From contig NZ_QRHA01000003.1 in NCBI RefSeq assembly GCF_003367475.1, positions 1 to 64,000 of the forward strand: DNA of 64,000 bases, read 5' to 3'. Below, piece by piece: positions 1 through 64,000 of this stretch (position 1 is the first letter of the stretch; each line of letters opens with the position of its first letter). Both the position numbers and the translations under genes were made by a program. This DNA comes from Alteromonas aestuariivivens. Its GTDB lineage: Bacteria; Pseudomonadota; Gammaproteobacteria; Enterobacterales; Alteromonadaceae. The notes beneath the pieces are model-generated. The model was not told the DNA's origin. It searched no databases and saw only the letters and a program-made list of their open reading frames with translations.

Positions 1-8
1 TAGCTACC

Positions 9-959
9 ATGAGTTACAAGCAGTTGATCGAGGGACAACGATACCAGATAGAGGCCTACTTACGCGAGGGTTTCAGTTATCGGGAAATAGGAAAGCGACT
101 GGGGAAAAGTCATAGCACTATCAGTCGGGAAGTCAGACGCAATCGAATTCGAGATAGCCATTACTTGCCGGAAGTCGCTCAGGCGAAAGCAGAAAAACGA
201 CGATGTCAGGCTGGAAAATATTGTGTTCCGGAATCGACCATTACGTTTGTTGAGTTTGGCCTGAGCCAGAAATGGAGTCCTGAGCAAATTGCTGGCGTAG
301 GCCAATTCATAGGCCATTCCGTGAGCCACGAGTGGATTTATGGCTATGTACAGCGCGATAAATTACGCGGTGGCAAGCTGTATAAGCAATTACGTCAGAG
401 TCGACGCAGATACCGCAAAGGCAGTCGGGCGAAGCGGGTCATTATCCCGAATCGTGTGGGCATTGAGCATCGTCCAGCCATCGTGAACAGAAAGAAGCGG
501 TTTGGTGATTGGGAAGCTGACACGGTTTTAGGGAAGCAAGGAACCGGCGCGATAGTCAGCCTGGTTGAGCGGAAAAGCAAGCTGTATCTGATACGTAAAG
601 TGCCAGCCAAAAGCGCGGCTGATGTAAGCCGGGCCATGGTCGGAATGCTGTGGCGGTACCGCCGCCACGTCCGCACTATTACAGCGGATAACGGCAGTGA
701 ATTCTGTGACCACGAGCAGGTTGCAGAGAAGTTGAAAGCGGATATCTATTTCGCGAACCCATACTCTTCATGGGAACGCGGATTGAATGAGAACTTCAAT
801 GGCCTGCTGCGCCAGTACATCCGTAAAGGCACGGATTTACGGACGGTAACGGATAAGCAGATTGCTGATATTGACCGGGCATTAAATACCAGGCCAAGAA
901 AGTGCCTCGGCTTTAAACAGCCGGTTGCAGTGTTCGATGAATTACGCAGTGCGGCCTAA
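9..959 (+). CDS. IS30-family transposase
   Basis: A 316-residue DDE transposase that would move its own insertion sequence. The first 45 residues form the IS30-type helix-turn-helix (SYREIGKRLGKSHSTISREV). The catalytic core shows the expected acidic residues: Asp in FGDWEADTVLG, Asp in TADNGSEF, and Glu in the ERGLNENFNGLLRQYI block, all standard for IS30. The length is normal and the frame is open, so the enzyme may be intact. The left end of the element lies outside the window, so completeness of the insertion sequence cannot be judged. It sits downstream of the serS operon in convergent orientation, where insertion would be tolerated. Confidence 0.95.
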   Translation: MSYKQLIEGQRYQIEAYLREGFSYREIGKRLGKSHSTISREVRRNRIRDSHYLPEVAQAKAEKRRCQAGKYCVPESTITFVEFGLSQKWSPEQIAGVGQFIGHSVSHEWIYGYVQRDKLRGGKLYKQLRQSRRRYRKGSRAKRVIIPNRVGIEHRPAIVNRKKRFGDWEADTVLGKQGTGAIVSLVERKSKLYLIRKVPAKSAADVSRAMVGMLWRYRRHVRTITADNGSEFCDHEQVAEKLKADIYFANPYSSWERGLNENFNGLLRQYIRKGTDLRTVTDKQIADIDRALNTRPRKCLGFKQPVAVFDELRSAA

Positions 960-960
960 T

Positions 961-996
961 TTAGCGAGTGGTGCACTTCGGAGTTGAATTCGCGCT
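961..996. mobile_element. Probable right end of the IS30-family element
   Basis: Right after the transposase stop there is GTGGTGCACTTCGGAGTTGA (969-988) followed by ATTCGCG. This resembles the terminal inverted repeats of IS30-family elements. The partner repeat should lie just before base 1 and cannot be seen, so the exact boundary and the target duplication are unknown. Confidence 0.5.
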
Positions 997-1160
997 GAAA
1001 ACAAATGAGTAAGCTGTAAATTTGGAAGTGGCAATGTGTACTAAAAGTGATGTCTGTCACACTCGCTTGTGACGGATGCTGGCAGATCGGTTTACACACC
1101 AATTGCCGCCGGCAATTTGAGATGTGCAACGCACACTTTACGTACGCTGCCTAGTAAAGA

Positions 1161-1193
1161 AAAGCAACGTCAAAAGGACAATGCCGTTGCTTT
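1161..1193 (-). terminator. Rho-independent terminator of the ftsK-lolA-rarA-crcB-serS block
   Basis: A perfect 9-bp inverted repeat (AAAGCAACG at 1161-1169, CGTTGCTTT at 1185-1193) lies about 25 bases downstream of the serS stop. Read on the minus strand the stem is followed by a T-rich tail (TCTTTACT). The loop is rather long (15 nt), so strength is uncertain. Confidence 0.55.
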
Positions 1194-1217
1194 GAAAGGT
1201 CGGATTGAAGATAGATC

Positions 1218-2904
<1,687 letters not shown>

Positions 2905-2907
2905 GAG

Positions 2908-4227
2908 TTAACTTCTTTTCTGGTTGCTGTGTGAGTTCAGTTGGTCCAAATAATCCCGCTTGGCTTTAAGTGCCTTTTCCAGCCCACGCTCTGTGGGGTG
3001 ATAAAAACGCTGTTGCGCCAGTTCAGGCGGCAAATAACATTCCCCGGCAGCAAATGCATTGGGTTCGTCATGAGCATAGCGATAACCGTCACCGTGGCCG
3101 AGATCCTTCATGATTTTGGTGGGTGCATTGCGCAAATGCATTGGCACCGGATAATCCGGCGCTTCCCTTGCCATCGCCTTTGCGGCGTTAAAAGCCTGAT
3201 ACACTGCATTACTTTTTGCCGCCAGGGCACAATATACTGCAGCCTGGGCAATTGCCCGCTCGCCCTCGGAAGGCCCAACACGGTGAAATGTATCCCAGGC
3301 GTTCACACACAATTGCATAGCCCGGGGGTCGGCGTTGCCGATGTCTTCTGATGCGATGGCCAATAATCTTCGCGCTACATACAATGCATCGCCGCCACCG
3401 TTCAATATACGGGCATACCAATAAAGCGCGGCATCCGGATCTGAGCCCCGAACCGACTTGTGAAAAGCGGAAATAAGGTCGTAAAACGCATCGCCCTGCT
3501 TGTCATAGCTGGCAACCTTTTCTCCCACCGCCTGCTCAATGTCACGCAATGTAATAGCAGACTGTTCAACAAAATCGCTGGCCAGTTCCAGATAGGTTAA
3601 CAATCTGCGCCCGTCTCCGCCGCTTAGGCCAATAAGTGCGTTTCTGGCGTCTTCTTCGAGTACCAGTTGCCGTGCACCCAAACCACGCTCAGAGTCATTA
3701 AGTGCGCGGTTAAGTACGCCATTGAGTTCGTCGTCTGTCAAAGGCTTAAGTACATACACCCGCACCCTTGAGAGTAACGCGTTGTTCAGTTCAAACGACG
3801 GGTTTTCCGTTGTGGCTCCAACGAAGGTCACCGTGCCTGATTCCACATAAGGCAGAAAGGCGTCCTGCTGACTCTTGTTGAAACGATGCACTTCATCGAC
3901 AAAAAGTAACGTACGCAGCTGATAATGCGCATCCTGCTGGGCCTTGTCCATAGCAGCGCGAACATCTTTAACCCCTGCTGTCACGGCTGACAGGCGGATC
4001 ACATTCGCCTGGGTGTAATGCGCAATCAATTCTGCCAGCGTGGTCTTCCCGGTACCTGGCGGGCCCCACAAAATCATCGAATGACAATGGCCAGACTCCA
4101 GCATTTTACGCAGCGGTTTGCCCTCACCGACCAGATGAGACTGGCCGGCGTAATCGCCAAGGGAAACCGGACGCATCCGCGCAGCAAGTGGCGCGAACGG
4201 CTCAGATTGCTGATCAAACAGGTCCAT
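2908..4227 (-). CDS. rarA: Replication-associated recombination protein A (AAA+ ATPase)
   Basis: Member of the RarA/MgsA/WRNIP1 family of AAA+ ATPases that act at stalled replication forks and relate to clamp-loader subunits. The 439-residue protein has Walker A (GPPGTGKTT, about residues 54-62), Walker B ([15 protein letters not shown]) and sensor 1 ([12 protein letters not shown]). The C-terminal tetramerisation domain carries the family block [17 protein letters not shown]. Its ATG overlaps the lolA stop by one base (TGATG), implying translational coupling. Confidence 0.97.
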
Positions 4228-4856
4228 CAGCGTTGGTCGTCAACCACGTAAGTATCGGGAATCGAAACCCGGAAGGTTGAATCCGGCAGCACAAACTCGC
4301 TTTCAACACTGGCAAATTTGAGTGTACTGACTTGGCTTTGTGCATCGGTCATTGCCAGCGACGACAACACGTCACCCTGGAAGGTCAGCGACAACGACTT
4401 TATCTGGCCCTCGCCATCGAGGGGTTTCACCACAAAACTGTGTTTACCCGGCAAACCGTATTCAATATCAAATTGATTCCACACGCTCATATCCGCCGTA
4501 GTAAGCAGAATAATCGGATTATCCTGCACCGCAGTCTGCTGGTTGATAACGGTGACCTGTTCAACAAAGGGGTCAAGGTTCCACACTGAAGTTCCATCCG
4601 CCACCAGCAAAGTTTCGTCAGGGCTGAAAGTTTCCCACCGCAGTTTATCTGGCTGGGCCATTGTCAGTTTGCCGGTTGCCTCATGAATCAGCTCACCATC
4701 AACATCAACAACCGCTTGGGCAAACTCAGCCTGATATTGCTGCATGGCAGCCAGTTTGGATTGTAACTCGGCCTTAGCCTTGGGATCATCCGCCAGAGAA
4801 TTTGCACTGACGGCAAGTAACGACAGTGAAGCCATGAAAAATTTTTGCATACTCAT
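4227..4856 (-). CDS. lolA: Outer-membrane lipoprotein carrier protein LolA
   Basis: Periplasmic chaperone that receives lipoproteins from the LolCDE transporter and passes them to LolB at the outer membrane. The 209-residue precursor begins with a signal peptide ([22 protein letters not shown]) with likely cleavage before DDPKA. The mature part has the LolA beta-barrel pattern, including [27 protein letters not shown]. It is squeezed directly between ftsK (abutting stop) and rarA (1-base overlap), the conserved gammaproteobacterial arrangement. Confidence 0.96.
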
Positions 4857-7331
4857 TTAATCCTTGGGTGGCGGTGGTGCCAGCACTTCGCGGTTACCAT
4901 TGTGCCCGGGTGAACTTACCACGCCACTGCTTTCCATCTGTTCCACCAGACGTGCAGCCCGGTTGTAACCAATTCTGAACTTGCGCTGCACACTGGACAC
5001 ACTGGCCCGGCGGGACTCTGTAACAAACGCCACCGCTTCATCATAAAAAGCATCGAGTTCCTGGTCGCCACCTTCCGGCTGCTCACCCGGCAACAATACT
5101 TCCGCCGTGGCTTCTCCATTGAGGATCTCGTCGATGTATTCCGGCTCTCCGCGCTTTTTCCAGTCGGCAACCACGGCGTGTACTTCGTGGTCATCCACAA
5201 ACGCACCGTGTACACGGGTTGGTACCGGGCTGCCCGGAGGCAAATAAAGCATATCGCCCATTCCTAACAGCGCTTCTGCGCCCTGCTGATCCAGAATGGT
5301 ACGGGAGTCGATTTTGCTGGAAACCTGGAACGCAATTCGGGTTGGAATGTTGGCTTTAATCAGACCGGTGATCACATCCACCGAGGGGCGCTGGGTGGCC
5401 AGGATCAGGTGTATACCGGCTGCCCGTGCTTTCTGAGCAATACGGGCTATCAGCTCTTCAACTTTTTTGCCCACAATCATCATCATGTCGGCAAATTCGT
5501 CCACTACCACAACAATGGCAGGCAGTTTCTCCAAGTCTGGCGCTTCTGGCTCCATGCTCTCCTCTGAGCGCCACAATGGGTCCTTAATCGGCTCGCCGTC
5601 AGCAATGGCTTGAGCGACTTTGGCATTATAACCTTTAAGGTTTCTGACCCCCAACGCCGACATCAGGCGATAGCGGCGTTCCATCTCGCCCACACACCAG
5701 CGAAGTGCGTTGGCTGCCTCCTTCATGTCTGTAACCACTTCCGCCAGCAAATGAGGGATCCCCTCGTAAACTGACAATTCAAGCATTTTCGGGTCGATCA
5801 TGATCATGCGCACGTCTTCCGGTGTCGACTTGTACAACAGGCTCAGGATCATCACATTCACACCCACTGATTTACCGGAACCGGTGGTACCCGCTACCAG
5901 CAAGTGGGGCATTTTCGCCAGATCCACTACCACCGGCTTGCCGCTGATGTCCGCACCCAATACCATGGTCAGGGCTGAGGCATTGGACTGAAAGGTATCA
6001 CAGCTAAGGACTTCGCTCAGGCGCACCATTTCACGTTTCTTGTTCGGTAATTCCAGCCCGATTACCGATTTACCCGGAATAACCTCAACGACCCGCACAG
6101 AAATGGCAGACATGGCGCGGGCGAGGTCTTTCGACAAACTGGTAATTTTACTGACCTTGACACCAGGCGCCAAATCCAGTTCAAAACGGGTAATTACGGG
6201 GCCGGGATACACACCCACCACAGTGGCTTCGATGTTGAAATCGGCGAGCTTTTCTTCCACCAGGCGGGAAACCATATCCAGTTCTTCCTGGGAAATGGGA
6301 TTTTCGTGCTTATCAGGGCGCTCGAGCAAATCAAAAGATGGCATGGGCCCGATCGATTCATCTACGGATGCTTCCGGTTTGGCTTTTACAGCCGGGCGAG
6401 GTGCCGGGCTGTCATTGGCTTCAGGCACATCAACCTGCTCAGCGGGCGAAGAGCCGCTAATTTTTTCCTTCATGCCTGAAAATGAAAAACGGGAAGGCTT
6501 GGCGTCTTCCTGCACTGGGCTGTCGTCCACATAAAATGGCGGGGCGTCATCTTCGTCGGCGAATACTTCATCTGGTATGCCAAACGTAGGCTCGGCCCTT
6601 TTCGGCGCAGGCCTGGCTTTTTCAGCATTCGTATTTACGGGTGGAGGCTCGGCGCGCATACTGGTAATGTCCAGCGCATCGGATTGGTTATCAGACTGTG
6701 ATTGGTTAAATGGCAGGGCCAGCTTGGGCATTTCCAGGCCAAGAAGCTGCTCAGGTAAGGCCGCGGCTTTTCTCCCTGTCCACAGAGTCGCGCCACCTAT
6801 CGCATCGATGATAGTGAGCCAACTGATACCTGTTAACAGGGTAAACCCGGTACAGAAAAAGCACAGCAGCAACAAGATGGAACCGGCAATATTAAAATAC
6901 GGTATCAACGCCGAGCTGATAACGTCACCGACAAAACCGCCCGCAGAAAAGTTAAACAGATCATCAAAGTTGATACTGGCAATTCCGGTTGCCCCCAGTG
7001 CCATCAGCAAACCACCAATCAGGCGCAAACCTATGGTCAGGTAATCAAACTCGTCTAGCTGTTTGATGTGCTGGAACAGGAACCATCCAAGAAATGCGCT
7101 GCAAAAAGGCAGCAGGTATGCGAGATAACCGAAGCTGAACAGCAGAAGGTCGGCTACCCAGGCACCCGTTGCCCCGACCCAGTTATGAACGTCGAGCTGC
7201 AAACCCGCCTGACTCCAACCAGGATCACCCGGGTGAAAGGACGCCAGCGCCAATAAGAGAAAAAATGCGAAGACACAGGCCAATATCATGCCTGCTTCCA
7301 ACAATCGCTGGATACCGGTTAGTCGCGCCAT
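4857..7331 (-). CDS. ftsK: DNA translocase FtsK
   Basis: Septum-anchored ATPase that pumps chromosome termini through the division septum and activates XerCD at dif. This 824-residue form has an N-terminal membrane domain (several hydrophobic segments within about residues 1-180). A low-complexity Pro/Ala/Glu linker follows, shorter than in E. coli. The RecA-like motor carries Walker A ([12 protein letters not shown], near residue 480) and Walker B ([13 protein letters not shown]). The C-terminal gamma winged helix ([24 protein letters not shown]) is the KOPS-reading domain. It heads the lolA-rarA-crcB-serS block. Confidence 0.98.
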
Positions 7332-7536
7332 AACCCCAAATTACTATCTGTTTTCACCGTTGGTGCGCCAGCGGCATTCAGCCTCTGACACACTGATACA
7401 TTAAAACCACCCGGATCCCGAATCGAATCACGCTTGGTGTACCCAGTGCTGGTTTTCATTTTTATACCCAAAGACTACCATAAACGTGAGATTTAAACCT
7501 ATCTCTAATTATGGCATTACAAGGTCAAAGTACTGT

Positions 7537-8022
7537 TCATTTCTGGCTGATCCTAAGCACCGTAGTATTTTTAACCTCTTCCATTACCACGTAAGTTCGG
7601 GTTTCACTTACCCCCGGCAAACGCAACAAGGTATCGCCGAGTAACCGTCGATAACTGGACATATCGGCAACTCTCGCCTTAAGCAGGAAATCGAAGTCAC
7701 CGGAAACCAAATGGCATTCCTGGATATCCTCATGGTCCTGCACAGCAGCAGAAAATTCTGCAAATATATCGACCGAAGTTTTCGTCAGGGTAATTTCTAC
7801 AAACACCAGCATGGCCGCACCCAGTTTTTCCGGATTAACCACCGCATGATAACCGTTAATATAGCCCTGACTTTCCAAACGCTTTACCCTTTCCAGACAA
7901 GGGCTCGGACTCAACCCCACCTGGCGGGCCAAATCAACATTGGAAATTCGGCCATCCCGCTGCAACACTGTAAGTATGTTGCGGTCAATTCTGTCGAGGT
8001 GTTTGGGTGTTTTTACCAGCAT
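7537..8022 (-). CDS. lrp: Lrp/AsnC-family transcriptional regulator
   Basis: A 161-residue feast/famine regulator. It has an N-terminal winged helix-turn-helix (IDRNILTVLQRDGRISNVDLARQVGLSPSPCLERVKRLE) and a C-terminal RAM ligand domain ending in SETRTYVVMEEVKNTT. Sequence and position (ahead of ftsK, same strand) fit the global regulator Lrp of gammaproteobacteria. It is divergent from alanine dehydrogenase, a gene often controlled by Lrp/AsnC proteins, so a local role in alanine or branched-chain amino acid sensing is plausible. The start MLVKTPKHLDRIDRNIL fits the family. Confidence 0.9.
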   Translation of the reverse strand: MLVKTPKHLDRIDRNILTVLQRDGRISNVDLARQVGLSPSPCLERVKRLESQGYINGYHAVVNPEKLGAAMLVFVEITLTKTSVDIFAEFSAAVQDHEDIQECHLVSGDFDFLLKARVADMSSYRRLLGDTLLRLPGVSETRTYVVMEEVKNTTVLRISQK

Positions 8023-8049
8023 TTTTTATTCTGCATCAGCCTAGCATAA

Positions 8050-8064
8050 CGATATATTATACCG
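8050..8064. promoter_or_regulatory. AT-rich dyad between lrp and ald, candidate Lrp operator
   Basis: The 15-mer CGATATATTATACCG is nearly self-complementary (only one position pair outside the centre fails). It lies in the 135-bp divergent gap, 28 bases upstream of the lrp start and about 94 upstream of the ald start. Its length and AT-rich core resemble Lrp-family sites. Function is inferred from position only. Confidence 0.4.
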
Positions 8065-8157
8065 TTTTTGAACAATATACAGCACACACTTTGCTCTGGC
8101 CTTGAGTATACTGCGCACCTTAAAACCGTCCAATTATCCAAATAAATGAGGGTTTCT

Positions 8158-9288
8158 ATGCTAGTCGGTGTACCAAAAGAAATAAAAAACCATGAATACC
8201 GTGTGGGGCTTACGCCGGCTGCGGTCAAAGAATTTGTGAGCCATGGCCATGAGGTGATTGTAGAAACCCTGGCAGGTGATGCCATCGGCTTTAGCGATGA
8301 AATGTACCAACAGGCCGGTGCGACCATTGCGTCAACGGCTGAACAGGTATTTGAACAGGCAGAGCTGATCGTAAAGGTTAAGGAACCCCAACCCAACGAA
8401 TGTAAAATGTTACGTAAAGGGCAAACCCTGTACACGTATCTGCACCTTGCCCCAGACCCTACCCAAACCGAACTGCTGATTGCATCCGGCGCCACCTGTA
8501 TTGCTTACGAAACGGTAACCGATGACCGTGGTGGCCTGCCACTGCTGGCACCGATGAGTGAAGTAGCGGGCCGCATGTCAGTGCAGGCCGGTGCCCATTA
8601 CCTTGAAAAAGCGCATGGTGGCAGCGGTACCTTGCTTGGTGGTGTGCCGGGCGTGGCACCGGGAAAAGTGCTGGTGATTGGCGGCGGTGTAGTTGGCACC
8701 AATGCGGCTAAAATGGCACTGGGCCTGGGTGCAGATGTCACAATTCTGGATCGCTCCCTGCCCCGTCTTCGTCAGCTGGACGACATTTTCAACGGCCAGG
8801 TAAAAACCGTATTCTCGACTGTTGACGCCATTGAGCACTACTCCTCCAAAGCCGACCTGGTTGTGGGTGCAGTGCTCATCCCCGGTGCAGCAGCTCCTAA
8901 GTTGCTGAATCGGGAGCAAATCAGGGCTATGAAACCGGGCTCAGTACTGGTTGATGTTGCCATTGACCAGGGCGGTTGCTTCGAAACCTCCAGAGCAACC
9001 ACACACCAGGATCCGGTTTACGTAGTAGACGATGTGGTGCACTACTGTGTAGCCAATATGCCAGGTGGAGTCGCACGCACTTCGACTATGGCGTTGAACA
9101 ACGCTACCCTGCCCTTCGGCCTGGCACTGGCCAACAAAGGTCCAAAACAAGCCATGCTCGATGACCCGCATTTACTCAACGGTCTTAATGTTCACGAAGG
9201 CAAAGTCACTTACAAAGCCGTGGTGGACGCTCTCGGAGCACAACTGGGCTTTGGCTACACGCCGGCAAAAGAGGCACTGGCAGGTTAA
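8158..9288 (+). CDS. ald: Alanine dehydrogenase
   Basis: NAD-dependent enzyme interconverting L-alanine and pyruvate plus ammonia. The N-terminus [20 protein letters not shown] is the family signature. The Rossmann fold carries [28 protein letters not shown], and the later block [23 protein letters not shown] is also typical. I place the start at the ATG at 8158, with the GAGGG motif a few bases upstream, rather than the in-frame ATG at 8146, which adds four residues and overlaps that motif. The resulting 376 residues match the family. It is followed by a strong terminator and is divergent from lrp. Confidence 0.96.
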
Positions 9289-9315
9289 ATTCCCTGCCAT
9301 TGCTTCTGTGATTAC

Positions 9316-9343
9316 AAAATGCCCCGCGTTAGCGGGGCATTTT
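9316..9343. terminator. Bidirectional terminator between ald and pyrF
   Basis: A perfect 12-bp stem (AAAATGCCCCGC / GCGGGGCATTTT) with a GTTA loop. Further T bases follow on the plus strand, and the stem's own A-run gives U residues on the minus strand. It lies 28 bases after the ald stop and 26 after the pyrF stop, so it can serve both convergent genes. Confidence 0.92.
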
Positions 9344-9368
9344 TTGTGACATGACAAGCCGCAGATTA

Positions 9369-10082
9369 CTAGCCGATGCTGCTGTTTACCGACTCCAGGA
9401 CTGAAATGGGATTTTCTGCCTGGGTAATCGGCCTGCCCATGACCAGATAACTCACACCAGAGTCCATCGCATCGACAGGCGTCATAACCCGTTTCTGATC
9501 GCCTTTATCGGCGCCCAAAGGGCGTATTCCCGGAGTGACCAATAAAAATTCCTGTGGCAACTCAGAGCGCAGCAAATGGGCTTCCTGTGCCGAACAAACC
9601 ACTCCATCCAGACCGCAATCCGCGGTCAGTTTAGCCAGTTTCAGTACCTGCTGCTGAGGAGTTATCCCTTCAACCACGTCATTCAGTTGCGCCTGGTCCA
9701 TACTGGTCAGAACCGTCACCGCAATCAGTTTGGTTTTAGGGTTGCTGCTTTGAGCAATGGCCTGCTTCGCTGCCCTCATCATCTCTGCCCCACCAGACGC
9801 GTGCACGTTTACCATCCATACGCCCAGTTCTGCGGCTGCCTTACAGGCTTTAGCCACAGTATTGGGAATGTCGTGGAATTTCAAATCCAGAAACACGTCA
9901 AATCCGTCAGCTATCAATTTGCGGACAAAATCCGGTCCAAACAAGGTGAACATTTCTTTGCCCACCTTCAGTTTGCACAATCTGGGATCAAGTTGAGCCA
10001 CAAAATCGAAGGCGGTATTACTGTTATCGAAATCCAATGCGACTATGACTTTTGGATCGTTTTTCACGCTGTTACTCTCCAT
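9369..10082 (-). CDS. pyrF: Orotidine 5'-phosphate decarboxylase
   Basis: Final step of de novo UMP synthesis, decarboxylating OMP. The 237-residue protein shows the catalytic Lys/Asp block in FDVFLDLKFHDIPNTVAKAC, the phosphate-gripper region TPGIRPLGADKGDQKRV, and VMGRPITQAENP at the C-terminus. Its start lies 11 bases inside the end of lapB, so the two are probably translated together. The lapA-lapB-pyrF order is conserved in gammaproteobacteria. Confidence 0.97.
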   Translation of the reverse strand: MESNSVKNDPKVIVALDFDNSNTAFDFVAQLDPRLCKLKVGKEMFTLFGPDFVRKLIADGFDVFLDLKFHDIPNTVAKACKAAAELGVWMVNVHASGGAEMMRAAKQAIAQSSNPKTKLIAVTVLTSMDQAQLNDVVEGITPQQQVLKLAKLTADCGLDGVVCSAQEAHLLRSELPQEFLLVTPGIRPLGADKGDQKRVMTPVDAMDSGVSYLVMGRPITQAENPISVLESVNSSIG

Positions 10083-11241
10083 CGAGACCTTTGATGGGCT
10101 TTACCACACCCCATTTTTTACAGGACGGACACAGCCAGTAAAGCTTGCGGCCGGAAAATCCGCAGCTCTGACAACGGTATTTGGGCCGTTGATTCAATTG
10201 CGCTTCCACCAGTTCTTTCAACTGTCGGAGGCTTTCAGTGGAGGCTGTGTCGTCGATTTGATCGATGTAAAGACCCATCAGGGTCTTAAATCCTTTCATG
10301 GTCGGGCGGGTATGCAATTGCTCAAGTAAATACTCAATCGCTTTGCTGGTCTCGCCTTTGTGCAGTAATACGTCAACCATGGCCAGATAACTGGTGGCAC
10401 ATTGCTGCCAGTGCGCTTCCAGTGTTTCTGAGAATTTGTCCCATTCACCAGTTTGCTCAGCAATGGACTCGAGATGCGGGACGGCTTCGCTGAACCAGTT
10501 GATGTCGCGTTCTGCTACCTGTAGGAAATAGGCGTGGGCATCCTGATAATTTTTTTTCTGCAGAGCAATTTCGCCCAGCATCAACCACGGACGCACGGCG
10601 TGTTCATCGGCATTTACCGCTTTTTGTAACAACAGTTCCGCCTGCGCAGTTTTCTGATTTGCCAGTTCCAGTTGAGCCTGCTCGCAATAAAAATGGGCCA
10701 GCCGTTCGCTGACATCATCGTTGTCGCCGTGACATTCTACCATACGCTCGGCCAACTCAATCGCCCGCCCCCATTCCTTGGTGGTTTGGTAAATGCTGAA
10801 CAGTTGCTGCTGAGCTACCAGATAGTGTTTATCGGAATTTAATAGCTGCAAAAATGCATTCTCGGCCCGTTCAAGAAAGCCGGCCTGGGTATAATCCCGG
10901 CCTAATTCCTTGAGCGCATTTTCTCTTTGACTGGGCTGAATTTCTTCACGACTAACCAGGTTTTGGTGAACCCGGATTGCCCGGTCTATTTCACCCCGAT
11001 GACGAAAAAAATTGCCCATTGCGATGTGGGTTTCAATCGTATCGCTGTTGATGTTAATCATTTTGATCAGTGTATCAACGGCTTTGTCCGGCTGGTCAGA
11101 CAGCAGAAAATTGAGGCCCTTGTAATAATGGCGGGACAATATACTGGATTGTTTACGTTGTGCCTGACGCACGCTGTTACGGCCCATTATCCAGCCGTAA
11201 CCCGCAGCAACAGGCAATAGTAGAAACAGCAATTCCAGCAT
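10072..11241 (-). CDS. lapB: LPS assembly protein LapB (YciM)
   Basis: Inner-membrane TPR protein. In E. coli it recruits LpxC to FtsH and coordinates lipopolysaccharide synthesis with transport. The 389-residue sequence starts with a short membrane anchor (LELLFLLLPVAAGYGWIMG), continues with about nine TPR helical pairs, and ends in a rubredoxin-like metal knuckle (CQSCGF and CPSCKKWG), which is the family hallmark. It follows lapA by one base and overlaps pyrF. Confidence 0.96.
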   Translation of the reverse strand: MLELLFLLLPVAAGYGWIMGRNSVRQAQRKQSSILSRHYYKGLNFLLSDQPDKAVDTLIKMININSDTIETHIAMGNFFRHRGEIDRAIRVHQNLVSREEIQPSQRENALKELGRDYTQAGFLERAENAFLQLLNSDKHYLVAQQQLFSIYQTTKEWGRAIELAERMVECHGDNDDVSERLAHFYCEQAQLELANQKTAQAELLLQKAVNADEHAVRPWLMLGEIALQKKNYQDAHAYFLQVAERDINWFSEAVPHLESIAEQTGEWDKFSETLEAHWQQCATSYLAMVDVLLHKGETSKAIEYLLEQLHTRPTMKGFKTLMGLYIDQIDDTASTESLRQLKELVEAQLNQRPKYRCQSCGFSGRKLYWLCPSCKKWGVVKPIKGLDGE

Positions 11242-11242
11242 T

Positions 11243-11557
11243 TTAATTTTCTTTGTTGAATTTCTTTAGTTTTGCTCTGGCAGCTAGCAGTTGCACACGC
11301 AAACTGAGCCAACTGGCCAACATGATCAGGAGCCCGATAACAACACCAATAGAAAGGGTGATTGCGATCAGAGTGGAAATACGGATCTGGGTTTGAGCCA
11401 GCAAATAATTTACTGTAATGACGGCATCATTTTGAGAACCAATCGCAAAAGCCACGGCCAACAGAAGCACAATCACCAAAAGCGAAATTATTCCTTTCAA
11501 TACAGAAACCTTTGTCACGTAATCTGCATAAAAGCATAGCAAATTGGCCGCAAACAT
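11243..11557 (-). CDS. lapA: Lipopolysaccharide assembly protein LapA (DUF1049)
   Basis: A small two-helix inner-membrane protein of the LapA/YciS family. Members work with LapB in LPS assembly. There are two hydrophobic segments (GIISLLVIVLLLAVAFAIG and LIAITLSIGVVIGLLIMLASWL) separated by QNDAVITVNYLLAQ, then a basic coiled tail. The start is uncertain. The ATG at 11557 gives 104 residues. A GTG at 11518 (M-TKVSVLKG) gives 91, which is closer to the family's N-terminus. It sits one base ahead of lapB. Confidence 0.88.
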   Translation of the reverse strand: MFAANLLCFYADYVTKVSVLKGIISLLVIVLLLAVAFAIGSQNDAVITVNYLLAQTQIRISTLIAITLSIGVVIGLLIMLASWLSLRVQLLAARAKLKKFNKEN

Positions 11558-11627
11558 AACATCGCAATGTGAGAAATTTTACAATCAAACAGCGCATTTG
11601 TGCGCAGGTTGCAGGTACTGACAGTGT

Positions 11628-13952
11628 TCAGGCACTGTCCCTGGTGATAAGGTCAACATTCTGATTGTGGCACAAATTGGCCCGAACCAGCTCAATGTGC
11701 AAACTGGACTCATTGGTAAGGTAAAGTACGTGGGTATAGCGATGCAGCAGGTTGGCCAGCAATTCGCACTGGGCTTTATCAATTTTAGACAATTGTGCCA
11801 GACGCTTTTTCACCAGTGAAGAATTAGGGGGCGTGCATTTCTGAATATGCATCCGTGTCACCGCCAGGTCTGTTTTTCCCTGCGCAAGGTGATTGCGAAT
11901 GGGCTGGCGAATGGACCCATGCATAAAATCATCCTGGGACAGATAAACAAGGCGTTTGTCTGCTTTTCGAACGCAGTGGATCACCAACATCGAATTCACC
12001 GCTCCCCGGAACATGTTTTTAAGAATTCCCGAGCGGGGTTTGTCGGTTGAACGGTCAGCAAGGAAGCCATGCAGCGGAACGAGTTCACCGACGCGCACAT
12101 AGGGGTATAGATCATCGGAATTATCATTGCTGTAAACGGCTTTTAACCGCTCAAGCTGTTGTCGTCCGTCAACACACAGGACGGCAACAGAAGGCATGGT
12201 TCTGGCAGCCAGCTCCCAAATCACACGGTGGATACGTCGTTGCTCTCTGGCCATGTCCCTGAGCTTAAAATAGGCCTGATTGTTATTGACGATCCCTTCA
12301 AGAACATTCCGCTTTGCATCCGTATCGGCAATACACAGTCGCAGCATTCTTCCGTCCGGTGAGGCCTCGATCACCTGATATTTTTCATTCCTGATTTTAA
12401 GATCCGGGACGGACACCTTTATCCACTCATGTGGTTTTATTTGAACCGCTGACTCCATCAGCAGCCTCATCCCTCTGACGGAGAAATCTGCTACTGTCGC
12501 AGGATAACTTTTCATCAGCCCCACTTTAATAATCGCTTCTTTCTCAAGCCGGTATCTCGCTTCGCTGCGCCGGTCCAAATCATCTTCCATGATTTCATTG
12601 ATAGCCCATTGTTCTTCATCTATGAGGCACTGGCTTACAACAGACGTAACAGGAGCAGACTGGAGCACGGCAAGATCCCGTACTGATTCGGTTAGATCTT
12701 TGCAGAAAACCACATGTGACAGAGACATAAGGGCTTTGTCCCTGGACTTGCTCCCACCGTGAATGCTTAAGGCTTTTTCCTTATCTGCAGCATCAATACT
12801 TTGTATACGACACTGCAGACATCTGAAATCTTCCGCCTGGCTCAAAGGGCCAAGTACGGTCGAAAACAATCCGTGTTCAATCAGCAACCTGTGCGAGGCC
12901 GCCAACCGAAAGGTACTGGATACGCCCTTCACCGTACCGGTAAAATAAAACGCTTCACCATAGCGAACAAGTTCCTGCACAAGCTGAGTAAAATTACGTT
13001 TTGCCCGTAAAGCACTGAGGGAATATTCATTGCGGTTTGCTCTGGTTACCAGTGCCATCAGCGGGCGGTGCCCTCTTCCCTGGGTGGCAACGTAAATCGG
13101 CATCCAGGGGCTGTTTTCCACGATGCGATCCCGTTCAAGGTCCTGTATGACACGCGCTATTTCACAGTCTCTTCGCAACGGCTGGGAATAAACACAGGAG
13201 CGAATGTATTTTTCAATACCATGTTTAATCGTTTGATCAGCCTGTGCAGATAATTCAAAGCAGGTTTCATACTGTCCGGTTTCCCGGTTGAAGCTTATAC
13301 GGTCAAGAATATATTCCTGGGTACTTTGCTCAGGGCTCAGGCCAACGGCAGCTGGCAGGTTAAACATCACCCTGGTGCCAGTTGCAACCTTGGGCGGACG
13401 CTTGGTGGTAACGGTAACAGACATGGGACTGAACGCACTGACCACACAACTCCGGCCATTGAGAAATTCGCGGGAAGAAAGGGTAAAATTGGGGCAAATA
13501 CTGAATCCTTCGCCGAAATCAATATCGCTCAATGAATTGGCCTGCACTGCAAACGCATCTACAAGGCTTTTGTACTGCGTCTTTTTTATGTGTGCCTGAT
13601 ACACCTCAGAGTTGGTTATCGATTCAAATACGCCGATGGTATAACGATTCTTATATAACGCGGACTCCTGCCGCAAAATTTGTGCTCCAATCTTGTCCAG
13701 GCACATTTTTACCCCAAAATGAGTAAATTTCTGTACCGGGAACTGCGCAAACGCTGAATTGTCGGCTGCTGCATCAGTCAGAGACGACAAACGCAGCACC
13801 TCTTCCTTGATGAGTTGGCGAACAGGTTTGGGCAGGCGCTGGGAAAACTTGTTCAACCCTTCAAGTAATCGGTTTTGCTGTTCATAGGGAATGAGCGCCC
13901 GAATTAACTGGCGGTAACGCTCTACTACCGTGTTTCTATCATAGCTTGGCAT
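11628..13952 (-). CDS. Large PilZ-domain protein, putative c-di-GMP effector
   Basis: A 774-residue cytoplasmic protein with no signal peptide. From about residue 459 it carries a PilZ domain with both c-di-GMP-binding motifs: RRSEARYRL (RxxxR) and DFSVRGMRL (D/NxSxxG). The rest has no domain I can name. An upstream region (about residues 165-260, CVVSAFSPMSVTVTTKRPP...) has a PilZ-like beta pattern without the binding motifs. The part after the PilZ domain may regulate output. The gene lies between ihfB and lapA, where most relatives have nothing. It is isolated from ihfB by a terminator and separated from lapA by 70 bases. Binding of c-di-GMP is inferred from the motifs; the target process is unknown. 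Confidence 0.82.
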   Translation of the reverse strand: MPSYDRNTVVERYRQLIRALIPYEQQNRLLEGLNKFSQRLPKPVRQLIKEEVLRLSSLTDAAADNSAFAQFPVQKFTHFGVKMCLDKIGAQILRQESALYKNRYTIGVFESITNSEVYQAHIKKTQYKSLVDAFAVQANSLSDIDFGEGFSICPNFTLSSREFLNGRSCVVSAFSPMSVTVTTKRPPKVATGTRVMFNLPAAVGLSPEQSTQEYILDRISFNRETGQYETCFELSAQADQTIKHGIEKYIRSCVYSQPLRRDCEIARVIQDLERDRIVENSPWMPIYVATQGRGHRPLMALVTRANRNEYSLSALRAKRNFTQLVQELVRYGEAFYFTGTVKGVSSTFRLAASHRLLIEHGLFSTVLGPLSQAEDFRCLQCRIQSIDAADKEKALSIHGGSKSRDKALMSLSHVVFCKDLTESVRDLAVLQSAPVTSVVSQCLIDEEQWAINEIMEDDLDRRSEARYRLEKEAIIKVGLMKSYPATVADFSVRGMRLLMESAVQIKPHEWIKVSVPDLKIRNEKYQVIEASPDGRMLRLCIADTDAKRNVLEGIVNNNQAYFKLRDMAREQRRIHRVIWELAARTMPSVAVLCVDGRQQLERLKAVYSNDNSDDLYPYVRVGELVPLHGFLADRSTDKPRSGILKNMFRGAVNSMLVIHCVRKADKRLVYLSQDDFMHGSIRQPIRNHLAQGKTDLAVTRMHIQKCTPPNSSLVKKRLAQLSKIDKAQCELLANLLHRYTHVLYLTNESSLHIELVRANLCHNQNVDLITRDSA

Positions 13953-14254
13953 CCTGCTACCAGACCGACTACTTTTTGTACGACAAAAACTAATATACCC
14001 ATAGAAATTTCACATTGCCATAACAATTTATTAAATATCATGATGCTGTGACTACAGTAACGGCGCTCTTTGTACGAAAAACGGTCAAATCAAACAGGCA
14101 GGATTGGATTTTTTGGTTCACCAAAGGCAAGAAAAGCTGGACCTGAAGGTTATCCGCAAAATGCGTCTAACACTCCTTCTGCGCAGAGAGGATGTTCAAA
14201 ATACTGCAACAAGCAGTGGATAAAAAAATGCCGCACTAATGTGCGGCATTGATA
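13953..14254. other. Intergenic region between the PilZ gene and ihfB
   Basis: About 300 bases without a convincing gene. The 13960-14060 part is AT-rich and probably contains the PilZ gene promoter on the minus strand. The ihfB terminator occupies 14227-14250. A 60-codon plus-strand reading frame (14070-14252, TTG start) lacks a ribosome binding site and any recognisable motif, and I do not call it. Confidence 0.6.
14227..14250 (-). terminator. Terminator of the gyrA-side block after ihfB
   Basis: A perfect 10-bp stem AATGCCGCAC / GTGCGGCATT with a TAAT loop starts four bases after the ihfB stop. On the minus strand it is followed by a run of T (from the A-run at 14222-14228). A classic intrinsic terminator. 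Confidence 0.92.
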
Positions 14255-14542
14255 TTATTGAATAGAGTCGTTGACACGTTCCCGCAATTCCTTACCGGGT
14301 TTGAAGTGTGGTACATATTTACCATCCAACTCCACCGTCTCACCCGTTTTGGGATTTCGCCCTACTCTGGGTGCCCGATAATGCAATGAAAAACTACCAA
14401 AACCCCGAATTTCGATGCGATCGCCCTTCTGAAGGGTTTGCGCCATTTGTTCGAGCATTTCCTTGATAGCCAATTCCAGTTCTTTTGCGGGAATTTGCCG
14501 AGCCTGATCCGCGAGCCTTTCAATAAGTTCCGACTTGGTCAT
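14255..14542 (-). CDS. ihfB: Integration host factor subunit beta
   Basis: DNA-bending nucleoid protein; IhfB pairs with IhfA and acts in replication, recombination and transcription. It has the HU/IHF fold, with [13 protein letters not shown] at the start and the DNA-contacting arm block [26 protein letters not shown]. The start at 14542 gives 95 residues, the family length. An ATG at 14563 would add seven non-conserved residues. It follows rpsA by 81 bases, as in E. coli. Confidence 0.97.
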
Positions 14543-14588
14543 AGTAACCTCATTGTCAAACACATTAATCCAGACAGATACCGCGGAT

Positions 14589-14612
14589 CGGGAATGCAGT
14601 AATGCATTCCCG
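14589..14612 (-). other. Hairpin between rpsA and ihfB
   Basis: A 10-bp perfect stem (CGGGAATGCA / TGCATTCCCG) with a 4-base loop lies in the 81-bp gap after rpsA. There is no T-run after it, so it is not a standard terminator. It may stabilise or process the mRNA between the two genes. Confidence 0.5.
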
Positions 14613-14623
14613 GGCCTCTATAA

Positions 14624-16294
14624 TTACTCGCCTTTAGCAGCTTTAAAGGCTTCCGCCATCGCGTTAGCGAAACCAGCATCTTCCTGCTGATTAACTTTAT
14701 CGATAGCTTCTTTTTCGTCAGCCTGGTCTTTTGCTTTCACAGACAGGTTAACAGTGCGATTCTTACGGTCTACGCCCATAAATTTCGCTTCGATGCTGTC
14801 GCCAACGTTAACCACTTCAGAAGCATCTTCTACACGGTCGCGAGACAAGTCTGCAACACGGATGTAGCCATCAACTTCTTCAGCCAGGTTTACGGTTACG
14901 CCTTTCGCGTCAACTGCGGTAACTGTACCAGTAACGATAGCACCTTTCTTGTTATCTGTCAGATACTTGTTGAAAGGATCTTCTTCGATTTGCTTAACGC
15001 CAAGAGAGATACGCTCACGCTCTGGATCGACCTGCAGAACCACGGCAGAGATTTCATCGCCTTTCTTGTATTCACGTACTGCTTCTTCACCGGATTTGTT
15101 CCAGGAAATGTCAGACAGGTGAACCAGGCCGTCGATGCCGCCGTCCAGGCCGATGAAGATACCGAAGTCAGTGATAGACTTGATCTTACCGGACACTTTG
15201 TCGCCTTTTTCGTGCGACTTGGCAAACTCTTCCCACGGGTTAGCGATACACTGTTTCAGACCCAGAGAAATACGACGACGCTCTTCGTCGATTTCCAGAA
15301 CCATAACTTCAACGGTGTCACCCAGGTTAACAACCTTAGATGGGTGGATGTTTTTGTTGGTCCAGTCCATTTCAGAAACGTGTACCAGACCTTCAACACC
15401 GTCTTCGATTTCAACGAAGCAGCCGTAGTCAGTCAGGTTAGTAACCTGGCCAGTGATCTTGGTACCTTCCGGGTAACGCTGAGCAATTTCCTGCCATGGG
15501 TCGTTGCCCATTTGCTTCATACCCAGAGATACACGCTGCTTGTCTTTGTCAAACTTCAATACTTTAACGTTGATTTCATCACCGACGTTTACGATTTCAC
15601 TTGGGTGCTTAACGCGCTTCCAAGCCATGTCAGTGATGTGCAGCAGACCGTCAACACCGCCCAGATCTACGAATGCACCGTAGTCAGTCAGGTTCTTAAC
15701 GATACCTTTGATTTCGTGACCTTCTTCCAGGTTAGACAGCAGAGACTCACGCTCAGCGCTGCTTTCTGCTTCAATAACCGCACGACGTGAAACAACCACG
15801 TTGTTACGCTTGGCATCCAGCTTGATCACTTTAAATTCAAGCTCTTTGCCTTCCAGGTGAGTGGTGTCACGTACCGGACGAACGTCTACCAGAGAGCCTG
15901 GCAGGAACGCACGAACGTTGTTCACTTCAACAGTGAAACCGCCTTTCACTTTACCATTGATAACGCCCTTGATAGTGGCCTTATCTTCATAGGCTTTTTC
16001 CAGCTCAACCCAGGCTTCATGACGCTTGGCTTTTTCACGAGACAGGATGGTTTCACCGAAGCCATCTTCTACTGCGTCAAGTGCTACGTCTACAGTGTCA
16101 CCGATTTCGATTTCCAGTTCGCCATCGGCATTTTTGAATTGGTCGGCTGGGATAGCACTTTCTGATTTCAAGCCCGCATCAACCAGAACGATGTCTTTGT
16201 CGATTGATACAACGGTACCCTTTACAATAGACCCTGGACGGGTTTCGAGTTCCTGGAGGCTTTCTTCAAAAAGTTGTGCAAAATTTTCAGTCAT
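14624..16294 (-). CDS. rpsA: 30S ribosomal protein S1
   Basis: RNA-binding ribosomal protein needed for initiation on most mRNAs. The 556-residue protein has the full set of six S1 (OB-fold) repeats, recognisable from repeated blocks such as [41 protein letters not shown] and [21 protein letters not shown]. The first two repeats, which dock on S2, are diverged as usual. It lies between cmk and ihfB, the conserved order. Codon use favours frequent codons, as expected for a highly expressed gene. Confidence 0.98.
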
Positions 16295-16412
16295 AAGGTT
16301 TAAATAGCATATAAGTTGACATCCACATTACAGTCCCGTTAATGTGGGGTTATTAAAATTTGAAGCCACGTCCTGTGACAACTAACTGCTCCGGTGCTAT
16401 TAGACTCACGTC

Positions 16413-17084
16413 TTAAAGGCGAGAGGAAATAACTTCCATTGCCGTTTCAAACACTTGGGATATCTCCAAAGCGGTTGAATCTATAATTACAGCATCTTCA
16501 GCCGGCACCAAAGGGGCAACGGAACGCTGAGTATCACGCTCGTCTCTCGCCTTGATATCGGTTAAAAGGCGCGCAATATTAACATCCATCCCTTTTGCTT
16601 TCAACTGACTATAGCGACGTTCAGCCCGCGCTTCCGCGCTTGCTGTCAGGAATATTTTCACCACAGCATCGGGAAATACCACCGTGCCCATGTCTCTGCC
16701 GTCTGCAACCAGGCCGGGGGCCTGCTGAAATGCCCGCTGCCTTCTGAGCAACGCTTCACGGACCCGGGGTAATGCAGCAACCTTGGACGCCATACCACCC
16801 ACCTGTTCAGTGCGAATATCATCGGTGACGTCTTCACCTTCAAGTACGATACGGGTTCCGTCCTTATCGGTTTCGAAGCTTACATCCAGGCCGGTTGCCA
16901 GAGGCACTATGGACTCTTCATCGTCTGCCGGGAGATCGTGGTGAAGTGCCGCAACGGCCAACACCCGGTAAATTGCCCCGCTGTCGAGAAAATGCCATCC
17001 CAGTTTCTCGGCCAGCAAACTACTGAGCGTTCCTTTACCTGCCCCACTGGGGCCGTCGACCGTAACTACGGGAATAGGATGCAT
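16413..17084 (-). CDS. cmk: Cytidylate kinase
   Basis: Phosphorylates CMP and dCMP to the diphosphates. The 223-residue protein has the P-loop GPSGAGKGT near the N-terminus, the CMP-binding insert typical of bacterial CMP kinases, [20 protein letters not shown], and the lid arginines in [17 protein letters not shown]. It is the partner of rpsA in the serC-aroA-cmk-rpsA-ihfB block. Confidence 0.97.
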
Positions 17085-17150
17085 AACTGCTCCAGTTATT
17101 TACAAATGATTAAAAAAACGCGCGCAATTATACGCATTCGGTATGGATTC

Positions 17151-17176
17151 GCAATGCCAGCAGGCCCTGGCATTGC
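17151..17176 (-). other. Hairpin between aroA and cmk
   Basis: A perfect 10-bp stem GCAATGCCAG / CTGGCATTGC with a 6-base loop starts nine bases after the aroA stop. No T-run follows on the minus strand. A partial attenuator or an mRNA stability element is possible. Confidence 0.5.
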
Positions 17177-17184
17177 GATCAGAC

Positions 17185-18474
17185 TTAAGCACAGATGGTC
17201 TTAAAGCGGGTAAAATAATCCGGAAAGGTTTTCGCGGTGCAGCCAGGATCATTAATGGTAACCGGCGTATCGCTCAGACACACCAGTGAAAAACACATGG
17301 CTACACGATGATCATTATAGGTATCAATATCAACGTGCTTCAGTGTCTCGCTGGGCCACACTTTTATGTAATCTTCGCCTTCCTCAACCTCTGCTCCCAA
17401 CTTCCTGAGTTCGGTTGCCATGGCATGCAAACGGTCAGTTTCCTTTACGCGCCAGTTGTATATATTGCGAATGGCGGTGGGCCCCTCGGCAAACAGTGCG
17501 GTGGTCGCAATGGTCATGGCGGCATCAGGAATGTGATTCATATCCATGTCCACCCCTTTAAGCGGTTGACCTGTCACCACCACACAATCATCAAACCACT
17601 CTACTTTGGCCCCCATGGCTTCGAGTACATCCGCAAAACGAATGTCACCCTGAATGGAGTTTTTGCCAATTCCGGTTACCTTGACTGAACCGCCTTTTAT
17701 GGCGCCGGCGGCCAGAAAGTAGGATGCCGATGACGCATCACCTTCAACCATAAAACGCCCTGGTGAAACATACTTCTGCCCACCGCTTACCGCGAAGGAT
17801 CGATAGTCATCGTTAGCTACTTCTACGCCAAATCTGGCCATAGTATCCAGGGTAATGTCGATGTAGGGTTTGGAAACCAGTTCACCCTTAATGCTGATGA
17901 CTGAATCCCCTTCAAACAGAGGGGCTGCCATTAACACTGCGGTCAGAAATTGGCTTGAGACGCTGCCATCAACCTGAATGTCACCGCCTTTCAGACGTTG
18001 CCCTTTAATTTCAAGCGGCGGATAACCGTCATTTTTAAGGTACTCTATTGAAGCCCCCGCCTGGCGCAATGCATCTACCAGGTCTCCTATCGGGCGTTCT
18101 TCCATCCGCGGCTCACCAGTTAGAGTAACATCAACATCACTGGCGGCCAGCGCTGCGCAAAGCGGGCGCATTGCGGTACCGGCGTTGCCAAGAAACAATT
18201 CCAGTGGTTCAATGGACTTAAATGTACCCGCCAGCCCCTCTACAGTGCAAACCGTTTTGTCCTCGCTGAGTGAGTAATTCACACCCAGACTGGTTAGCGC
18301 CGCCAGCATGTGGCGGATATCATCGCTGTCCAGCAAATTGGTAAGGGTTGTCTTTCCTTCAGCCAACGCGGCCAAAAGTAGTGCCCGGTTAGACAGGCTC
18401 TTCGAACCCGGAACATTGACCTCACCTTCTATTTTAGCAACCGGTTGCAAGGTCAGTTGTGATGGTTGACTCAT
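17185..18474 (-). CDS. aroA: 3-phosphoshikimate 1-carboxyvinyltransferase (EPSP synthase)
   Basis: Sixth step of the shikimate pathway: transfers enolpyruvyl from PEP to shikimate 3-phosphate. The 429-residue sequence is the class I (E. coli) type. It has [21 protein letters not shown] near the N-terminus and [17 protein letters not shown], whose unsubstituted Gly marks a glyphosate-sensitive enzyme by family knowledge. Its ATG overlaps the serC stop by four bases. No pheA, hisC or tyrA is present between serC and aroA, unlike in Pseudomonas. Confidence 0.98.
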
Positions 18475-19556
18475 CCGTGTCTCCTTTCAAATTCAGCCAT
18501 AAAATCCACCAGGGCCTGAACCCCTTCAATAGGCATGGCATTATAGATACTTGCGCGCATCCCACCGACAGACCGGTGACCTTTCAATGCCATGAGGCCA
18601 GCCTGCTTAGACTGTGCCAAAAATTCACTGTCCAAAGATGGATCTGTCAGCTGAAACGGCACATTCATTTTTGAACGGTTGTCAGTATGGATACTATTAC
18701 GGTAAAAATCGCTGCTATCAATTGCGCTGTAAAGTAATTCTGCCTTGGCCTGATTGCGCGATGCCATTGCTGTAAGGCCACCCTGATTTATCAGCCACTT
18801 GAACACCAGTCCGGCGAGATACCAGGAGAACGTCGGAGGCGTGTTGTACATGCTGTCGTGTTTTGCCAACAACTCGTAGTCAAAGATTGATGGGGTTTCA
18901 CGGCGAGCCTTGCCAATTAAATCGTCACGTACGATCACCACCGACAACCCTGAAGGCCCGATGTTTTTCTGCGCACCGGCATAGATCACCCCATAACGGC
19001 TGACATCAAGCGGCTGAGACAAAATGGTAGACGACATGTCTGCTACCAGAGGCACATTCCCGCTCTCGGGAAGCCAGTCAAATGCAATTCCATCTACCGT
19101 TTCGTTGGGGCAAAAGTGGCAATATGCCGCGTCGTCGAAAAACGCTTCTTCCGCTGGCGGTATAAACGCCGTTTTGCCATCCACCTGGGTAACCTCACCA
19201 ATTACCTTGGCTTGATTGTACTTTTGTGCTTCTTCCACTGCACCTTGAGACCAGGAACCGGAAACCAGGTGCAATGAGGTATCCCCTGCCGCAGACAGGT
19301 TCAGGGGTACAGCGGCGAACTGACCTCGGCCACCGCCATGGGTAAACAGGACTTTATAGTTATCAGGCACGTCCAAAAGGGAGCGCAAGTCCGCTTCAGC
19401 CTGTTCAGCGACTTCAATAAAATCTGCACCGCGGTGGCTGACTTCCATGACAGAAGTACCGCCATCGCGCCAGTTCATGAATTCGTCCTGAGCCTGCTTC
19501 ATTACTTCAGCTGGCAGCATGGCCGGCCCGGCACTAAAATTAAACACCTTATTCAT
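18471..19556 (-). CDS. serC: Phosphoserine aminotransferase
   Basis: PLP enzyme making O-phosphoserine from 3-phosphohydroxypyruvate, also used in pyridoxal phosphate synthesis. The start is placed at [15 protein letters not shown] (19556), giving 361 residues; the ATG at 19586 would add ten unconserved residues. Family blocks include [15 protein letters not shown] and the PLP-lysine region [22 protein letters not shown]. It overlaps aroA by four bases. Confidence 0.97.
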
Positions 19557-19581
19557 TGGTTGATTCAACACCTGTAAACAC

Positions 19582-19605
19582 AACAAGCGGCAAACGCCGC
19601 TTGTT
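19582..19605 (-). other. Hairpin in the gyrA-serC gap
   Basis: A perfect 10-bp stem AACAAGCGGC / GCCGCTTGTT with an AAAC loop lies 113 bases after the gyrA stop and 26 bases before the serC start. The T-run on the minus strand is weak (GTGTTTACAGG). It may be a leaky terminator or part of the serC leader. Confidence 0.5.
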
Positions 19606-19717
19606 CATCAAAGAATTTGCTTTGTCCCTTCCGGCATGAAGCCTTCAGGACTGGGCGCTACTCTTCTGTCGTAGGATTGTTGTAGCCCGGCGCACAGCGT
19701 CGGACGCCAACGATTTC

Positions 19718-22354
19718 CTATTCGGCGGTGTTTTCCCCGCCTTCTTCGTCACTTATTTCGATTTCGTCTTCAACTTCTTCGATACGTTGCAGACCAACCA
19801 CGTGCTCGTTTTCACCAGTACGGATCAATCTTACACCCTGGGTGTTACGGCCAACCACCGAAACTTCATCCACACGGGTACGTACCAGAGTGCCCTGGTC
19901 GCTGATCAGCATGATCTCCTGGCCTTCCTCGACCTGGACCGCGCCAACCACTTTACCATTACGCTCGGAAACCTTAATGGAAACCACCCCCTGAGTCGCG
20001 CGACTCTTGGCCGGGTAATCTTCCAGCGGAGTACGCTTACCGAATCCGTTTTCGGTGGCTGTCAGAATTGGTCCCTGCCCGTTTGGAACGATCAAGGATA
20101 CAACTTTCTGACCATCCTGCAGCCTGATTCCCCTCACACCAGTGGCTGTGCGACCCATTGGGCGTAATGCCAGCATTTCTTCACCGGTTTCCGGGTCACG
20201 CTTGATTTCTCCGGTTTCGGAATCTCTCAGTTTTTCGTTGAAACGAACCACTTTGCCGGCATCGGAGAACAGCATAATGTCATCGTCACCGTGAGTAATT
20301 GCAACACCGATCAGTTCGTCACCTTCATTCAGGTTTACAGCAATGATGCCGCTGGAGCGTGGACGCGAATAGAGACTCAGATCGGTTTTCTTAACCACAC
20401 CGTTGGCCGTTGCCATCAGCACAAATTTGCCTTCTTCAAATTCTTTTATGGGAAGAATGGCGGTGATCCGCTCGTTCTGTTCAAGCGGAAGAATGTTTAC
20501 GATTGGGCGGCCTCGGGCATTGCGGCTGGCAAATGGCAGTTGGTAAACCTTCAGCCAGTAGAGTCGGCCACGAGTAGAGAAACACAGAATATGATCATGG
20601 GTATTGGCTACCAGCAACCGCTCGATGAAATCTTCATCTTTCATCTTGGTCGCCGACTTTCCTTTACCACCCCGACGCTGCGCTTCATAATCAGTAAGCT
20701 TCTGGTATTTCACATAACCTTCGCGGGAGAGCGTAACAACCACATCTTCCTGCTCAATCAAATCTTCAATGTCGATATCGTGACTGGCTGCGGTGATTTC
20801 GGTGCGACGGGCATCGCCATATTCGTCACGGATCTTCTCCAGCTCTTCGCGGATCACTTCCATCAGACGAGACGGGCTGTTCAGAATATGCAGAAGCTCC
20901 GCAATCAGTTCCAGCAGTTCTTTGTATTCATCAAGGATCTTTTCATGTTCAAGACCAGTCAGCTTGTGCAGACGCAGGTCAAGAATTGCCTGGGCCTGTT
21001 GCTCGGTCAGGTAATATTTACCGTCACGAATCCCGAATTCCGGCATCAGCCAATCAGGGCGAGCAGCATCGTCACCAGCACGCTCCAGCATTTCTGCCAC
21101 ATCGCCCAGTTGCCAACCCTGCGCTACCAAGGCTTGCTTGGCTTCTGCCGGGCTCTGCGAGGCCTTGATCAAATCAATGATGGGATCGATGTTGGCCAGC
21201 GCAATGGCCAGACCTTCCAAAATATGGGCACGGTCCCGGGCTTTACGCAGTTCAAATACGGTACGACGGGTAACCACCTCACGGCGGTGCAGAATAAAGG
21301 CTTCAAGGGTTTCCTTAAGGTTAAATACCTTGGGCTGGCCGTTATCCAATGCCACCATATTAATCCCAAACACCGTTTGTAGCTGGGTATTGGCATAAAG
21401 ATGGTTGAGCAGAACTTCCGCTGATTCGTTACGCTTGACTTCGACGACAATACGCATGCCATCTTTATCAGACTCGTCACGCAGAGCCGAAACGCCTTCA
21501 ATACGCTTCTCTTTAACCAGGTCGGCTATCTTTTCAATCAGTCTGGCTTTATTAACCTGGTAAGGAATTTCGTGAACAACAATGGTTTCCTTGCCATTAC
21601 TGTCGGTTTCAATTTCTGCCCGGGCACGCAGGTAAATTTTTCCCCGGCCGGTGCGGTATGCATCGTCGATTCCTTTACGGCCACTGATAAGAGCGGCAGT
21701 GGGGAAATCCGGGCCAGGAATGTATTCCATAAGACCATCAATACTGAGGTCCGGATCTTCGATAAGCGCGATACAGCCATTCACCACTTCGGTTAAATTG
21801 TGCGGCGGAATGTTGGTCGCCATACCAACGGCAATACCGGAGGATCCATTTACCAGCAGGTTAGGAACTCTGGTGGGTAATACTTCCGGGATTTGCTCTG
21901 TACCGTCATAGTTGGGCACAAAATCCACGGTTTCCTTGTCAAGATCTGCCAGCAGTTCGTGGGCAATTTTGGCCATGCGTACTTCGGTATAACGCATGGC
22001 AGCAGCAGAATCACCGTCAACCGAACCAAAGTTACCCTGCCCGTCAACCAGCATGTAGCGCAGTGAAAACGGTTGGGCCATACGAACAATGGTGTCGTAC
22101 ACAGCCGAGTCGCCATGCGGGTGATATTTACCGATAACATCCCCAACCACACGGGCTGATTTTTTATACGGCTTGTTGAAATCGTTCTTGAGCTCGTTCA
22201 TGGCAAACAAAACGCGGCGGTGAACCGGCTTCAGGCCATCTCGTACATCGGGCAAGGCACGCCCAACAATAACGCTCATCGCGTAATCGAGGTAAGAATT
22301 CTTGAGTTCTTCCTCTATGTTTACGGGGAGAATTTCTTTAGCGTTATCAGTCAT
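19718..22354 (-). CDS. gyrA: DNA gyrase subunit A
   Basis: Breakage-reunion subunit of gyrase, which introduces negative supercoils. The 878-residue protein has the catalytic tyrosine in [10 protein letters not shown] (Tyr122, same number as E. coli) and the quinolone-resistance region [20 protein letters not shown] with Ser83 and Asp87 unchanged, the susceptible state. The C-terminal beta-pinwheel has the GyrA-box region ([15 protein letters not shown]) and an acidic tail ([20 protein letters not shown]). It is divergent from ubiG, as in E. coli. Confidence 0.99.
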
Positions 22355-22654
22355 AAACTGCTAGGTCCCTTGTTCTCAGGTTGTCATGCGTTGTCATAGG
22401 GACAAAGCCCGCTATCGAAGCGATATAAGGGCGCGCACACTGTTATTATGGGGTCGTAAATAATCCCCGAGTGTAACACCGCATTAGCAATTTATGTAGC
22501 GCTTAATAAGCCCAATTTCGCTTTTACCGGCCAACCGCTGAATTTTTCACCAACTGACATCCCGAGGCCTTTTTTTCATGCCATTCGAACGCTAATTCAG
22601 GTATTTTAATGGCACGAAAACCAATCAGGCACTCAGAGCTACGTGGCTGTCACT

Positions 22655-23356
22655 ATGAACAATGTAGATCATCAGGAAATCTCAAAATTCGCTGAACTGG
22701 CCTCTCGCTGGTGGGACCCGCAAGGGGAGTTTAAACCCCTTCACGCCATCAACCCTTTGCGGTTGGATTTTATTCAGCAGCACGCCGATGGACTGTTTGA
22801 AAAAAAAGTACTCGATATAGGATGTGGTGGTGGCATTCTGGCCGAATCCATGGCCAGAATGGGAGCGCAGGTCACCGGTATCGATATGGCCGAAGCCTCG
22901 CTCGAAGTTGCTCGACTGCACGGCCTGGAGAGTGGTGTTGACGTAAGCTACGAGTGCAGCACCGCTGAGTCTTTTGCTGCCCAGCACGCTGGTCAGTTCG
23001 ATGTGGTTACCTGCATGGAAATGCTCGAACACGTGCCTGATCCAGGGTCGGTTGTGCAAGCCTGCGCACAACTGGTCAAGCCTGGCGGCCATGTGTTTTT
23101 CTCTACCCTTAACCGCAACATTAAGTCCTACCTGATGGGAATCGTCGGAGCCGAATACATTCTCAATCTTGTCCCTAAAGGCACACATCAACATGAGCGA
23201 TTTATTAAGCCCTCAGAACTGATGGCCATGACCGATCAGGCCAACTTGTTAAACCGCCATATAACAGGTTTACACATGTCGCCAATGTCGCAAACCTTTT
23301 ACCTTTCGGACCGAAATGTGGATGTGAACTACCTACTACATAGTGTGCCCGCTTAA
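22655..23356 (+). CDS. ubiG: Ubiquinone biosynthesis O-methyltransferase UbiG
   Basis: SAM-dependent enzyme performing both O-methylations in ubiquinone synthesis. The SAM motif [21 protein letters not shown] and the N-terminal block [28 protein letters not shown] are diagnostic. The C-terminus ([11 protein letters not shown]) is where the family normally ends, so the gene is complete at 233 residues. The start at 22655 (MNNVDHQE) fits relatives better than the upstream alternative at 22643. Its last codons form the left arm of a long inverted repeat (23333-23380). Confidence 0.95.
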
Positions 23357-23380
23357 TATATTGGACACACTATGTAGTAG
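23333..23380. repeat. 15-bp perfect inverted repeat across the ubiG stop; possible NrdR-like boxes
   Basis: CTACTACATAGTGTG (23333-23347) and CACACTATGTAGTAG (23366-23380) are exact reverse complements, 18 bases apart. No T-run follows, so a standard terminator is unlikely. Each arm partly resembles the NrdR box (acaCwAtATaTwGtgt), about 11 of 16 positions. The next gene downstream is nrdA, an NrdR target in many bacteria. However, the box spacing (about 36 bp start to start) differs from the usual 31-32 bp, and the nrdA start is over 400 bases away. Confidence 0.45.
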
Positions 23381-23796
23381 TTGATGATTATTCGTCCTGC
23401 TTAGATCCTGTATTTATATAAATGCGTTTTTTGGAACAAATAATTTTATATACGGATCCGATCGAAAAAATACCTTGCATTCGACTCATGGAAGGACAAA
23501 TCGTGGCTTTTAGGTGAGTCACTACTAACCAAAGAAACAACCCGTTCTGACTGCTGGATTAACCACCAGATATTGGGTTGCAATAATCCATAAACCTCAC
23601 TATCTTGTGGTAGGTCCAGCAAACGTGAACTTTCGGCGGAGCCCGCGGTAGCGTTTGATCTCCCGTAATGCAGTCAGGGATCGCGCAGGATCGTTGCCAA
23701 ACCTTGGCAATTCCACAAGCAGTAAGAATTTTGTAGTTAAAATAACGATGGGCAAAGCCCACGCTAGCAGCGCTAACAGACAAACGGCCAGTACTA
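23357..23796. other. Long ubiG-nrdA intergenic region
   Basis: 440 bases with no supportable gene. It holds the right arm of the ubiG inverted repeat, a perfect 7-bp dyad TTGCCAA-ACC-TTGGCAA (23694-23710), and a small hairpin TGGGC-AAA-GCCCA near 23749-23761. The nrdA promoter must be here. No good ribosome binding site precedes the nrdA ATG. A 122-codon minus-strand frame crossing into nrdA is a shadow. Confidence 0.6.
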
Positions 23797-26118
23797 ATGA
23801 ATAACAACCTAACCGTCACCAAACGCAATGGTGAGAAAGAGCCCATTGACCTCGAAAAGATCCATAAAGTCATCACATGGGCTGCAAAGGGGCTTAAAAA
23901 CGTCTCTGTTTCCCAGGTGGAAATCAAGGCTCACATCCAGTTTTATGATGGCATCAAAACCAGCGAAATCCACGAAACTTTGATTAAGTCCGCGGCCGAT
24001 CTGATTTCAACAGAGGCGCCGGATTATCAGTATCTTGCTGCCCGCCTGGCTATATTCCATCTGCGCAAAAAAGCCTATGGCCAGTTTGAGCCACCGGTGT
24101 TGTATGATCACGTGAAGAAAATGGTCGCTCAGGGCAAGTACGATGAGCATCTGCTCAGTGATTACAGCGCTGAAGAATTTGCCGAGATGGAATCCTACAT
24201 CGATCACTGGCGTGACATGAATTTCAGCTACGCCGCGGTAAAGCAGCTGGAAGGAAAATATCTGGTTCAAAACCGTGTAACCGGTGAAATCTACGAAAGT
24301 GCCCAGTTTCTGTATGTGCTGGTGGCAGCCTGTCTGTTTGCCAATTATCCCAAAACCACCCGAATGGACTATGTACGCCGTTTTTATGACGCTACATCAC
24401 TGTTCAAGATTTCATTGCCGACGCCGATCATGTCCGGGGTACGTACCCCTACCCGTCAGTTCAGCTCCTGCGTTCTGATTGAAACCGGTGACAGCCTCGA
24501 TTCCATCAATGCTACCGCCAGTGCCATAGTTAAGTACGTCAGTCAGCGTGCCGGTATTGGTGTGAACGCTGGCCGCATTCGTGCTCTGGGCAGCCCAATC
24601 CGCGGTGGTGAAGCTTTCCACACTGGCTGTATTCCGTTCTACAAGTATTTCCAGACAGCCGTGAAAAGCTGTTCACAGGGCGGTGTACGTGGTGGCGCAG
24701 CTACCCTGTTCTACCCATTGTGGCACTGGGAAGTTGAATCGCTGCTGGTATTGAAAAACAACCGTGGCGTCGAAGAGAACCGGGTCCGTCACTTGGATTA
24801 TGGTGTCCAGTTCAACAAGCTGATGTATCAGCGCATGATGAAAGACGACTACATTACGCTGTTCAGTCCTTCTGATGTACCGGGTTTGTACGATGCATTC
24901 TTTGCCGACCAGGCGAAATTTGAAGAGCTTTACGTCAAGTACGAAAACGACGAGAGCATTCGCAAGAAGCGCATCAAAGCCATGGAGCTGTTCAGTCTGT
25001 TTATGCAGGAGCGTGCAAGTACAGGCCGTATATACCTGCAAAATGTGGATCACTGTAATACACACAGCCCGTTTGACCCTAAAGTGGCTCCGGTACGCCA
25101 GAGCAATCTGTGTCTGGAAATTGCCTTACCGACCAAGCCTCTCGAGCACGTTAACGACGAAAACGGCGAAATTGCCCTGTGCACCCTTTCGGCGTTTAAC
25201 CTGGGCGCTATCAAGTCACTGGATGAACTGGAAGAGTTGTCCGATTTGGCGGTACGTGCTCTGGACAGCCTGCTGGATTACCAGGACTACCCGGTTCCCG
25301 CAGCCTATAACGCAACCATGGGGCGTCGTACGCTCGGCATAGGTGTAATCAACTTCGCTTATTATCTGGCGAAACACGGCGTGAAGTATTCCGATTTCAG
25401 CGCCAACGGGCTGATTCACAGAACATTTGAAGCCATTCAGTTTTATCTGCTTAAGGCTTCCAACAATCTGGCCAGAGAACAAGGTGCATGTCCGAAATTT
25501 AATGAAACCACCTACTCCCAAGGTATCCTGCCAATAGATACCTACAAAAAGGATTTGGACGCCATTTGTAATGAGCCACTCCAATACGATTGGGAAACCC
25601 TGCGTGCCGACATTCAGGCCCATGGGTTACGCAATTCAACATTGTCAGCTCTGATGCCGTCGGAAACATCGTCACAAATATCCAATGCCACCAACGGTAT
25701 TGAGCCGCCACGTGGCCATATCAGCATCAAGTCGAGTAAAGATGGCGTCCTGAAGCAGGTTGTTCCTGAGTACGACACACTCAAGGAAAAGTATGAGTTG
25801 TTGTGGGATATCCCCTCGAATGACGGCTATCTGCAGCTGGTGGGTATCATGCAGAAGTTTATTGACCAGACAATTTCTGCCAATACCAGTTATGACCCGG
25901 GCAAATACGAAAACGGCAAGGTGCCGATGAAGCTGTTGCTTAAAGATTTGCTTACTGCGTACAAGTTGGGTGTTAAGACTCTGTACTATCATAACACCCG
26001 TGATGGCGCAGCTGACTCCAGTACGCTGGAGACCAAGCAACAGGAGGCCAAGCCTCTTGCTCAGGAAGCGGTAATTGTCGAAGACGACGACTGCGCTGGT
26101 GGAGCTTGCAAAATCTAA
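23797..26118 (+). CDS. nrdA: Ribonucleoside-diphosphate reductase class Ia, alpha subunit
   Basis: Large catalytic subunit that reduces NDPs to dNDPs aerobically. The 773-residue sequence starts with an ATP-cone allosteric domain (NLTVTKRNGEKEPIDLEKIHKVITWAAKGL). It contains the active-site cysteine regions (FSSCVLIETGD; HCNTHSPFDP; QSNLCLEIALP) and the radical-transfer tyrosines near TLYYHNTRDG. It ends in the thioredoxin/glutaredoxin-reduced tail CAGGACKI. It is followed by a hairpin, then nrdB and a ferredoxin, the E. coli nrdAB-yfaE order. Confidence 0.98.
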   Translation: MNNNLTVTKRNGEKEPIDLEKIHKVITWAAKGLKNVSVSQVEIKAHIQFYDGIKTSEIHETLIKSAADLISTEAPDYQYLAARLAIFHLRKKAYGQFEPPVLYDHVKKMVAQGKYDEHLLSDYSAEEFAEMESYIDHWRDMNFSYAAVKQLEGKYLVQNRVTGEIYESAQFLYVLVAACLFANYPKTTRMDYVRRFYDATSLFKISLPTPIMSGVRTPTRQFSSCVLIETGDSLDSINATASAIVKYVSQRAGIGVNAGRIRALGSPIRGGEAFHTGCIPFYKYFQTAVKSCSQGGVRGGAATLFYPLWHWEVESLLVLKNNRGVEENRVRHLDYGVQFNKLMYQRMMKDDYITLFSPSDVPGLYDAFFADQAKFEELYVKYENDESIRKKRIKAMELFSLFMQERASTGRIYLQNVDHCNTHSPFDPKVAPVRQSNLCLEIALPTKPLEHVNDENGEIALCTLSAFNLGAIKSLDELEELSDLAVRALDSLLDYQDYPVPAAYNATMGRRTLGIGVINFAYYLAKHGVKYSDFSANGLIHRTFEAIQFYLLKASNNLAREQGACPKFNETTYSQGILPIDTYKKDLDAICNEPLQYDWETLRADIQAHGLRNSTLSALMPSETSSQISNATNGIEPPRGHISIKSSKDGVLKQVVPEYDTLKEKYELLWDIPSNDGYLQLVGIMQKFIDQTISANTSYDPGKYENGKVPMKLLLKDLLTAYKLGVKTLYYHNTRDGAADSSTLETKQQEAKPLAQEAVIVEDDDCAGGACKI

Positions 26119-26130
26119 GTCCCTCAGGGC

Positions 26131-26159
26131 ATACCCGGAAGTTTTCACCTTCCGGGTAT
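26131..26159 (+). terminator. Terminator/attenuator between nrdA and nrdB
   Basis: A perfect 11-bp stem ATACCCGGAAG / CTTCCGGGTAT with a 7-base loop is followed by a T-rich stretch (TCGTTCTTCTT). It lies 12 bases after the nrdA stop. It could lower nrdB expression relative to nrdA unless a separate nrdB promoter compensates. Confidence 0.65.
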
Positions 26160-26241
26160 TCGTTCTTCTTGCTCGGCTGTACTCTGGTACCCTATGCATT
26201 ACAGAGATCAACGCATTTCGTTTTTAGTGATTTAAATCAGT

Positions 26242-27372
26242 ATGAAATACACCACTTTTAATCAACAAAGTGTCAACCCGCTGGTTGAGCCCATGTTTTT
26301 CGGCAATCCGGTTAATGTAGCCCGGTATGACCAGCAGCGACACGCGATTTTTGAAAAACTGATCGAAAAACAAATCAGCTTTTTCTGGCGCCCGGAAGAA
26401 GTGGATGTCAGCCGCGATCGCGTTGACTTCCAAAAGCTGACCGAAGCCGAGCAGCACATCTTCATCTCAAACCTGAAGTATCAGACACTGCTGGATTCGG
26501 TCCAGGGTCGAAGCCCGAATATTGCCTTCCTGCCCATCATTTCCTTGCCGGAACTGGAAACCTGGGTAGAGACCTGGTCATTCTTTGAGACCATTCACTC
26601 CCGCTCATACACGCACATATTGCGTAACCTGTTCTCCGACCCCAGCGATATTTTTAAAGACATTGTCGTCAATGAAGAGATCAAGCGACGTGCATCAGAC
26701 ATCTCCGGTTACTATGACGAACTCATTTTCCTGACTCAGTTGTGGCAAACCCAGGGAGAAGGCGTTCACACCGTTGACGGCGAAACCTACACAGTTTCCC
26801 TGCGTGAGCTGAAAAAGAAACTGTACCTGTGCATGAACTCAGTAAATGCGCTGGAAGCCATTCGTTTCTATGTTTCATTTGCCTGTACCTTTGCGTTTGC
26901 AGAGCGCGAGCTGATGGAAGGTAATTCAAAGATCATTCGTCTGATTGCCCGCGACGAAAACCTGCATTTAACCTCAACTCAGCACATTCTGAATTTGTGG
27001 GCCAAGGGCAAGGACGACCCGGAAATGGCAGAAATTGCCGAGGAATGTAAAGAGCAGGCCCGGGATATATTCCTGTCAGCGGTTGAACAGGAAAAGCAAT
27101 GGGCTGAGTACCTGTTCCAGAACGGCTCTATGATCGGTCTTAACAAAGAAATTCTGTGCCAGTATGTGGAATACATCGCCCATCAGCGTATGTCGGCAAT
27201 TGGGCTGGATTCCGGGTTTGACGTCAAGAGCAACCCCCTGCCCTGGATGAACAACTATCTGAATTCCGACAACGTTCAGGTTGCTCCGCAGGAGTCTGAA
27301 ATCAGTTCTTATCTGGTTGGCCAAATTGACTCTTCCGTCAGCGAAGACGATTTCGCCGATTTCGAGCTTTGA
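26242..27372 (+). CDS. nrdB: Ribonucleoside-diphosphate reductase class Ia, beta subunit
   Basis: Diiron-tyrosyl radical subunit that starts catalysis in NrdA. The 376-residue protein retains the first metal ligand Asp85 (TLLDSVQGR), then Glu116 and His119 with the radical Tyr123 in [12 protein letters not shown], and later ligands in FAERELMEG and [13 protein letters not shown]. The C-terminal tail ([11 protein letters not shown]) is the NrdA-docking peptide. A ferredoxin gene for cofactor upkeep follows 11 bases downstream. Confidence 0.98.
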
Positions 27373-27383
27373 TCCAAGTTTGA

Positions 27384-27656
27384 ATGAAAAAACCTGACAC
27401 CGCCTTTCACATTGAAGTTATCGATGTGAAAGGCACCCTGTCTGACCCGGACAAAACCCTGCTCGAGTCTCTGGAAGCCGCGGACGTCCAAATCCATTAT
27501 CATTGCCGCGAAGGCTACTGTGGAGCCTGTCGCACCAAGCTGATAGCTGGAGAAGTAGATTACACCACAGATCCCCTTGCCTACATCGACGACGATGAGA
27601 TCCTGCCCTGTTGCTGCATCGCATTGACCGATCTGAAGATCAAAGTTCCCTTGTAA
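27384..27656 (+). CDS. yfaE: 2Fe-2S ferredoxin for NrdB cofactor maintenance (YfaE-like)
   Basis: A 90-residue plant-type ferredoxin. The iron-sulfur ligands are CREGYCGACRTKL plus a fourth cysteine in the ILPCCCIALTD block. In E. coli, YfaE reduces the NrdB diiron centre to rebuild the tyrosyl radical. The position directly after nrdB, probably on the same transcript, supports that role here. Confidence 0.93.
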   Translation: MKKPDTAFHIEVIDVKGTLSDPDKTLLESLEAADVQIHYHCREGYCGACRTKLIAGEVDYTTDPLAYIDDDEILPCCCIALTDLKIKVPL

Positions 27657-27667
27657 GAACACAACCG

Positions 27668-28519
27668 TTATTTCGACGCTTCGGCCTTCCGCCGATTGAT
27701 CACCAGACCAATTCCGCCCAGTATGCAAGCCGAAGCCAGTAACATCTGACCACTAATGACTTCACCTAAAAACACCCATCCCAGCAACATGGCAAGCACA
27801 GGCACACTAAGTTGCACTGTGGCTGCCTGTGACGCAGCAAGAAATTTTACCACCCGATACCAGATTGCGTAGCCCAGACCGGATGTCACAACTCCGGAAA
27901 GCAGTGCACAGGCGACCCCCATCGATTGCCAGTTAACCGGTTGTGCAAGCGCAAGATGTAAAACCACCGCCAGCGGAACAGTAAACAGAAAGTTTCCGGC
28001 CGTCATAGCCAGTGGCGCACCGGCAGCCCTGCCAAGTAATGAGTAAGCCCCCCAGCCAATTCCTGCCATGGTCATTAGCGCCGCGCTCGACATTGGTGGT
28101 GCACTCAGCCCCGGTAACAGCAACACCACCAGACCTGCAACTGCCGCCCCCAACCCCAGCCACTGCCACAAGCTGAAGCGTTCACCGTGAAAAAATCCCC
28201 AGACCAGCATGGTCAGCTGCACGCTACCGAACAGGATCAATGCTCCAGTACCGGTGGACATACTGATATAGGCAAACGAAAAACCACTAGCATACACAAA
28301 AAGCGCCACTGCCCCGGACAGCGAGCCAAATGAGAAAGCACGGATGCCATTCCAATACGTAAGTAAAAACAGCGTAAAAGCACCGCTGATAAGGCGAATG
28401 CTGGTAAAACTGGCCGGATCAATGCTGCCCTCAAGTAATGCCATACGGCACAGCAATGAGTTGGCGGCAAATGCGAGCATTGCCACCGACAACCAGAGTC
28501 CATTGGTTATATTACGCAT
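27668..28519 (-). CDS. EamA/DMT-family membrane transporter
   Basis: A 283-residue inner-membrane protein with ten predicted hydrophobic helices arranged as two EamA repeats, the drug/metabolite transporter layout. The N-terminal motif SLLCRMALLEGSIDPASFTSIRLISGAF and the C-terminal LSVPVLAMLLGWVFLGEVISGQMLLASACILGGIGLVI are typical. Substrate cannot be told from sequence; relatives export amino acids, sugars or other metabolites. It is convergent with the nrdB-ferredoxin pair (11-base gap) and probably monocistronic. Confidence 0.88.
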   Translation of the reverse strand: MRNITNGLWLSVAMLAFAANSLLCRMALLEGSIDPASFTSIRLISGAFTLFLLTYWNGIRAFSFGSLSGAVALFVYASGFSFAYISMSTGTGALILFGSVQLTMLVWGFFHGERFSLWQWLGLGAAVAGLVVLLLPGLSAPPMSSAALMTMAGIGWGAYSLLGRAAGAPLAMTAGNFLFTVPLAVVLHLALAQPVNWQSMGVACALLSGVVTSGLGYAIWYRVVKFLAASQAATVQLSVPVLAMLLGWVFLGEVISGQMLLASACILGGIGLVINRRKAEASK

Positions 28520-28599
28520 TTCGGCTATTCACCAGATGTGACGTGAACACGTACCTGTTCGTTTTCATGAAAAGTTATGCCAGTAATCTAAACATAAAA

Positions 28600-28621
28600 A
28601 AAGCCGCTTTACTGCGGCTTT
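28600..28621 (-). terminator. Terminator of the dapA-bamC-purC operon
   Basis: An 8-bp stem AAAGCCGC / GCGGCTTT with a 6-base loop lies 19 bases after the purC stop. On the minus strand the stem is followed by T bases (TTTTATG). Confidence 0.88.
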
Positions 28622-28639
28622 GTTAGATCATTTGCGAAC

Positions 28640-29353
28640 TTACAGGGCAAGACCGAGACGTTCTGCGACTTCGATGTAAGTTTCGACAACGGAGCCCAGC
28701 CCCTGACGAAAACGGTCTTTGTCCATTTTTTTGCGGGTTTCCTTGTCCCACAGACGGCAACCGTCCGGCGTAAATTCGTCACCCAGCACGATATTGCCGG
28801 CAGCATCCACACCGAATTCCAGTTTGTAGTCCACCAGCATCATACCTGCTTCGTCGAACAATGCTTTCAGTACAGCATTCACCTTGAACGTCAGAGCTTT
28901 CATTTCGGCAATTTGCGCTTCGCTGGCCCATCCGAACGAAACAATATGATAATCGTTCACCATAGGGTCGTGGAGTGCGTCATTCTTGAGGAAAAACTCA
29001 AACACTGGCGGATCCAGCAATAACCCTTCTTCAACGCCCAGCCGACGTACCAGAGAACCGGCAGCCACGTTTCGAACTACGCATTCAACCGGGATCATAT
29101 CCAGTTTCTTAACCAGCGACTCGGTATCAGAAACCAATGCTTCAACCTGGGTTGCAATGCCCGCATCTTCCAGTTTGGTCATAATAAAGTGATTGAACTT
29201 GTTGTTCACTTCACCCTTGCGATCCAGCTGTTCAATTTTCTGGCCGTCAAAAGCGGAGGTATCGTTACGAAAATGCAGGATCAATTTATCACTGTCATCC
29301 GTCAGATAAACCGTTTTTGCCTTACCGCGGTACAATTCTTCGCGTTTTTCCAT
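28640..29353 (-). CDS. purC: Phosphoribosylaminoimidazole-succinocarboxamide synthase (SAICAR synthetase)
   Basis: Purine pathway step joining CAIR and aspartate with ATP. The start at 29353 ([20 protein letters not shown]) yields 237 residues, exactly the E. coli length; the alternative at 29365 adds four residues. Diagnostic blocks: [39 protein letters not shown] and [30 protein letters not shown]. It follows bamC at the end of the dapA operon. Confidence 0.97.
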
Positions 29354-29368
29354 GGTTACTCTCAAAAA

Positions 29369-30469
29369 TTAAATATCAAGGTTGTCTTGCGACATTGCCT
29401 CTACGAAAGCGTCATAAATGTCGGCTACAACGTTGGGCTCAAAGGGTTTACTTTCATTATTCATAAAAGTGATCGAGGTTTTCTCACCCATCTTGCCAAC
29501 CCGAAGCCGGTAATCATCCTGTTCAAGCAATTCTCCGTCATCGGAGAACCACCCCTTCCACCAACTCTCATCCGCACCGTTGTAGGTTACAAACAGCAAA
29601 CCAGTGGATTTATCCAAATCTTTCACATCAAAACCAAGTTTCCTCAGCACCAGTAACAACCGGGGCCAGGCGATATCATAACCAGCGTTGACAATAAAGG
29701 CAGCAGCACCATCGCTGTCATAACCCAACTCGGTATTCAGCCCCTGGCGGATTTGTGCCAGACGACGGCTGTCTTCCAGCCGAATTTGGTACTCATAGTG
29801 ATTGATAACCTTGTTCAGTACATCTACTTCTTCACGACGTTCCTGCATAGCCAGAAGGTCACTCTTGACGTCCTCGCCCAAGGTTTCCCTGTAGTCTTTC
29901 AACTCAGCATGCAGTGCCGCTGTTCGACCATGAGGCTTCACTTCCATAGAAAATTCAAAGCGGCGTTCAGTCTGATGGGTTTCATCGGAGAAATCATACC
30001 AGCTGGCATCTTCCCCCATATCCTGCACCATCCAGTCGGTAACAAGAACACCAGCTTCAGGATCGAAACTTTCCACTCCGATGCCCTGTTGTTCAAGGTA
30101 AGCCAACAAAGAATTCCAGATTGCCTGGTTCAGAGGCTGACTGTCATCAACCTGATCAAACCAGATTGTAGCGGACTGATTTCCATCTTCCACCCGTGAT
30201 CCGGCAACCAGCGGCAACACCAGTGTAGGTGACTGCACGGAGAGCTCACGCCCAATCAGGGAATGATCAGCGCCAGCGCCCAACTGAGGTAATTCATAGT
30301 CACCGGAATAATCTGGACTGTGCAGGTCCGCCGGAACCTTCAGCACAGCTTGTTGCTCTGCTTTCAGATATTCATAACTGCCTGAAGCGGTTTTTCTTTC
30401 CATTTGGCTCGAACAGCCTGTAAGGGCCACAACCAGAAGGCCACTTACTAAAGCCAGGGATTTGTTCAT
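29369..30469 (-). CDS. bamC: Outer-membrane assembly lipoprotein BamC
   Basis: Accessory lipoprotein of the BAM complex that inserts beta-barrel proteins into the outer membrane. The signal peptide ends in the lipobox LTGC (Cys19), followed by the disordered BamC N-terminal segment that binds BamD. Two helix-grip domains follow (366 residues total; E. coli BamC is 344). The dapA-bamC-purC order is the conserved one (nlpB in E. coli). Confidence 0.93.
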   Translation of the reverse strand: MNKSLALVSGLLVVALTGCSSQMERKTASGSYEYLKAEQQAVLKVPADLHSPDYSGDYELPQLGAGADHSLIGRELSVQSPTLVLPLVAGSRVEDGNQSATIWFDQVDDSQPLNQAIWNSLLAYLEQQGIGVESFDPEAGVLVTDWMVQDMGEDASWYDFSDETHQTERRFEFSMEVKPHGRTAALHAELKDYRETLGEDVKSDLLAMQERREEVDVLNKVINHYEYQIRLEDSRRLAQIRQGLNTELGYDSDGAAAFIVNAGYDIAWPRLLLVLRKLGFDVKDLDKSTGLLFVTYNGADESWWKGWFSDDGELLEQDDYRLRVGKMGEKTSITFMNNESKPFEPNVVADIYDAFVEAMSQDNLDI

Positions 30470-30480
30470 TGGCTATCCTC

Positions 30481-31365
30481 TTAACCAGAAATCATTTGAT
30501 ATTGTTTTAATATGTCTTCGATATGTTTTTGGCTGGCAAGTTCCGGTAAAACCATGGGCAATCTTAACACTGCACTTTGAATCAGGCCCATTTTGTATAA
30601 AGCCCACTTAGGCATCACCGGGTTGGGTTCAACGAACAAGGCATCATGAAGAAGTTCAATTTCCGAATTGATACGACGGCATTGGTCAAACTCTTTGTTT
30701 AGTGCTGCGTCACACATACGGGCCATGGCATTCGGTACCAGGTTTGCCGTAACAGAAATAACCCCATGACCGCCTTCACACAAAAACTCACAACTGCTGG
30801 CGTCATCACCACTTAACAGCAGAAAATCGTCTTCCACCAGCGCCTGAGTTTGCTTGAGGCGGTCTATATCACCGGTAGCATCCTTAAGCCCCACAATGTT
30901 TTTGTGCTTTGCCAATTCAGCGACGGTTTCCGGTAACATGTCCGCAACAGTGCGCCCCGGGACGTTATACAGCAGCACAGGCACATCGGTGGCGTCTGCG
31001 ATGGCATTAAAATGGGCAATCATGCCAGCTTGCTGGGGTTTATTGTAATATGGAACCACACTCAAAAAACCATCCACGCCGAGCCCAGCCATTTGCTCGC
31101 TCAAAAAAATTGCTTCTGCAGTCGAGTTCGCGCCACTGCCAGCAATCACCGGAATTTTCCCGCCCACCATTGCTACCGTGCGCTTGACCACATCTATGTG
31201 CTCTTCAAAGGGTAAAGTTGCTGATTCACCGGTAGTGCCGACTGATACGATACCGTGGGTACCCTGTTCGATATGAAACTGAACCAGTTTTTCCAGCGCG
31301 GCGTAATCGATTTCGCCCTGGTCATTCATCGGTGTAATCAGTGCGACGTAACTGCCTGTAAACAT
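30481..31365 (-). CDS. dapA: 4-hydroxy-tetrahydrodipicolinate synthase
   Basis: First committed step of lysine and diaminopimelate synthesis, condensing pyruvate with aspartate semialdehyde. The 294-residue TIM barrel shows GTTGESATL (substrate-binding Thr residues), the Tyr motif VPVLLYNVPGRTVADM and the Schiff-base lysine in NIVGLKDATGD. It heads the bamC-purC operon and is divergent from gcvR, as in E. coli. Confidence 0.98.
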   Translation of the reverse strand: MFTGSYVALITPMNDQGEIDYAALEKLVQFHIEQGTHGIVSVGTTGESATLPFEEHIDVVKRTVAMVGGKIPVIAGSGANSTAEAIFLSEQMAGLGVDGFLSVVPYYNKPQQAGMIAHFNAIADATDVPVLLYNVPGRTVADMLPETVAELAKHKNIVGLKDATGDIDRLKQTQALVEDDFLLLSGDDASSCEFLCEGGHGVISVTANLVPNAMARMCDAALNKEFDQCRRINSEIELLHDALFVEPNPVMPKWALYKMGLIQSAVLRLPMVLPELASQKHIEDILKQYQMISG

Positions 31366-31525
31366 AATCTCTCCGCTTTTTGTGAGCGCACATGTTAATT
31401 ATCTGAGGCACTAAACACAAGCAATCCGGCGGGCAATTTTAAGATTATTTCCAACCCTTTAGCGCTGGCACAGCAAAAAAACTCTGTGATACCATTTCCG
31501 CTTGTTACTTTGGAACCGAAAACCC

Positions 31526-32086
31526 ATGAAGCATCAATTAATTGTGACCATATTGGGCACCGACCACAGCGGTATATTGAGCGAGATAGCCTCTACCGTG
31601 TCCGAAGTGCATTGCAATATCCTCGACAGTCGCCAGGCTATTTACGGCAGAGAATTTTCCCTGACCATGATCCTGGAAGGTTCCCATCAGGCAATCACCA
31701 AAGCCGAATGCCTGCTCCCCCCCCTTTGCCAACGCCTTGATCTGCTGTCGATGATGAAACGTACCAGCCATCACGCCAAGCAAAACCTGGAGCACCTGTT
31801 CGACGTCGAATTCAGCGGAGTAGACGCAGCAGGACTGATCAAATCCGTGACCGGTTTTTTTGCCGACCGTAACGCATCTATCAGCGCGTTCCGACAACGC
31901 ACTTTTACCGACAAAGCGTCGGGGCTTGAGATGATGCGCTGTAAATTTGTGGTCAGCATTCCGGATTCGGTGGATTTTGGCGAACTGGAATACTCTCTCA
32001 AACTCCTATTCGACAGCCTCAACCTGACCGGGAAGGTCGTCGACAAACACAAGAAGGACAACCATGAACACACTGCAAGCTGGTGA
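31526..32086 (+). CDS. gcvR: Glycine cleavage system transcriptional repressor GcvR
   Basis: Two-ACT-domain regulatory protein. In E. coli, GcvR binds glycine and restrains GcvA at the gcvTHP promoter. The start MKHQLIVTILGTDHSGILSE at 31526 gives 186 residues; the ATG at 31502 is not conserved. The second ACT domain begins near FDVEFSGVDAAGLIKSVTGFF. The bcp start lies 23 bases inside its 3' end, so the pair is probably translationally coupled, the E. coli gcvR-bcp order. Confidence 0.93.
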   Translation: MKHQLIVTILGTDHSGILSEIASTVSEVHCNILDSRQAIYGREFSLTMILEGSHQAITKAECLLPPLCQRLDLLSMMKRTSHHAKQNLEHLFDVEFSGVDAAGLIKSVTGFFADRNASISAFRQRTFTDKASGLEMMRCKFVVSIPDSVDFGELEYSLKLLFDSLNLTGKVVDKHKKDNHEHTASW

Positions 32087-32531
32087 CAGCGCCCCACAGT
32101 TCTCCCTGCCCGACCAGAATGGCTCGACTGTTACTCTTAACAGCCTGTCCGGTAAGAAAGTACTGGTGTATTTCTATCCTAAAGCCATGACACCAGGATG
32201 CACGGTTCAGGCCCAGTGCCTGCGCGACGTTAAATCAGAGCTGGAAAGTCACAATGTGGTGGTTTTGGGAATCAGCCCGGACGCGGTAAAACGCCTGCCC
32301 AAATTTATCGAGAAGGAAAGTCTGAATTTTACTCTGCTGTCGGACGAGGATCATTCCGTTGCCGATGCGTTCGGTGTTTGGGGCCGTAAAAAATTCATGG
32401 GCAAAGAGTACGACGGCATTCATCGCATCAGCTTTCTGATCGACGAAAGCGGCAAAATTATCAAAGTGTTTGATAAATTCAAAACCAAAGATCACCATCA
32501 GGTGGTGCTCGATTTCCTCAACAGACTCTAG
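32064..32531 (+). CDS. bcp: Thioredoxin-dependent thiol peroxidase (Bcp/PrxQ)
   Basis: Peroxiredoxin reducing H2O2 and organic peroxides. The 155-residue protein has the peroxidatic motif FYPKAMTPGCTVQAQCLRD, with both the peroxidatic Cys and a second Cys five residues later, the PrxQ atypical 2-Cys arrangement. Start MNTLQAGDSAPQFSLPD is typical. It overlaps gcvR and ends with TAG immediately followed by a repeat motif (GGGCCTGT). Confidence 0.95.
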   Translation: MNTLQAGDSAPQFSLPDQNGSTVTLNSLSGKKVLVYFYPKAMTPGCTVQAQCLRDVKSELESHNVVVLGISPDAVKRLPKFIEKESLNFTLLSDEDHSVADAFGVWGRKKFMGKEYDGIHRISFLIDESGKIIKVFDKFKTKDHHQVVLDFLNRL

Positions 32532-32832
32532 GGCCTGTTGATCTTTGCTGTGGCGAGAGCCATGAAGCTTAGTCAGCTAAGTAAATGGCGAACAACGCAG
32601 TCATGTAAGCACTCAGAGTGAACCCGAAGGGCAGCACTTGTCCTTGGCGCAGCCTCCGTATGCTGCGCCCTGCTCAATACCTACGTATAAAAACCAACAC
32701 CTATCCTGCCACCTCTACCACTAGAATACCCCCCCTACAGCCCCATTTAATGGCCCAAACCTTAATAACGACAAACTCAGGGAAAAGCGGAAATGGAAGT
32801 CTATTGAAAGCACCTCAAGAGGAATGCATTGC
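32532..32832. other. Intergenic region between bcp and the chemoreceptor gene
   Basis: 300 bases with no supportable gene. It starts at the bcp stop with CTAGGGCCTGTTGATCTTTG, shares CTAGGGCCTGT with the DUF3108 downstream region (45465-45475), and contains a hairpin GGCGCAGC / GCTGCGCC near 32647-32670. This might be a decayed small mobile element. A ribosome binding site (AAGAGG, 32816-32821) stands before the chemoreceptor. Confidence 0.5.
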
Positions 32833-34131
32833 ATGCTGTTTACCAAACATAACAATAAAATTCAGGCACTCAGCGAACAGAATGAGCAGTTGAAAGCAGT
32901 GGTTGAGTCCATCAACAACGCCGTGGCCAATATAGAATTCAGCCCTGACGGCACCATTCTGAGCGCCAACGCGCTATTTTTGGCCACCGTTGGCTACAGC
33001 CTTGAACAAATTCAGGGCAAGCATCACAGTATGTTCTGCCCGCCGCAACAGAAAAACTCCCGGTCATATCAGGAATTCTGGGAAAGGCTGCGTTCCGGCA
33101 AGGCTCAATCCGGTGAATTTCAGCGCGTGAAACAAGACGGCAGTGCAGTGTGGTTAAACGCCACCTATTTTCCGGTAATACAGCACAGAGAAGTTGTCAA
33201 AATCATCAAGATTGCAACCGATATCACAGCAGAAAGAAACGCCCTTACAGACAAAAACGCGGTGTTCGACGCGCTCGACCGTTCCAATGCGGTAATAGAA
33301 TTCACGCCAAAAGGTGAGATAATTAATGCTAACCAAAACTTTCTTAATGCCGTAGGCTACGAACTGCACGAAATAAAAGGCAAGCACCACCGACTGTTTT
33401 GCAAACCCGGGTTCTACGAACAAAATCCAGGATTCTGGGAACAACTGGAAAATGGCGAATTCAAAAGTGGCCGGTTCCAGCGTCAGAATAAACGGGGGCA
33501 ACCTGTCTGGATAGAGGCCACCTACAATCCGGTGTTCGATGACGCGGGGCGCGTGGTAAAAGTAATTAAGTTTGCCTCGGATGTAACCGCCCAGGTCGAT
33601 CGGGAACTCAGCATTACGCAGGCCGCGGAAATTGCCCAGTCTACTTCGGTAGAGACCGAGCAGATTGCACAACAGGGCAGCGAGCAGTTGCGCCTTGCCG
33701 TCGAGACTTCGAGCCAGATAACGGAAAAAGTCACCAGTGCGATGACGTCGATCAATTCGTTAAACGAGCAGTCCAAAAATATATCAGCCATTGTCTCGAC
33801 CATCAGTGCAATTGCTGAGCAAACCAATTTGCTTGCGCTGAATGCCGCTATCGAAGCCGCAAGAGCCGGTGAACAGGGGCGCGGGTTTGCCGTGGTTGCC
33901 GATGAAGTACGAAGCCTGGCAGCCAAAACCAACGACTCGACACATGAAATTAACGAAGTGGTGCTCAGAAATGAAGCCCTGACCCTAAATGCTACCAGAC
34001 TTATGGAGGACGTTTCCGGGACTACCCAACGGGGATTGGAACAGATCCAGGGAGTAGCTGCGGTTATGCAGGAAATTCAGGCCGGGGCTGAGAACGTGTC
34101 GGTTACCGTCAGCAACCTGCAATTGGATTAG
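32833..34131 (+). CDS. PAS-PAS methyl-accepting chemotaxis protein (cytoplasmic, Aer/BdlA-like)
   Basis: A 432-residue receptor without transmembrane segments. Two consecutive PAS domains follow a short coil (first: [28 protein letters not shown]; second: [33 protein letters not shown]), so ligand or redox sensing is intracellular. The C-terminal signalling hairpin has the conserved tip [35 protein letters not shown], which contacts CheA/CheW. The layout matches BdlA-like proteins of biofilm dispersal and Aer-2 type sensors. The start at 32833 is chosen because the ATG at 32824 is only two bases from the AAGAGG site. Confidence 0.9.
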
Positions 34132-34192
34132 TCAGCCCGGCGGGCTGAACGCCCGCGAAAACCTTAGTCTGGCAAACTCTGAAACGTCTGCC

Positions 34193-35275
34193 CTACGGGG
34201 CAGTAGCATCTGGAAACTTTTCCTGCTCCGGCGAAGAGGACCAAGCGGTGATCACCGCTTTCACCAGGGTGGCCAGCGGGATGGCAAAAAACACACCCCA
34301 AAACCCCCATAACCCACCAAAAAACAGCACAGCAATGATAATGTACAACGGGTGTAAACTTACCGCTTCAGAAAATAACAATGGTACCAGCAAGTTACCG
34401 TCCAGTGCCTGAATCACCCCATAGGCAAACATCAAATACCAGAATTCAGGCGTAATGCCCCACTGGAACATGGCAACTACAGCCACAGGAATGGTTACGA
34501 CAGCGGCTCCGATATAGGGTATCAATACCGACAATCCAACCAGCACTCCCAGCAATATGGCGTAACGCAAGTCCATAAGAACGAAGGTCACACAGGACAC
34601 CGAACCCACAATCAGTATCTCAATTACCTTGCCGCGAATGTAATTGGCGATTTGCGCATTCATTTCATGCCCAACCTGGGTAATGAGCCTGCGTTCTTTC
34701 GGCAGCATACGGGAAATACTGTCAAGGAAGAAAAATTTGTCCTTCAACATGAAAAACACCATCAACGGCACCAGGATGAGATAAACCAGCAGCGCGGCGA
34801 CATCAATCAGTGAGCTGAAAGAAGCAGAAATCAGGCTTTCTCCTACCCCGACTAACCGTTCATTAAGGCTTTCCATCATTTGATAGATTTGGTTAAGCTG
34901 AACGTAATCGGGGTACTTTTCCGGCAGGGTTAACACCCAGTCCTGGGCTTTTTGCCAGATCAGCGGGGTTTCCTGAATCAGGTTAATACTCTGGCGGGCC
35001 ACCACCGGTACCAGCCCCACAAACAGCATCACCGCAATGGCTACGAATAGCAGCATCATAACGCCACAGGCAAAGCCCCTCCCCACCCCAATCCTGACCA
35101 GACGATTCACCGGCCAGTCGAGCAGATACGCAATGACCGCCGCTACCAGGACCGGCATTATCATTTGCCCCCATAGCAGCAATACTGCCGTGCTCAAAAG
35201 TATCAGGATGAGCAACATCGCTGCATCGGGATCAGAAAACTTGCGCCGATACCAGCGACCAAACACACTCAACAT
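34193..35275 (-). CDS. perM: AI-2E family transporter / PerM-like permease
   Basis: A 360-residue membrane protein of the AI-2E/TqsA/PerM family, with about eight hydrophobic helices and the conserved block GVLVGLSVLIPYIGAAVVTIPVA and a C-terminal FFGGLWGFWGVFFAIPLATLVKAV. The substrate of PerM-type members is not established. The perM-bepA-arsC neighbourhood, with bepA divergent, is the E. coli arrangement and supports perM over tqsA. It converges with the chemoreceptor gene over a short gap. Confidence 0.88.
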   Translation of the reverse strand: MLSVFGRWYRRKFSDPDAAMLLILILLSTAVLLLWGQMIMPVLVAAVIAYLLDWPVNRLVRIGVGRGFACGVMMLLFVAIAVMLFVGLVPVVARQSINLIQETPLIWQKAQDWVLTLPEKYPDYVQLNQIYQMMESLNERLVGVGESLISASFSSLIDVAALLVYLILVPLMVFFMLKDKFFFLDSISRMLPKERRLITQVGHEMNAQIANYIRGKVIEILIVGSVSCVTFVLMDLRYAILLGVLVGLSVLIPYIGAAVVTIPVAVVAMFQWGITPEFWYLMFAYGVIQALDGNLLVPLLFSEAVSLHPLYIIIAVLFFGGLWGFWGVFFAIPLATLVKAVITAWSSSPEQEKFPDATAP

Positions 35276-35503
35276 AGTCCTGTTCCTTTAACCGAACTCC
35301 TTATAATGCCTAGCATCATAGGGTAAACCCACGGCTTGGGGCAATACGCAAAATCGGCAATCCAAGCGGGCTCAGTAGCAATCAGCCCGCAGGTGCGGCA
35401 CAATAGCGAAAAATTGCGACAGAAAAATGAAACTCTCAGCCATTCTATTCGCTCTAACCGGAACGAGCGCAAAATGCAGTACTCAATTTTTTTACCGTAT
35501 TTA

Positions 35504-36970
35504 ATGAGATCAATAGTGCGTAAAGGAATCAAAAGCGGGTTTTTTATCTTAGGGATGAGCTTAGCGGCCATCGCCCATAGTCAGACTCAAAACGACAAAA
35601 ACATTCTCCCGGAAATTGGTGTTGTGGCCTCTGAAGTCATGCCGCTGGATAAAGAGATCCTGGTGGGTGATGCCGTAATGAGGCAAATGCGCAGCCAGGC
35701 CCCCCTGATTGCCGATCCAATCCTCGATGAATACCTGCAGGATTTGGGTAATCGGCTGGTTGCCTATGCCGATAATGCCAAGTTCCCATTCCGATTTTTT
35801 TGGGTCAATAATAACGACATTAATGCATTCGCGTTCTTCGGTGGCCACATTGGTGTTCATTCCGGGCTGATTTATCGGGCAAAAAATGAAAGTGAGCTCG
35901 CATCGGTTCTGGCGCACGAAATTGCCCACGTCACTCAGCGCCATATTGCAAGGCGCATGCAGGCACAACAACGTTCGTCCCCCCTTGCGCTGGCATCTAT
36001 GCTGGGAGGCGTGCTCCTGGCTATCGCAAACCCTGAAGCGGGAATGGCGGCAATTTCAGCAGGCCAGGCAGCATCGGCGCAACTTCAGATTGACTATACC
36101 CGCTCAAACGAACAGGAAGCGGATCGTATCGGCATCGCCATGCTGGCAAGGGCTGGTTTTGATCCCCGGGGAGCGGCAACCTTTTTCTCAACCCTGGCAA
36201 GCCAGTATCGGATGGTTTCCAGGCCACCTGCCAGATTGCTGTCGCACCCACTGACGGAAAGCCGTATCGCTGATGCCCGATCCCGGGTGGACGATTACCC
36301 TGCGGTCAATCTGCCACAGAATTTATCCTTCGAACTGGCCAGGGCTCGGGTAGTGGCACGCTACACATTTGACTCGGAATACAGCCTGGAGTATTTCAAG
36401 GCAATGGTGGAGAAAAGCACCTATTCAATGCGGGAGGCCGGATTGTATGGGTTGGGCATCGCCTACCTGCGCAACGAACAATTTGACCAGGCCCGTAAAA
36501 TTATCATCGACGACCTGCTGGCCAAGGATCCGGAAAACCTGTTCTATCTTGATGTTGCAACCGATATTTCACTGGCGCAGAGAAAATTCGATGAGGCTGT
36601 AGCGCGTCTGCAGCCCCATTTACAAAGAACCCCGCGAAACCAGGTTCTGGTGCTCAACCAGGCTAATGCCCTTAACGAAGCCCGGCGGTATGAGGAATCC
36701 ATTGCGCTGCTGAAAGATTTTTTGCTGGTCCACAGGGAACATGAACTGGCCTACCAGATGCTCAGTGAAGCCTACAAGGGGGCAAAACAGTTTCAGGACA
36801 TGCACCAGAGCAAAGCAGAAGTTTACGCTCTGTATGGTGCCTACAGCCGGGCCGTGGACGAACTGCAGTACGCCTACAATTTCAGTGGTGAAAGCCACCT
36901 CGAAAAACAGCGCATCCGTGCCCGCATAAAGCAATTAAGGGAAGAGGAAGAACGTCTAAAGCGGCTTTGA
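35504..36970 (+). CDS. bepA: M48 metalloprotease with TPR domain, BepA-like
   Basis: Periplasmic zinc protease/chaperone that in E. coli supports LptD assembly and degrades misfolded outer-membrane proteins. The start at 35504 gives a clean signal peptide (MRSIVRKGIKSG then FFILGMSLAAIAHS) and 488 residues, the family length; upstream in-frame starts only extend it. The zinc site is LAHEIAHVTQRH (HExxH) with the downstream Glu in RSNEQEADRIG. The C-terminal half is a series of TPR repeats. Its last 15 bases overlap the convergent thioredoxin-like gene. Confidence 0.93.
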   Translation: MRSIVRKGIKSGFFILGMSLAAIAHSQTQNDKNILPEIGVVASEVMPLDKEILVGDAVMRQMRSQAPLIADPILDEYLQDLGNRLVAYADNAKFPFRFFWVNNNDINAFAFFGGHIGVHSGLIYRAKNESELASVLAHEIAHVTQRHIARRMQAQQRSSPLALASMLGGVLLAIANPEAGMAAISAGQAASAQLQIDYTRSNEQEADRIGIAMLARAGFDPRGAATFFSTLASQYRMVSRPPARLLSHPLTESRIADARSRVDDYPAVNLPQNLSFELARARVVARYTFDSEYSLEYFKAMVEKSTYSMREAGLYGLGIAYLRNEQFDQARKIIIDDLLAKDPENLFYLDVATDISLAQRKFDEAVARLQPHLQRTPRNQVLVLNQANALNEARRYEESIALLKDFLLVHREHELAYQMLSEAYKGAKQFQDMHQSKAEVYALYGAYSRAVDELQYAYNFSGESHLEKQRIRARIKQLREEEERLKRL

Positions 36971-37483
36971 CTTGAGTTTTTCCAATACCTCAACGAGCCG
37001 CTTGCTGGATATCTCCCCCATCAATTCCGCAGCGATTGTACCATCGGGTCCAATAACAAATGTGGCCGGAAGATACTGAGGTTTGGAGACCGGGAGCCGG
37101 GTATTTTCATCGGCCACAATCAGGTCATATTCTATATGATATTTTTGTTTCAGTGCCTGTACATCCGCCACTGAAAGAAGGTCGTAACTGACGCCAAAAA
37201 GCTGCACATCCCCGGGCCTGGTGCGGAAAAAATGGTTAAGTTCGGGAATTTCCTTGAGGCACGGTGAACACCATTCAGCAAAGTAATTCACTACTACCCA
37301 TTGTTGCTCCAGCGTTTCCCAGCGATACTGCTTGCCGGTAACCGTTTCAAAATCCACCCGGCCGGCCTGATAGCTGACAACCCCGGCAACCGCAGCCAAT
37401 ACTCCCAACAGCGCCACAGCCAGATAACCCAGGCCTTTACTGACTTTATTTTGCACAGCCCTTTCCACCTCGCATTCACTCAT
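36956..37483 (-). CDS. TlpA/ResA-like membrane-anchored thiol-disulfide protein
   Basis: A 175-residue protein with one N-terminal membrane helix (LGYLAVALLGVLAAVAGVVSY) and a periplasmic thioredoxin fold. The active site is EWCSPC in the AhpC/TSA-redoxin variant, with the cis-Pro region QYLPATFVIGPDG. Such proteins reduce disulfides in the periplasm, for example in cytochrome c maturation or protein repair; the target here is unknown. Its 3' end overlaps bepA by 15 bases on the opposite strand. It is divergent from arsC. Confidence 0.88.
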   Translation of the reverse strand: MSECEVERAVQNKVSKGLGYLAVALLGVLAAVAGVVSYQAGRVDFETVTGKQYRWETLEQQWVVVNYFAEWCSPCLKEIPELNHFFRTRPGDVQLFGVSYDLLSVADVQALKQKYHIEYDLIVADENTRLPVSKPQYLPATFVIGPDGTIAAELMGEISSKRLVEVLEKLKSKPL

Positions 37484-37575
37484 CCAACCACTGCCAGCAG
37501 GAGTTTACGTCTGCGGGTGGATTGGTCCAGGTCAGCAATATACAATGCAGCTATCTCAACACAACGATAATGATT

Positions 37576-37929
37576 ATGTCCAGAGTTACCATACTGCACA
37601 ATCCTCGCTGCTCCAAAAGCCGTCAAACACTCGCCTTACTCCAGGAACAAGGCGTTGAACCCGACGTGATCGAATACCTGAAAACCCCACTGACGGTTGA
37701 TGAACTTCGGACACTTTATTCAAAACTCAATCTCAAAACCGTTACTGCGATGATGAGAACCAAAGAAGCCGAATTTAAGCAGGCCGGGCTGGACCTGGAA
37801 AACGTCAGTGAGGATGCGTATTTTCAAGCTATGGCAGAGACACCCAAACTGCTGGAACGTCCGGTAGTAATAAACGGTGCCCGCGCCCGCATCGGACGGC
37901 CTCCTGAAGCCGTGCTGGAAATTCTTTAA
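37576..37929 (+). CDS. arsC: ArsC/Spx-family arsenate reductase (glutaredoxin type)
   Basis: A 117-residue protein with the thiol motif TILHNPRCSKSRQTLALLQ (catalytic Cys11) and the Arg block RPVVINGARARIGRPPEAV that binds arsenate in characterised ArsC. It is equivalent by position to E. coli YfgD (next to bepA), so a detoxification role is not proven. No arsR or arsB gene is nearby. The start at 37576 is preferred over 37570 or 37522. Its stop overlaps the wrbA start (TAATG). Confidence 0.88.
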   Translation: MSRVTILHNPRCSKSRQTLALLQEQGVEPDVIEYLKTPLTVDELRTLYSKLNLKTVTAMMRTKEAEFKQAGLDLENVSEDAYFQAMAETPKLLERPVVINGARARIGRPPEAVLEIL

Positions 37930-38528
37930 TGGGGCCGGTCCTTATTCTGTATTACAGCCGTAACGGAGCAACCGCCAAACTCGCCCGGGCTATTGCAACC
38001 GGTGTCGAATCCGCCGGGGCTACTGCTATGCTACGAACTGTTCCGCCGCTGGCAACTCACGGTGATGCACCGCCCGGCCCACTGCCCGAAAACGGTCCTC
38101 CATACGCCACACTGGATGATTTGACGGCTTGCAGTGCACTGGCACTAGGCAGCCCCACGCGCTTTGGCAACATGGCGGCGCCACTAAAACACTTCATCGA
38201 CTCAAGCAGCCATCTTTGGTTAAAAGGTACACTCATCAACAAGCCTGCCTGTGTGTTCAGTTCAACCTCAAGTATGCACGGCGGACAGGAATCCACTTTA
38301 CTGACAATGATGTTGCCACTGCTACATCACGGCATGGTGGTATGTGGATTGCCCTATTCGGAACCGGAACTGCATAGCACCACAACAGGGGGCTCCCCCT
38401 ATGGTGCCACTCATGTCGAAAACGGTTCCGCCCCCGGACTCAGCGCCGATGAGCAATCCTTGTGTGTAGCCCAGGGAAAAAGACTGGCCAGCCTTGCCCG
38501 GCAACTAAGCCAGTTGCATTCATCTTAA
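37929..38528 (+). CDS. wrbA: NAD(P)H:quinone oxidoreductase WrbA-like flavoprotein
   Basis: FMN-binding flavodoxin-like protein that reduces quinones by two electrons. The FMN loop motif YYSRNGATAKLARAIA is at the N-terminus. GSPTRFGNMAAPLKHFIDSS and VFSSTSSMHGGQESTLLTM are the WrbA signatures. 199 residues is the family length. It is translationally coupled to arsC (one-base overlap) and followed by a DUF2069 gene 11 bases later, the usual Alteromonadales order. Confidence 0.93.
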   Translation: MGPVLILYYSRNGATAKLARAIATGVESAGATAMLRTVPPLATHGDAPPGPLPENGPPYATLDDLTACSALALGSPTRFGNMAAPLKHFIDSSSHLWLKGTLINKPACVFSSTSSMHGGQESTLLTMMLPLLHHGMVVCGLPYSEPELHSTTTGGSPYGATHVENGSAPGLSADEQSLCVAQGKRLASLARQLSQLHSS

Positions 38529-38539
38529 CGGAGTAATTC

Positions 38540-38959
38540 ATGTCGTCCTCTACGCGTTTTTATCGTTATCTCGCCTTGTGCAGTCATTTACTGCTGATTG
38601 CCTGGATCATCCTGTGGCAATTTTATTTTCAGAAACAGTTTCAGTATTCACCGGTTTTCGTTGGTATTGTCTATGTGCTGCCTTTGCTGTTGCCACTGCC
38701 GGGCATTATTACGGCCAAACCTTACACCCACGCCTGGGCAAATTTCGTGGTTTTGTTTTACCTTCTGCATAGCCTTACCGTAATCTATGCGGTAGAGTCT
38801 GAGCGATATTATGCGTTGGTTGAACTCGCCCTTTGTATCGGCATGTTCATCGGCTGCAGCGTATTTGCGCGCAAACGCGGGCGTGAGTTGGGTCTTGGAC
38901 TAAAAAAGCTCAAAACGGTAATGCAGGAAGAGCGGGAGCGCTTTGAAGGGAGGAAGTAA
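38540..38959 (+). CDS. DUF2069 inner-membrane protein
   Basis: A 139-residue protein with four hydrophobic segments (about residues 9-28, 38-54, 62-84, 89-110) and a basic C-terminus, matching the uncharacterised DUF2069 family of gammaproteobacteria. A short ribosome binding site (GGAG) precedes the ATG. Its function is unknown. It typically sits next to wrbA, as here, and its stop abuts the following lipoprotein gene (TAATG overlap). Confidence 0.85.
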   Translation: MSSSTRFYRYLALCSHLLLIAWIILWQFYFQKQFQYSPVFVGIVYVLPLLLPLPGIITAKPYTHAWANFVVLFYLLHSLTVIYAVESERYYALVELALCIGMFIGCSVFARKRGRELGLGLKKLKTVMQEERERFEGRK

Positions 38960-40848
38960 TGAAGCTATGGTTGGTGGCACTGTTTACGTTGTTGTTATTG
39001 GGTTGTGGTGGTTCCGGAAGCCCCGACACAACCTCAGGTAAGACCGATACGCAACTGGCTCTGGAAATTACCGGGTCACTGCGGGTAGTTAAAGGCGATT
39101 CAGTCGCACTGGCAGTAACAGCTTCGGATCAAAGCCCAATCGAAACGGTAACCTGGTCCGTTTCTGATGCGGCTTTCCCAATTTTGGCGCCGCACACCCA
39201 GGCCATAGGTTTTGATGCAACAAAAACGGGTAATTTCAGTATTGACGTTGAAGCCACGCTGAATTCCGGCACCCGGTTAAGTAAAACCGTCACTCTGACT
39301 GTTGTTGAGGGCACGTCCCCCGCAGTCATTGTAAGACTTGCTCATCAAGCCACTGAGGGGGGGCGGGTATCACTGCAGTTGGACACCAACCGCAACGCCA
39401 GTGTGCGGCAGATAAGCTGGACGCAATTACAGGGCCCCCAGGCTGTCGACGTTAAATACGATGATGTAGGCACCCCCAGCAAACGCATTTTTTTTAAAGC
39501 TCCGCAGGTACTGCAGGATTCGGTTATTGAGTATGAGGCAACCGTAAGCTTCAGTGACGGCCATCAGGCCAGCGATTCTACTCTGATTGTGGTGAAAAAC
39601 GCCGACGTCAACAGCAACGGTTTTTTTCCTTCCAGCGACCTGATAGTCACCGAACAGATGCAACCTTACCGCGCTGACAGCCCATACGCCCAGGCCTTAT
39701 CTGACTGTGTCTATAACAATCAGCTGTCCCGCTCGTGCACGTTTGAGAAATTGCCGTTGATAGGCCAGGTAACCGACACCCCAACAATAGACGACATTCT
39801 GGACAGAACCTATGTTTCTCACCCCTGGATGGGCGACGCGTTGCGCGATTTTCTTGCGTATTCCAGTGCCAGTGAAGATTTGATTAACATGTTGCGCGCC
39901 ACCACAGCCATCGTCATTTCCTATGAAGTAAGGCCGTCATTTTACTGGGTGGTCACGGGAGCTATTTACCTGGATGCGAACAATTTCTGGCGCACGCCGG
40001 AAGAACGGGACACGGTAAATACCGAGCCGGACTATCGCAGTGAATTTGGCCTTGATTTGGATTATGTAACCACCTGGCGCTATGTGAAAAATCAACAATA
40101 CTACTATCCTCAGCCCGGACTTGCTGCAGAACTGCGTAACAGCCGCACTTTGCTGGGCATCGAGCAAGCTATCTCCTGGCTTCTTTATCACGAACTCGCC
40201 CACGCCAATGATTTTTTTCCACCCACGAGCTGGTCGAGCTTAACGGATAATGAAACCCCGCTGTCCTACGTATATGAAAATGCTCCCCAGTCTGATGGCC
40301 TGATTCTGGCGCATCCACTGATGTCTACCATGCTGGAAGAGCTGGCACAGGTCAACTACGGTGGCGCAGACGCCACCTCTGACCAACTGGCCATTACGGC
40401 TGAAGAAGTCGCCTGGGATTTTGAACGGGACGGTGCCGCTTCCTTCTATTCCTACTATACCGCAAGAGAGGATTACGCTACGCTGGTTGAGCGCTTTATG
40501 ATGCTTTACCGGCTTGGTGTTTCTTCCGATGTCGGCGTATTTTCCAGTGACGCTATCAACCGCGGCGATTTATCTATCACCTGGGGACAGCGTGATCGCA
40601 TCAATGACCCATCGGTGCAGCCAAGAGTGAAATATGCCGTGAACCGGGTGTTGCCCGAACTTGATGTGGATGCGATCCAGCTACAATTGCCTGATGCTGA
40701 ACTGCTTCCGCCAGGAGTATCATGGTTTGATGTCCTGTACTCTGCACCCGGTAACTTCCTGATACCTATTAATGAACTACCGCCGGCAACTCCGCAATTT
40801 TTTGCCGTTCCCTCGTTTGAACAGACTCTGAAGCTGCCGGCGCACTGA
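38959..40848 (+). CDS. Putative outer-membrane lipoprotein with HExxH metalloprotease-like motif
   Basis: A 629-residue protein I do not recognise. It starts with a lipoprotein signal peptide (MKLWLVALFTLLLLGCGGSG, lipobox Cys16). A short linker (GSPDTTSGKTD) follows, then two beta-rich stretches with Ig/cadherin-like character (about residues 28-120 and 120-215, the latter ending in a typical TLIVVKN strand). The C-terminal half contains HELAH at 411-415, a zinc-protease-type signature, and later E-rich segments (MLEELAQVNYGG) that could supply a third ligand. No other catalytic feature is visible. It is downstream of DUF2069 with one-base overlap and likely co-transcribed. Protease activity is inference. 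Confidence 0.75.
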   Translation: MKLWLVALFTLLLLGCGGSGSPDTTSGKTDTQLALEITGSLRVVKGDSVALAVTASDQSPIETVTWSVSDAAFPILAPHTQAIGFDATKTGNFSIDVEATLNSGTRLSKTVTLTVVEGTSPAVIVRLAHQATEGGRVSLQLDTNRNASVRQISWTQLQGPQAVDVKYDDVGTPSKRIFFKAPQVLQDSVIEYEATVSFSDGHQASDSTLIVVKNADVNSNGFFPSSDLIVTEQMQPYRADSPYAQALSDCVYNNQLSRSCTFEKLPLIGQVTDTPTIDDILDRTYVSHPWMGDALRDFLAYSSASEDLINMLRATTAIVISYEVRPSFYWVVTGAIYLDANNFWRTPEERDTVNTEPDYRSEFGLDLDYVTTWRYVKNQQYYYPQPGLAAELRNSRTLLGIEQAISWLLYHELAHANDFFPPTSWSSLTDNETPLSYVYENAPQSDGLILAHPLMSTMLEELAQVNYGGADATSDQLAITAEEVAWDFERDGAASFYSYYTAREDYATLVERFMMLYRLGVSSDVGVFSSDAINRGDLSITWGQRDRINDPSVQPRVKYAVNRVLPELDVDAIQLQLPDAELLPPGVSWFDVLYSAPGNFLIPINELPPATPQFFAVPSFEQTLKLPAH

Positions 40849-40863
40849 ATTGGCTAGCTGGGC

Positions 40864-41601
40864 CTACCCAAGGTCCAGCTCTCTTTTGACCATCGCAACA
40901 GAAAGCTTTTTTTGCTCCTGCAACGACCGGTTATCCAACCTTTCCAGCAACGACATCAGACTGGGCAAATCACGATCACTGTGATGCAGTAAGAACTGCA
41001 AAGCCTGCTCCGAGAGTTTAAGCCCCCGTTGCTGAGCCCGTTTTCGAATTACCTGTTTACGATGCTCATCAGACAGTGCCTGAAGCTGATAGGTTACGCC
41101 CCACCCCAGTCGGGAGCGCAAATCCGGCAGCACGAAATCCGGGTGTGACGGGCCCAGTTCAGACGTGCAAACCAATAGCCCCTGGTTCACTTCCAGCACA
41201 CGGTTGATTAGGTCAAACAACGCCTCTTCCCACCGGGCATTGCCGGCAATACTCTGAATGTTGTCAAGGCAAATCAGGGAAAGGGATTCCAGGCCCTCAA
41301 ATGCGTTTGGAGGCCAGTCTGCGGCCTCGTCGAGGTTGAGGTAACTGTGGCTGACGTTACGTCGGGCCAACTGATGACACACCGCATAAAGCAAATGGCT
41401 TTTGCCCCTACCCGGGCTGCCGATAATGTTGACCATGGGTATGCGTAGTCGACGTACCGTTTTCAGCCCTTCATTGGCCTGCCAGTCCGGAACTCCGTTC
41501 GCGATGTTTTTAAGCAGACCAACCAGCTCGGTATTTTTGGCCTCTACAAAGCTTTTAAAAGTTTCATCATTGGGTAACGTAACTGGCAAGGGCAACTGCA
41601 T
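40864..41601 (-). CDS. hda: DnaA regulatory inactivator Hda
   Basis: AAA+ protein that, with the DNA-loaded beta clamp, stimulates hydrolysis of DnaA-bound ATP to prevent re-initiation. The 245-residue protein begins with the clamp-binding motif QLPLPV (residues 2-7). It carries the degenerate Walker A GSPGRGKSHLL and Walker B LICLDNIQ. The DUF2066 gene lies just upstream on the same strand (2-base gap). Confidence 0.94.
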   Translation of the reverse strand: MQLPLPVTLPNDETFKSFVEAKNTELVGLLKNIANGVPDWQANEGLKTVRRLRIPMVNIIGSPGRGKSHLLYAVCHQLARRNVSHSYLNLDEAADWPPNAFEGLESLSLICLDNIQSIAGNARWEEALFDLINRVLEVNQGLLVCTSELGPSHPDFVLPDLRSRLGWGVTYQLQALSDEHRKQVIRKRAQQRGLKLSEQALQFLLHHSDRDLPSLMSLLERLDNRSLQEQKKLSVAMVKRELDLG

Positions 41602-41603
41602 GA

Positions 41604-42854
41604 TTAGTCATTCCAGTAATAATGCTTGCCTTCAACCCTTTGCCCGGCGCCATCCGTCACTGGTTGTAAATGGTTTTCCAGTGCAACGGCTGTCGCAAAA
41701 TCCTCAAAAGACCCGATAAGTCCCAGACGGAACGTGCCCACAGAGCCACTTTGTTGTTCCAATACTGCCGCGTCAACAACCGACAGACTATTGAGATAGC
41801 GCAGCGCTTCAACGTAGCGGTTGAGGGAGTCAAGGTTGGCAACCGAAATTTCCACCGAACTCGCTTCGCCGGGTTCATCCACCGGGACTATCGCAAATTT
41901 TCCTGCCAGAAAATCGGCATATTCGTGCAGAAGATTTTCGCTCAACTGAACCGGTGATTCACCATACAGAGTACCAACGTGCACTTTGTCGCCGCCGATT
42001 AATACCCAATCCAGAGCATAGTCCCCCTCTCCGGTGTTGGCATTCATAGCGCGGAACTCTTCATCACTGAACGACGCCCTGCCCTGAAGCTTAGCCTGGC
42101 GCTCATTTGCCAGAGCCCGGTATAAGGCATCTTCCTGTTCATTGCCCCCATCACCAGGTTCGCCTGAACCAGAAGGTGAAAATTCGGCTGAAGACAATCC
42201 GTCGTTGCGGTAAATTCTTGCGCCGAGAACAAAGTCCGCACCATAGCGTTGCGAAGCCTGAGTAAGGGAACTGGCAAACTGGCCCCACACATCGTATATG
42301 GATATGGCCTGAGAATCAGTGATATCCATCAATGGCATGGAAACTGGCACCCCACGCTGCTCGGCAGTGGTTGTGATGACCTGCCCCAGCTCGCGACTGT
42401 TGGCTTCATCGAGAATCACGCGATTGCCGTTATCCTGCTCCAGCGCCAGCCAAAGCAAACCGTCCGGGCGACGCTGATCCCAGATTGGAAACCCTTCGGT
42501 TCTTAAAATAGATTCAATACTCTCGGCGTCAAAGTCCGCTACCAGATAAAGGGTCTGGTCAATAACTTCGAACTGGTAGGAACGCAATAATTTAGTAGGA
42601 TTTCGAATTGCTGCACTGAGCACAGGATTTTTGACCGAATCCCGCTTGCCACTCATTTTAACCACTACCTGGGCTAACGCCTCACGACTGGCCCGAGACA
42701 AAGATTCCCTGCTTTGATCAGCCACAGGAATTTTGGCTCTGTTGGTTTCGACCACTTCGGTCGCCACAGTGGGGGCTGCCAGGCCGGCCAGCAACATTGT
42801 CAGCAAGGCGGCAACCGCACATTTACTGAACACGTTTCTCACTTTGGTAATCAA
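41604..42854 (-). CDS. DUF2066 periplasmic protein
   Basis: A 416-residue exported protein with signal peptide MITKVRNVFSKCAVAALLTMLLAGLAAPTVA. It matches the uncharacterised DUF2066 family, recognisable by RAKIPVADQSRESLSRASREALAQVVVKMSG and DQRRPDGLLWLALE. The family regularly sits next to hda and opposite purM in gammaproteobacteria, as here. Function is unknown. A low-complexity Ser/Gly/Glu stretch (about residues 215-235) interrupts it. Confidence 0.88.
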   Translation of the reverse strand: MITKVRNVFSKCAVAALLTMLLAGLAAPTVATEVVETNRAKIPVADQSRESLSRASREALAQVVVKMSGKRDSVKNPVLSAAIRNPTKLLRSYQFEVIDQTLYLVADFDAESIESILRTEGFPIWDQRRPDGLLWLALEQDNGNRVILDEANSRELGQVITTTAEQRGVPVSMPLMDITDSQAISIYDVWGQFASSLTQASQRYGADFVLGARIYRNDGLSSAEFSPSGSGEPGDGGNEQEDALYRALANERQAKLQGRASFSDEEFRAMNANTGEGDYALDWVLIGGDKVHVGTLYGESPVQLSENLLHEYADFLAGKFAIVPVDEPGEASSVEISVANLDSLNRYVEALRYLNSLSVVDAAVLEQQSGSVGTFRLGLIGSFEDFATAVALENHLQPVTDGAGQRVEGKHYYWND

Positions 42855-43001
42855 AACCTTTTGTCACTCCGTAACCGCAATCGCTACTACACTGTAGTCA
42901 AATGCATGAAAAAATGGGTGCCATTGTGTTCTATTTACGAAATATTTTCATCTTAAAAGTGGCAAATTTTTGTCTTCAATAATAAGCAGTAACATTGGCG
43001 A

Positions 43002-43030
43002 TTGGACTTACCAGCACTTACTGGTAGAAT
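43002..43030 (+). promoter_or_regulatory. Sigma-70-type promoter of purM
   Basis: TTGGAC (43002-43007) and TAGAAT (43025-43030) are separated by exactly 17 bases. Transcription would begin near 43037, giving a leader of about 28 bases to the purM GTG. The -35 box covers the upstream in-frame ATG at 43002, which rules that start out. Confidence 0.7.
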
Positions 43031-43064
43031 CCGCGTTTTTCACCCAGAGCACCAGGGCAAAACC

Positions 43065-44102
43065 GTGAGCGAAAACAAAACTTCTCTGAGTTATAAAGAT
43101 GCCGGAGTCGATATTGATGCCGGTAACCAGCTTGTCGAACGTATCAAATCCGTAACCAAACGTACCCACCGTCCGGAAGTTCGCGGCGGACTCGGCGGAT
43201 TCGGCGCTCTGTGTGAGATCCCTGCAAAATACAAACGCCCGCTGCTGGTATCCGGTACCGACGGTGTAGGCACCAAATTGCGCGTTGCAATGGACGCCAA
43301 CCGGCATCAGGGTGTGGGTATCGACCTGGTGGCCATGTGCGTGAACGACCTGATTGTCCAGGGGGCTGAGCCATTATTTTTCCTCGACTATTACGCCACC
43401 GGTAAACTCGACGTTGATACCGCAGCTTCAGTCGTAACTGGTATTGGTGAAGGCTGTGAACTGGCAGGTTGCGCACTGATTGGCGGCGAAACCGCAGAGA
43501 TGCCCGGCATGTACCATGACGGTGATTACGATATTGCCGGCTTCTGTGTGGGCGTGGTTGAAGCAGACAACGTCATCGACGGCAGTCAGGTAAAGGCCGG
43601 GCAAAAGCTGATTGCACTGGGCGCATCAGGCCCCCACTCCAATGGCTATTCACTGGTCCGCAAAATTCTCGAAGTCAGTAATGCCGACGTTCAGCAGGAT
43701 TTGGAAGGTAAACCCCTTATCGATCATCTGTTGGAGCCTACCCGAATTTACGTCAAATCGGTACTGGCACTGCTTGAAGAAGTCAAGGTAAGTGCCATTT
43801 CGCATATAACCGGTGGTGGTTTCTGGGAAAATATTCCCCGTGTATTGCCCGACGACGCCAAAGTTGTAATTGACGAGCAAAGCTGGCAGTGGCCTGCGGT
43901 ATTCAGCTGGCTTCAGCAAAACGGTAACGTGACTCGTCACGAAATGTACCGCACCTTTAACTGTGGTGTGGGAATGGTTCTGGTTGTGGATGAACAGGAC
44001 GTCGATAAAGCGTTATCGCTGTTGAATCAGCAGGGCGAAAATGCCTGGTTGATTGGAACGGTAGAAGCCAAAGACGGCGATCAGCAAGTCGAGATCCGTT
44101 AA
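43065..44102 (+). CDS. purM: Phosphoribosylformylglycinamidine cyclo-ligase (AIR synthetase)
   Basis: ATP-dependent ring closure of FGAM to AIR in purine synthesis. I start it at the GTG (43065), giving [20 protein letters not shown] and 345 residues, the family N-terminus and length. Diagnostic blocks are [37 protein letters not shown] and [17 protein letters not shown]. purN follows three bases later. Confidence 0.97.
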
Positions 44103-44105
44103 ATT

Positions 44106-44753
44106 ATGTCTGACTGTGCAAAAATCTGTGTTCTGATATCCGGTAATGGTTCAAACCTGCAGGCCATGATAGACGCCATCGGCGCGGGCAAGTTAAATGC
44201 CCGCATTGTTGGTGTCATATCAAACAGGCCGGATGCCTATGGCCTTGAGCGTGCACGGCAAGCCAGTATAGACGCCTACTGCATCGACCATACAACGTTC
44301 GCTGACCGTGAATCTTTTGACCATGCATTGCAGGCACAAATCGACGCACTCGCCCCTGATGTCGTCGCCCTGGCAGGCTACATGCGCATCCTTACCCCCG
44401 CATTTGTTGATCACTTTTCCGGTAAGCTATTGAACATTCACCCATCTTTGTTGCCCAAGTACAAAGGTTTACATACCCACCAGCGTGCCATCGACAATGG
44501 CGATACCGAGCATGGGGTGAGCGTGCATTTTGTTACCCCGGAACTTGATGGTGGACCGGTTATCATTCAAAGCCGGGTCCCGGTTTTTGAAGACGATACC
44601 GCAGAAGAACTGGCGCAGCGTGTTCAGGAGCAGGAGCGCCGGATTTACCCCTTGGTATTGCACTGGTACTGTAGTGGCCGACTGACAATGAACGACAATA
44701 AGGCGGTGCTCGACAATGAAATTCTTCCGTTATCCGGCTATGCAAGCGACTAA
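44106..44753 (+). CDS. purN: Phosphoribosylglycinamide formyltransferase
   Basis: Third purine step: transfers formyl from 10-formyl-THF to GAR. The 215-residue protein has ICVLISGNGSNLQAMIDA (phosphate loop) at the start. The catalytic Asn and His fall within LLNIHPSLLPKYKGLHTHQRAI, and the catalytic Asp in HFVTPELDGGPVI. Directly after purM, with which it forms the conserved purMN operon. Confidence 0.97.
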   Translation: MSDCAKICVLISGNGSNLQAMIDAIGAGKLNARIVGVISNRPDAYGLERARQASIDAYCIDHTTFADRESFDHALQAQIDALAPDVVALAGYMRILTPAFVDHFSGKLLNIHPSLLPKYKGLHTHQRAIDNGDTEHGVSVHFVTPELDGGPVIIQSRVPVFEDDTAEELAQRVQEQERRIYPLVLHWYCSGRLTMNDNKAVLDNEILPLSGYASD

Positions 44754-45468
44754 ATTGCACTTTTTTCCGAAGTTCATCGTCACGGTAATGCTGATGATCT
44801 TCGGCTTCACCGCCCATGCCGATGACGTACCGGAATCCCTCGTTCAGTTTCATGCCAAATACACCGCCTACAAATGGGGGGATGACGTTGGTACTGCAGA
44901 GATAAAATTACAGGAACTTGCTCCCCAGCAGTATGCTCTTACCTACTCTTCAGAAGTAAGTAAGTTTTTCCTTTCTGACGAACGTTTTGAATACTCGGTT
45001 TTTCATCTTCGTGGCGGCAAACTTGTTCCCGCTGAATACCGGTACAAACGCAAAGGGACAGGCCGGGACAGCAGTTTAACAGTACAATTTTCCCAGCAGC
45101 CCGAGCCGACAATCACCATCAGCGACCAAGCTTCCCTGCCATGGAACAACGAAACGGACAATCAGTTATACCGTATTGATGTTCCGCTCCAACTGGCGGC
45201 TGGCAAGCGCTCAATGGCCTATCACTTCATCAACTACCGGGGCGAACCAAAAACCTATCAGATAGACGTTGTGGGTGAGGAAAATATAGAGGTTCCATTT
45301 GGTCGGCTGGACACCATCAAGGTGAAAATCGTACGCCAGGCCAGCAGCCGTGAAACCTTTGCGTGGTTTGCCCCTACCCTTGACTACAATCTGGTGCGCT
45401 TACAGCAATTCAAAGACGGCCAGGAACAGGGCGATTTGAAGCTGAGCAGCTATATTCCTGTTAACTAG
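44740..45468 (+). CDS. DUF3108 exported protein
   Basis: A 242-residue protein with a signal peptide (MQATKLHFFPKFIVTVMLMIFGFTAHA, cleavage before DDVPE). The beta-rich mature part has YKWGDDVGTAEIKLQ and KVKIVRQASSRETFAWFAPTLDYNLVRLQQFKDG, the DUF3108 pattern. Function unknown. It overlaps the end of purN by 14 bases (or more if the upstream ATG at 44716 is used), so it is coupled to purMN translation. Confidence 0.85.
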   Translation: MQATKLHFFPKFIVTVMLMIFGFTAHADDVPESLVQFHAKYTAYKWGDDVGTAEIKLQELAPQQYALTYSSEVSKFFLSDERFEYSVFHLRGGKLVPAEYRYKRKGTGRDSSLTVQFSQQPEPTITISDQASLPWNNETDNQLYRIDVPLQLAAGKRSMAYHFINYRGEPKTYQIDVVGEENIEVPFGRLDTIKVKIVRQASSRETFAWFAPTLDYNLVRLQQFKDGQEQGDLKLSSYIPVN

Positions 45469-45716
45469 GGCCTGTACCCGGTTCTCCGCGTACATATTCA
45501 TGTACTTCTGTGTCACGATTAGCGCCTCTTTGGCGCCTCATTTCTTGATCTTTGCCCACTGAAACTATAGCTTTAAGGCTATGCTGGTCTGACCTCGAAT
45601 AGAACAGTTTAGTCACTATTAGCTTGATAGCATTGTTGATTTCATACACTACAAGCCAAAAACTAACCTGCTCAGCTAAACGGTCAGGCCTGATGATTCT
45701 AAGTCAGGAGAGACGT
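45465..45716. other. Upstream region of fadE with repeat motif
   Basis: 252 bases carrying CTAGGGCCTGT at its start (also after bcp), a potential hairpin GGCGC/GCGCC near 45523-45537, the FadR-like site at 45582-45598, and the fadE ribosome binding site AGGAGA at 45706-45711. No gene is supportable; a frame from 45624 is only an N-terminal extension of fadE. Confidence 0.5.
45582..45598. promoter_or_regulatory. Candidate FadR operator upstream of fadE
   Basis: TGCTGGTCTGACCTCGA matches the E. coli fadL FadR site AGCTGGTCCGACCTATA at 13 of 17 positions and contains the core TGGTCNGACC. It sits about 120 bases before the fadE ATG. FadR represses fadE in E. coli. Whether this organism has FadR (or uses PsrA) is not visible here. 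Confidence 0.45.
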
Positions 45717-48170
45717 ATGGCAGATTTAATCTGGTTTGTAGTGTTCGTAATTGCACTTGCAATTGCCTGTTACCATCGCATGAGTCTGTTCAATACCGTT
45801 GCCGTCACTGCAGGCATCATGGTACTGGGCTCAATCTTCGGGGATATTGGCGTATTTGGCTGGCTCGTATATCTGGTTATCACTGTCCCCCTGGCGGTTG
45901 CGGATATTCGCCGCCCCCACATAAGCGCAAAGCTACTGGGTTTTTACCGCAAGGTGATGCCGGAAATGTCTTCCACAGAACAGGAAGCCATTGACGCAGG
46001 CACGGTCTGGTGGGACGGTGACATTTTCAGTGGTGCGCCAGACTGGGATAAACTGCACGCTATCCCCAAAGGGCGTCTCACCCAGGAAGAACAGGCATTT
46101 CTGGATGGCCCGGTTGACCGTGTGTGCAGCATGGTTGATGAATGGCAAATCAACCACAAGGATGCCGACCTCTCGCCTGAAATCTGGCAATACCTCAAAG
46201 ATAATAAATTTTTTGCCATGATCATCAAAAAGCAATACGGCGGCCTGGAGTATTCTGCGTTTGCACAGTCCCGGGTTCTGCAGAAACTGGCAGGCTGCAG
46301 CGCCGTGCTCTCCAGCACGGTAGGGGTCCCAAACTCACTGGGGCCAGGAGAATTACTTCAGCATTATGGCACCCCGGAACAACAGGACCATTATCTCCCC
46401 CGGCTGGCCAGCGGTGAAGAAATCCCCTGCTTCGCCTTAACCGGGCCGGAGGCCGGTTCCGATGCTGGGGCCATTCCTGATGTCGGCATTGTCTGCAAAG
46501 GCGAATGGCAGGGTGAAGAAATTCTGGGTATGCGATTGACCTTCGACAAACGCTACATCACCCTGGCGCCAGTAGCCACCGTAATCGGCCTTGCATTTAA
46601 ACTGCAGGATCCCGACGGTTTGCTGGGCAAAACCAAAGAACTGGGCATTACCTGTGCGTTGATTCCACGGGACACCGAAGGGCTGGAAATCGGCCGCCGG
46701 CACCTGCCTCTCAATACACCGTTCCAGAACGGTCCGGTGCGCGGCAAGGACATTTTTGTACCACTGGATTTCATAATCGGTGGCCCCAGAATGGCGGGCA
46801 AGGGATGGCGCATGCTGATGGAGTGCCTGTCGGTTGGCCGCTGTATTACCCTGCCCTCTACCGCTGCCGGTGGTGCCAAAACCTGCGCGCTTGCGACTGG
46901 TGCCTATGCCCGTATCCGTCGTCAGTTTCGCATTCCGGTCGGCCATATGGAAGGGGTTGAAGAAATGCTGGCTCAGATTGGCGGCAATGCCTACCTGATG
47001 GACGCCGTAACCCGGTTCTCCACAGTTGGTGTTGATCTGGGAGAAAAGCCTTCGGTGATTTCCGCTATCAGCAAATATCACCTTACCGAAAAAATGCGCG
47101 TAGTGATCAATGCCGCAATGGATGTTCATGGCGGCAAAGGCATCATGCTTGGGCCGAACAATTACCTCGGCCGCAGCTACCAGGGGGCCCCCATATCCAT
47201 TACCGTGGAAGGGGCAAACATTCTGACCCGAAATATGATGATATACGGTCAGGGCGCCATGCGTTGCCACCCTTACGTGCTGGATGAGATTCGGGCAGCC
47301 AGCCTGTTAGATCGCCAGGAACGTTTGGAAGCATTCGACAAAGCGGTATTTGGGCACATTGGCTTTGCCCTGGCAAACAAGATTCGCAGTGTGTGGTTTT
47401 CACTGACCGGCGGACGATTCTCCCAGGCTCCGTTTGCTGACGACACCGCCCGGTACTACCAGTTGCTACAGGGATACAGCGCCAATCTGGCCTTTTTATC
47501 TGACGTTTGCATGGCAGTGCTGGGTGGCGAGCTCAAACGCCGTGAACGCCTTTCTGCGCGCCTGGGAGACATACTCAGCGGGTTGTATCTGGCCAGCGCC
47601 ACGCTGAAACGTTACGACGAGGATGGTCGCCTGCAGGAAGACGCGCCTTTGATGCACTGGGCGCTGCAGAATACCCTGTATGACATGGAAACGGCCATCA
47701 TTGAATTGCTTGAAAACTTCCCTTCAAAATGGCTGGCGACAGGTTTAAAAGTGCTGATTCTTCCGTTTGGACGCCGGGTAAAAAAACCTTCTGACCAGTT
47801 GGAACATTCCATCGCACAAATGCTGCAGAAGCCGTGTCTCGCACGAAGCCGGTTGGGGGATGGCCAATACCTGACACGTGAGGAAGGAAATCCGTTTGGC
47901 GAACTCGAACAGACGCTGGATGACGTGCTGGCCAGTGAGCCTGTTTTTGAACGCATCTGTAAAGAGCGAGGGTTAAAACTCCCCTTCACGCGGCTGGATG
48001 AACTGGCCCGTGAAGCCCTCAAAGACGGTATTATATCAGAGCAGGAAGCCGAGCTGCTCACCCGCACGGAAAAAGCCCGCGTGAAAATCATAAGTGTAGA
48101 TGATTTCGAGCACAAGGAGCTGACAGCAAACCTGGGGGCCAAAACCCGCCGCAAGTCCAAAGCTGCCTGA
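45717..48170 (+). CDS. fadE: Acyl-CoA dehydrogenase FadE
   Basis: Membrane-associated flavoenzyme starting beta-oxidation of fatty acyl-CoAs. The start at 45717 ([20 protein letters not shown]) follows an AGGAGA box and gives 817 residues, the length of the E. coli-type FadE. Two N-terminal hydrophobic helices are followed by the acyl-CoA dehydrogenase fold ([42 protein letters not shown]) and the DUF1974 C-terminal extension. A terminator-like hairpin follows. Confidence 0.96.
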
Positions 48171-48181
48171 ATCAAGAGTCT

Positions 48182-48201
48182 GGGGCCCGTGAGCGGGCCC
48201 C
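48182..48201. terminator. Hairpin between fadE and add (probable bidirectional terminator)
   Basis: A perfect 8-bp GC-only stem GGGGCCCG / CGGGCCCC with a TGAG loop between the convergent stops. The T-tail is poor on both strands (GTCATTTATC on plus), so efficiency may be moderate. Confidence 0.65.
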
Positions 48202-48206
48202 GTCAT

Positions 48207-49226
48207 TTATCCCCTGTCACCGGACGCTCTCTGTAAAGCGCCATTAAACAAACTCTGCTTTTCCGCCTCGCTAATAAATGCCTGGTGAACACCATTACGC
48301 TGGATTTGTGTAAGCTGTTCAGCACTTAACCCGATAACGTCATAGGCAAGCTGGTATTCATGGGCTAGATCGATGGCGGAAACTCCGGGATCATCCGTAT
48401 TTAGCGTGACAGCAACACCGGCTTGCAAAAAGTCTTTCATTGGATGGTGACGGGTGTCTGCCACAGTGGCAGTCTGATAGTTGGAGGTTGGGCAACTTTC
48501 AATGCCGATGTCATTGGCGACCAGATATTCTATCAGTTCAGGATCATTTTTAGCCGCAACACCATGGCCAATGCGGGTAGCGCCCAGTTCGCGAATAGCC
48601 TTCCATATGCTGGCAGGCCCGTCCGCTTCCCCCGCATGCACAGTGATTTGCCAACCGGCGTCACGGGCAAGTTTGAAGTGCGGCTCAAACAAGTGTGCCG
48701 GAAATCCCAATTCGTCACCTGCCAGATCAAGCGCGACAATACTGCCTTTGTGTGCAAGCAGTCCCTGCAGCTCCTGCCAGCAGGCCTGTGCACCAAACGT
48801 GCGGCTCAGAATGCCGATAAGACTGGCTTTGACACCGAACGCTTTTTCACCGTCTCTTACACCTGCAATAACGGCTTCAACCACCTCTGCTACCGGCACA
48901 TCAAACTTTCGGCCCATGTAATAGGGGGAAAAGCGCAACTCTACGTAATCCAGACCTTCTTTACTTGCATCCTGCATATTTTCATAAGCAACCCGATAAC
49001 ACGCCTGGGCGTCAGCCAGTACAGAAACTCCATAATCGAGCTTTTCAAGAAACGCCAGCAAATCGGAGGTCCTGCCCTGTATCTGGGTAAGCGGAGCCAG
49101 TTCTGACTCACTTGCTACCGGCAACGCGATACCATGCAATTGTGCCAGTGACCAGATAGTTGAAGGCCGAATGTTACCATCCAAATGGCGATGCAAATCC
49201 ACCAGTGGCAGCGATTTATCAATCAT
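48207..49226 (-). CDS. add: Adenosine deaminase
   Basis: Purine salvage enzyme converting (deoxy)adenosine to (deoxy)inosine. The 339-residue protein aligns well with E. coli Add: zinc ligands in [17 protein letters not shown], the [12 protein letters not shown] block with the catalytic Glu region, [17 protein letters not shown], and STNTDDPG-like [17 protein letters not shown]. Adenine deaminase is less likely given these matches. Its start overlaps the end of a response-regulator gene by four bases (ATGA). Confidence 0.94.
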
Positions 49227-49885
49227 GCAGACTTTCCGCTACGGGGTTCAAAATCGATATTGTGTTTGTTCATCAGCAACACGGCCTGGGTACGGGATCG
49301 AATGTCGAGTTTACGCAAAACCGCACTGATATGAGCCTTAATGGTTGCTTCCGTCACATTCATTTCGTGGGCAATCTGCTTGTTCATCAGGCCCCGCCGA
49401 ACGTAGCCCAGCACACGCATCTGCTTTGGCGTCAGTTGTCGAAACCGCTGCACTGTGTCACACAATTCATGTTCAATCTCCCTGAGCCGCTCCCTGAACC
49501 CTTGCGGAAGCCACTGCTCTTTTCGGCTGATCAGGCTAATCGCCTCTGCAATCTCTGCCGTAGGCGTCGATTTTGGAATGAAACCCTGTGCGCCGAGGTT
49601 CATCACCTGAGCCGCTGTTTCGATAGCTTCATTGGCTGAAATAACTGCCACCGGAAGGTTCGGGTAGGCCTGTCTGACACTGCTTAAGCCTACAAAGCCC
49701 TCTGCCCCCGGCATCGACAAATCAAGCAGCAGCAGGTCAATACCGGGGTTGGAGGAAAGCTCAGCCATCATCGAAGTAAGGCTGTCAGCCTGTAAAAAGC
49801 GTGTGCCTTTGAAATGCGGTGACAACGCACCGGTCAATGCTTCTCGGAATAAGGGATGATCATCTGCGACCAAAATGACTGCCAT
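49223..49885 (-). CDS. NarL/FixJ-family response regulator
   Basis: A 220-residue two-domain regulator. The receiver has the acidic pair [11 protein letters not shown], the phospho-acceptor in [11 protein letters not shown] and the Lys in GFIPKSTPT. The C-terminal LuxR-type helix-turn-helix is [45 protein letters not shown]. It resembles the CrbR/ErdR (AgmR) group, which in relatives controls acetate or alcohol use. No histidine kinase is adjacent. It precedes add with a four-base overlap. Confidence 0.88.
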
Positions 49886-50062
49886 CGTTACTACTCGCCC
49901 CTGTGTTTTCTGGCACTTTAACAGGTAAATACTCTAGACTAAAAGCATTCATCAACACAATGCGCAACCTCAGGGCCAATGCTGTTTTATGCCGAATGGA
50001 TTGGCAAATGTTCAGATCCAGGTAAAATTGCGCCAGTTTTTTGAGGACCACAGGGTAATAAG

Positions 50063-50815
50063 GTGCATAAGGAAGACAAGATTTTCGCCGCGCCGATGAA
50101 TTCGGTAGAAGATTTTAAATTCGACGAAGCGGTAGCGGATGTCTTTCCGGACATGATCCAACGATCGGTACCGGGCTATCACACCATCATCAATACCATC
50201 GGCGAACTGGCCCAGAGGTACGTTACTCCCGGCTCTAACGTTTACGATTTGGGCTGCTCACTGGGCGCTGCCAGTCTGTCTGTGTCCAGGGCGACCAGCA
50301 AAACCCCCTGCCAGATTTTTGCCGTAGACAATTCTCCTGCCATGACAAAACGCTGTGAACGAATTGTCCAGAGTTTTACCCTGCCCAATGCCATTGACGT
50401 GCAGTGCCAGAGTGCACAGCAGACAGAAATAAAAAATGCGTCCATGGTGATCATGAATTTCACCCTGCAGTTCATTGCTCCCGCTGACCGGCCGGCACTG
50501 CTCAGGAAAATTGCTGACGGCCTCACTCCTGGCGGGATCCTGGTTTTGTCCGAAAAGATTCGTCACCCTTCGGCCGCAGGCAACGAGTTACTGGTAGATT
50601 TGCACCACCAGTTCAAACGCAATAACGGCTACAGTGAACTGGAAGTAAGCCAGAAACGCGCTGCGCTGGAGAATGTCATGCTGACAGACACATTTTCCGT
50701 TCACGAAAATCGGCTCAAAGATGCGGGTTTTCAGGATGTCGTCATGTGGTTCAAATGTTTTAATTTTACGTCTTTGATTGCAATTAAAGGCCCAAAGGAG
50801 ACTGGTGTTGAATAA
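50063..50815 (+). CDS. cmoA: Carboxy-S-adenosyl-L-methionine synthase CmoA
   Basis: Makes carboxy-SAM from SAM and prephenate; CmoB then uses it to build cmo5U34 at the tRNA wobble position. The 250-residue protein begins with a GTG ([32 protein letters not shown] is the family N-terminus). The SAM motif is [19 protein letters not shown]. Its 3' end overlaps the cmoB start, so translation is coupled. Confidence 0.96.
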
Positions 50816-51791
50816 GTTGCTCTCCTCCTGGCTGGAACAAAGTTACGCTGCGCTTCTTGGCACCCCACTTTCCCACTGGCTGGAAACCTTGCCCGCACAG
50901 ATGAAGCACTGGGCAAGCCAGGAGCTTCACGGTGAATTTAACAAGTGGTGCCGGTTACTGGACAAACTTCCCGTAACGGAACCCTCCCGCGTCGATTTGC
51001 TGCAATCGGTTACCTTCGGCACACAACAGGACGTTAATGACTATACACGCAAACAGATTGAGGGGCTGCTGCGACAATTTATGCCGTGGCGCAAAGGGCC
51101 GTTTTTTATTCATGGCCTGCATGTTGATACAGAATGGCGCTCCGACTGGAAATGGGAACGGGTTCTCCCACACATCAGTGAATTAAGCGGTCGCACCGTT
51201 CTGGATGTGGGGTGTGGCAGCGGCTATCACATGTGGCGCATGCTCGGCCACAATCCGAGTCGGGTATTTGGCATCGACCCAACGCAACTGTTCTTTATCC
51301 AGTTTCAGGCCATACGGCACTTTCATCAGGATGACAGGATCCACTTTTTACCGCTCGGTATTGAGCAAATGCAGCCGCTCAACGCTTTCGATACGGTTTT
51401 TTCAATGGGAGTGCTTTATCACCGCAAAGATCCCATTCAGTTCCTGACGCAACTCAAGCACCAACTGCGTAAAGGCGGTGAACTGGTGCTGGAAACCCTG
51501 GTTGTTGAAGGTGATGAACAAACCGTCCTGATGGCTGGTGAACGTTATGCACAAATGCGTAATGTCTGGTTCCTGCCCAGTGTTGCTGCACTCAAAGTGT
51601 GGCTCGAGCGAGTTGGATTTATCAACGTAAAACTGGCCGATATCAACCACACTACGGTTGAAGAACAGCGGGCCACAAACTGGATGGAATCCCAGTCTCT
51701 GGCAGATTTTCTTGACCCTCAAGACCCCAGTCTGACCATCGAGGGCTATCCGGCTCCTCAGCGGGCTGTGCTCATCGCTACCCGTGCCTGA
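50805..51791 (+). CDS. cmoB: tRNA U34 carboxymethyltransferase CmoB
   Basis: Transfers the carboxymethyl group of carboxy-SAM to 5-hydroxyuridine 34 in tRNAs. It shows the family N-terminal block [19 protein letters not shown], the SAM motif [18 protein letters not shown], and [24 protein letters not shown] place the start at GTG 50805 (328 residues), just behind AAGGAG at 50795-50800; the TTG at 50808 is an alternative. It overlaps cmoA by 11 bases. Confidence 0.95.
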
Positions 51792-51828
51792 GCCGAGACC
51801 TTAACCACCCTCGGCCTGCCCAACGGAC

Positions 51829-52050
51829 AACCCGGGTTAAACCGGGTTAATACTGATGACAAACTACTGCGCTCGAAATTGCGGCGTCAAAAGTCTTCTC
51901 AAAATCCTCATTTACCATTTGTAAACTGCGGTTTTTTGGCGACTTTTTCCTTGCACTTTCTTCGCTCGCTACGTTTGTCTCCAGTCTGCAGAGTGTTTAA
52001 TGTGAATAACCAGACTTTATCAACACTCTGAACCCGGATTAAACCGGGTT
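51829..52050. mobile_element. 222-bp MITE-like repeat unit bounded by 20-bp repeats
   Basis: AACCCGGGTTAAACCGGGTT at 51829-51848 recurs at 52031-52050 with one mismatch. The motif is almost palindromic, so it also works as an inverted pair (18 of 20). Inside is a 9-bp inverted repeat (CAGAGTGTT 51989-51997 / AACACTCTG 52022-52030). The core GCTCGAAATTGCGGCGTCAA and TCCTCATTTACCATTTGTAA resembles intergenic repeats I associate with Alteromonadales genomes. There is no transposase frame, so mobility would need a helper. Confidence 0.55.
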
Positions 52051-52134
52051 CGCCCTTTCTCTGTGCGTTGGGCTTTGCCTGTCCGGATACCCACAGACAT
52101 TAAGCCAAGCTTGTGAGTTGGCACAATTGTTGTA

Positions 52135-52178
52135 ACCTTATCTTTAGAAAAACCGTGTGAAAACGGCACAGATAAGGT
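52135..52178 (+). promoter_or_regulatory. Dyad that can mask the ribosome binding site of the glucosylglycerate operon
   Basis: ACCTTATCT (52135-52143) and AGATAAGGT (52170-52178) are exact complements. Between them CCGT and ACGG can extend the fold. The right arm contains the AAGG of the ribosome binding site, seven bases from the ATG at 52185. In RNA this would block initiation until opened. In DNA it could instead be an operator. If transcription starts at or after 52145 the left arm would not be transcribed. Confidence 0.5.
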
Positions 52179-52184
52179 AGCGCG

Positions 52185-53060
52185 ATGGACATAGCCAGCT
52201 TTTTATCAGAGCACCAATTACCCGAAACTTATCGACAGACTGCACAAAACTGGTTCATACCGCTGGCGGATGAAATTAAGTCGCACTGCAGTGGTGCAAG
52301 GCGACCCTTTTTCGTCGGTGTTAACGGCTGTCAGGGTTCTGGAAAGTCGACTTTGTGTGATTTTCTGGTGTTCTATCTTGGCCAGGCCCATGGCCTGAAC
52401 GTGGTCACGGTTTCTCTCGACGATTTCTATTTACCCAAATCAGACCGTAACGCACTGGCCATTAAAGTGCACCCTCTGCTCGCCACACGAGGGGTACCCG
52501 GCACCCACAACACGCCACTGGCTCTGGCCACGCTGGCGAGGCTGCGGGAATACGGTACCGTTTCTTTACCAAGATTTAATAAAGCAACTGATGATCCCCG
52601 CCCGGTAACCGAATGGCCTGTGATCAATAGCCCGCCCGACATCGTGCTTATTGAAGGCTGGTGCTGGGGAGTGCCTCCGCAACTGGAACAGGAACTTGAC
52701 ACCCCGGTCAATGAACTGGAAGCCAACGAAGATCCACTGGGTACCTGGCGCAGGTTTGTTAACAGCCAGCTTGCCGGTGATTACCAGACTCTTTTCAGCC
52801 AGATGCAGTACTGGGTGATGCTAAAAGGCCCTTCCTTTGATCATGTGTATCGGTGGCGCTGCGAACAGGAGCACAAGCTTCTGGCTAAACAGGGGCCCGC
52901 GGGATCCGGAATTATGACAGATGAACAAATCGCACGTTTTATTCAGCATTATCAGCGTCTGACGGAACACGGATTCACGACTTTGCCTGGTCGGTGTAAT
53001 CATGTCTTCGAGTTGGATGAAAACCGTCACATAGCAAAGGTAGTTAAACAACCATTATGA
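52185..53060 (+). CDS. D-glycerate 3-kinase-like P-loop kinase
   Basis: A 291-residue P-loop kinase related to glycerate 3-kinase (GLYK) and phosphoribulokinase/uridine kinase folds. The Walker A is GCQGSGKS (residues 48-55), followed by SLDDFYLPKSDR (Asp79-Asp80 region) that positions substrate and Mg. The block GVPGTHNTPLALATLARLR and the IEGWCWGV motif are typical of GLYK. It would phosphorylate D-glycerate to 3-phosphoglycerate. This fits its place at the head of an operon whose other enzymes release glycerate and consume 3-phosphoglycerate. It overlaps the next gene by four bases (ATGA). Confidence 0.85.
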   Translation: MDIASFLSEHQLPETYRQTAQNWFIPLADEIKSHCSGARRPFFVGVNGCQGSGKSTLCDFLVFYLGQAHGLNVVTVSLDDFYLPKSDRNALAIKVHPLLATRGVPGTHNTPLALATLARLREYGTVSLPRFNKATDDPRPVTEWPVINSPPDIVLIEGWCWGVPPQLEQELDTPVNELEANEDPLGTWRRFVNSQLAGDYQTLFSQMQYWVMLKGPSFDHVYRWRCEQEHKLLAKQGPAGSGIMTDEQIARFIQHYQRLTEHGFTTLPGRCNHVFELDENRHIAKVVKQPL

Positions 53061-53881
53061 CAGGACACAAAACGGTTATCTTCACGGATATGGATGGCAC
53101 CCTGCTGGACCATCATACGTATAGTTTCGAAGCCGCAATCCCTACACTGGAGATGTTGAAAACGCGCAACATTCCGGTGATCCCGACCACCAGCAAAACC
53201 TTCGCGGAGTTGCTTGAACTGCGCAAGCAGATTGGGCTGGACGGGCCCTTCATCGTCGAAAATGGCGCCGCCATTTACATTCCACACGGCTTTTTCAAAC
53301 AGAAGCCTGCCGGAACAACCTGGCAGGACGGTTTCTGGTGTAAGGCTTTTATTTCCAACAAAGGGTATTGGCTCAAGCTGCTGGAAGTCATCAAACCGGA
53401 ATTCTCCGGCAAGCTTACACACTTCAGTAGCATGACCATTGAGGACATACAGGAAGCAACCGGTCTCGATGAAGCCGCGGCCAGCCGCGCTGCGCAGCGG
53501 CAATTTGGCGAACCAATTCTGTGGACTGGTTCAGACAGTGAAAAGGAACAATTTATACAGGTCATTCGCAGTCGCGGAGGCTACCCTCTGGAAGGCGGGC
53601 GTTTCATTCATCTTTCCGGTGATTGCAACAAAGGGGCAGCACTGAGCTGGTTTATGGAAGAATATCAGCGCCAACATCATGCTGATTCCACATCCATTGC
53701 CCTGGGAGATGGCAAAAATGACGTTGCCATGCTCGAAGTTGCTGACATTGCAGTCCGCATCGCCTCCCCCAGTCATCCCCCCCCACAACTTGAAAAACAA
53801 CAACAGGTGTACACCAGTACCCGACTCGGCCCTGAAGGCTGGACTGAAACCCTCACTCAATTGCTTGATTTAGACCATTAG
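53057..53881 (+). CDS. gpgP: Glucosyl-/mannosyl-3-phosphoglycerate phosphatase (HAD family)
   Basis: A 274-residue HAD subfamily IIB phosphatase of the mannosyl-3-phosphoglycerate phosphatase type. The nucleophile motif is FTDMDGTLLD (Asp11, Asp13). VIPTTSKTFAELLELRKQIG gives the second motif, and LGDGKNDVAMLEVADIAVRI is the metal-binding motif. Next to a GpgS-type synthase it most likely dephosphorylates glucosyl-3-phosphoglycerate to glucosylglycerate. Mannosyl-3-phosphoglycerate may also be accepted, as known for the family. Translationally coupled to the kinase. Confidence 0.88.
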   Translation: MTGHKTVIFTDMDGTLLDHHTYSFEAAIPTLEMLKTRNIPVIPTTSKTFAELLELRKQIGLDGPFIVENGAAIYIPHGFFKQKPAGTTWQDGFWCKAFISNKGYWLKLLEVIKPEFSGKLTHFSSMTIEDIQEATGLDEAAASRAAQRQFGEPILWTGSDSEKEQFIQVIRSRGGYPLEGGRFIHLSGDCNKGAALSWFMEEYQRQHHADSTSIALGDGKNDVAMLEVADIAVRIASPSHPPPQLEKQQQVYTSTRLGPEGWTETLTQLLDLDH

Positions 53882-53889
53882 GAGGACAC

Positions 53890-55113
53890 ATGGCCGATTT
53901 TTACCAGAATGGTGTGGTTACCACATTGCACAATCTTTCACGAAGACCCACCGAAGAACTGGAAGCGGAACTGCTGCGCTTTTCGCAAAAGCGCCCGATG
54001 GCACTCATTCTACCCTCGCTGTTTTCAGAACTCGAAGGTGACGCGCTACCGATGATAGTAGATGAACTGACCAACGTGCCCTACTTATCCGAAATCGTCA
54101 TTGGCCTGGACCGGGCCGATAAAGCGCAGTATAAGCATGCACTGAAGTTTTTCAGCAAACTGCCCCAGCATCACCGGGTGTTATGGAATGACGGTCCCCG
54201 TCTTAAAGCCATTGACGAGGAACTGGCCAAACTCGGCCTGGCACCAAAGGAATTGGGTAAAGGCCGCAATGTCTGGTACTGCATGGGCTATGTACTGGCT
54301 TCCAACCGGGCAGAATCGGTGGCCCTGCACGATTGCGATATAGTGACCTACCACCGTGATTTGCTGGCGCGTCTGATTTATCCGGTTGCCAACCCCATGT
54401 TCAATTATGAATTCTGTAAGGGATATTATGCCCGTATCGCCAATGGCAAAATCAACGGGCGGGTATCCCGCCTACTGGTAACACCGCTGCTTCGCGCACT
54501 GAAACGTACGCTGGGTGACCACGAATACCTTGAGTTTATGGACAGCTTCCGCTACCCGCTGGCGGGCGAATTCTCTTTCCGCCGCGATGTGCTCAACGAC
54601 ATTCGCATCCCCAGTGACTGGGGCCTGGAAATTGGGGTGCTGTCTGAAATGCACCGCAACTATTCCCACAACCGCCTTTGTCAGGCAGACATTGCCGATG
54701 TGTATGACCACAAGCACCAAGATCTCTCGTTCAATAATGACGAGGGTGGTCTGTCAAAAATGTCCATCGACATCACCAAAGCGGTTTTTCGCAAGCTCGC
54801 TACCCAGGGTTTCACGTTCTCCAGCGAAATGTTCCGCTCCATAAAGGCAACATACTACCGCATCGCACTGGACTTCATTGAAACGTACCACAACGATGCC
54901 GCGATGAATGGCTTGTCACTGGATATTCACAGTGAAGAGAAAGCCGTAGAGTTGTTCGCCAGCAACATTATGAAAGCCGGCCAGAGCTTTCTTGAAAACC
55001 CGATGGAAACCCCATTTATCCCAAGCTGGAACCGGGTAACCAGTGCGGTACCGGATATTCTCGACCGGATACTGGAAGCGGTAGAAGCCGATACGTCTGA
55101 ATTGTTAGGGTAA
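53890..55113 (+). CDS. gpgS: Glucosyl-3-phosphoglycerate synthase
   Basis: A 407-residue GT-A glycosyltransferase of the GT81/GpgS type, transferring glucose from an NDP-glucose (UDP or ADP) to 3-phosphoglycerate. Near the N-terminus LILPSLFSELEGDALPMIVDEL and VIGLDRADKAQYKHA are family blocks. The metal-binding DCD is residues 148-150 (LHDCDIVTYHR), and FCKGYYARI and WGLEIGVLSEMHR line the acceptor side. A strong ribosome binding site (GGAGGA) precedes it, 8 bases after the phosphatase. Sugar specificity (glucose versus mannose) is inferred. Confidence 0.9.
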   Translation: MADFYQNGVVTTLHNLSRRPTEELEAELLRFSQKRPMALILPSLFSELEGDALPMIVDELTNVPYLSEIVIGLDRADKAQYKHALKFFSKLPQHHRVLWNDGPRLKAIDEELAKLGLAPKELGKGRNVWYCMGYVLASNRAESVALHDCDIVTYHRDLLARLIYPVANPMFNYEFCKGYYARIANGKINGRVSRLLVTPLLRALKRTLGDHEYLEFMDSFRYPLAGEFSFRRDVLNDIRIPSDWGLEIGVLSEMHRNYSHNRLCQADIADVYDHKHQDLSFNNDEGGLSKMSIDITKAVFRKLATQGFTFSSEMFRSIKATYYRIALDFIETYHNDAAMNGLSLDIHSEEKAVELFASNIMKAGQSFLENPMETPFIPSWNRVTSAVPDILDRILEAVEADTSELLG

Positions 55114-55116
55114 CCT

Positions 55117-56877
55117 ATGAACACGAACTGGAACCAATTACACGAAAAGGTCAGTCACCATTTGCAGGCCATTTACGCGGATGTCGTCACCGACATTGCG
55201 GTCGGGGATTTGGCTACCCGCCTAATGGAAATCATGCGTCTCAACAGTGACGATGACATCGCCACACCGCTACCCCACTGTAATCACTGGGATGAAGAAG
55301 ACATCATCATGATCACCTACGGTGACAGCGTGATCCAGGAACAGGAGCGCCCGTTGTTTACGCTGTCCCGGTTCCTGCACACCTACTGCAAAAATACCAT
55401 CAACAATGTGCACATACTGCCGTTTTTTCCCTACAGTTCTGACGATGGCTTTTCGGTTATCGATTATTCGAGCGTCAATGAATCACTCGGCGGCTGGGAA
55501 GATGTTGAACGGATTGCCGCCGACTATGGCCTGATGGTCGATTTGGTAATCAACCATTGTTCAGCCCGCAGTGTGTGGTTTGACAATTTTATTAAAGGTG
55601 ACGGCCCAGGCAGCGATTTTTTCTTCACCGCAGACCCTTCCGCCGATTTAACAGGTGTGACCCGACCAAGAACCTCACCGTTACTGCGCGAAACCGAAAC
55701 GGCCAACGGAACGCAGCATGTGTGGTGTACCTTCAGCCATGACCAGGTGGATTTTGACTTTCGCAACCCCAAAGTACTGATGACGTTTATGGAGATTATC
55801 CGCCAGTACATTGATGAGGGAGCGAAAATTTTCCGCCTCGACGCTGTGGCATTTTTATGGAAAATCATCGGCACCAGCTGCATCAATCTGCCTCAGACCC
55901 ATGAAGTGATCCGCCTTATCCGCACACTGGTTGAACACGTGAACCCGGGGATTATGCTGATCACCGAAACCAATATTCCCAACCGGGAAAACCTCACTTA
56001 CTTTGGTAACGCCAACGAAGCCCACGCCATCTATAACTTTTCGTTACCACCACTGTTGGTCAATACCATGGTTACCGGCAACTGTCTGTATCTGAAAAAC
56101 TGGATGATGAGCATGCCGCCGGCACAAAACGGCACCACCTATTTCAACTTCATTGCCTCTCACGACGGCATTGGCCTGCGGCCAGCGGAAGGGCTGCTGA
56201 GTGACGAAGAATTGGGCACGCTGGTCAACACCATGCAACACTTTGGTGGCAAGATTTCCTGGCGAGCCTCTGAAAATGGTCAGCAAAAACCGTACGAAAT
56301 CAACATTACCCTGTTCGATGCCCTGCAGGGAACCACCAAGGGGCCGGATAAGTACCAGGTTGACCGTTTTATTTGCGCCCACGCCATAATGCTCGGCCTG
56401 GAAGGGATCCCCGGCATTTACATCCACAGCCTGCTGGGCACTTCCAACGACTATGAAAAAGTCGCCAACACCGGGCAGAACCGTTCGATAAACCGCAAAC
56501 GCTGGGACTATCGTGAACTGGAGGCCTTGCTTGATTCTCCCTATTCGCAACACCACAAAGTACTCACCCGGATCTCACAGCTTATCCGCATTCGCAAAGC
56601 GCAGTCGGCCTTTCACCCTAACGCCACCCAATTTACCCTGCAATTGGGCAATCACCTCTTCGGCTACTGGCGCCAGAGCCTGGACCGGAAACAGAGTATT
56701 TTCTGCATCAGCAACATAACCGATGAAGAGCAATCCATACTGCTGTCCGACATCAACCTCATCGGCACTGACAACTGGCTTGATCTGATATCCCGCGATC
56801 AAATCAACAGTTCCGCCGGTTTTATCCAGCTTAAACCCTACCAAACCGTCTGGATCAGTAACCAGGACATGGAGTAA
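55117..56877 (+). CDS. Glucosylglycerate phosphorylase (GH13 subfamily 18)
   Basis: A 586-residue GH13_18 phosphorylase of the sucrose-phosphorylase group. Predicted catalytic residues: nucleophile Asp242 ([11 protein letters not shown]), acid/base Glu284 ([16 protein letters not shown]) and transition-state Asp350 ([15 protein letters not shown]). The SHDGIGLRP loop and the overall set fit glucosylglycerate phosphorylases (EC 2.4.1.352) rather than sucrose phosphorylases, and the operon context agrees. It would cleave glucosylglycerate with phosphate to glucose 1-phosphate and glycerate. Sucrose or other glucosides cannot be excluded by sequence. A three-base gap separates it from gpgS. Confidence 0.87.
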
Positions 56878-56879
56878 TC

Positions 56880-56911
56880 GAAAGTGCCTCTGTTGCAGCA
56901 GAGGCACTTTC
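56880..56911 (+). terminator. Terminator of the glucosylglycerate operon
   Basis: A perfect 13-bp stem GAAAGTGCCTCTG / CAGAGGCACTTTC with a 6-base loop starts three bases after the phosphorylase stop and is followed by TTTTCATTT. A strong intrinsic terminator that closes the four-gene operon. Confidence 0.93.
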
Positions 56912-57020
56912 TTTTCATTTCGTCAGCCTTTTTCAATTCACTCGTCACAGATGAATCACGGCCGTTGGCTTATTTACGGCATTGGTCCATAATCGCTGTT
57001 TTTAAATTCAAGGAGTGACA

Positions 57021-58271
57021 ATGACGGACCCTGTATCTTCCGGCTGGCATTCATTGGACAGCGCACTCAGCCAGGCCCTGTCTCAGCTGAACGCCGTAAC
57101 CGAAAGCGAATCTGTGCCATTGTCCTCGGCTTTGGGAAGAGTACTTGCCAGCCCCATTGTGGCAAAACACAATGTTCCGCCATGGGACAATTCCGCAATG
57201 GACGGTTACGCCGTAATCGCCAGCAATGCCGTTGCAGGGAAAACACTGAAAGTCACCGATACGCTTCTTGCGGGAATGAACGGAGAAACATTTGAGGTTA
57301 CCCCGGATACAGCGATACGAATAATGACCGGAGCCCCGGTACCCCGTGGAGCCACCGCCGTGATCATGCAGGAAAATACCTGCAGGCTCGATAACGCGAT
57401 TGAAGTTCTGCAAACTGCCCGGGCAGGCGAAAATATCCGCCCCATGGGCTGTGACATCGCCCAGGGTGATACCGTAATTGTTGCGGGAACCCGGCTTTCT
57501 GCCGCGCACCTTATGCTGATAGCGTCACTGGGTGCAGATTCTGTATCGGTTTTCCGTAAATTGCGGGTAGGCCTGATGGCGACCGGTGATGAACTTGTAA
57601 GCGCAGGAGAAGAGTGCCGCCCGGGGCAGATTTACGAATCCAACCGTGCCGGAATTGCTGGGTTGCTTGCGCCTTTTGAGGTGGAAATTCTCGACCTGGG
57701 TATTGTTCCCGATGAGCCACAAAGGTTAAAAAACACCTTTAAACAGGCTGCCAGCGAAGTCGACCTGCTTATCAGTAGTGGCGGTGTATCGGTAGGCGAT
57801 GCCGATTTTGTCAAAGCCATTGTAGCTGAACTGGGCCGCATTGATTTTTGGAAGGTAGCCATTAAACCCGGTAAGCCCTTTGCATTTGGTCAGCTTGGCA
57901 AAGCCATTTTCTGCGGTGTACCGGGCAACCCTGTATCCAGTTATGTCACCACTCAAAAACTGGTTCTCCCCATTGTTCGTCACTTGCAGGGGGAATCCGC
58001 TATTGCAGAGTCCCGCACTCTGCCCCTCAAAGCACGGCTAAAGGGGAGCATAAATCGCAAACCCGGCAGGCTGGATTTTCAGCGTGCTCACGTCACCTTT
58101 GATGATCAGAACCAGGCCTGGGTTTCCCCTCTGCCCAAACAAAGTTCTGCAATCATGACGACAGTGACATCCGCCAACTGTTTTATGCTGATAGAGCAGA
58201 ATGTTGCTGAGCTGAATGACGGTGACTGGGTGTGTATTCAACCTTTTGATTTGTACGGATTGTGGAAGTAA
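57021..58271 (+). CDS. moeA: Molybdopterin molybdenumtransferase MoeA
   Basis: Inserts molybdate into adenylylated molybdopterin to finish Mo cofactor. The start at 57021 (MTDPVSSGWHSLDSAL) has AAGGAG five bases upstream and gives 416 residues; the GTG at 57015 overlaps that site. Family blocks: PPWDNSAMDGYAVIA, RIMTGAPVPRGATAVIMQE, VGLMATGDELVSAGE and GLPGNPVSS-like CGVPGNPVSSYVTTQKLVLP. Other Mo-cofactor related genes (MocA-like, XdhC-like) lie 2-4 kb downstream on the other strand. Confidence 0.96.
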   Translation: MTDPVSSGWHSLDSALSQALSQLNAVTESESVPLSSALGRVLASPIVAKHNVPPWDNSAMDGYAVIASNAVAGKTLKVTDTLLAGMNGETFEVTPDTAIRIMTGAPVPRGATAVIMQENTCRLDNAIEVLQTARAGENIRPMGCDIAQGDTVIVAGTRLSAAHLMLIASLGADSVSVFRKLRVGLMATGDELVSAGEECRPGQIYESNRAGIAGLLAPFEVEILDLGIVPDEPQRLKNTFKQAASEVDLLISSGGVSVGDADFVKAIVAELGRIDFWKVAIKPGKPFAFGQLGKAIFCGVPGNPVSSYVTTQKLVLPIVRHLQGESAIAESRTLPLKARLKGSINRKPGRLDFQRAHVTFDDQNQAWVSPLPKQSSAIMTTVTSANCFMLIEQNVAELNDGDWVCIQPFDLYGLWK

Positions 58272-58278
58272 ACGAAAA

Positions 58279-59640
58279 ATGCAGTTAGTTTCCCGCCGCA
58301 TGGCTGTTGAAAGCCGGCGGCTTATCAACCTCGCCTGGCCTTTGCTGATTGCCCAGGTGACCCAGATGATGATGGGTGTTATTGATACCATCATGGCTGG
58401 CCGGTACAGCGCCACCGACATGGCAGCAGTAGCTCTGGGATTCAGCATTACCATTCCATTGATGAGTTTTTTGCAGGGCCTGGCATTTGCCATTCCTCCC
58501 CTTATCTCCCGCTTGCATGGAAAAGGCCAGACGAATCAGATTGCCAATGCCGCCCAGCAAGCCGGTTATCTGTTACTCTGCATAAGCCTGCTTATCGTGG
58601 CCATATTTCCGTTTACCGGCCAATTAGTGGCGCTTTTCCCCATGGAAGAGGCCTTGTATACCATTACCGTAGACTATGTGCGCTACGTATTGCTGGCCAT
58701 GCCAGGCTTTGCTCTTTACCAGTGGCTACGAAACTATTGCGAAGCACTTGGCAACACCAAGCCGACCATGGTAATCACGGTCATTGGGCTGTGCTTCAAC
58801 GTTTTGGGCAACTATCTGTTTATTTACGGTGCCGGGCCCATCCCTGCTTTTGGTGGCGCAGGCTGTGGTTTGGCAACCTGCCTGGTTATTTATGCAATGT
58901 TATTCGCCACTCTCTTTTACACCCGTTATGCTCCGAGGCTGGCTCGCTACAGGCTGTTTGACACTCTCCATCGCCCACAATTGCGCCAGATAATGCGTAC
59001 CTTCGGCCTCGGCTTACCCATCGCCATGACCTTACTGTTTGAGGTTACTCTGTTTGCTGTGGTTGCCCTGCTGCTGGCCCCCTTTGGCGCCAGCACAGTT
59101 GCCGCGCATCAGGTAGCACTGAATTTCTCGGCACTGATGTTTATGTTCCCGCTGAGCATGGGTATGGCTATCTCCATTCAGGTAAGTTACCGCATAGGCC
59201 AGAGCCGCCCGAGGCAAGCGCGCATTGCAGTCAAAAGCGCGTTACTGATTGGGCTATTGGTTGCCATCGCCACAGCTACCTTTACGGTACTGGCCAAAAA
59301 AGCCATCATCAGTTTGTATACCACGGATCAGGCCGTCGTTGAGCTGGCCAGCGCTTTGCTGATTTATGCCGCTTTGTTTCAGTTCTCGGATGCGGTCCAG
59401 GTCATATCCGCCAACACCCTGCGCGGGTTCAAGGATACGACTGCCATGTTCATCATTACCTTTTGCGCCTACTGGCTGATAGGTTTACCCACCGGCATCA
59501 TTCTTGGCCGCACAGACTGGCTAACCGATGCCCCCATGTCCGCAGCGGGCTTCTGGATAGGCTTTATTGTGGGCTTGAGCAGCGCCGCCGTATTACTGGG
59601 CGGCAGGGTTTACGTATTGCAGAAGCGAAAGCTCGGCTAG
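58279..59640 (+). CDS. norM: MATE-family multidrug/Na+ efflux transporter (NorM-like)
   Basis: A 453-residue inner-membrane protein with twelve hydrophobic helices in two homologous halves. The N-terminal half carries NLAWPLLIAQVTQMMMGVIDTIMAGRYSATDMAAVALG, the typical NorM start, and the helix-7 region GLPIAMTLLFEVTLFAVVALLLAPFGASTVAAHQVALN is conserved. NorM exports cationic drugs in exchange for Na+ or H+. The start at 58279 is chosen because upstream in-frame starts lie within moeA. Its 3' end overlaps the rhomboid gene by four bases. Confidence 0.92.
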   Translation: MQLVSRRMAVESRRLINLAWPLLIAQVTQMMMGVIDTIMAGRYSATDMAAVALGFSITIPLMSFLQGLAFAIPPLISRLHGKGQTNQIANAAQQAGYLLLCISLLIVAIFPFTGQLVALFPMEEALYTITVDYVRYVLLAMPGFALYQWLRNYCEALGNTKPTMVITVIGLCFNVLGNYLFIYGAGPIPAFGGAGCGLATCLVIYAMLFATLFYTRYAPRLARYRLFDTLHRPQLRQIMRTFGLGLPIAMTLLFEVTLFAVVALLLAPFGASTVAAHQVALNFSALMFMFPLSMGMAISIQVSYRIGQSRPRQARIAVKSALLIGLLVAIATATFTVLAKKAIISLYTTDQAVVELASALLIYAALFQFSDAVQVISANTLRGFKDTTAMFIITFCAYWLIGLPTGIILGRTDWLTDAPMSAAGFWIGFIVGLSSAAVLLGGRVYVLQKRKLG

Positions 59641-60335
59641 CTTTTCCCATGATGCCGGTTATCCCCTTCCGCATCGGTTGAATTCTGTGGCGACAGCTTT
59701 TGTTGCCACAGATCACCGATAAGGGGATCGTCTCCGCCGTCAGTCTCCCAGGAATAACGTTTGAGCATTGGTTTCGGGTCACGGCGCCACCATAGAATGG
59801 CGCTCACCACGCCGCCCAGGGCACCGAAAAAATGGGACTCAAACGAAATCGCAGGGTCACGGGGAAAAATGCTCATCACCATGCCCCCATAGAGAAAAAA
59901 GGCGATCATCATTAACCCAACCGAGCGCCCGTCGCGACGAAATATGGCAACAAAAAACAGAAAGAAAAACAGCCCGTGGCTGACCCCGCTGGCGCCCAGA
60001 TGCACGGCATCACGGCCAAACACCCACACACCGATTCCCGATGCCAGCCAACAGGCAAGCAGCACTCTGATGCGCGATTTTGGGTATCCGTACACCAGCG
60101 CACTGCCCAAAACCAGTAGTGGCATAGTATTGTTAAACAGATGCTCGTAGGAACCATGCACCAGGGGCGCACTGAATATCCCATACCATCGGCCCGTTTC
60201 TAGGGGCACTATTCCCAGCCGCCCCAGCGGCAGATCAAACAATACCCCTGCCGACTGAATCACCCACAATAACGCAACCATGCACACACTAATGGTAATG
60301 GCCCGGGACACTGAATAGCTTTGCATAACGTTCAT
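59637..60335 (-). CDS. Rhomboid-family intramembrane serine protease
   Basis: A 232-residue multi-helix membrane protein with the rhomboid catalytic serine motif GASGVSHG and a downstream helix carrying the likely catalytic His in SFESHFFGALGGV. The N-terminal loop has the family block SAPLVHGSYEHLFNNTMPLLVLG. Substrates are unknown. I place the start at MNVMQSYSV (60335). The in-frame ATG at 60356 would add MWIGITA, encoded entirely by the arm of the adjacent MITE-like element. The C-terminus converges with norM and overlaps it by four bases. Confidence 0.85.
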   Translation of the reverse strand: MNVMQSYSVSRAITISVCMVALLWVIQSAGVLFDLPLGRLGIVPLETGRWYGIFSAPLVHGSYEHLFNNTMPLLVLGSALVYGYPKSRIRVLLACWLASGIGVWVFGRDAVHLGASGVSHGLFFFLFFVAIFRRDGRSVGLMMIAFFLYGGMVMSIFPRDPAISFESHFFGALGGVVSAILWWRRDPKPMLKRYSWETDGGDDPLIGDLWQQKLSPQNSTDAEGDNRHHGKS

Positions 60336-60655
60336 AGCTGTAATACCAATCCACATAGTAAAGTTTTCACTCAGCGCGAGAATTCCGGCGTCCTGATAAA
60401 GAAATCACTTGCAGGTTTGGTGGTTCCAAATCAAAAGTGATTGATGCAGTCTAGGAAGTCGGAAGGCCGCGCCCTTCGGGAATCCCAAGGGCTAACCCTC
60501 TCCACGTTACTCGACTTTGAAAGGCCTGGGCATTCCTGCAATCGAGCGCCTTGATAGGGTTAGCCCTGGGGATTCTGAGCTGATCACTTTACTATGTGGA
60601 TTGGTATAACATGGGAACTCTGCCGGCGAAATGCAATTGGCCGGGAGTCATTCAT
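60336..60655. other. Intergenic region upstream of the rhomboid gene, filled by a MITE-like element
   Basis: 320 bases, nearly all (60340-60610) taken up by the inverted-repeat element described separately. The rest is the 3' end of the MocA-like gene's downstream flank (60611-60655). I see no other gene or terminator for the MocA-like gene. Confidence 0.6.
60340..60610. mobile_element. 271-bp MITE-like element with 22-bp perfect terminal inverted repeats
   Basis: The left arm at 60343-60364 (begins ATACCAATCCACATAGTA) is exactly complementary to the right arm at 60586-60607 (ends GGATTGGTAT). Three further outer positions match at two (60340 and 60341 with 60609 and 60610). The termini ACCAATCC/GGATTGGT are a theme I know from small repeats in marine gammaproteobacteria. 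Internal GGGCTAACCCT / AGGGTTAGCCCT (about 60488-60566) forms another stem. There is no coding frame. If TA is the target, both ends read TA-CCAATCC...GGATTGG-TA, as for Tc1/IS630-type insertions, but this is ambiguous because the sequence is self-complementary. Confidence 0.75.
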
Positions 60656-61258
60656 TCAGCAATGAAACTTTGCCCAGTCTTCCGGAGTGTCAATATCCCA
60701 CTCAGCCTCGGGGTGTATCACTCCCTCACAGGTAGATGGAACTGTCATGGCTCCCTGACGCAACACCCACGCCGCGCCCCGGTCCCCTGTGAGCATGGTG
60801 AGTGTCTTACAATGCTCAACCGGGAATATGGCCGGGGCTGTGAGCCTGTCTTTCCAGGCACTGGCAACCATCTTGTGTGGACTTTGGTTTGAAGCCTTTA
60901 CCAGCTTAGACAGGCTCGCTGTACTGACCCGGGGTTGATCACCCAATCCAATCAGCCAGTGGCTGGTTGCAGGAAACCGGGCCAGCCCGGCACTCAGCCC
61001 GCTGGCAAGACTGTTGCCCATACCCTGTTGCCAGTGCGGATTATAGTGGCAGATCACATCCGGGCGACGAATCTGGGAAGACAGCGCCTTGTGATACGCG
61101 CCGGTCACAAGTACCACTGGCTGAAGGGTAAGCGGCGCATAGACACCAATGACCTGCTCAATCAGGCTTTTTCCGCCTGAGGTTTCAAGCAGTTTATTGC
61201 GGCCATAACGGCTTGCGCTGCCGCCCGCCAGTAATACAACTCCTAACCGATACTGCAA
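60656..61258 (-). CDS. MocA/MobA-like molybdenum cofactor nucleotidyltransferase
   Basis: A 200-residue NTP-transferase-like protein. The N-terminal motif VVLLAGGSASRYGRNKLLE is the MobA/MocA nucleotide-binding loop and HWLIGLGDQPRVSTASL the metal site region. MocA attaches CMP to molybdopterin for xanthine-dehydrogenase family enzymes, whereas MobA attaches GMP. The adjoining XdhC-like gene, overlapping by 16 bases, favours the MocA role. The molybdoenzyme it would serve is not in the window. Confidence 0.82.
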   Translation of the reverse strand: MQYRLGVVLLAGGSASRYGRNKLLETSGGKSLIEQVIGVYAPLTLQPVVLVTGAYHKALSSQIRRPDVICHYNPHWQQGMGNSLASGLSAGLARFPATSHWLIGLGDQPRVSTASLSKLVKASNQSPHKMVASAWKDRLTAPAIFPVEHCKTLTMLTGDRGAAWVLRQGAMTVPSTCEGVIHPEAEWDIDTPEDWAKFHC

Positions 61259-62229
61259 GGTTGGCCTTTGAGCGGTCTGGCGTTGCGCTGAAACAGGGTG
61301 GCATGTGCCTGGGCCAACATTGACAGTGCAATGGATTCAGGCAGGTCCCCTCCGATTGCGAGCCCTGCCGGAGCCTGAAGCGCAACAGGAAGTTGCGATT
61401 CTTCAAGTTGTGCTTGCTGCAGCACTTTTTCGCTGCGATGAAAAGGCCCCAGCAGCGCCAGATACCTGAGACTGGTGGGAGGCTGGCGCGCTATGGTTTG
61501 CAGGGCGCTGGCGTCCATTTTTACCTGATGGTGCATCACAATTAGGGCGTCACAGCGTATAAACCACTCGCAGTCGGCCAGGAATTCGGGCTTTGAATCG
61601 TCGACATGGTGGGCGCTGGGAAATTCGCTGCGGCGTGCATAACGGGCACGGGGATCATTCACGGTCACCAGCCAGCCCAAATTGGCCGCCATGTTCGCCA
61701 ATGGCTGCGCATCGACTCCACCTCCGAGAATACCAAGATGCACAGGAGGCTGAACGGTATGGGTAAACCAGCTTTGTGAAGCAGGCTCACCCGAGACGAT
61801 TTTCCCACAGGCAATTCCGGCTTCGAGTGACTGGGCATAAACCACGGTTTGTTTGCGTTGCAGGGCCCGGAACAGCTTATCCAGTTCCAGGTACAGATTG
61901 TCCGCGCTGATGGGCTGCAGCAACAGCCTGACTTCTCCGCCACAGCCAATGCCCAGCCGCCAGGCAATATCCCCTTCTTCCTGCATGTCGTAAACAACCT
62001 GACGGCTGGTATTGGTTTCCCAGCACTTCCTGGCCTGATGAAACAGATCCTGCTCCAGGCAGCCACCACTAATCAGCCCCAGCTGCTGCCCCTGATCACT
62101 GAACAACATGGTAGCGCCCCGTTTGCGATACGCGGAGCCCTGGGTACCGATAACCGTTGCCAGTAGCCAGCGGCCTGTATCTCGCTGCGGGTACCAGTGT
62201 TCAAGCAAATGGTAGATATGATGATTCAT
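61243..62229 (-). CDS. XdhC/CoxI-family molybdenum hydroxylase maturation protein
   Basis: A 328-residue protein of the XdhC/CoxI family, chaperones that bind sulfurated Mo cofactor and insert it into xanthine dehydrogenase-type enzymes. MLFSDQGQQLGLISGGCLEQDL is the XdhC N-terminal domain signature (GxxSGGCxE). The C-terminal Rossmann-like domain starts near VHLGILGGGVDAQPLANMAANLGW. The ATG at 62229 overlaps the RDD gene stop (ATGA) and is chosen over the longer 395-residue frame, whose first 67 residues are unlike the family. Coupled to the MocA-like gene. Confidence 0.86.
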   Translation of the reverse strand: MNHHIYHLLEHWYPQRDTGRWLLATVIGTQGSAYRKRGATMLFSDQGQQLGLISGGCLEQDLFHQARKCWETNTSRQVVYDMQEEGDIAWRLGIGCGGEVRLLLQPISADNLYLELDKLFRALQRKQTVVYAQSLEAGIACGKIVSGEPASQSWFTHTVQPPVHLGILGGGVDAQPLANMAANLGWLVTVNDPRARYARRSEFPSAHHVDDSKPEFLADCEWFIRCDALIVMHHQVKMDASALQTIARQPPTSLRYLALLGPFHRSEKVLQQAQLEESQLPVALQAPAGLAIGGDLPESIALSMLAQAHATLFQRNARPLKGQPCSIG

Positions 62230-63359
62230 ATCCCTTCCCCTTCCACTCCAGCCTGAGACTGGGTTTGCCGGGTAATGGCAGACAATTGTTCGGTATGGCG
62301 CAGTACCAGGGTTTCGGCTATTTTGTCCTGAATGCCCTGCCGGTTTGGGTCCCACAATATTTGCAGAAAACCCAGTAAACCAGTGGCAAGGCCTGCGCCG
62401 TAGCCACCGTAACGGCCAAAACTTTCCCACAGCGTCATTGTAGTACCATCCAGCTTCAACACTTTGATTCCCATTAACCGCTTACCCGGCGTGTAGCCCC
62501 GCCACCATGCAGTACACACACTGTAGTACAGCGCCGCCCAGCCAAAACCTAATCCCAGATCTCCCAGAATACCCTTGATCCAGGCAATCACACTGTGAGA
62601 ATTTTCCACACTGTCGGGCTGCGGTGCCGGCTCTGCGCCAGTGGGCGAGGCAGTCTGCGCTGAAGACAGAGGCGTGTCCGTCTGGGCTGGCTCTTCCGTA
62701 CCTGCCGGGTCGGATCCTGGGGTTTGAACAGACTGATAGGCACTGTTGAACACAGCGCTGAGCTGCATTGATTGCTCTGCAGTTAAAGTCTGCTGTTCCA
62801 ACAATTCGGTGAAAAACTCCATCGCTTTTTCCTGCCCGACACCAGATTCGCCTAAAGATTCTCCGAACGAGCCGGCAACCTCCGACATGCAATCGGTTTT
62901 ACCGTCGCACTGATTCCAGCCCAGAATAAACGCCCCTTTGATCAACGAGCTTTCCAGCCCATTGACCTCAATGAACTTGTCATCCCACTCACTGGTTTGC
63001 TGGTACCCTTCAATGGTTACCCAAGCGATCAAAAACAACAGCACAGCCCCACTGACCCGCAGAATTTTCCGGGTTGCGCTGCGCTCTTCACGATGAGCAA
63101 GATTGCTGCCGGCTTTAAAAAACGTCAACGACAACAACAGGGCCAGAAAAATTGAGTTCGCACCACTTAAAATGGCAACCACAGCCAAATCAATTCCTTG
63201 TGCCAACACACGCCGCCACGGTGAAGCCAAAGGCTGCCCAAGTAATTCTTCGGCCACCTGAAAAGCATAAGGCGTAACTATCTGGCGGGTTTCCCGGTTG
63301 CCAGAACCACTGCTGTTATCGGAATAGGACGCCTGGGGCGGTATACTGCGTTCTGACAT
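62226..63359 (-). CDS. RDD-family membrane protein
   Basis: A 377-residue protein with an N-terminal RDD start (SPWRRVLAQGIDLAVVAILSGANSIFLALLL, with the Arg/Asp pair of the family) and a C-terminal GYTPGKRLMGIKVLKLDGTTMTLWESFGRYGGYGAG, the second RDD part. Between lies an uncommon insert (about residues 120-240) with an acidic/Gln-rich region and a Pro/Ser/Thr-rich stretch, likely exposed. Function is unknown. It overlaps xdhC by four bases and follows the VWA gene. Confidence 0.8.
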   Translation of the reverse strand: MSERSIPPQASYSDNSSGSGNRETRQIVTPYAFQVAEELLGQPLASPWRRVLAQGIDLAVVAILSGANSIFLALLLSLTFFKAGSNLAHREERSATRKILRVSGAVLLFLIAWVTIEGYQQTSEWDDKFIEVNGLESSLIKGAFILGWNQCDGKTDCMSEVAGSFGESLGESGVGQEKAMEFFTELLEQQTLTAEQSMQLSAVFNSAYQSVQTPGSDPAGTEEPAQTDTPLSSAQTASPTGAEPAPQPDSVENSHSVIAWIKGILGDLGLGFGWAALYYSVCTAWWRGYTPGKRLMGIKVLKLDGTTMTLWESFGRYGGYGAGLATGLLGFLQILWDPNRQGIQDKIAETLVLRHTEQLSAITRQTQSQAGVEGEGI

Positions 63360-63434
63360 GACTTAATCCTTGCTTTATCCCTGCGCGATTTTTCATAAAA
63401 CATCAATATAAACAGATGTCCCACCTAACTCCAG

Positions 63435-64000
63435 TTACGTGTTGGCTGCCCCTCGACTGAGGCACTGAATACTTGCAGCCAGGCCCTCCAGTGTCAGCGG
63501 AAACATGCGCTGTGACATCAGTTCCTGGATGATCCGTATTGAAGAATAATGCTGCCAGTAATTCTGCGGCTGGGGGTTGAGCCAGACCGCTTTGGTAAAA
63601 TGGTCGGTAAGGCGCTGCAGCCAAAGCGCTCCCGGCTCATCATTCCAGTGTTCTACACTGCCGCCCGGATAAGTGATCTCATAAGGCCCCATGGTCGCAT
63701 CGCCCACGAACACCAGCTTGTAGTCCCGGCCATAACGATGAATGATGTCCCATACCGATATCCGTTCGCGGTCCCGACGAGCATTGTCCTTCCATACCCC
63801 TTCATACACACAATTGTGAAAATAAAAGTACTCGAGATACTTGAATTCGCTGTGCACAGCGGAAAACAGTTCCTCTGTGGTGCGCACATACGGGTCCATC
63901 GAACCGCCCACATCGAAAAACATTAAAAGCTTCACGGCATTATGGCGCTGTGGAACCATATGAATGTCCAGCAAACCACCTTTTCTGGCTGTTTCGCCAA
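63435..64000 (-). CDS. VWA/CoxE-like protein, 5' end outside the window
   Basis: The 3' part of a von Willebrand-A/CoxE-type protein. The reading frame continues to the window edge without a stop (GETARKGG before LLDIHMVPQ). The metal-site motif here is FFDVGGSMDPYV instead of DxSxS, as in the CoxE-like family. The rest (VSVWDIIHRYGRDYKLVFVGDATMGPYEI) is typical. CoxE-like proteins often work with a MoxR-type AAA+ ATPase in metalloenzyme assembly. The start codon and N-terminal part are not visible. Confidence 0.78.
   Translation of the reverse strand, partial: GETARKGGLLDIHMVPQRHNAVKLLMFFDVGGSMDPYVRTTEELFSAVHSEFKYLEYFYFHNCVYEGVWKDNARRDRERISVWDIIHRYGRDYKLVFVGDATMGPYEITYPGGSVEHWNDEPGALWLQRLTDHFTKAVWLNPQPQNYWQHYSSIRIIQELMSQRMFPLTLEGLAASIQCLSRGAANT

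Follow-up and report, generated by a model that had tools for sequence, protein, structure and literature searches.

The window analysed here, a 64,000-nucleotide stretch of DNA from Alteromonas aestuariivivens, carries a compact four-gene operon on its forward strand. Open reading frames place a gene for a GLYK-like D-glycerate 3-kinase at 52185..53060, one for a HAD-IIB phosphatase of the MpgP/GpgP type at 53057..53881, one for a GpgS-like glucosyl-3-phosphoglycerate synthase at 53890..55113, and one for a predicted glucosylglycerate (GGA) phosphorylase of family GH13_18 (GGaP, EC 2.4.1.352) at 55117..56877. The first two genes overlap by 4 bases, the next junctions are gaps of 8 and 3 bases, and a stem-loop resembling an intrinsic terminator, with a 14-pair stem and then a T-rich tail, occupies 56880..56911 on the same strand. 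An earlier sequence-only reading had described four frames with these spacings and a single terminator, all of which were re-found. Upstream of the kinase gene, again on the forward strand, lie a sigma-54 (-24/-12) promoter motif, TTGGCACAATTGTTGTA (52118..52134), and an inverted repeat with its 5′ arm, ACCTTATCT, at 52135..52143 and its 3′ arm, AGATAAGGT, at 52170..52178; the latter contains the kinase gene's Shine-Dalgarno sequence. By Pfam, the operon is flanked on its 5′ side by two methyltransferase genes, read as cmoA and cmoB, and on its 3′ side by moeA. The sole Rfam match on the locus was mir-17, sub-threshold and on the terminator, and a sigma-70 scan of 51700-57100 gave 2 sites versus 4.1 expected, neither positioned to drive the first gene.

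The phosphatase scores above the NCBIfam cut-offs of both NF001218 (mannosyl-3-phosphoglycerate phosphatase; 393.3 bits versus 362) and TIGR01486 (229.1 versus 164.75). The "mannosyl" of the family name leaves its substrate unsettled, and we assign it to the MpgP/GpgP type by family score. The synthase matches GpgS_Meth (NF040724) over almost its full length with 371.4 bits, under the 700-bit cut-off, and solved GpgS structures match it weakly. Going by its name, NF040724 is a model of a methanogen-type subgroup. Along its length, the GH13 protein shares 39% identity with E. coli YcjM, an annotated glucosylglycerate phosphorylase (437 bits, BLASTP). It also contains ITETNIPN, an instance of the (T/S)ETN motif named as a GGaP signature in passages of PMC7178133; the ETN motif is present in 135 of 136 phosphorylase homologues, the exception (L203) being a 210-residue fragment. 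For the second signature given in those passages, a Glu in loop A, PYEIN looks equivalent, as judged without alignment to the reference numbering, and PYE[IVL]N occurs in 93 of the 136. PAEGLL was dropped as a candidate for this site, YcjM having PLRGLL there. Together, the YcjM match and the ETN motif support GGA phosphorylase as the predicted activity. That the enzyme favours sucrose or another glucoside is very improbable: its top NCBIfam match is named for sucrose phosphorylase, though under the cut-off (sucrose_gtfA, 203.2 versus 334.4), and against that name stand the ETN motif, the adjoining synthase and phosphatase genes, and the 437 bits to YcjM versus at most 186 bits for solved sucrose and other phosphorylases, these last from phmmer and so from a different program.

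Comparison with related sequences brings out the operon, the promoter motif, the leader pairing and an exclusivity of the kinase. A first set comprised the best 80 of 583 related stretches from named genomes with the synthase, and is biased to close relatives. A second drew on the order, where the synthase is present in 90 of 394 genomes, 60 of which were used, with the other 30 (own genome included) left out; with the window, the two sets make 141 loci. The expectation that relatives keep the four genes together was borne out, the order kinase-phosphatase-synthase-phosphorylase being found in 89 of these 141. Among the remaining loci, 30 are without the kinase, 20 have the phosphatase and synthase only, and in 2 the kinase is present but the synthase is not followed by a phosphorylase. 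Across the class, 369 genomes yielded 51 synthase matches, of which 5 were weak (E 5e-8 or worse) and 3 already known; the 43 analysed bring the total to 184 loci.

The kinase has no Pfam match. Its closest solved relatives are the D-glycerate 3-kinases 6ckg (E 5.6e-26) and 7xpc (E 1.4e-21), and its P-loop reads GVNGCQGSGKST. Of the three types of glycerate kinase searched for, the A. aestuariivivens genome has only the operon GLYK, DUF4147 and PF02595 both being without a match. Across the order, GLYK is found in 64 of 394 genomes (E up to 1e-10) and the GarK-type PF02595 in 221, and the two occur together in none, versus 35.9 expected; the lists were compared by eye, and the statistic ignores relatedness. 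Three genera (g28, g95 and g33) each hold both kinds of kinase, in separate genomes. PF02595 is present in all 22 genomes taken as lacking the operon kinase (a kinase-less operon was seen in 19, and G083, G209 and G239 were chosen from the genus of G229) and in none of 9 comprising the genome studied here and eight four-gene relatives. Within the 22, GLYK had no match in 21 and a weak one, of 29.7 bits, in G110. In 11 of 184 loci, Glaciecola, Moritella and Methylophaga among them, the kinase and phosphatase form a single open frame, and 100 of 104 loci with the kinase also have the phosphorylase, as do 36 of 80 without it. The fusions, the co-occurrence and the GarK exclusion support a place for the kinase in the GGA pathway. 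GLYK is not exclusive to GGA, because some genomes without the synthase, such as G052 and G255, have it. The strict exchange of two unrelated glycerate kinases hints at the function of a kinase that belongs to no Pfam family. The enzyme roles and common pathway put forward in the sequence-only reading are likewise upheld, at the level of prediction, by gene order, fusions, kinase-phosphorylase association and GarK exclusion.

Taken whole, the locus is probably an operon for making and recovering GGA, controlled by sigma-54, switched by nitrogen and equipped with a gate against read-through. GpgS would join NDP-glucose to 3-phosphoglycerate, and GpgP would then strip the phosphate to give GGA. 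GGaP would use phosphate to cleave GGA, releasing glucose 1-phosphate and D-glycerate, and the operon GLYK would return D-glycerate to 3-phosphoglycerate. We infer these enzyme activities, as we do the start site, the nitrogen signal and the gating discussed below. An earlier estimate put the cost of each turn at one ATP and an NDP-glucose; the ATP stands and the NDP-glucose does not, since glucose would be recovered as glucose 1-phosphate, so that a turn costs one ATP and the NTP for remaking NDP-glucose. It is improbable that the phosphorylase and kinase mainly consume imported GGA, with synthesis a separate use. GGaP does occur in organisms not thought to accumulate GGA, according to passages of PMC7178133, and uptake has been proposed, in passages of PMC11631117, for Prochlorococcus, where the operon adjoins a transporter gene. 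The operon here is without a transporter gene, however, and the synthesis pair lies within the operon in 89 of 89 four-gene loci.

The metabolic reading of the operon is probably right but already published in outline. Passages of PMC7178133 describe GGaP neighbourhoods with glycerate kinase, GpgS or GpgP, so that the gene association is known; as here, the same enzymes appear and GGaP serves as a GGA sink. The differences lie in the sigma-54 promoter motif, the exclusivity of the kinase, its fusion to the phosphatase and the pairing in the leader, none of them mentioned in those passages. In Prochlorococcus, passages of PMC11631117 describe a GGA operon with recycling to glucose 1-phosphate and 3-phosphoglycerate; synthesis and recycling share one operon, as we propose here, although that organism is a cyanobacterium and a transporter gene is adjacent. 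Sets of GPGS, GPGP and GGAP are reported for 198 of 250 Marinobacter isolates (PMC10873239), likewise marine gammaproteobacteria with three of the four enzymes together; the passages seen there do not treat the kinase or control, both of which are addressed here. Measured against the passages of PMC7178133 and PMC11631117, where the metabolic idea is known in outline, what is new is the promoter, the exchange of kinases and the pairing in the leader.

The promoter motif, TTGGCAC-N5-TTGT 5′ of the first gene, was noticed in the leaders. It was scored against a sigma-54 consensus with hand-set weights, picked after the leaders had been viewed, to a maximum of 25; the window motif scores 23. Of the 81 loci in the first set, 63 score at least 22 versus 1.3% of shuffles; among regions 5′ of the other ORFs of these loci, 6 of 481 do so. 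In the larger set 74 of 140 loci reach this score, a number that falls to 0-4 when the spacer is off by 1-3 bases and to 1 on the reverse strand. Broken down by group, the score is at least 22 in 64 of 89 four-gene loci, 6 of 30 three-gene loci, 2 of 20 two-gene loci and both kinase-phosphatase-synthase loci. Class-wide only 4 of 43 do so (L197, L208, L229 and L233), and the feature is therefore lineage-dependent. The motif alone is not significant within the window, and genome-wide its exact pattern occurs at 9 sites versus 7 for the reversed pattern. Three of the other eight sites precede a formate/nitrite transporter gene, a reductase gene read as NirB and a flagellar rod gene, classical sigma-54 targets; downstream of the other five are an epimerase gene, genes for two DUF proteins and two frames that match nothing in Pfam. 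The GT at -12 has the same form 5′ of E. coli pspA, which is sigma-54-dependent, and genes for RpoN and NtrC are present in the A. aestuariivivens genome. The motif and its recurrence at the same place in relatives, with the same spacer, suggest that the operon is transcribed from a predicted sigma-54 promoter.

Control by salt, nitrogen or carbon status had been expected of such a cycle. The sequences point to sigma-54, and nitrogen would follow by analogy. In our model, sigma-54 would activate the module under nitrogen shortage, together with NtrC in several relatives and with NtrC or another enhancer protein here, and GGA, a nitrogen-free solute, could stand in for glutamate when nitrogen is short. 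Outside Alteromonas, 19 of 109 loci have an exact NtrC dyad, GCAC-N7-GTGC, no more than 300 nt 5′ of their best sigma-54 site; three-gene loci account for 10 (of 30), four-gene loci for 6 (of 59) and two-gene loci for 3 (of 20). Among 139 loci, dyads with gaps of 4, 6 and 11 numbered 1, 4 and 6, and other gaps of 3-10 gave none. Five Shewanella loci (L103, L104, L106, L108 and L109) have near-perfect dyads 158-159 nt upstream. No exact N7 dyad was found within 300 nt upstream in any of 30 Alteromonas-type loci, the window included. NtrC control is thus well supported by sequence in the other lineages, and for Alteromonas we only infer it. The absence of the exact dyad from these 30 loci, along with about nine strong enhancer-protein matches in the A. 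aestuariivivens genome, would suit an Alteromonas operon under sigma-54 with an enhancer protein other than NtrC and a signal other than nitrogen. We consider this rather unlikely, given that the orthologous operon is preceded by NtrC dyads in other lineages and that two more sites of the same promoter form in this genome precede nitrite genes.

A nitrogen connection also has precedent. Dinoroseobacter shibae prefers GGA under nitrogen limitation, as cited in passages of PMC9062515, and titles in the references of PMC11631117 connect GGA with nitrogen stress for mycobacteria and with nitrogen-poor seas for cyanobacteria. Among the literature matches listed, PMC9062515, PMC3870243 and PMC12316311 included, none reports that GGA genes are under sigma-54 control, a weak test in that many subscription papers lie outside it. 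A conserved sigma-54 promoter would give a direct reason for the link between GGA and nitrogen in common marine bacteria, and would let making and breaking enzymes share one transcript.

The remaining feature is the inverted repeat. In the window its two arms pair with a z of -2.42, and 4 of 200 shuffles are equally stable. The usual sigma-54 geometry puts the 5′ arm upstream of the transcription start; with a start near 52145, the arm would span about -10 to -2. Pairing was tested in 63 loci that have the kinase first, a sigma-54 score of at least 20, a site 40-110 nt 5′ of the nominal kinase start, a usable start codon and at least 50 nt between. The duplex energy of the arm with the ribosome-binding site (RBS) is -10.2 versus -7.3 for permuted partners (0 of 5000 permutations). 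In the 19 Alteromonas-type loci the values are -16.0 versus -12.4 (0/5000), and in the other 44 they are -7.7 versus -6.6 (7/5000). Taken singly, only 15 of 63 loci do better than 95% of cross-pairs. In the 19 Alteromonas-type leaders, 18 of them distinct, there are 27 two-sided cell changes versus 14.8 in shuffles (0/500), and slid registers give at most 17, although relatedness inflates the covariation numbers. Counted by pair, two-sided change is unexceptional in these leaders (98/500 shuffles), and 6 of the 19 keep at most 10 of 16 pairs. The pair counts come from one leader alignment; another, with a gap in the arm of the window, was not used.

The pairing tracks the distance to the upstream gene. 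Across 57 loci, the 6 of the 63 without an upstream ORF having been left out, duplex energy correlates with this distance (rho 0.55). Where the upstream gene lies within 60 nt, the arm prefers its own partner (33 loci, 0/5000; 17 non-Alteromonas loci, 1/5000). No own-partner preference is seen in 21 distant non-Alteromonas loci (3141/5000), in the 6 loci without an upstream ORF (3239/5000) or in L050-L056; all 24 distant loci pooled give 181/5000. The near and far groups are rule-based and replaced hand-picked ones, which omitted L057. Among the 18 Alteromonas-type loci besides the window, 15 have 26-30 nt between the end of the upstream gene and the promoter. The corresponding distance in the window is 326 nt, and the window is not the neatest case of the pattern.

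Of the two readings, read-through gate and protein operator, the former suits this pattern better: the arms vary while pairing persists, and the pairing follows upstream-gene distance. In Alteromonas, and probably in other lineages with an abutting co-directional gene, the DNA between -12 and the predicted +1 is complementary to the RBS. Read-through mRNA would fold and its translation would be blocked; mRNA started by sigma-54 would be without the 5′ arm and would be translated. We tentatively propose, at somewhat below even chances, that the -12/start region of the sigma-54 promoter doubles as an anti-RBS arm, that transcripts not started by sigma-54 are silent, and that the wasteful cycle is in this way kept strictly nitrogen-dependent despite housekeeping read-through, with the arm retained wherever the promoter adjoins a gene and missing elsewhere. 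Less likely, in our view, the repeat serves as a repressor's DNA operator, or as a leader that senses temperature or salt. It does overlap the promoter, and in L059 the 3′ arm lies well 5′ of the start codon; yet the arms vary with pairing maintained, as those of a protein site would not, the 5′ arm would fall upstream of the sigma-54 start, and the dependence on upstream-gene distance again stands against such a role. The gate, if true, would insulate the promoter without a terminator. Its logic of silencing read-through is that of the phage T4 lysozyme gene e and the IS10 transposase, where long transcripts hide the RBS and a local start does not. Unlike in those two systems, the operon is metabolic and the proposed arm would overlap or abut the -12 of its predicted sigma-54 promoter.

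A terminator-like stem at 52029-52052 separates the upstream methyltransferase gene from the operon. Loci L148-L161, two-gene loci which carry only the phosphatase and synthase genes, are operons for synthesis only; NtrC-like dyads are present in these loci, yet their sigma-54 scores are weaker. Elsewhere in the genome that contains the window, the exact sigma-54 pattern with TTGT precedes both a formate/nitrite transporter gene and a NirB-like reductase gene (L239, L240). These two loci lie on contig C12 with about 5 kb between them, and NtrC-like half-sites, as judged by eye, are found upstream.

Kinase and phosphatase are joined in 11 loci (L060, L064, L067, L073, L077, L082, L102, L110, L124, L126 and L194), where the single open frame is about 560-580 residues long or longer. 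Two GLYK copies per genome are seen in the searched genomes G001, G027, G049, G069, G103, G131, G144 and G170, where one of the two lies in a 616-651-residue open frame adjoining the synthase gene. In genomes G020, G124, G186 and G446, the synthase match contains one internal TAA, possibly reflecting decay or sequencing error. Finally, in E. coli K-12 (L246, 1-3896), pspABCDE is followed immediately by ycjM, annotated as the GGaP gene.
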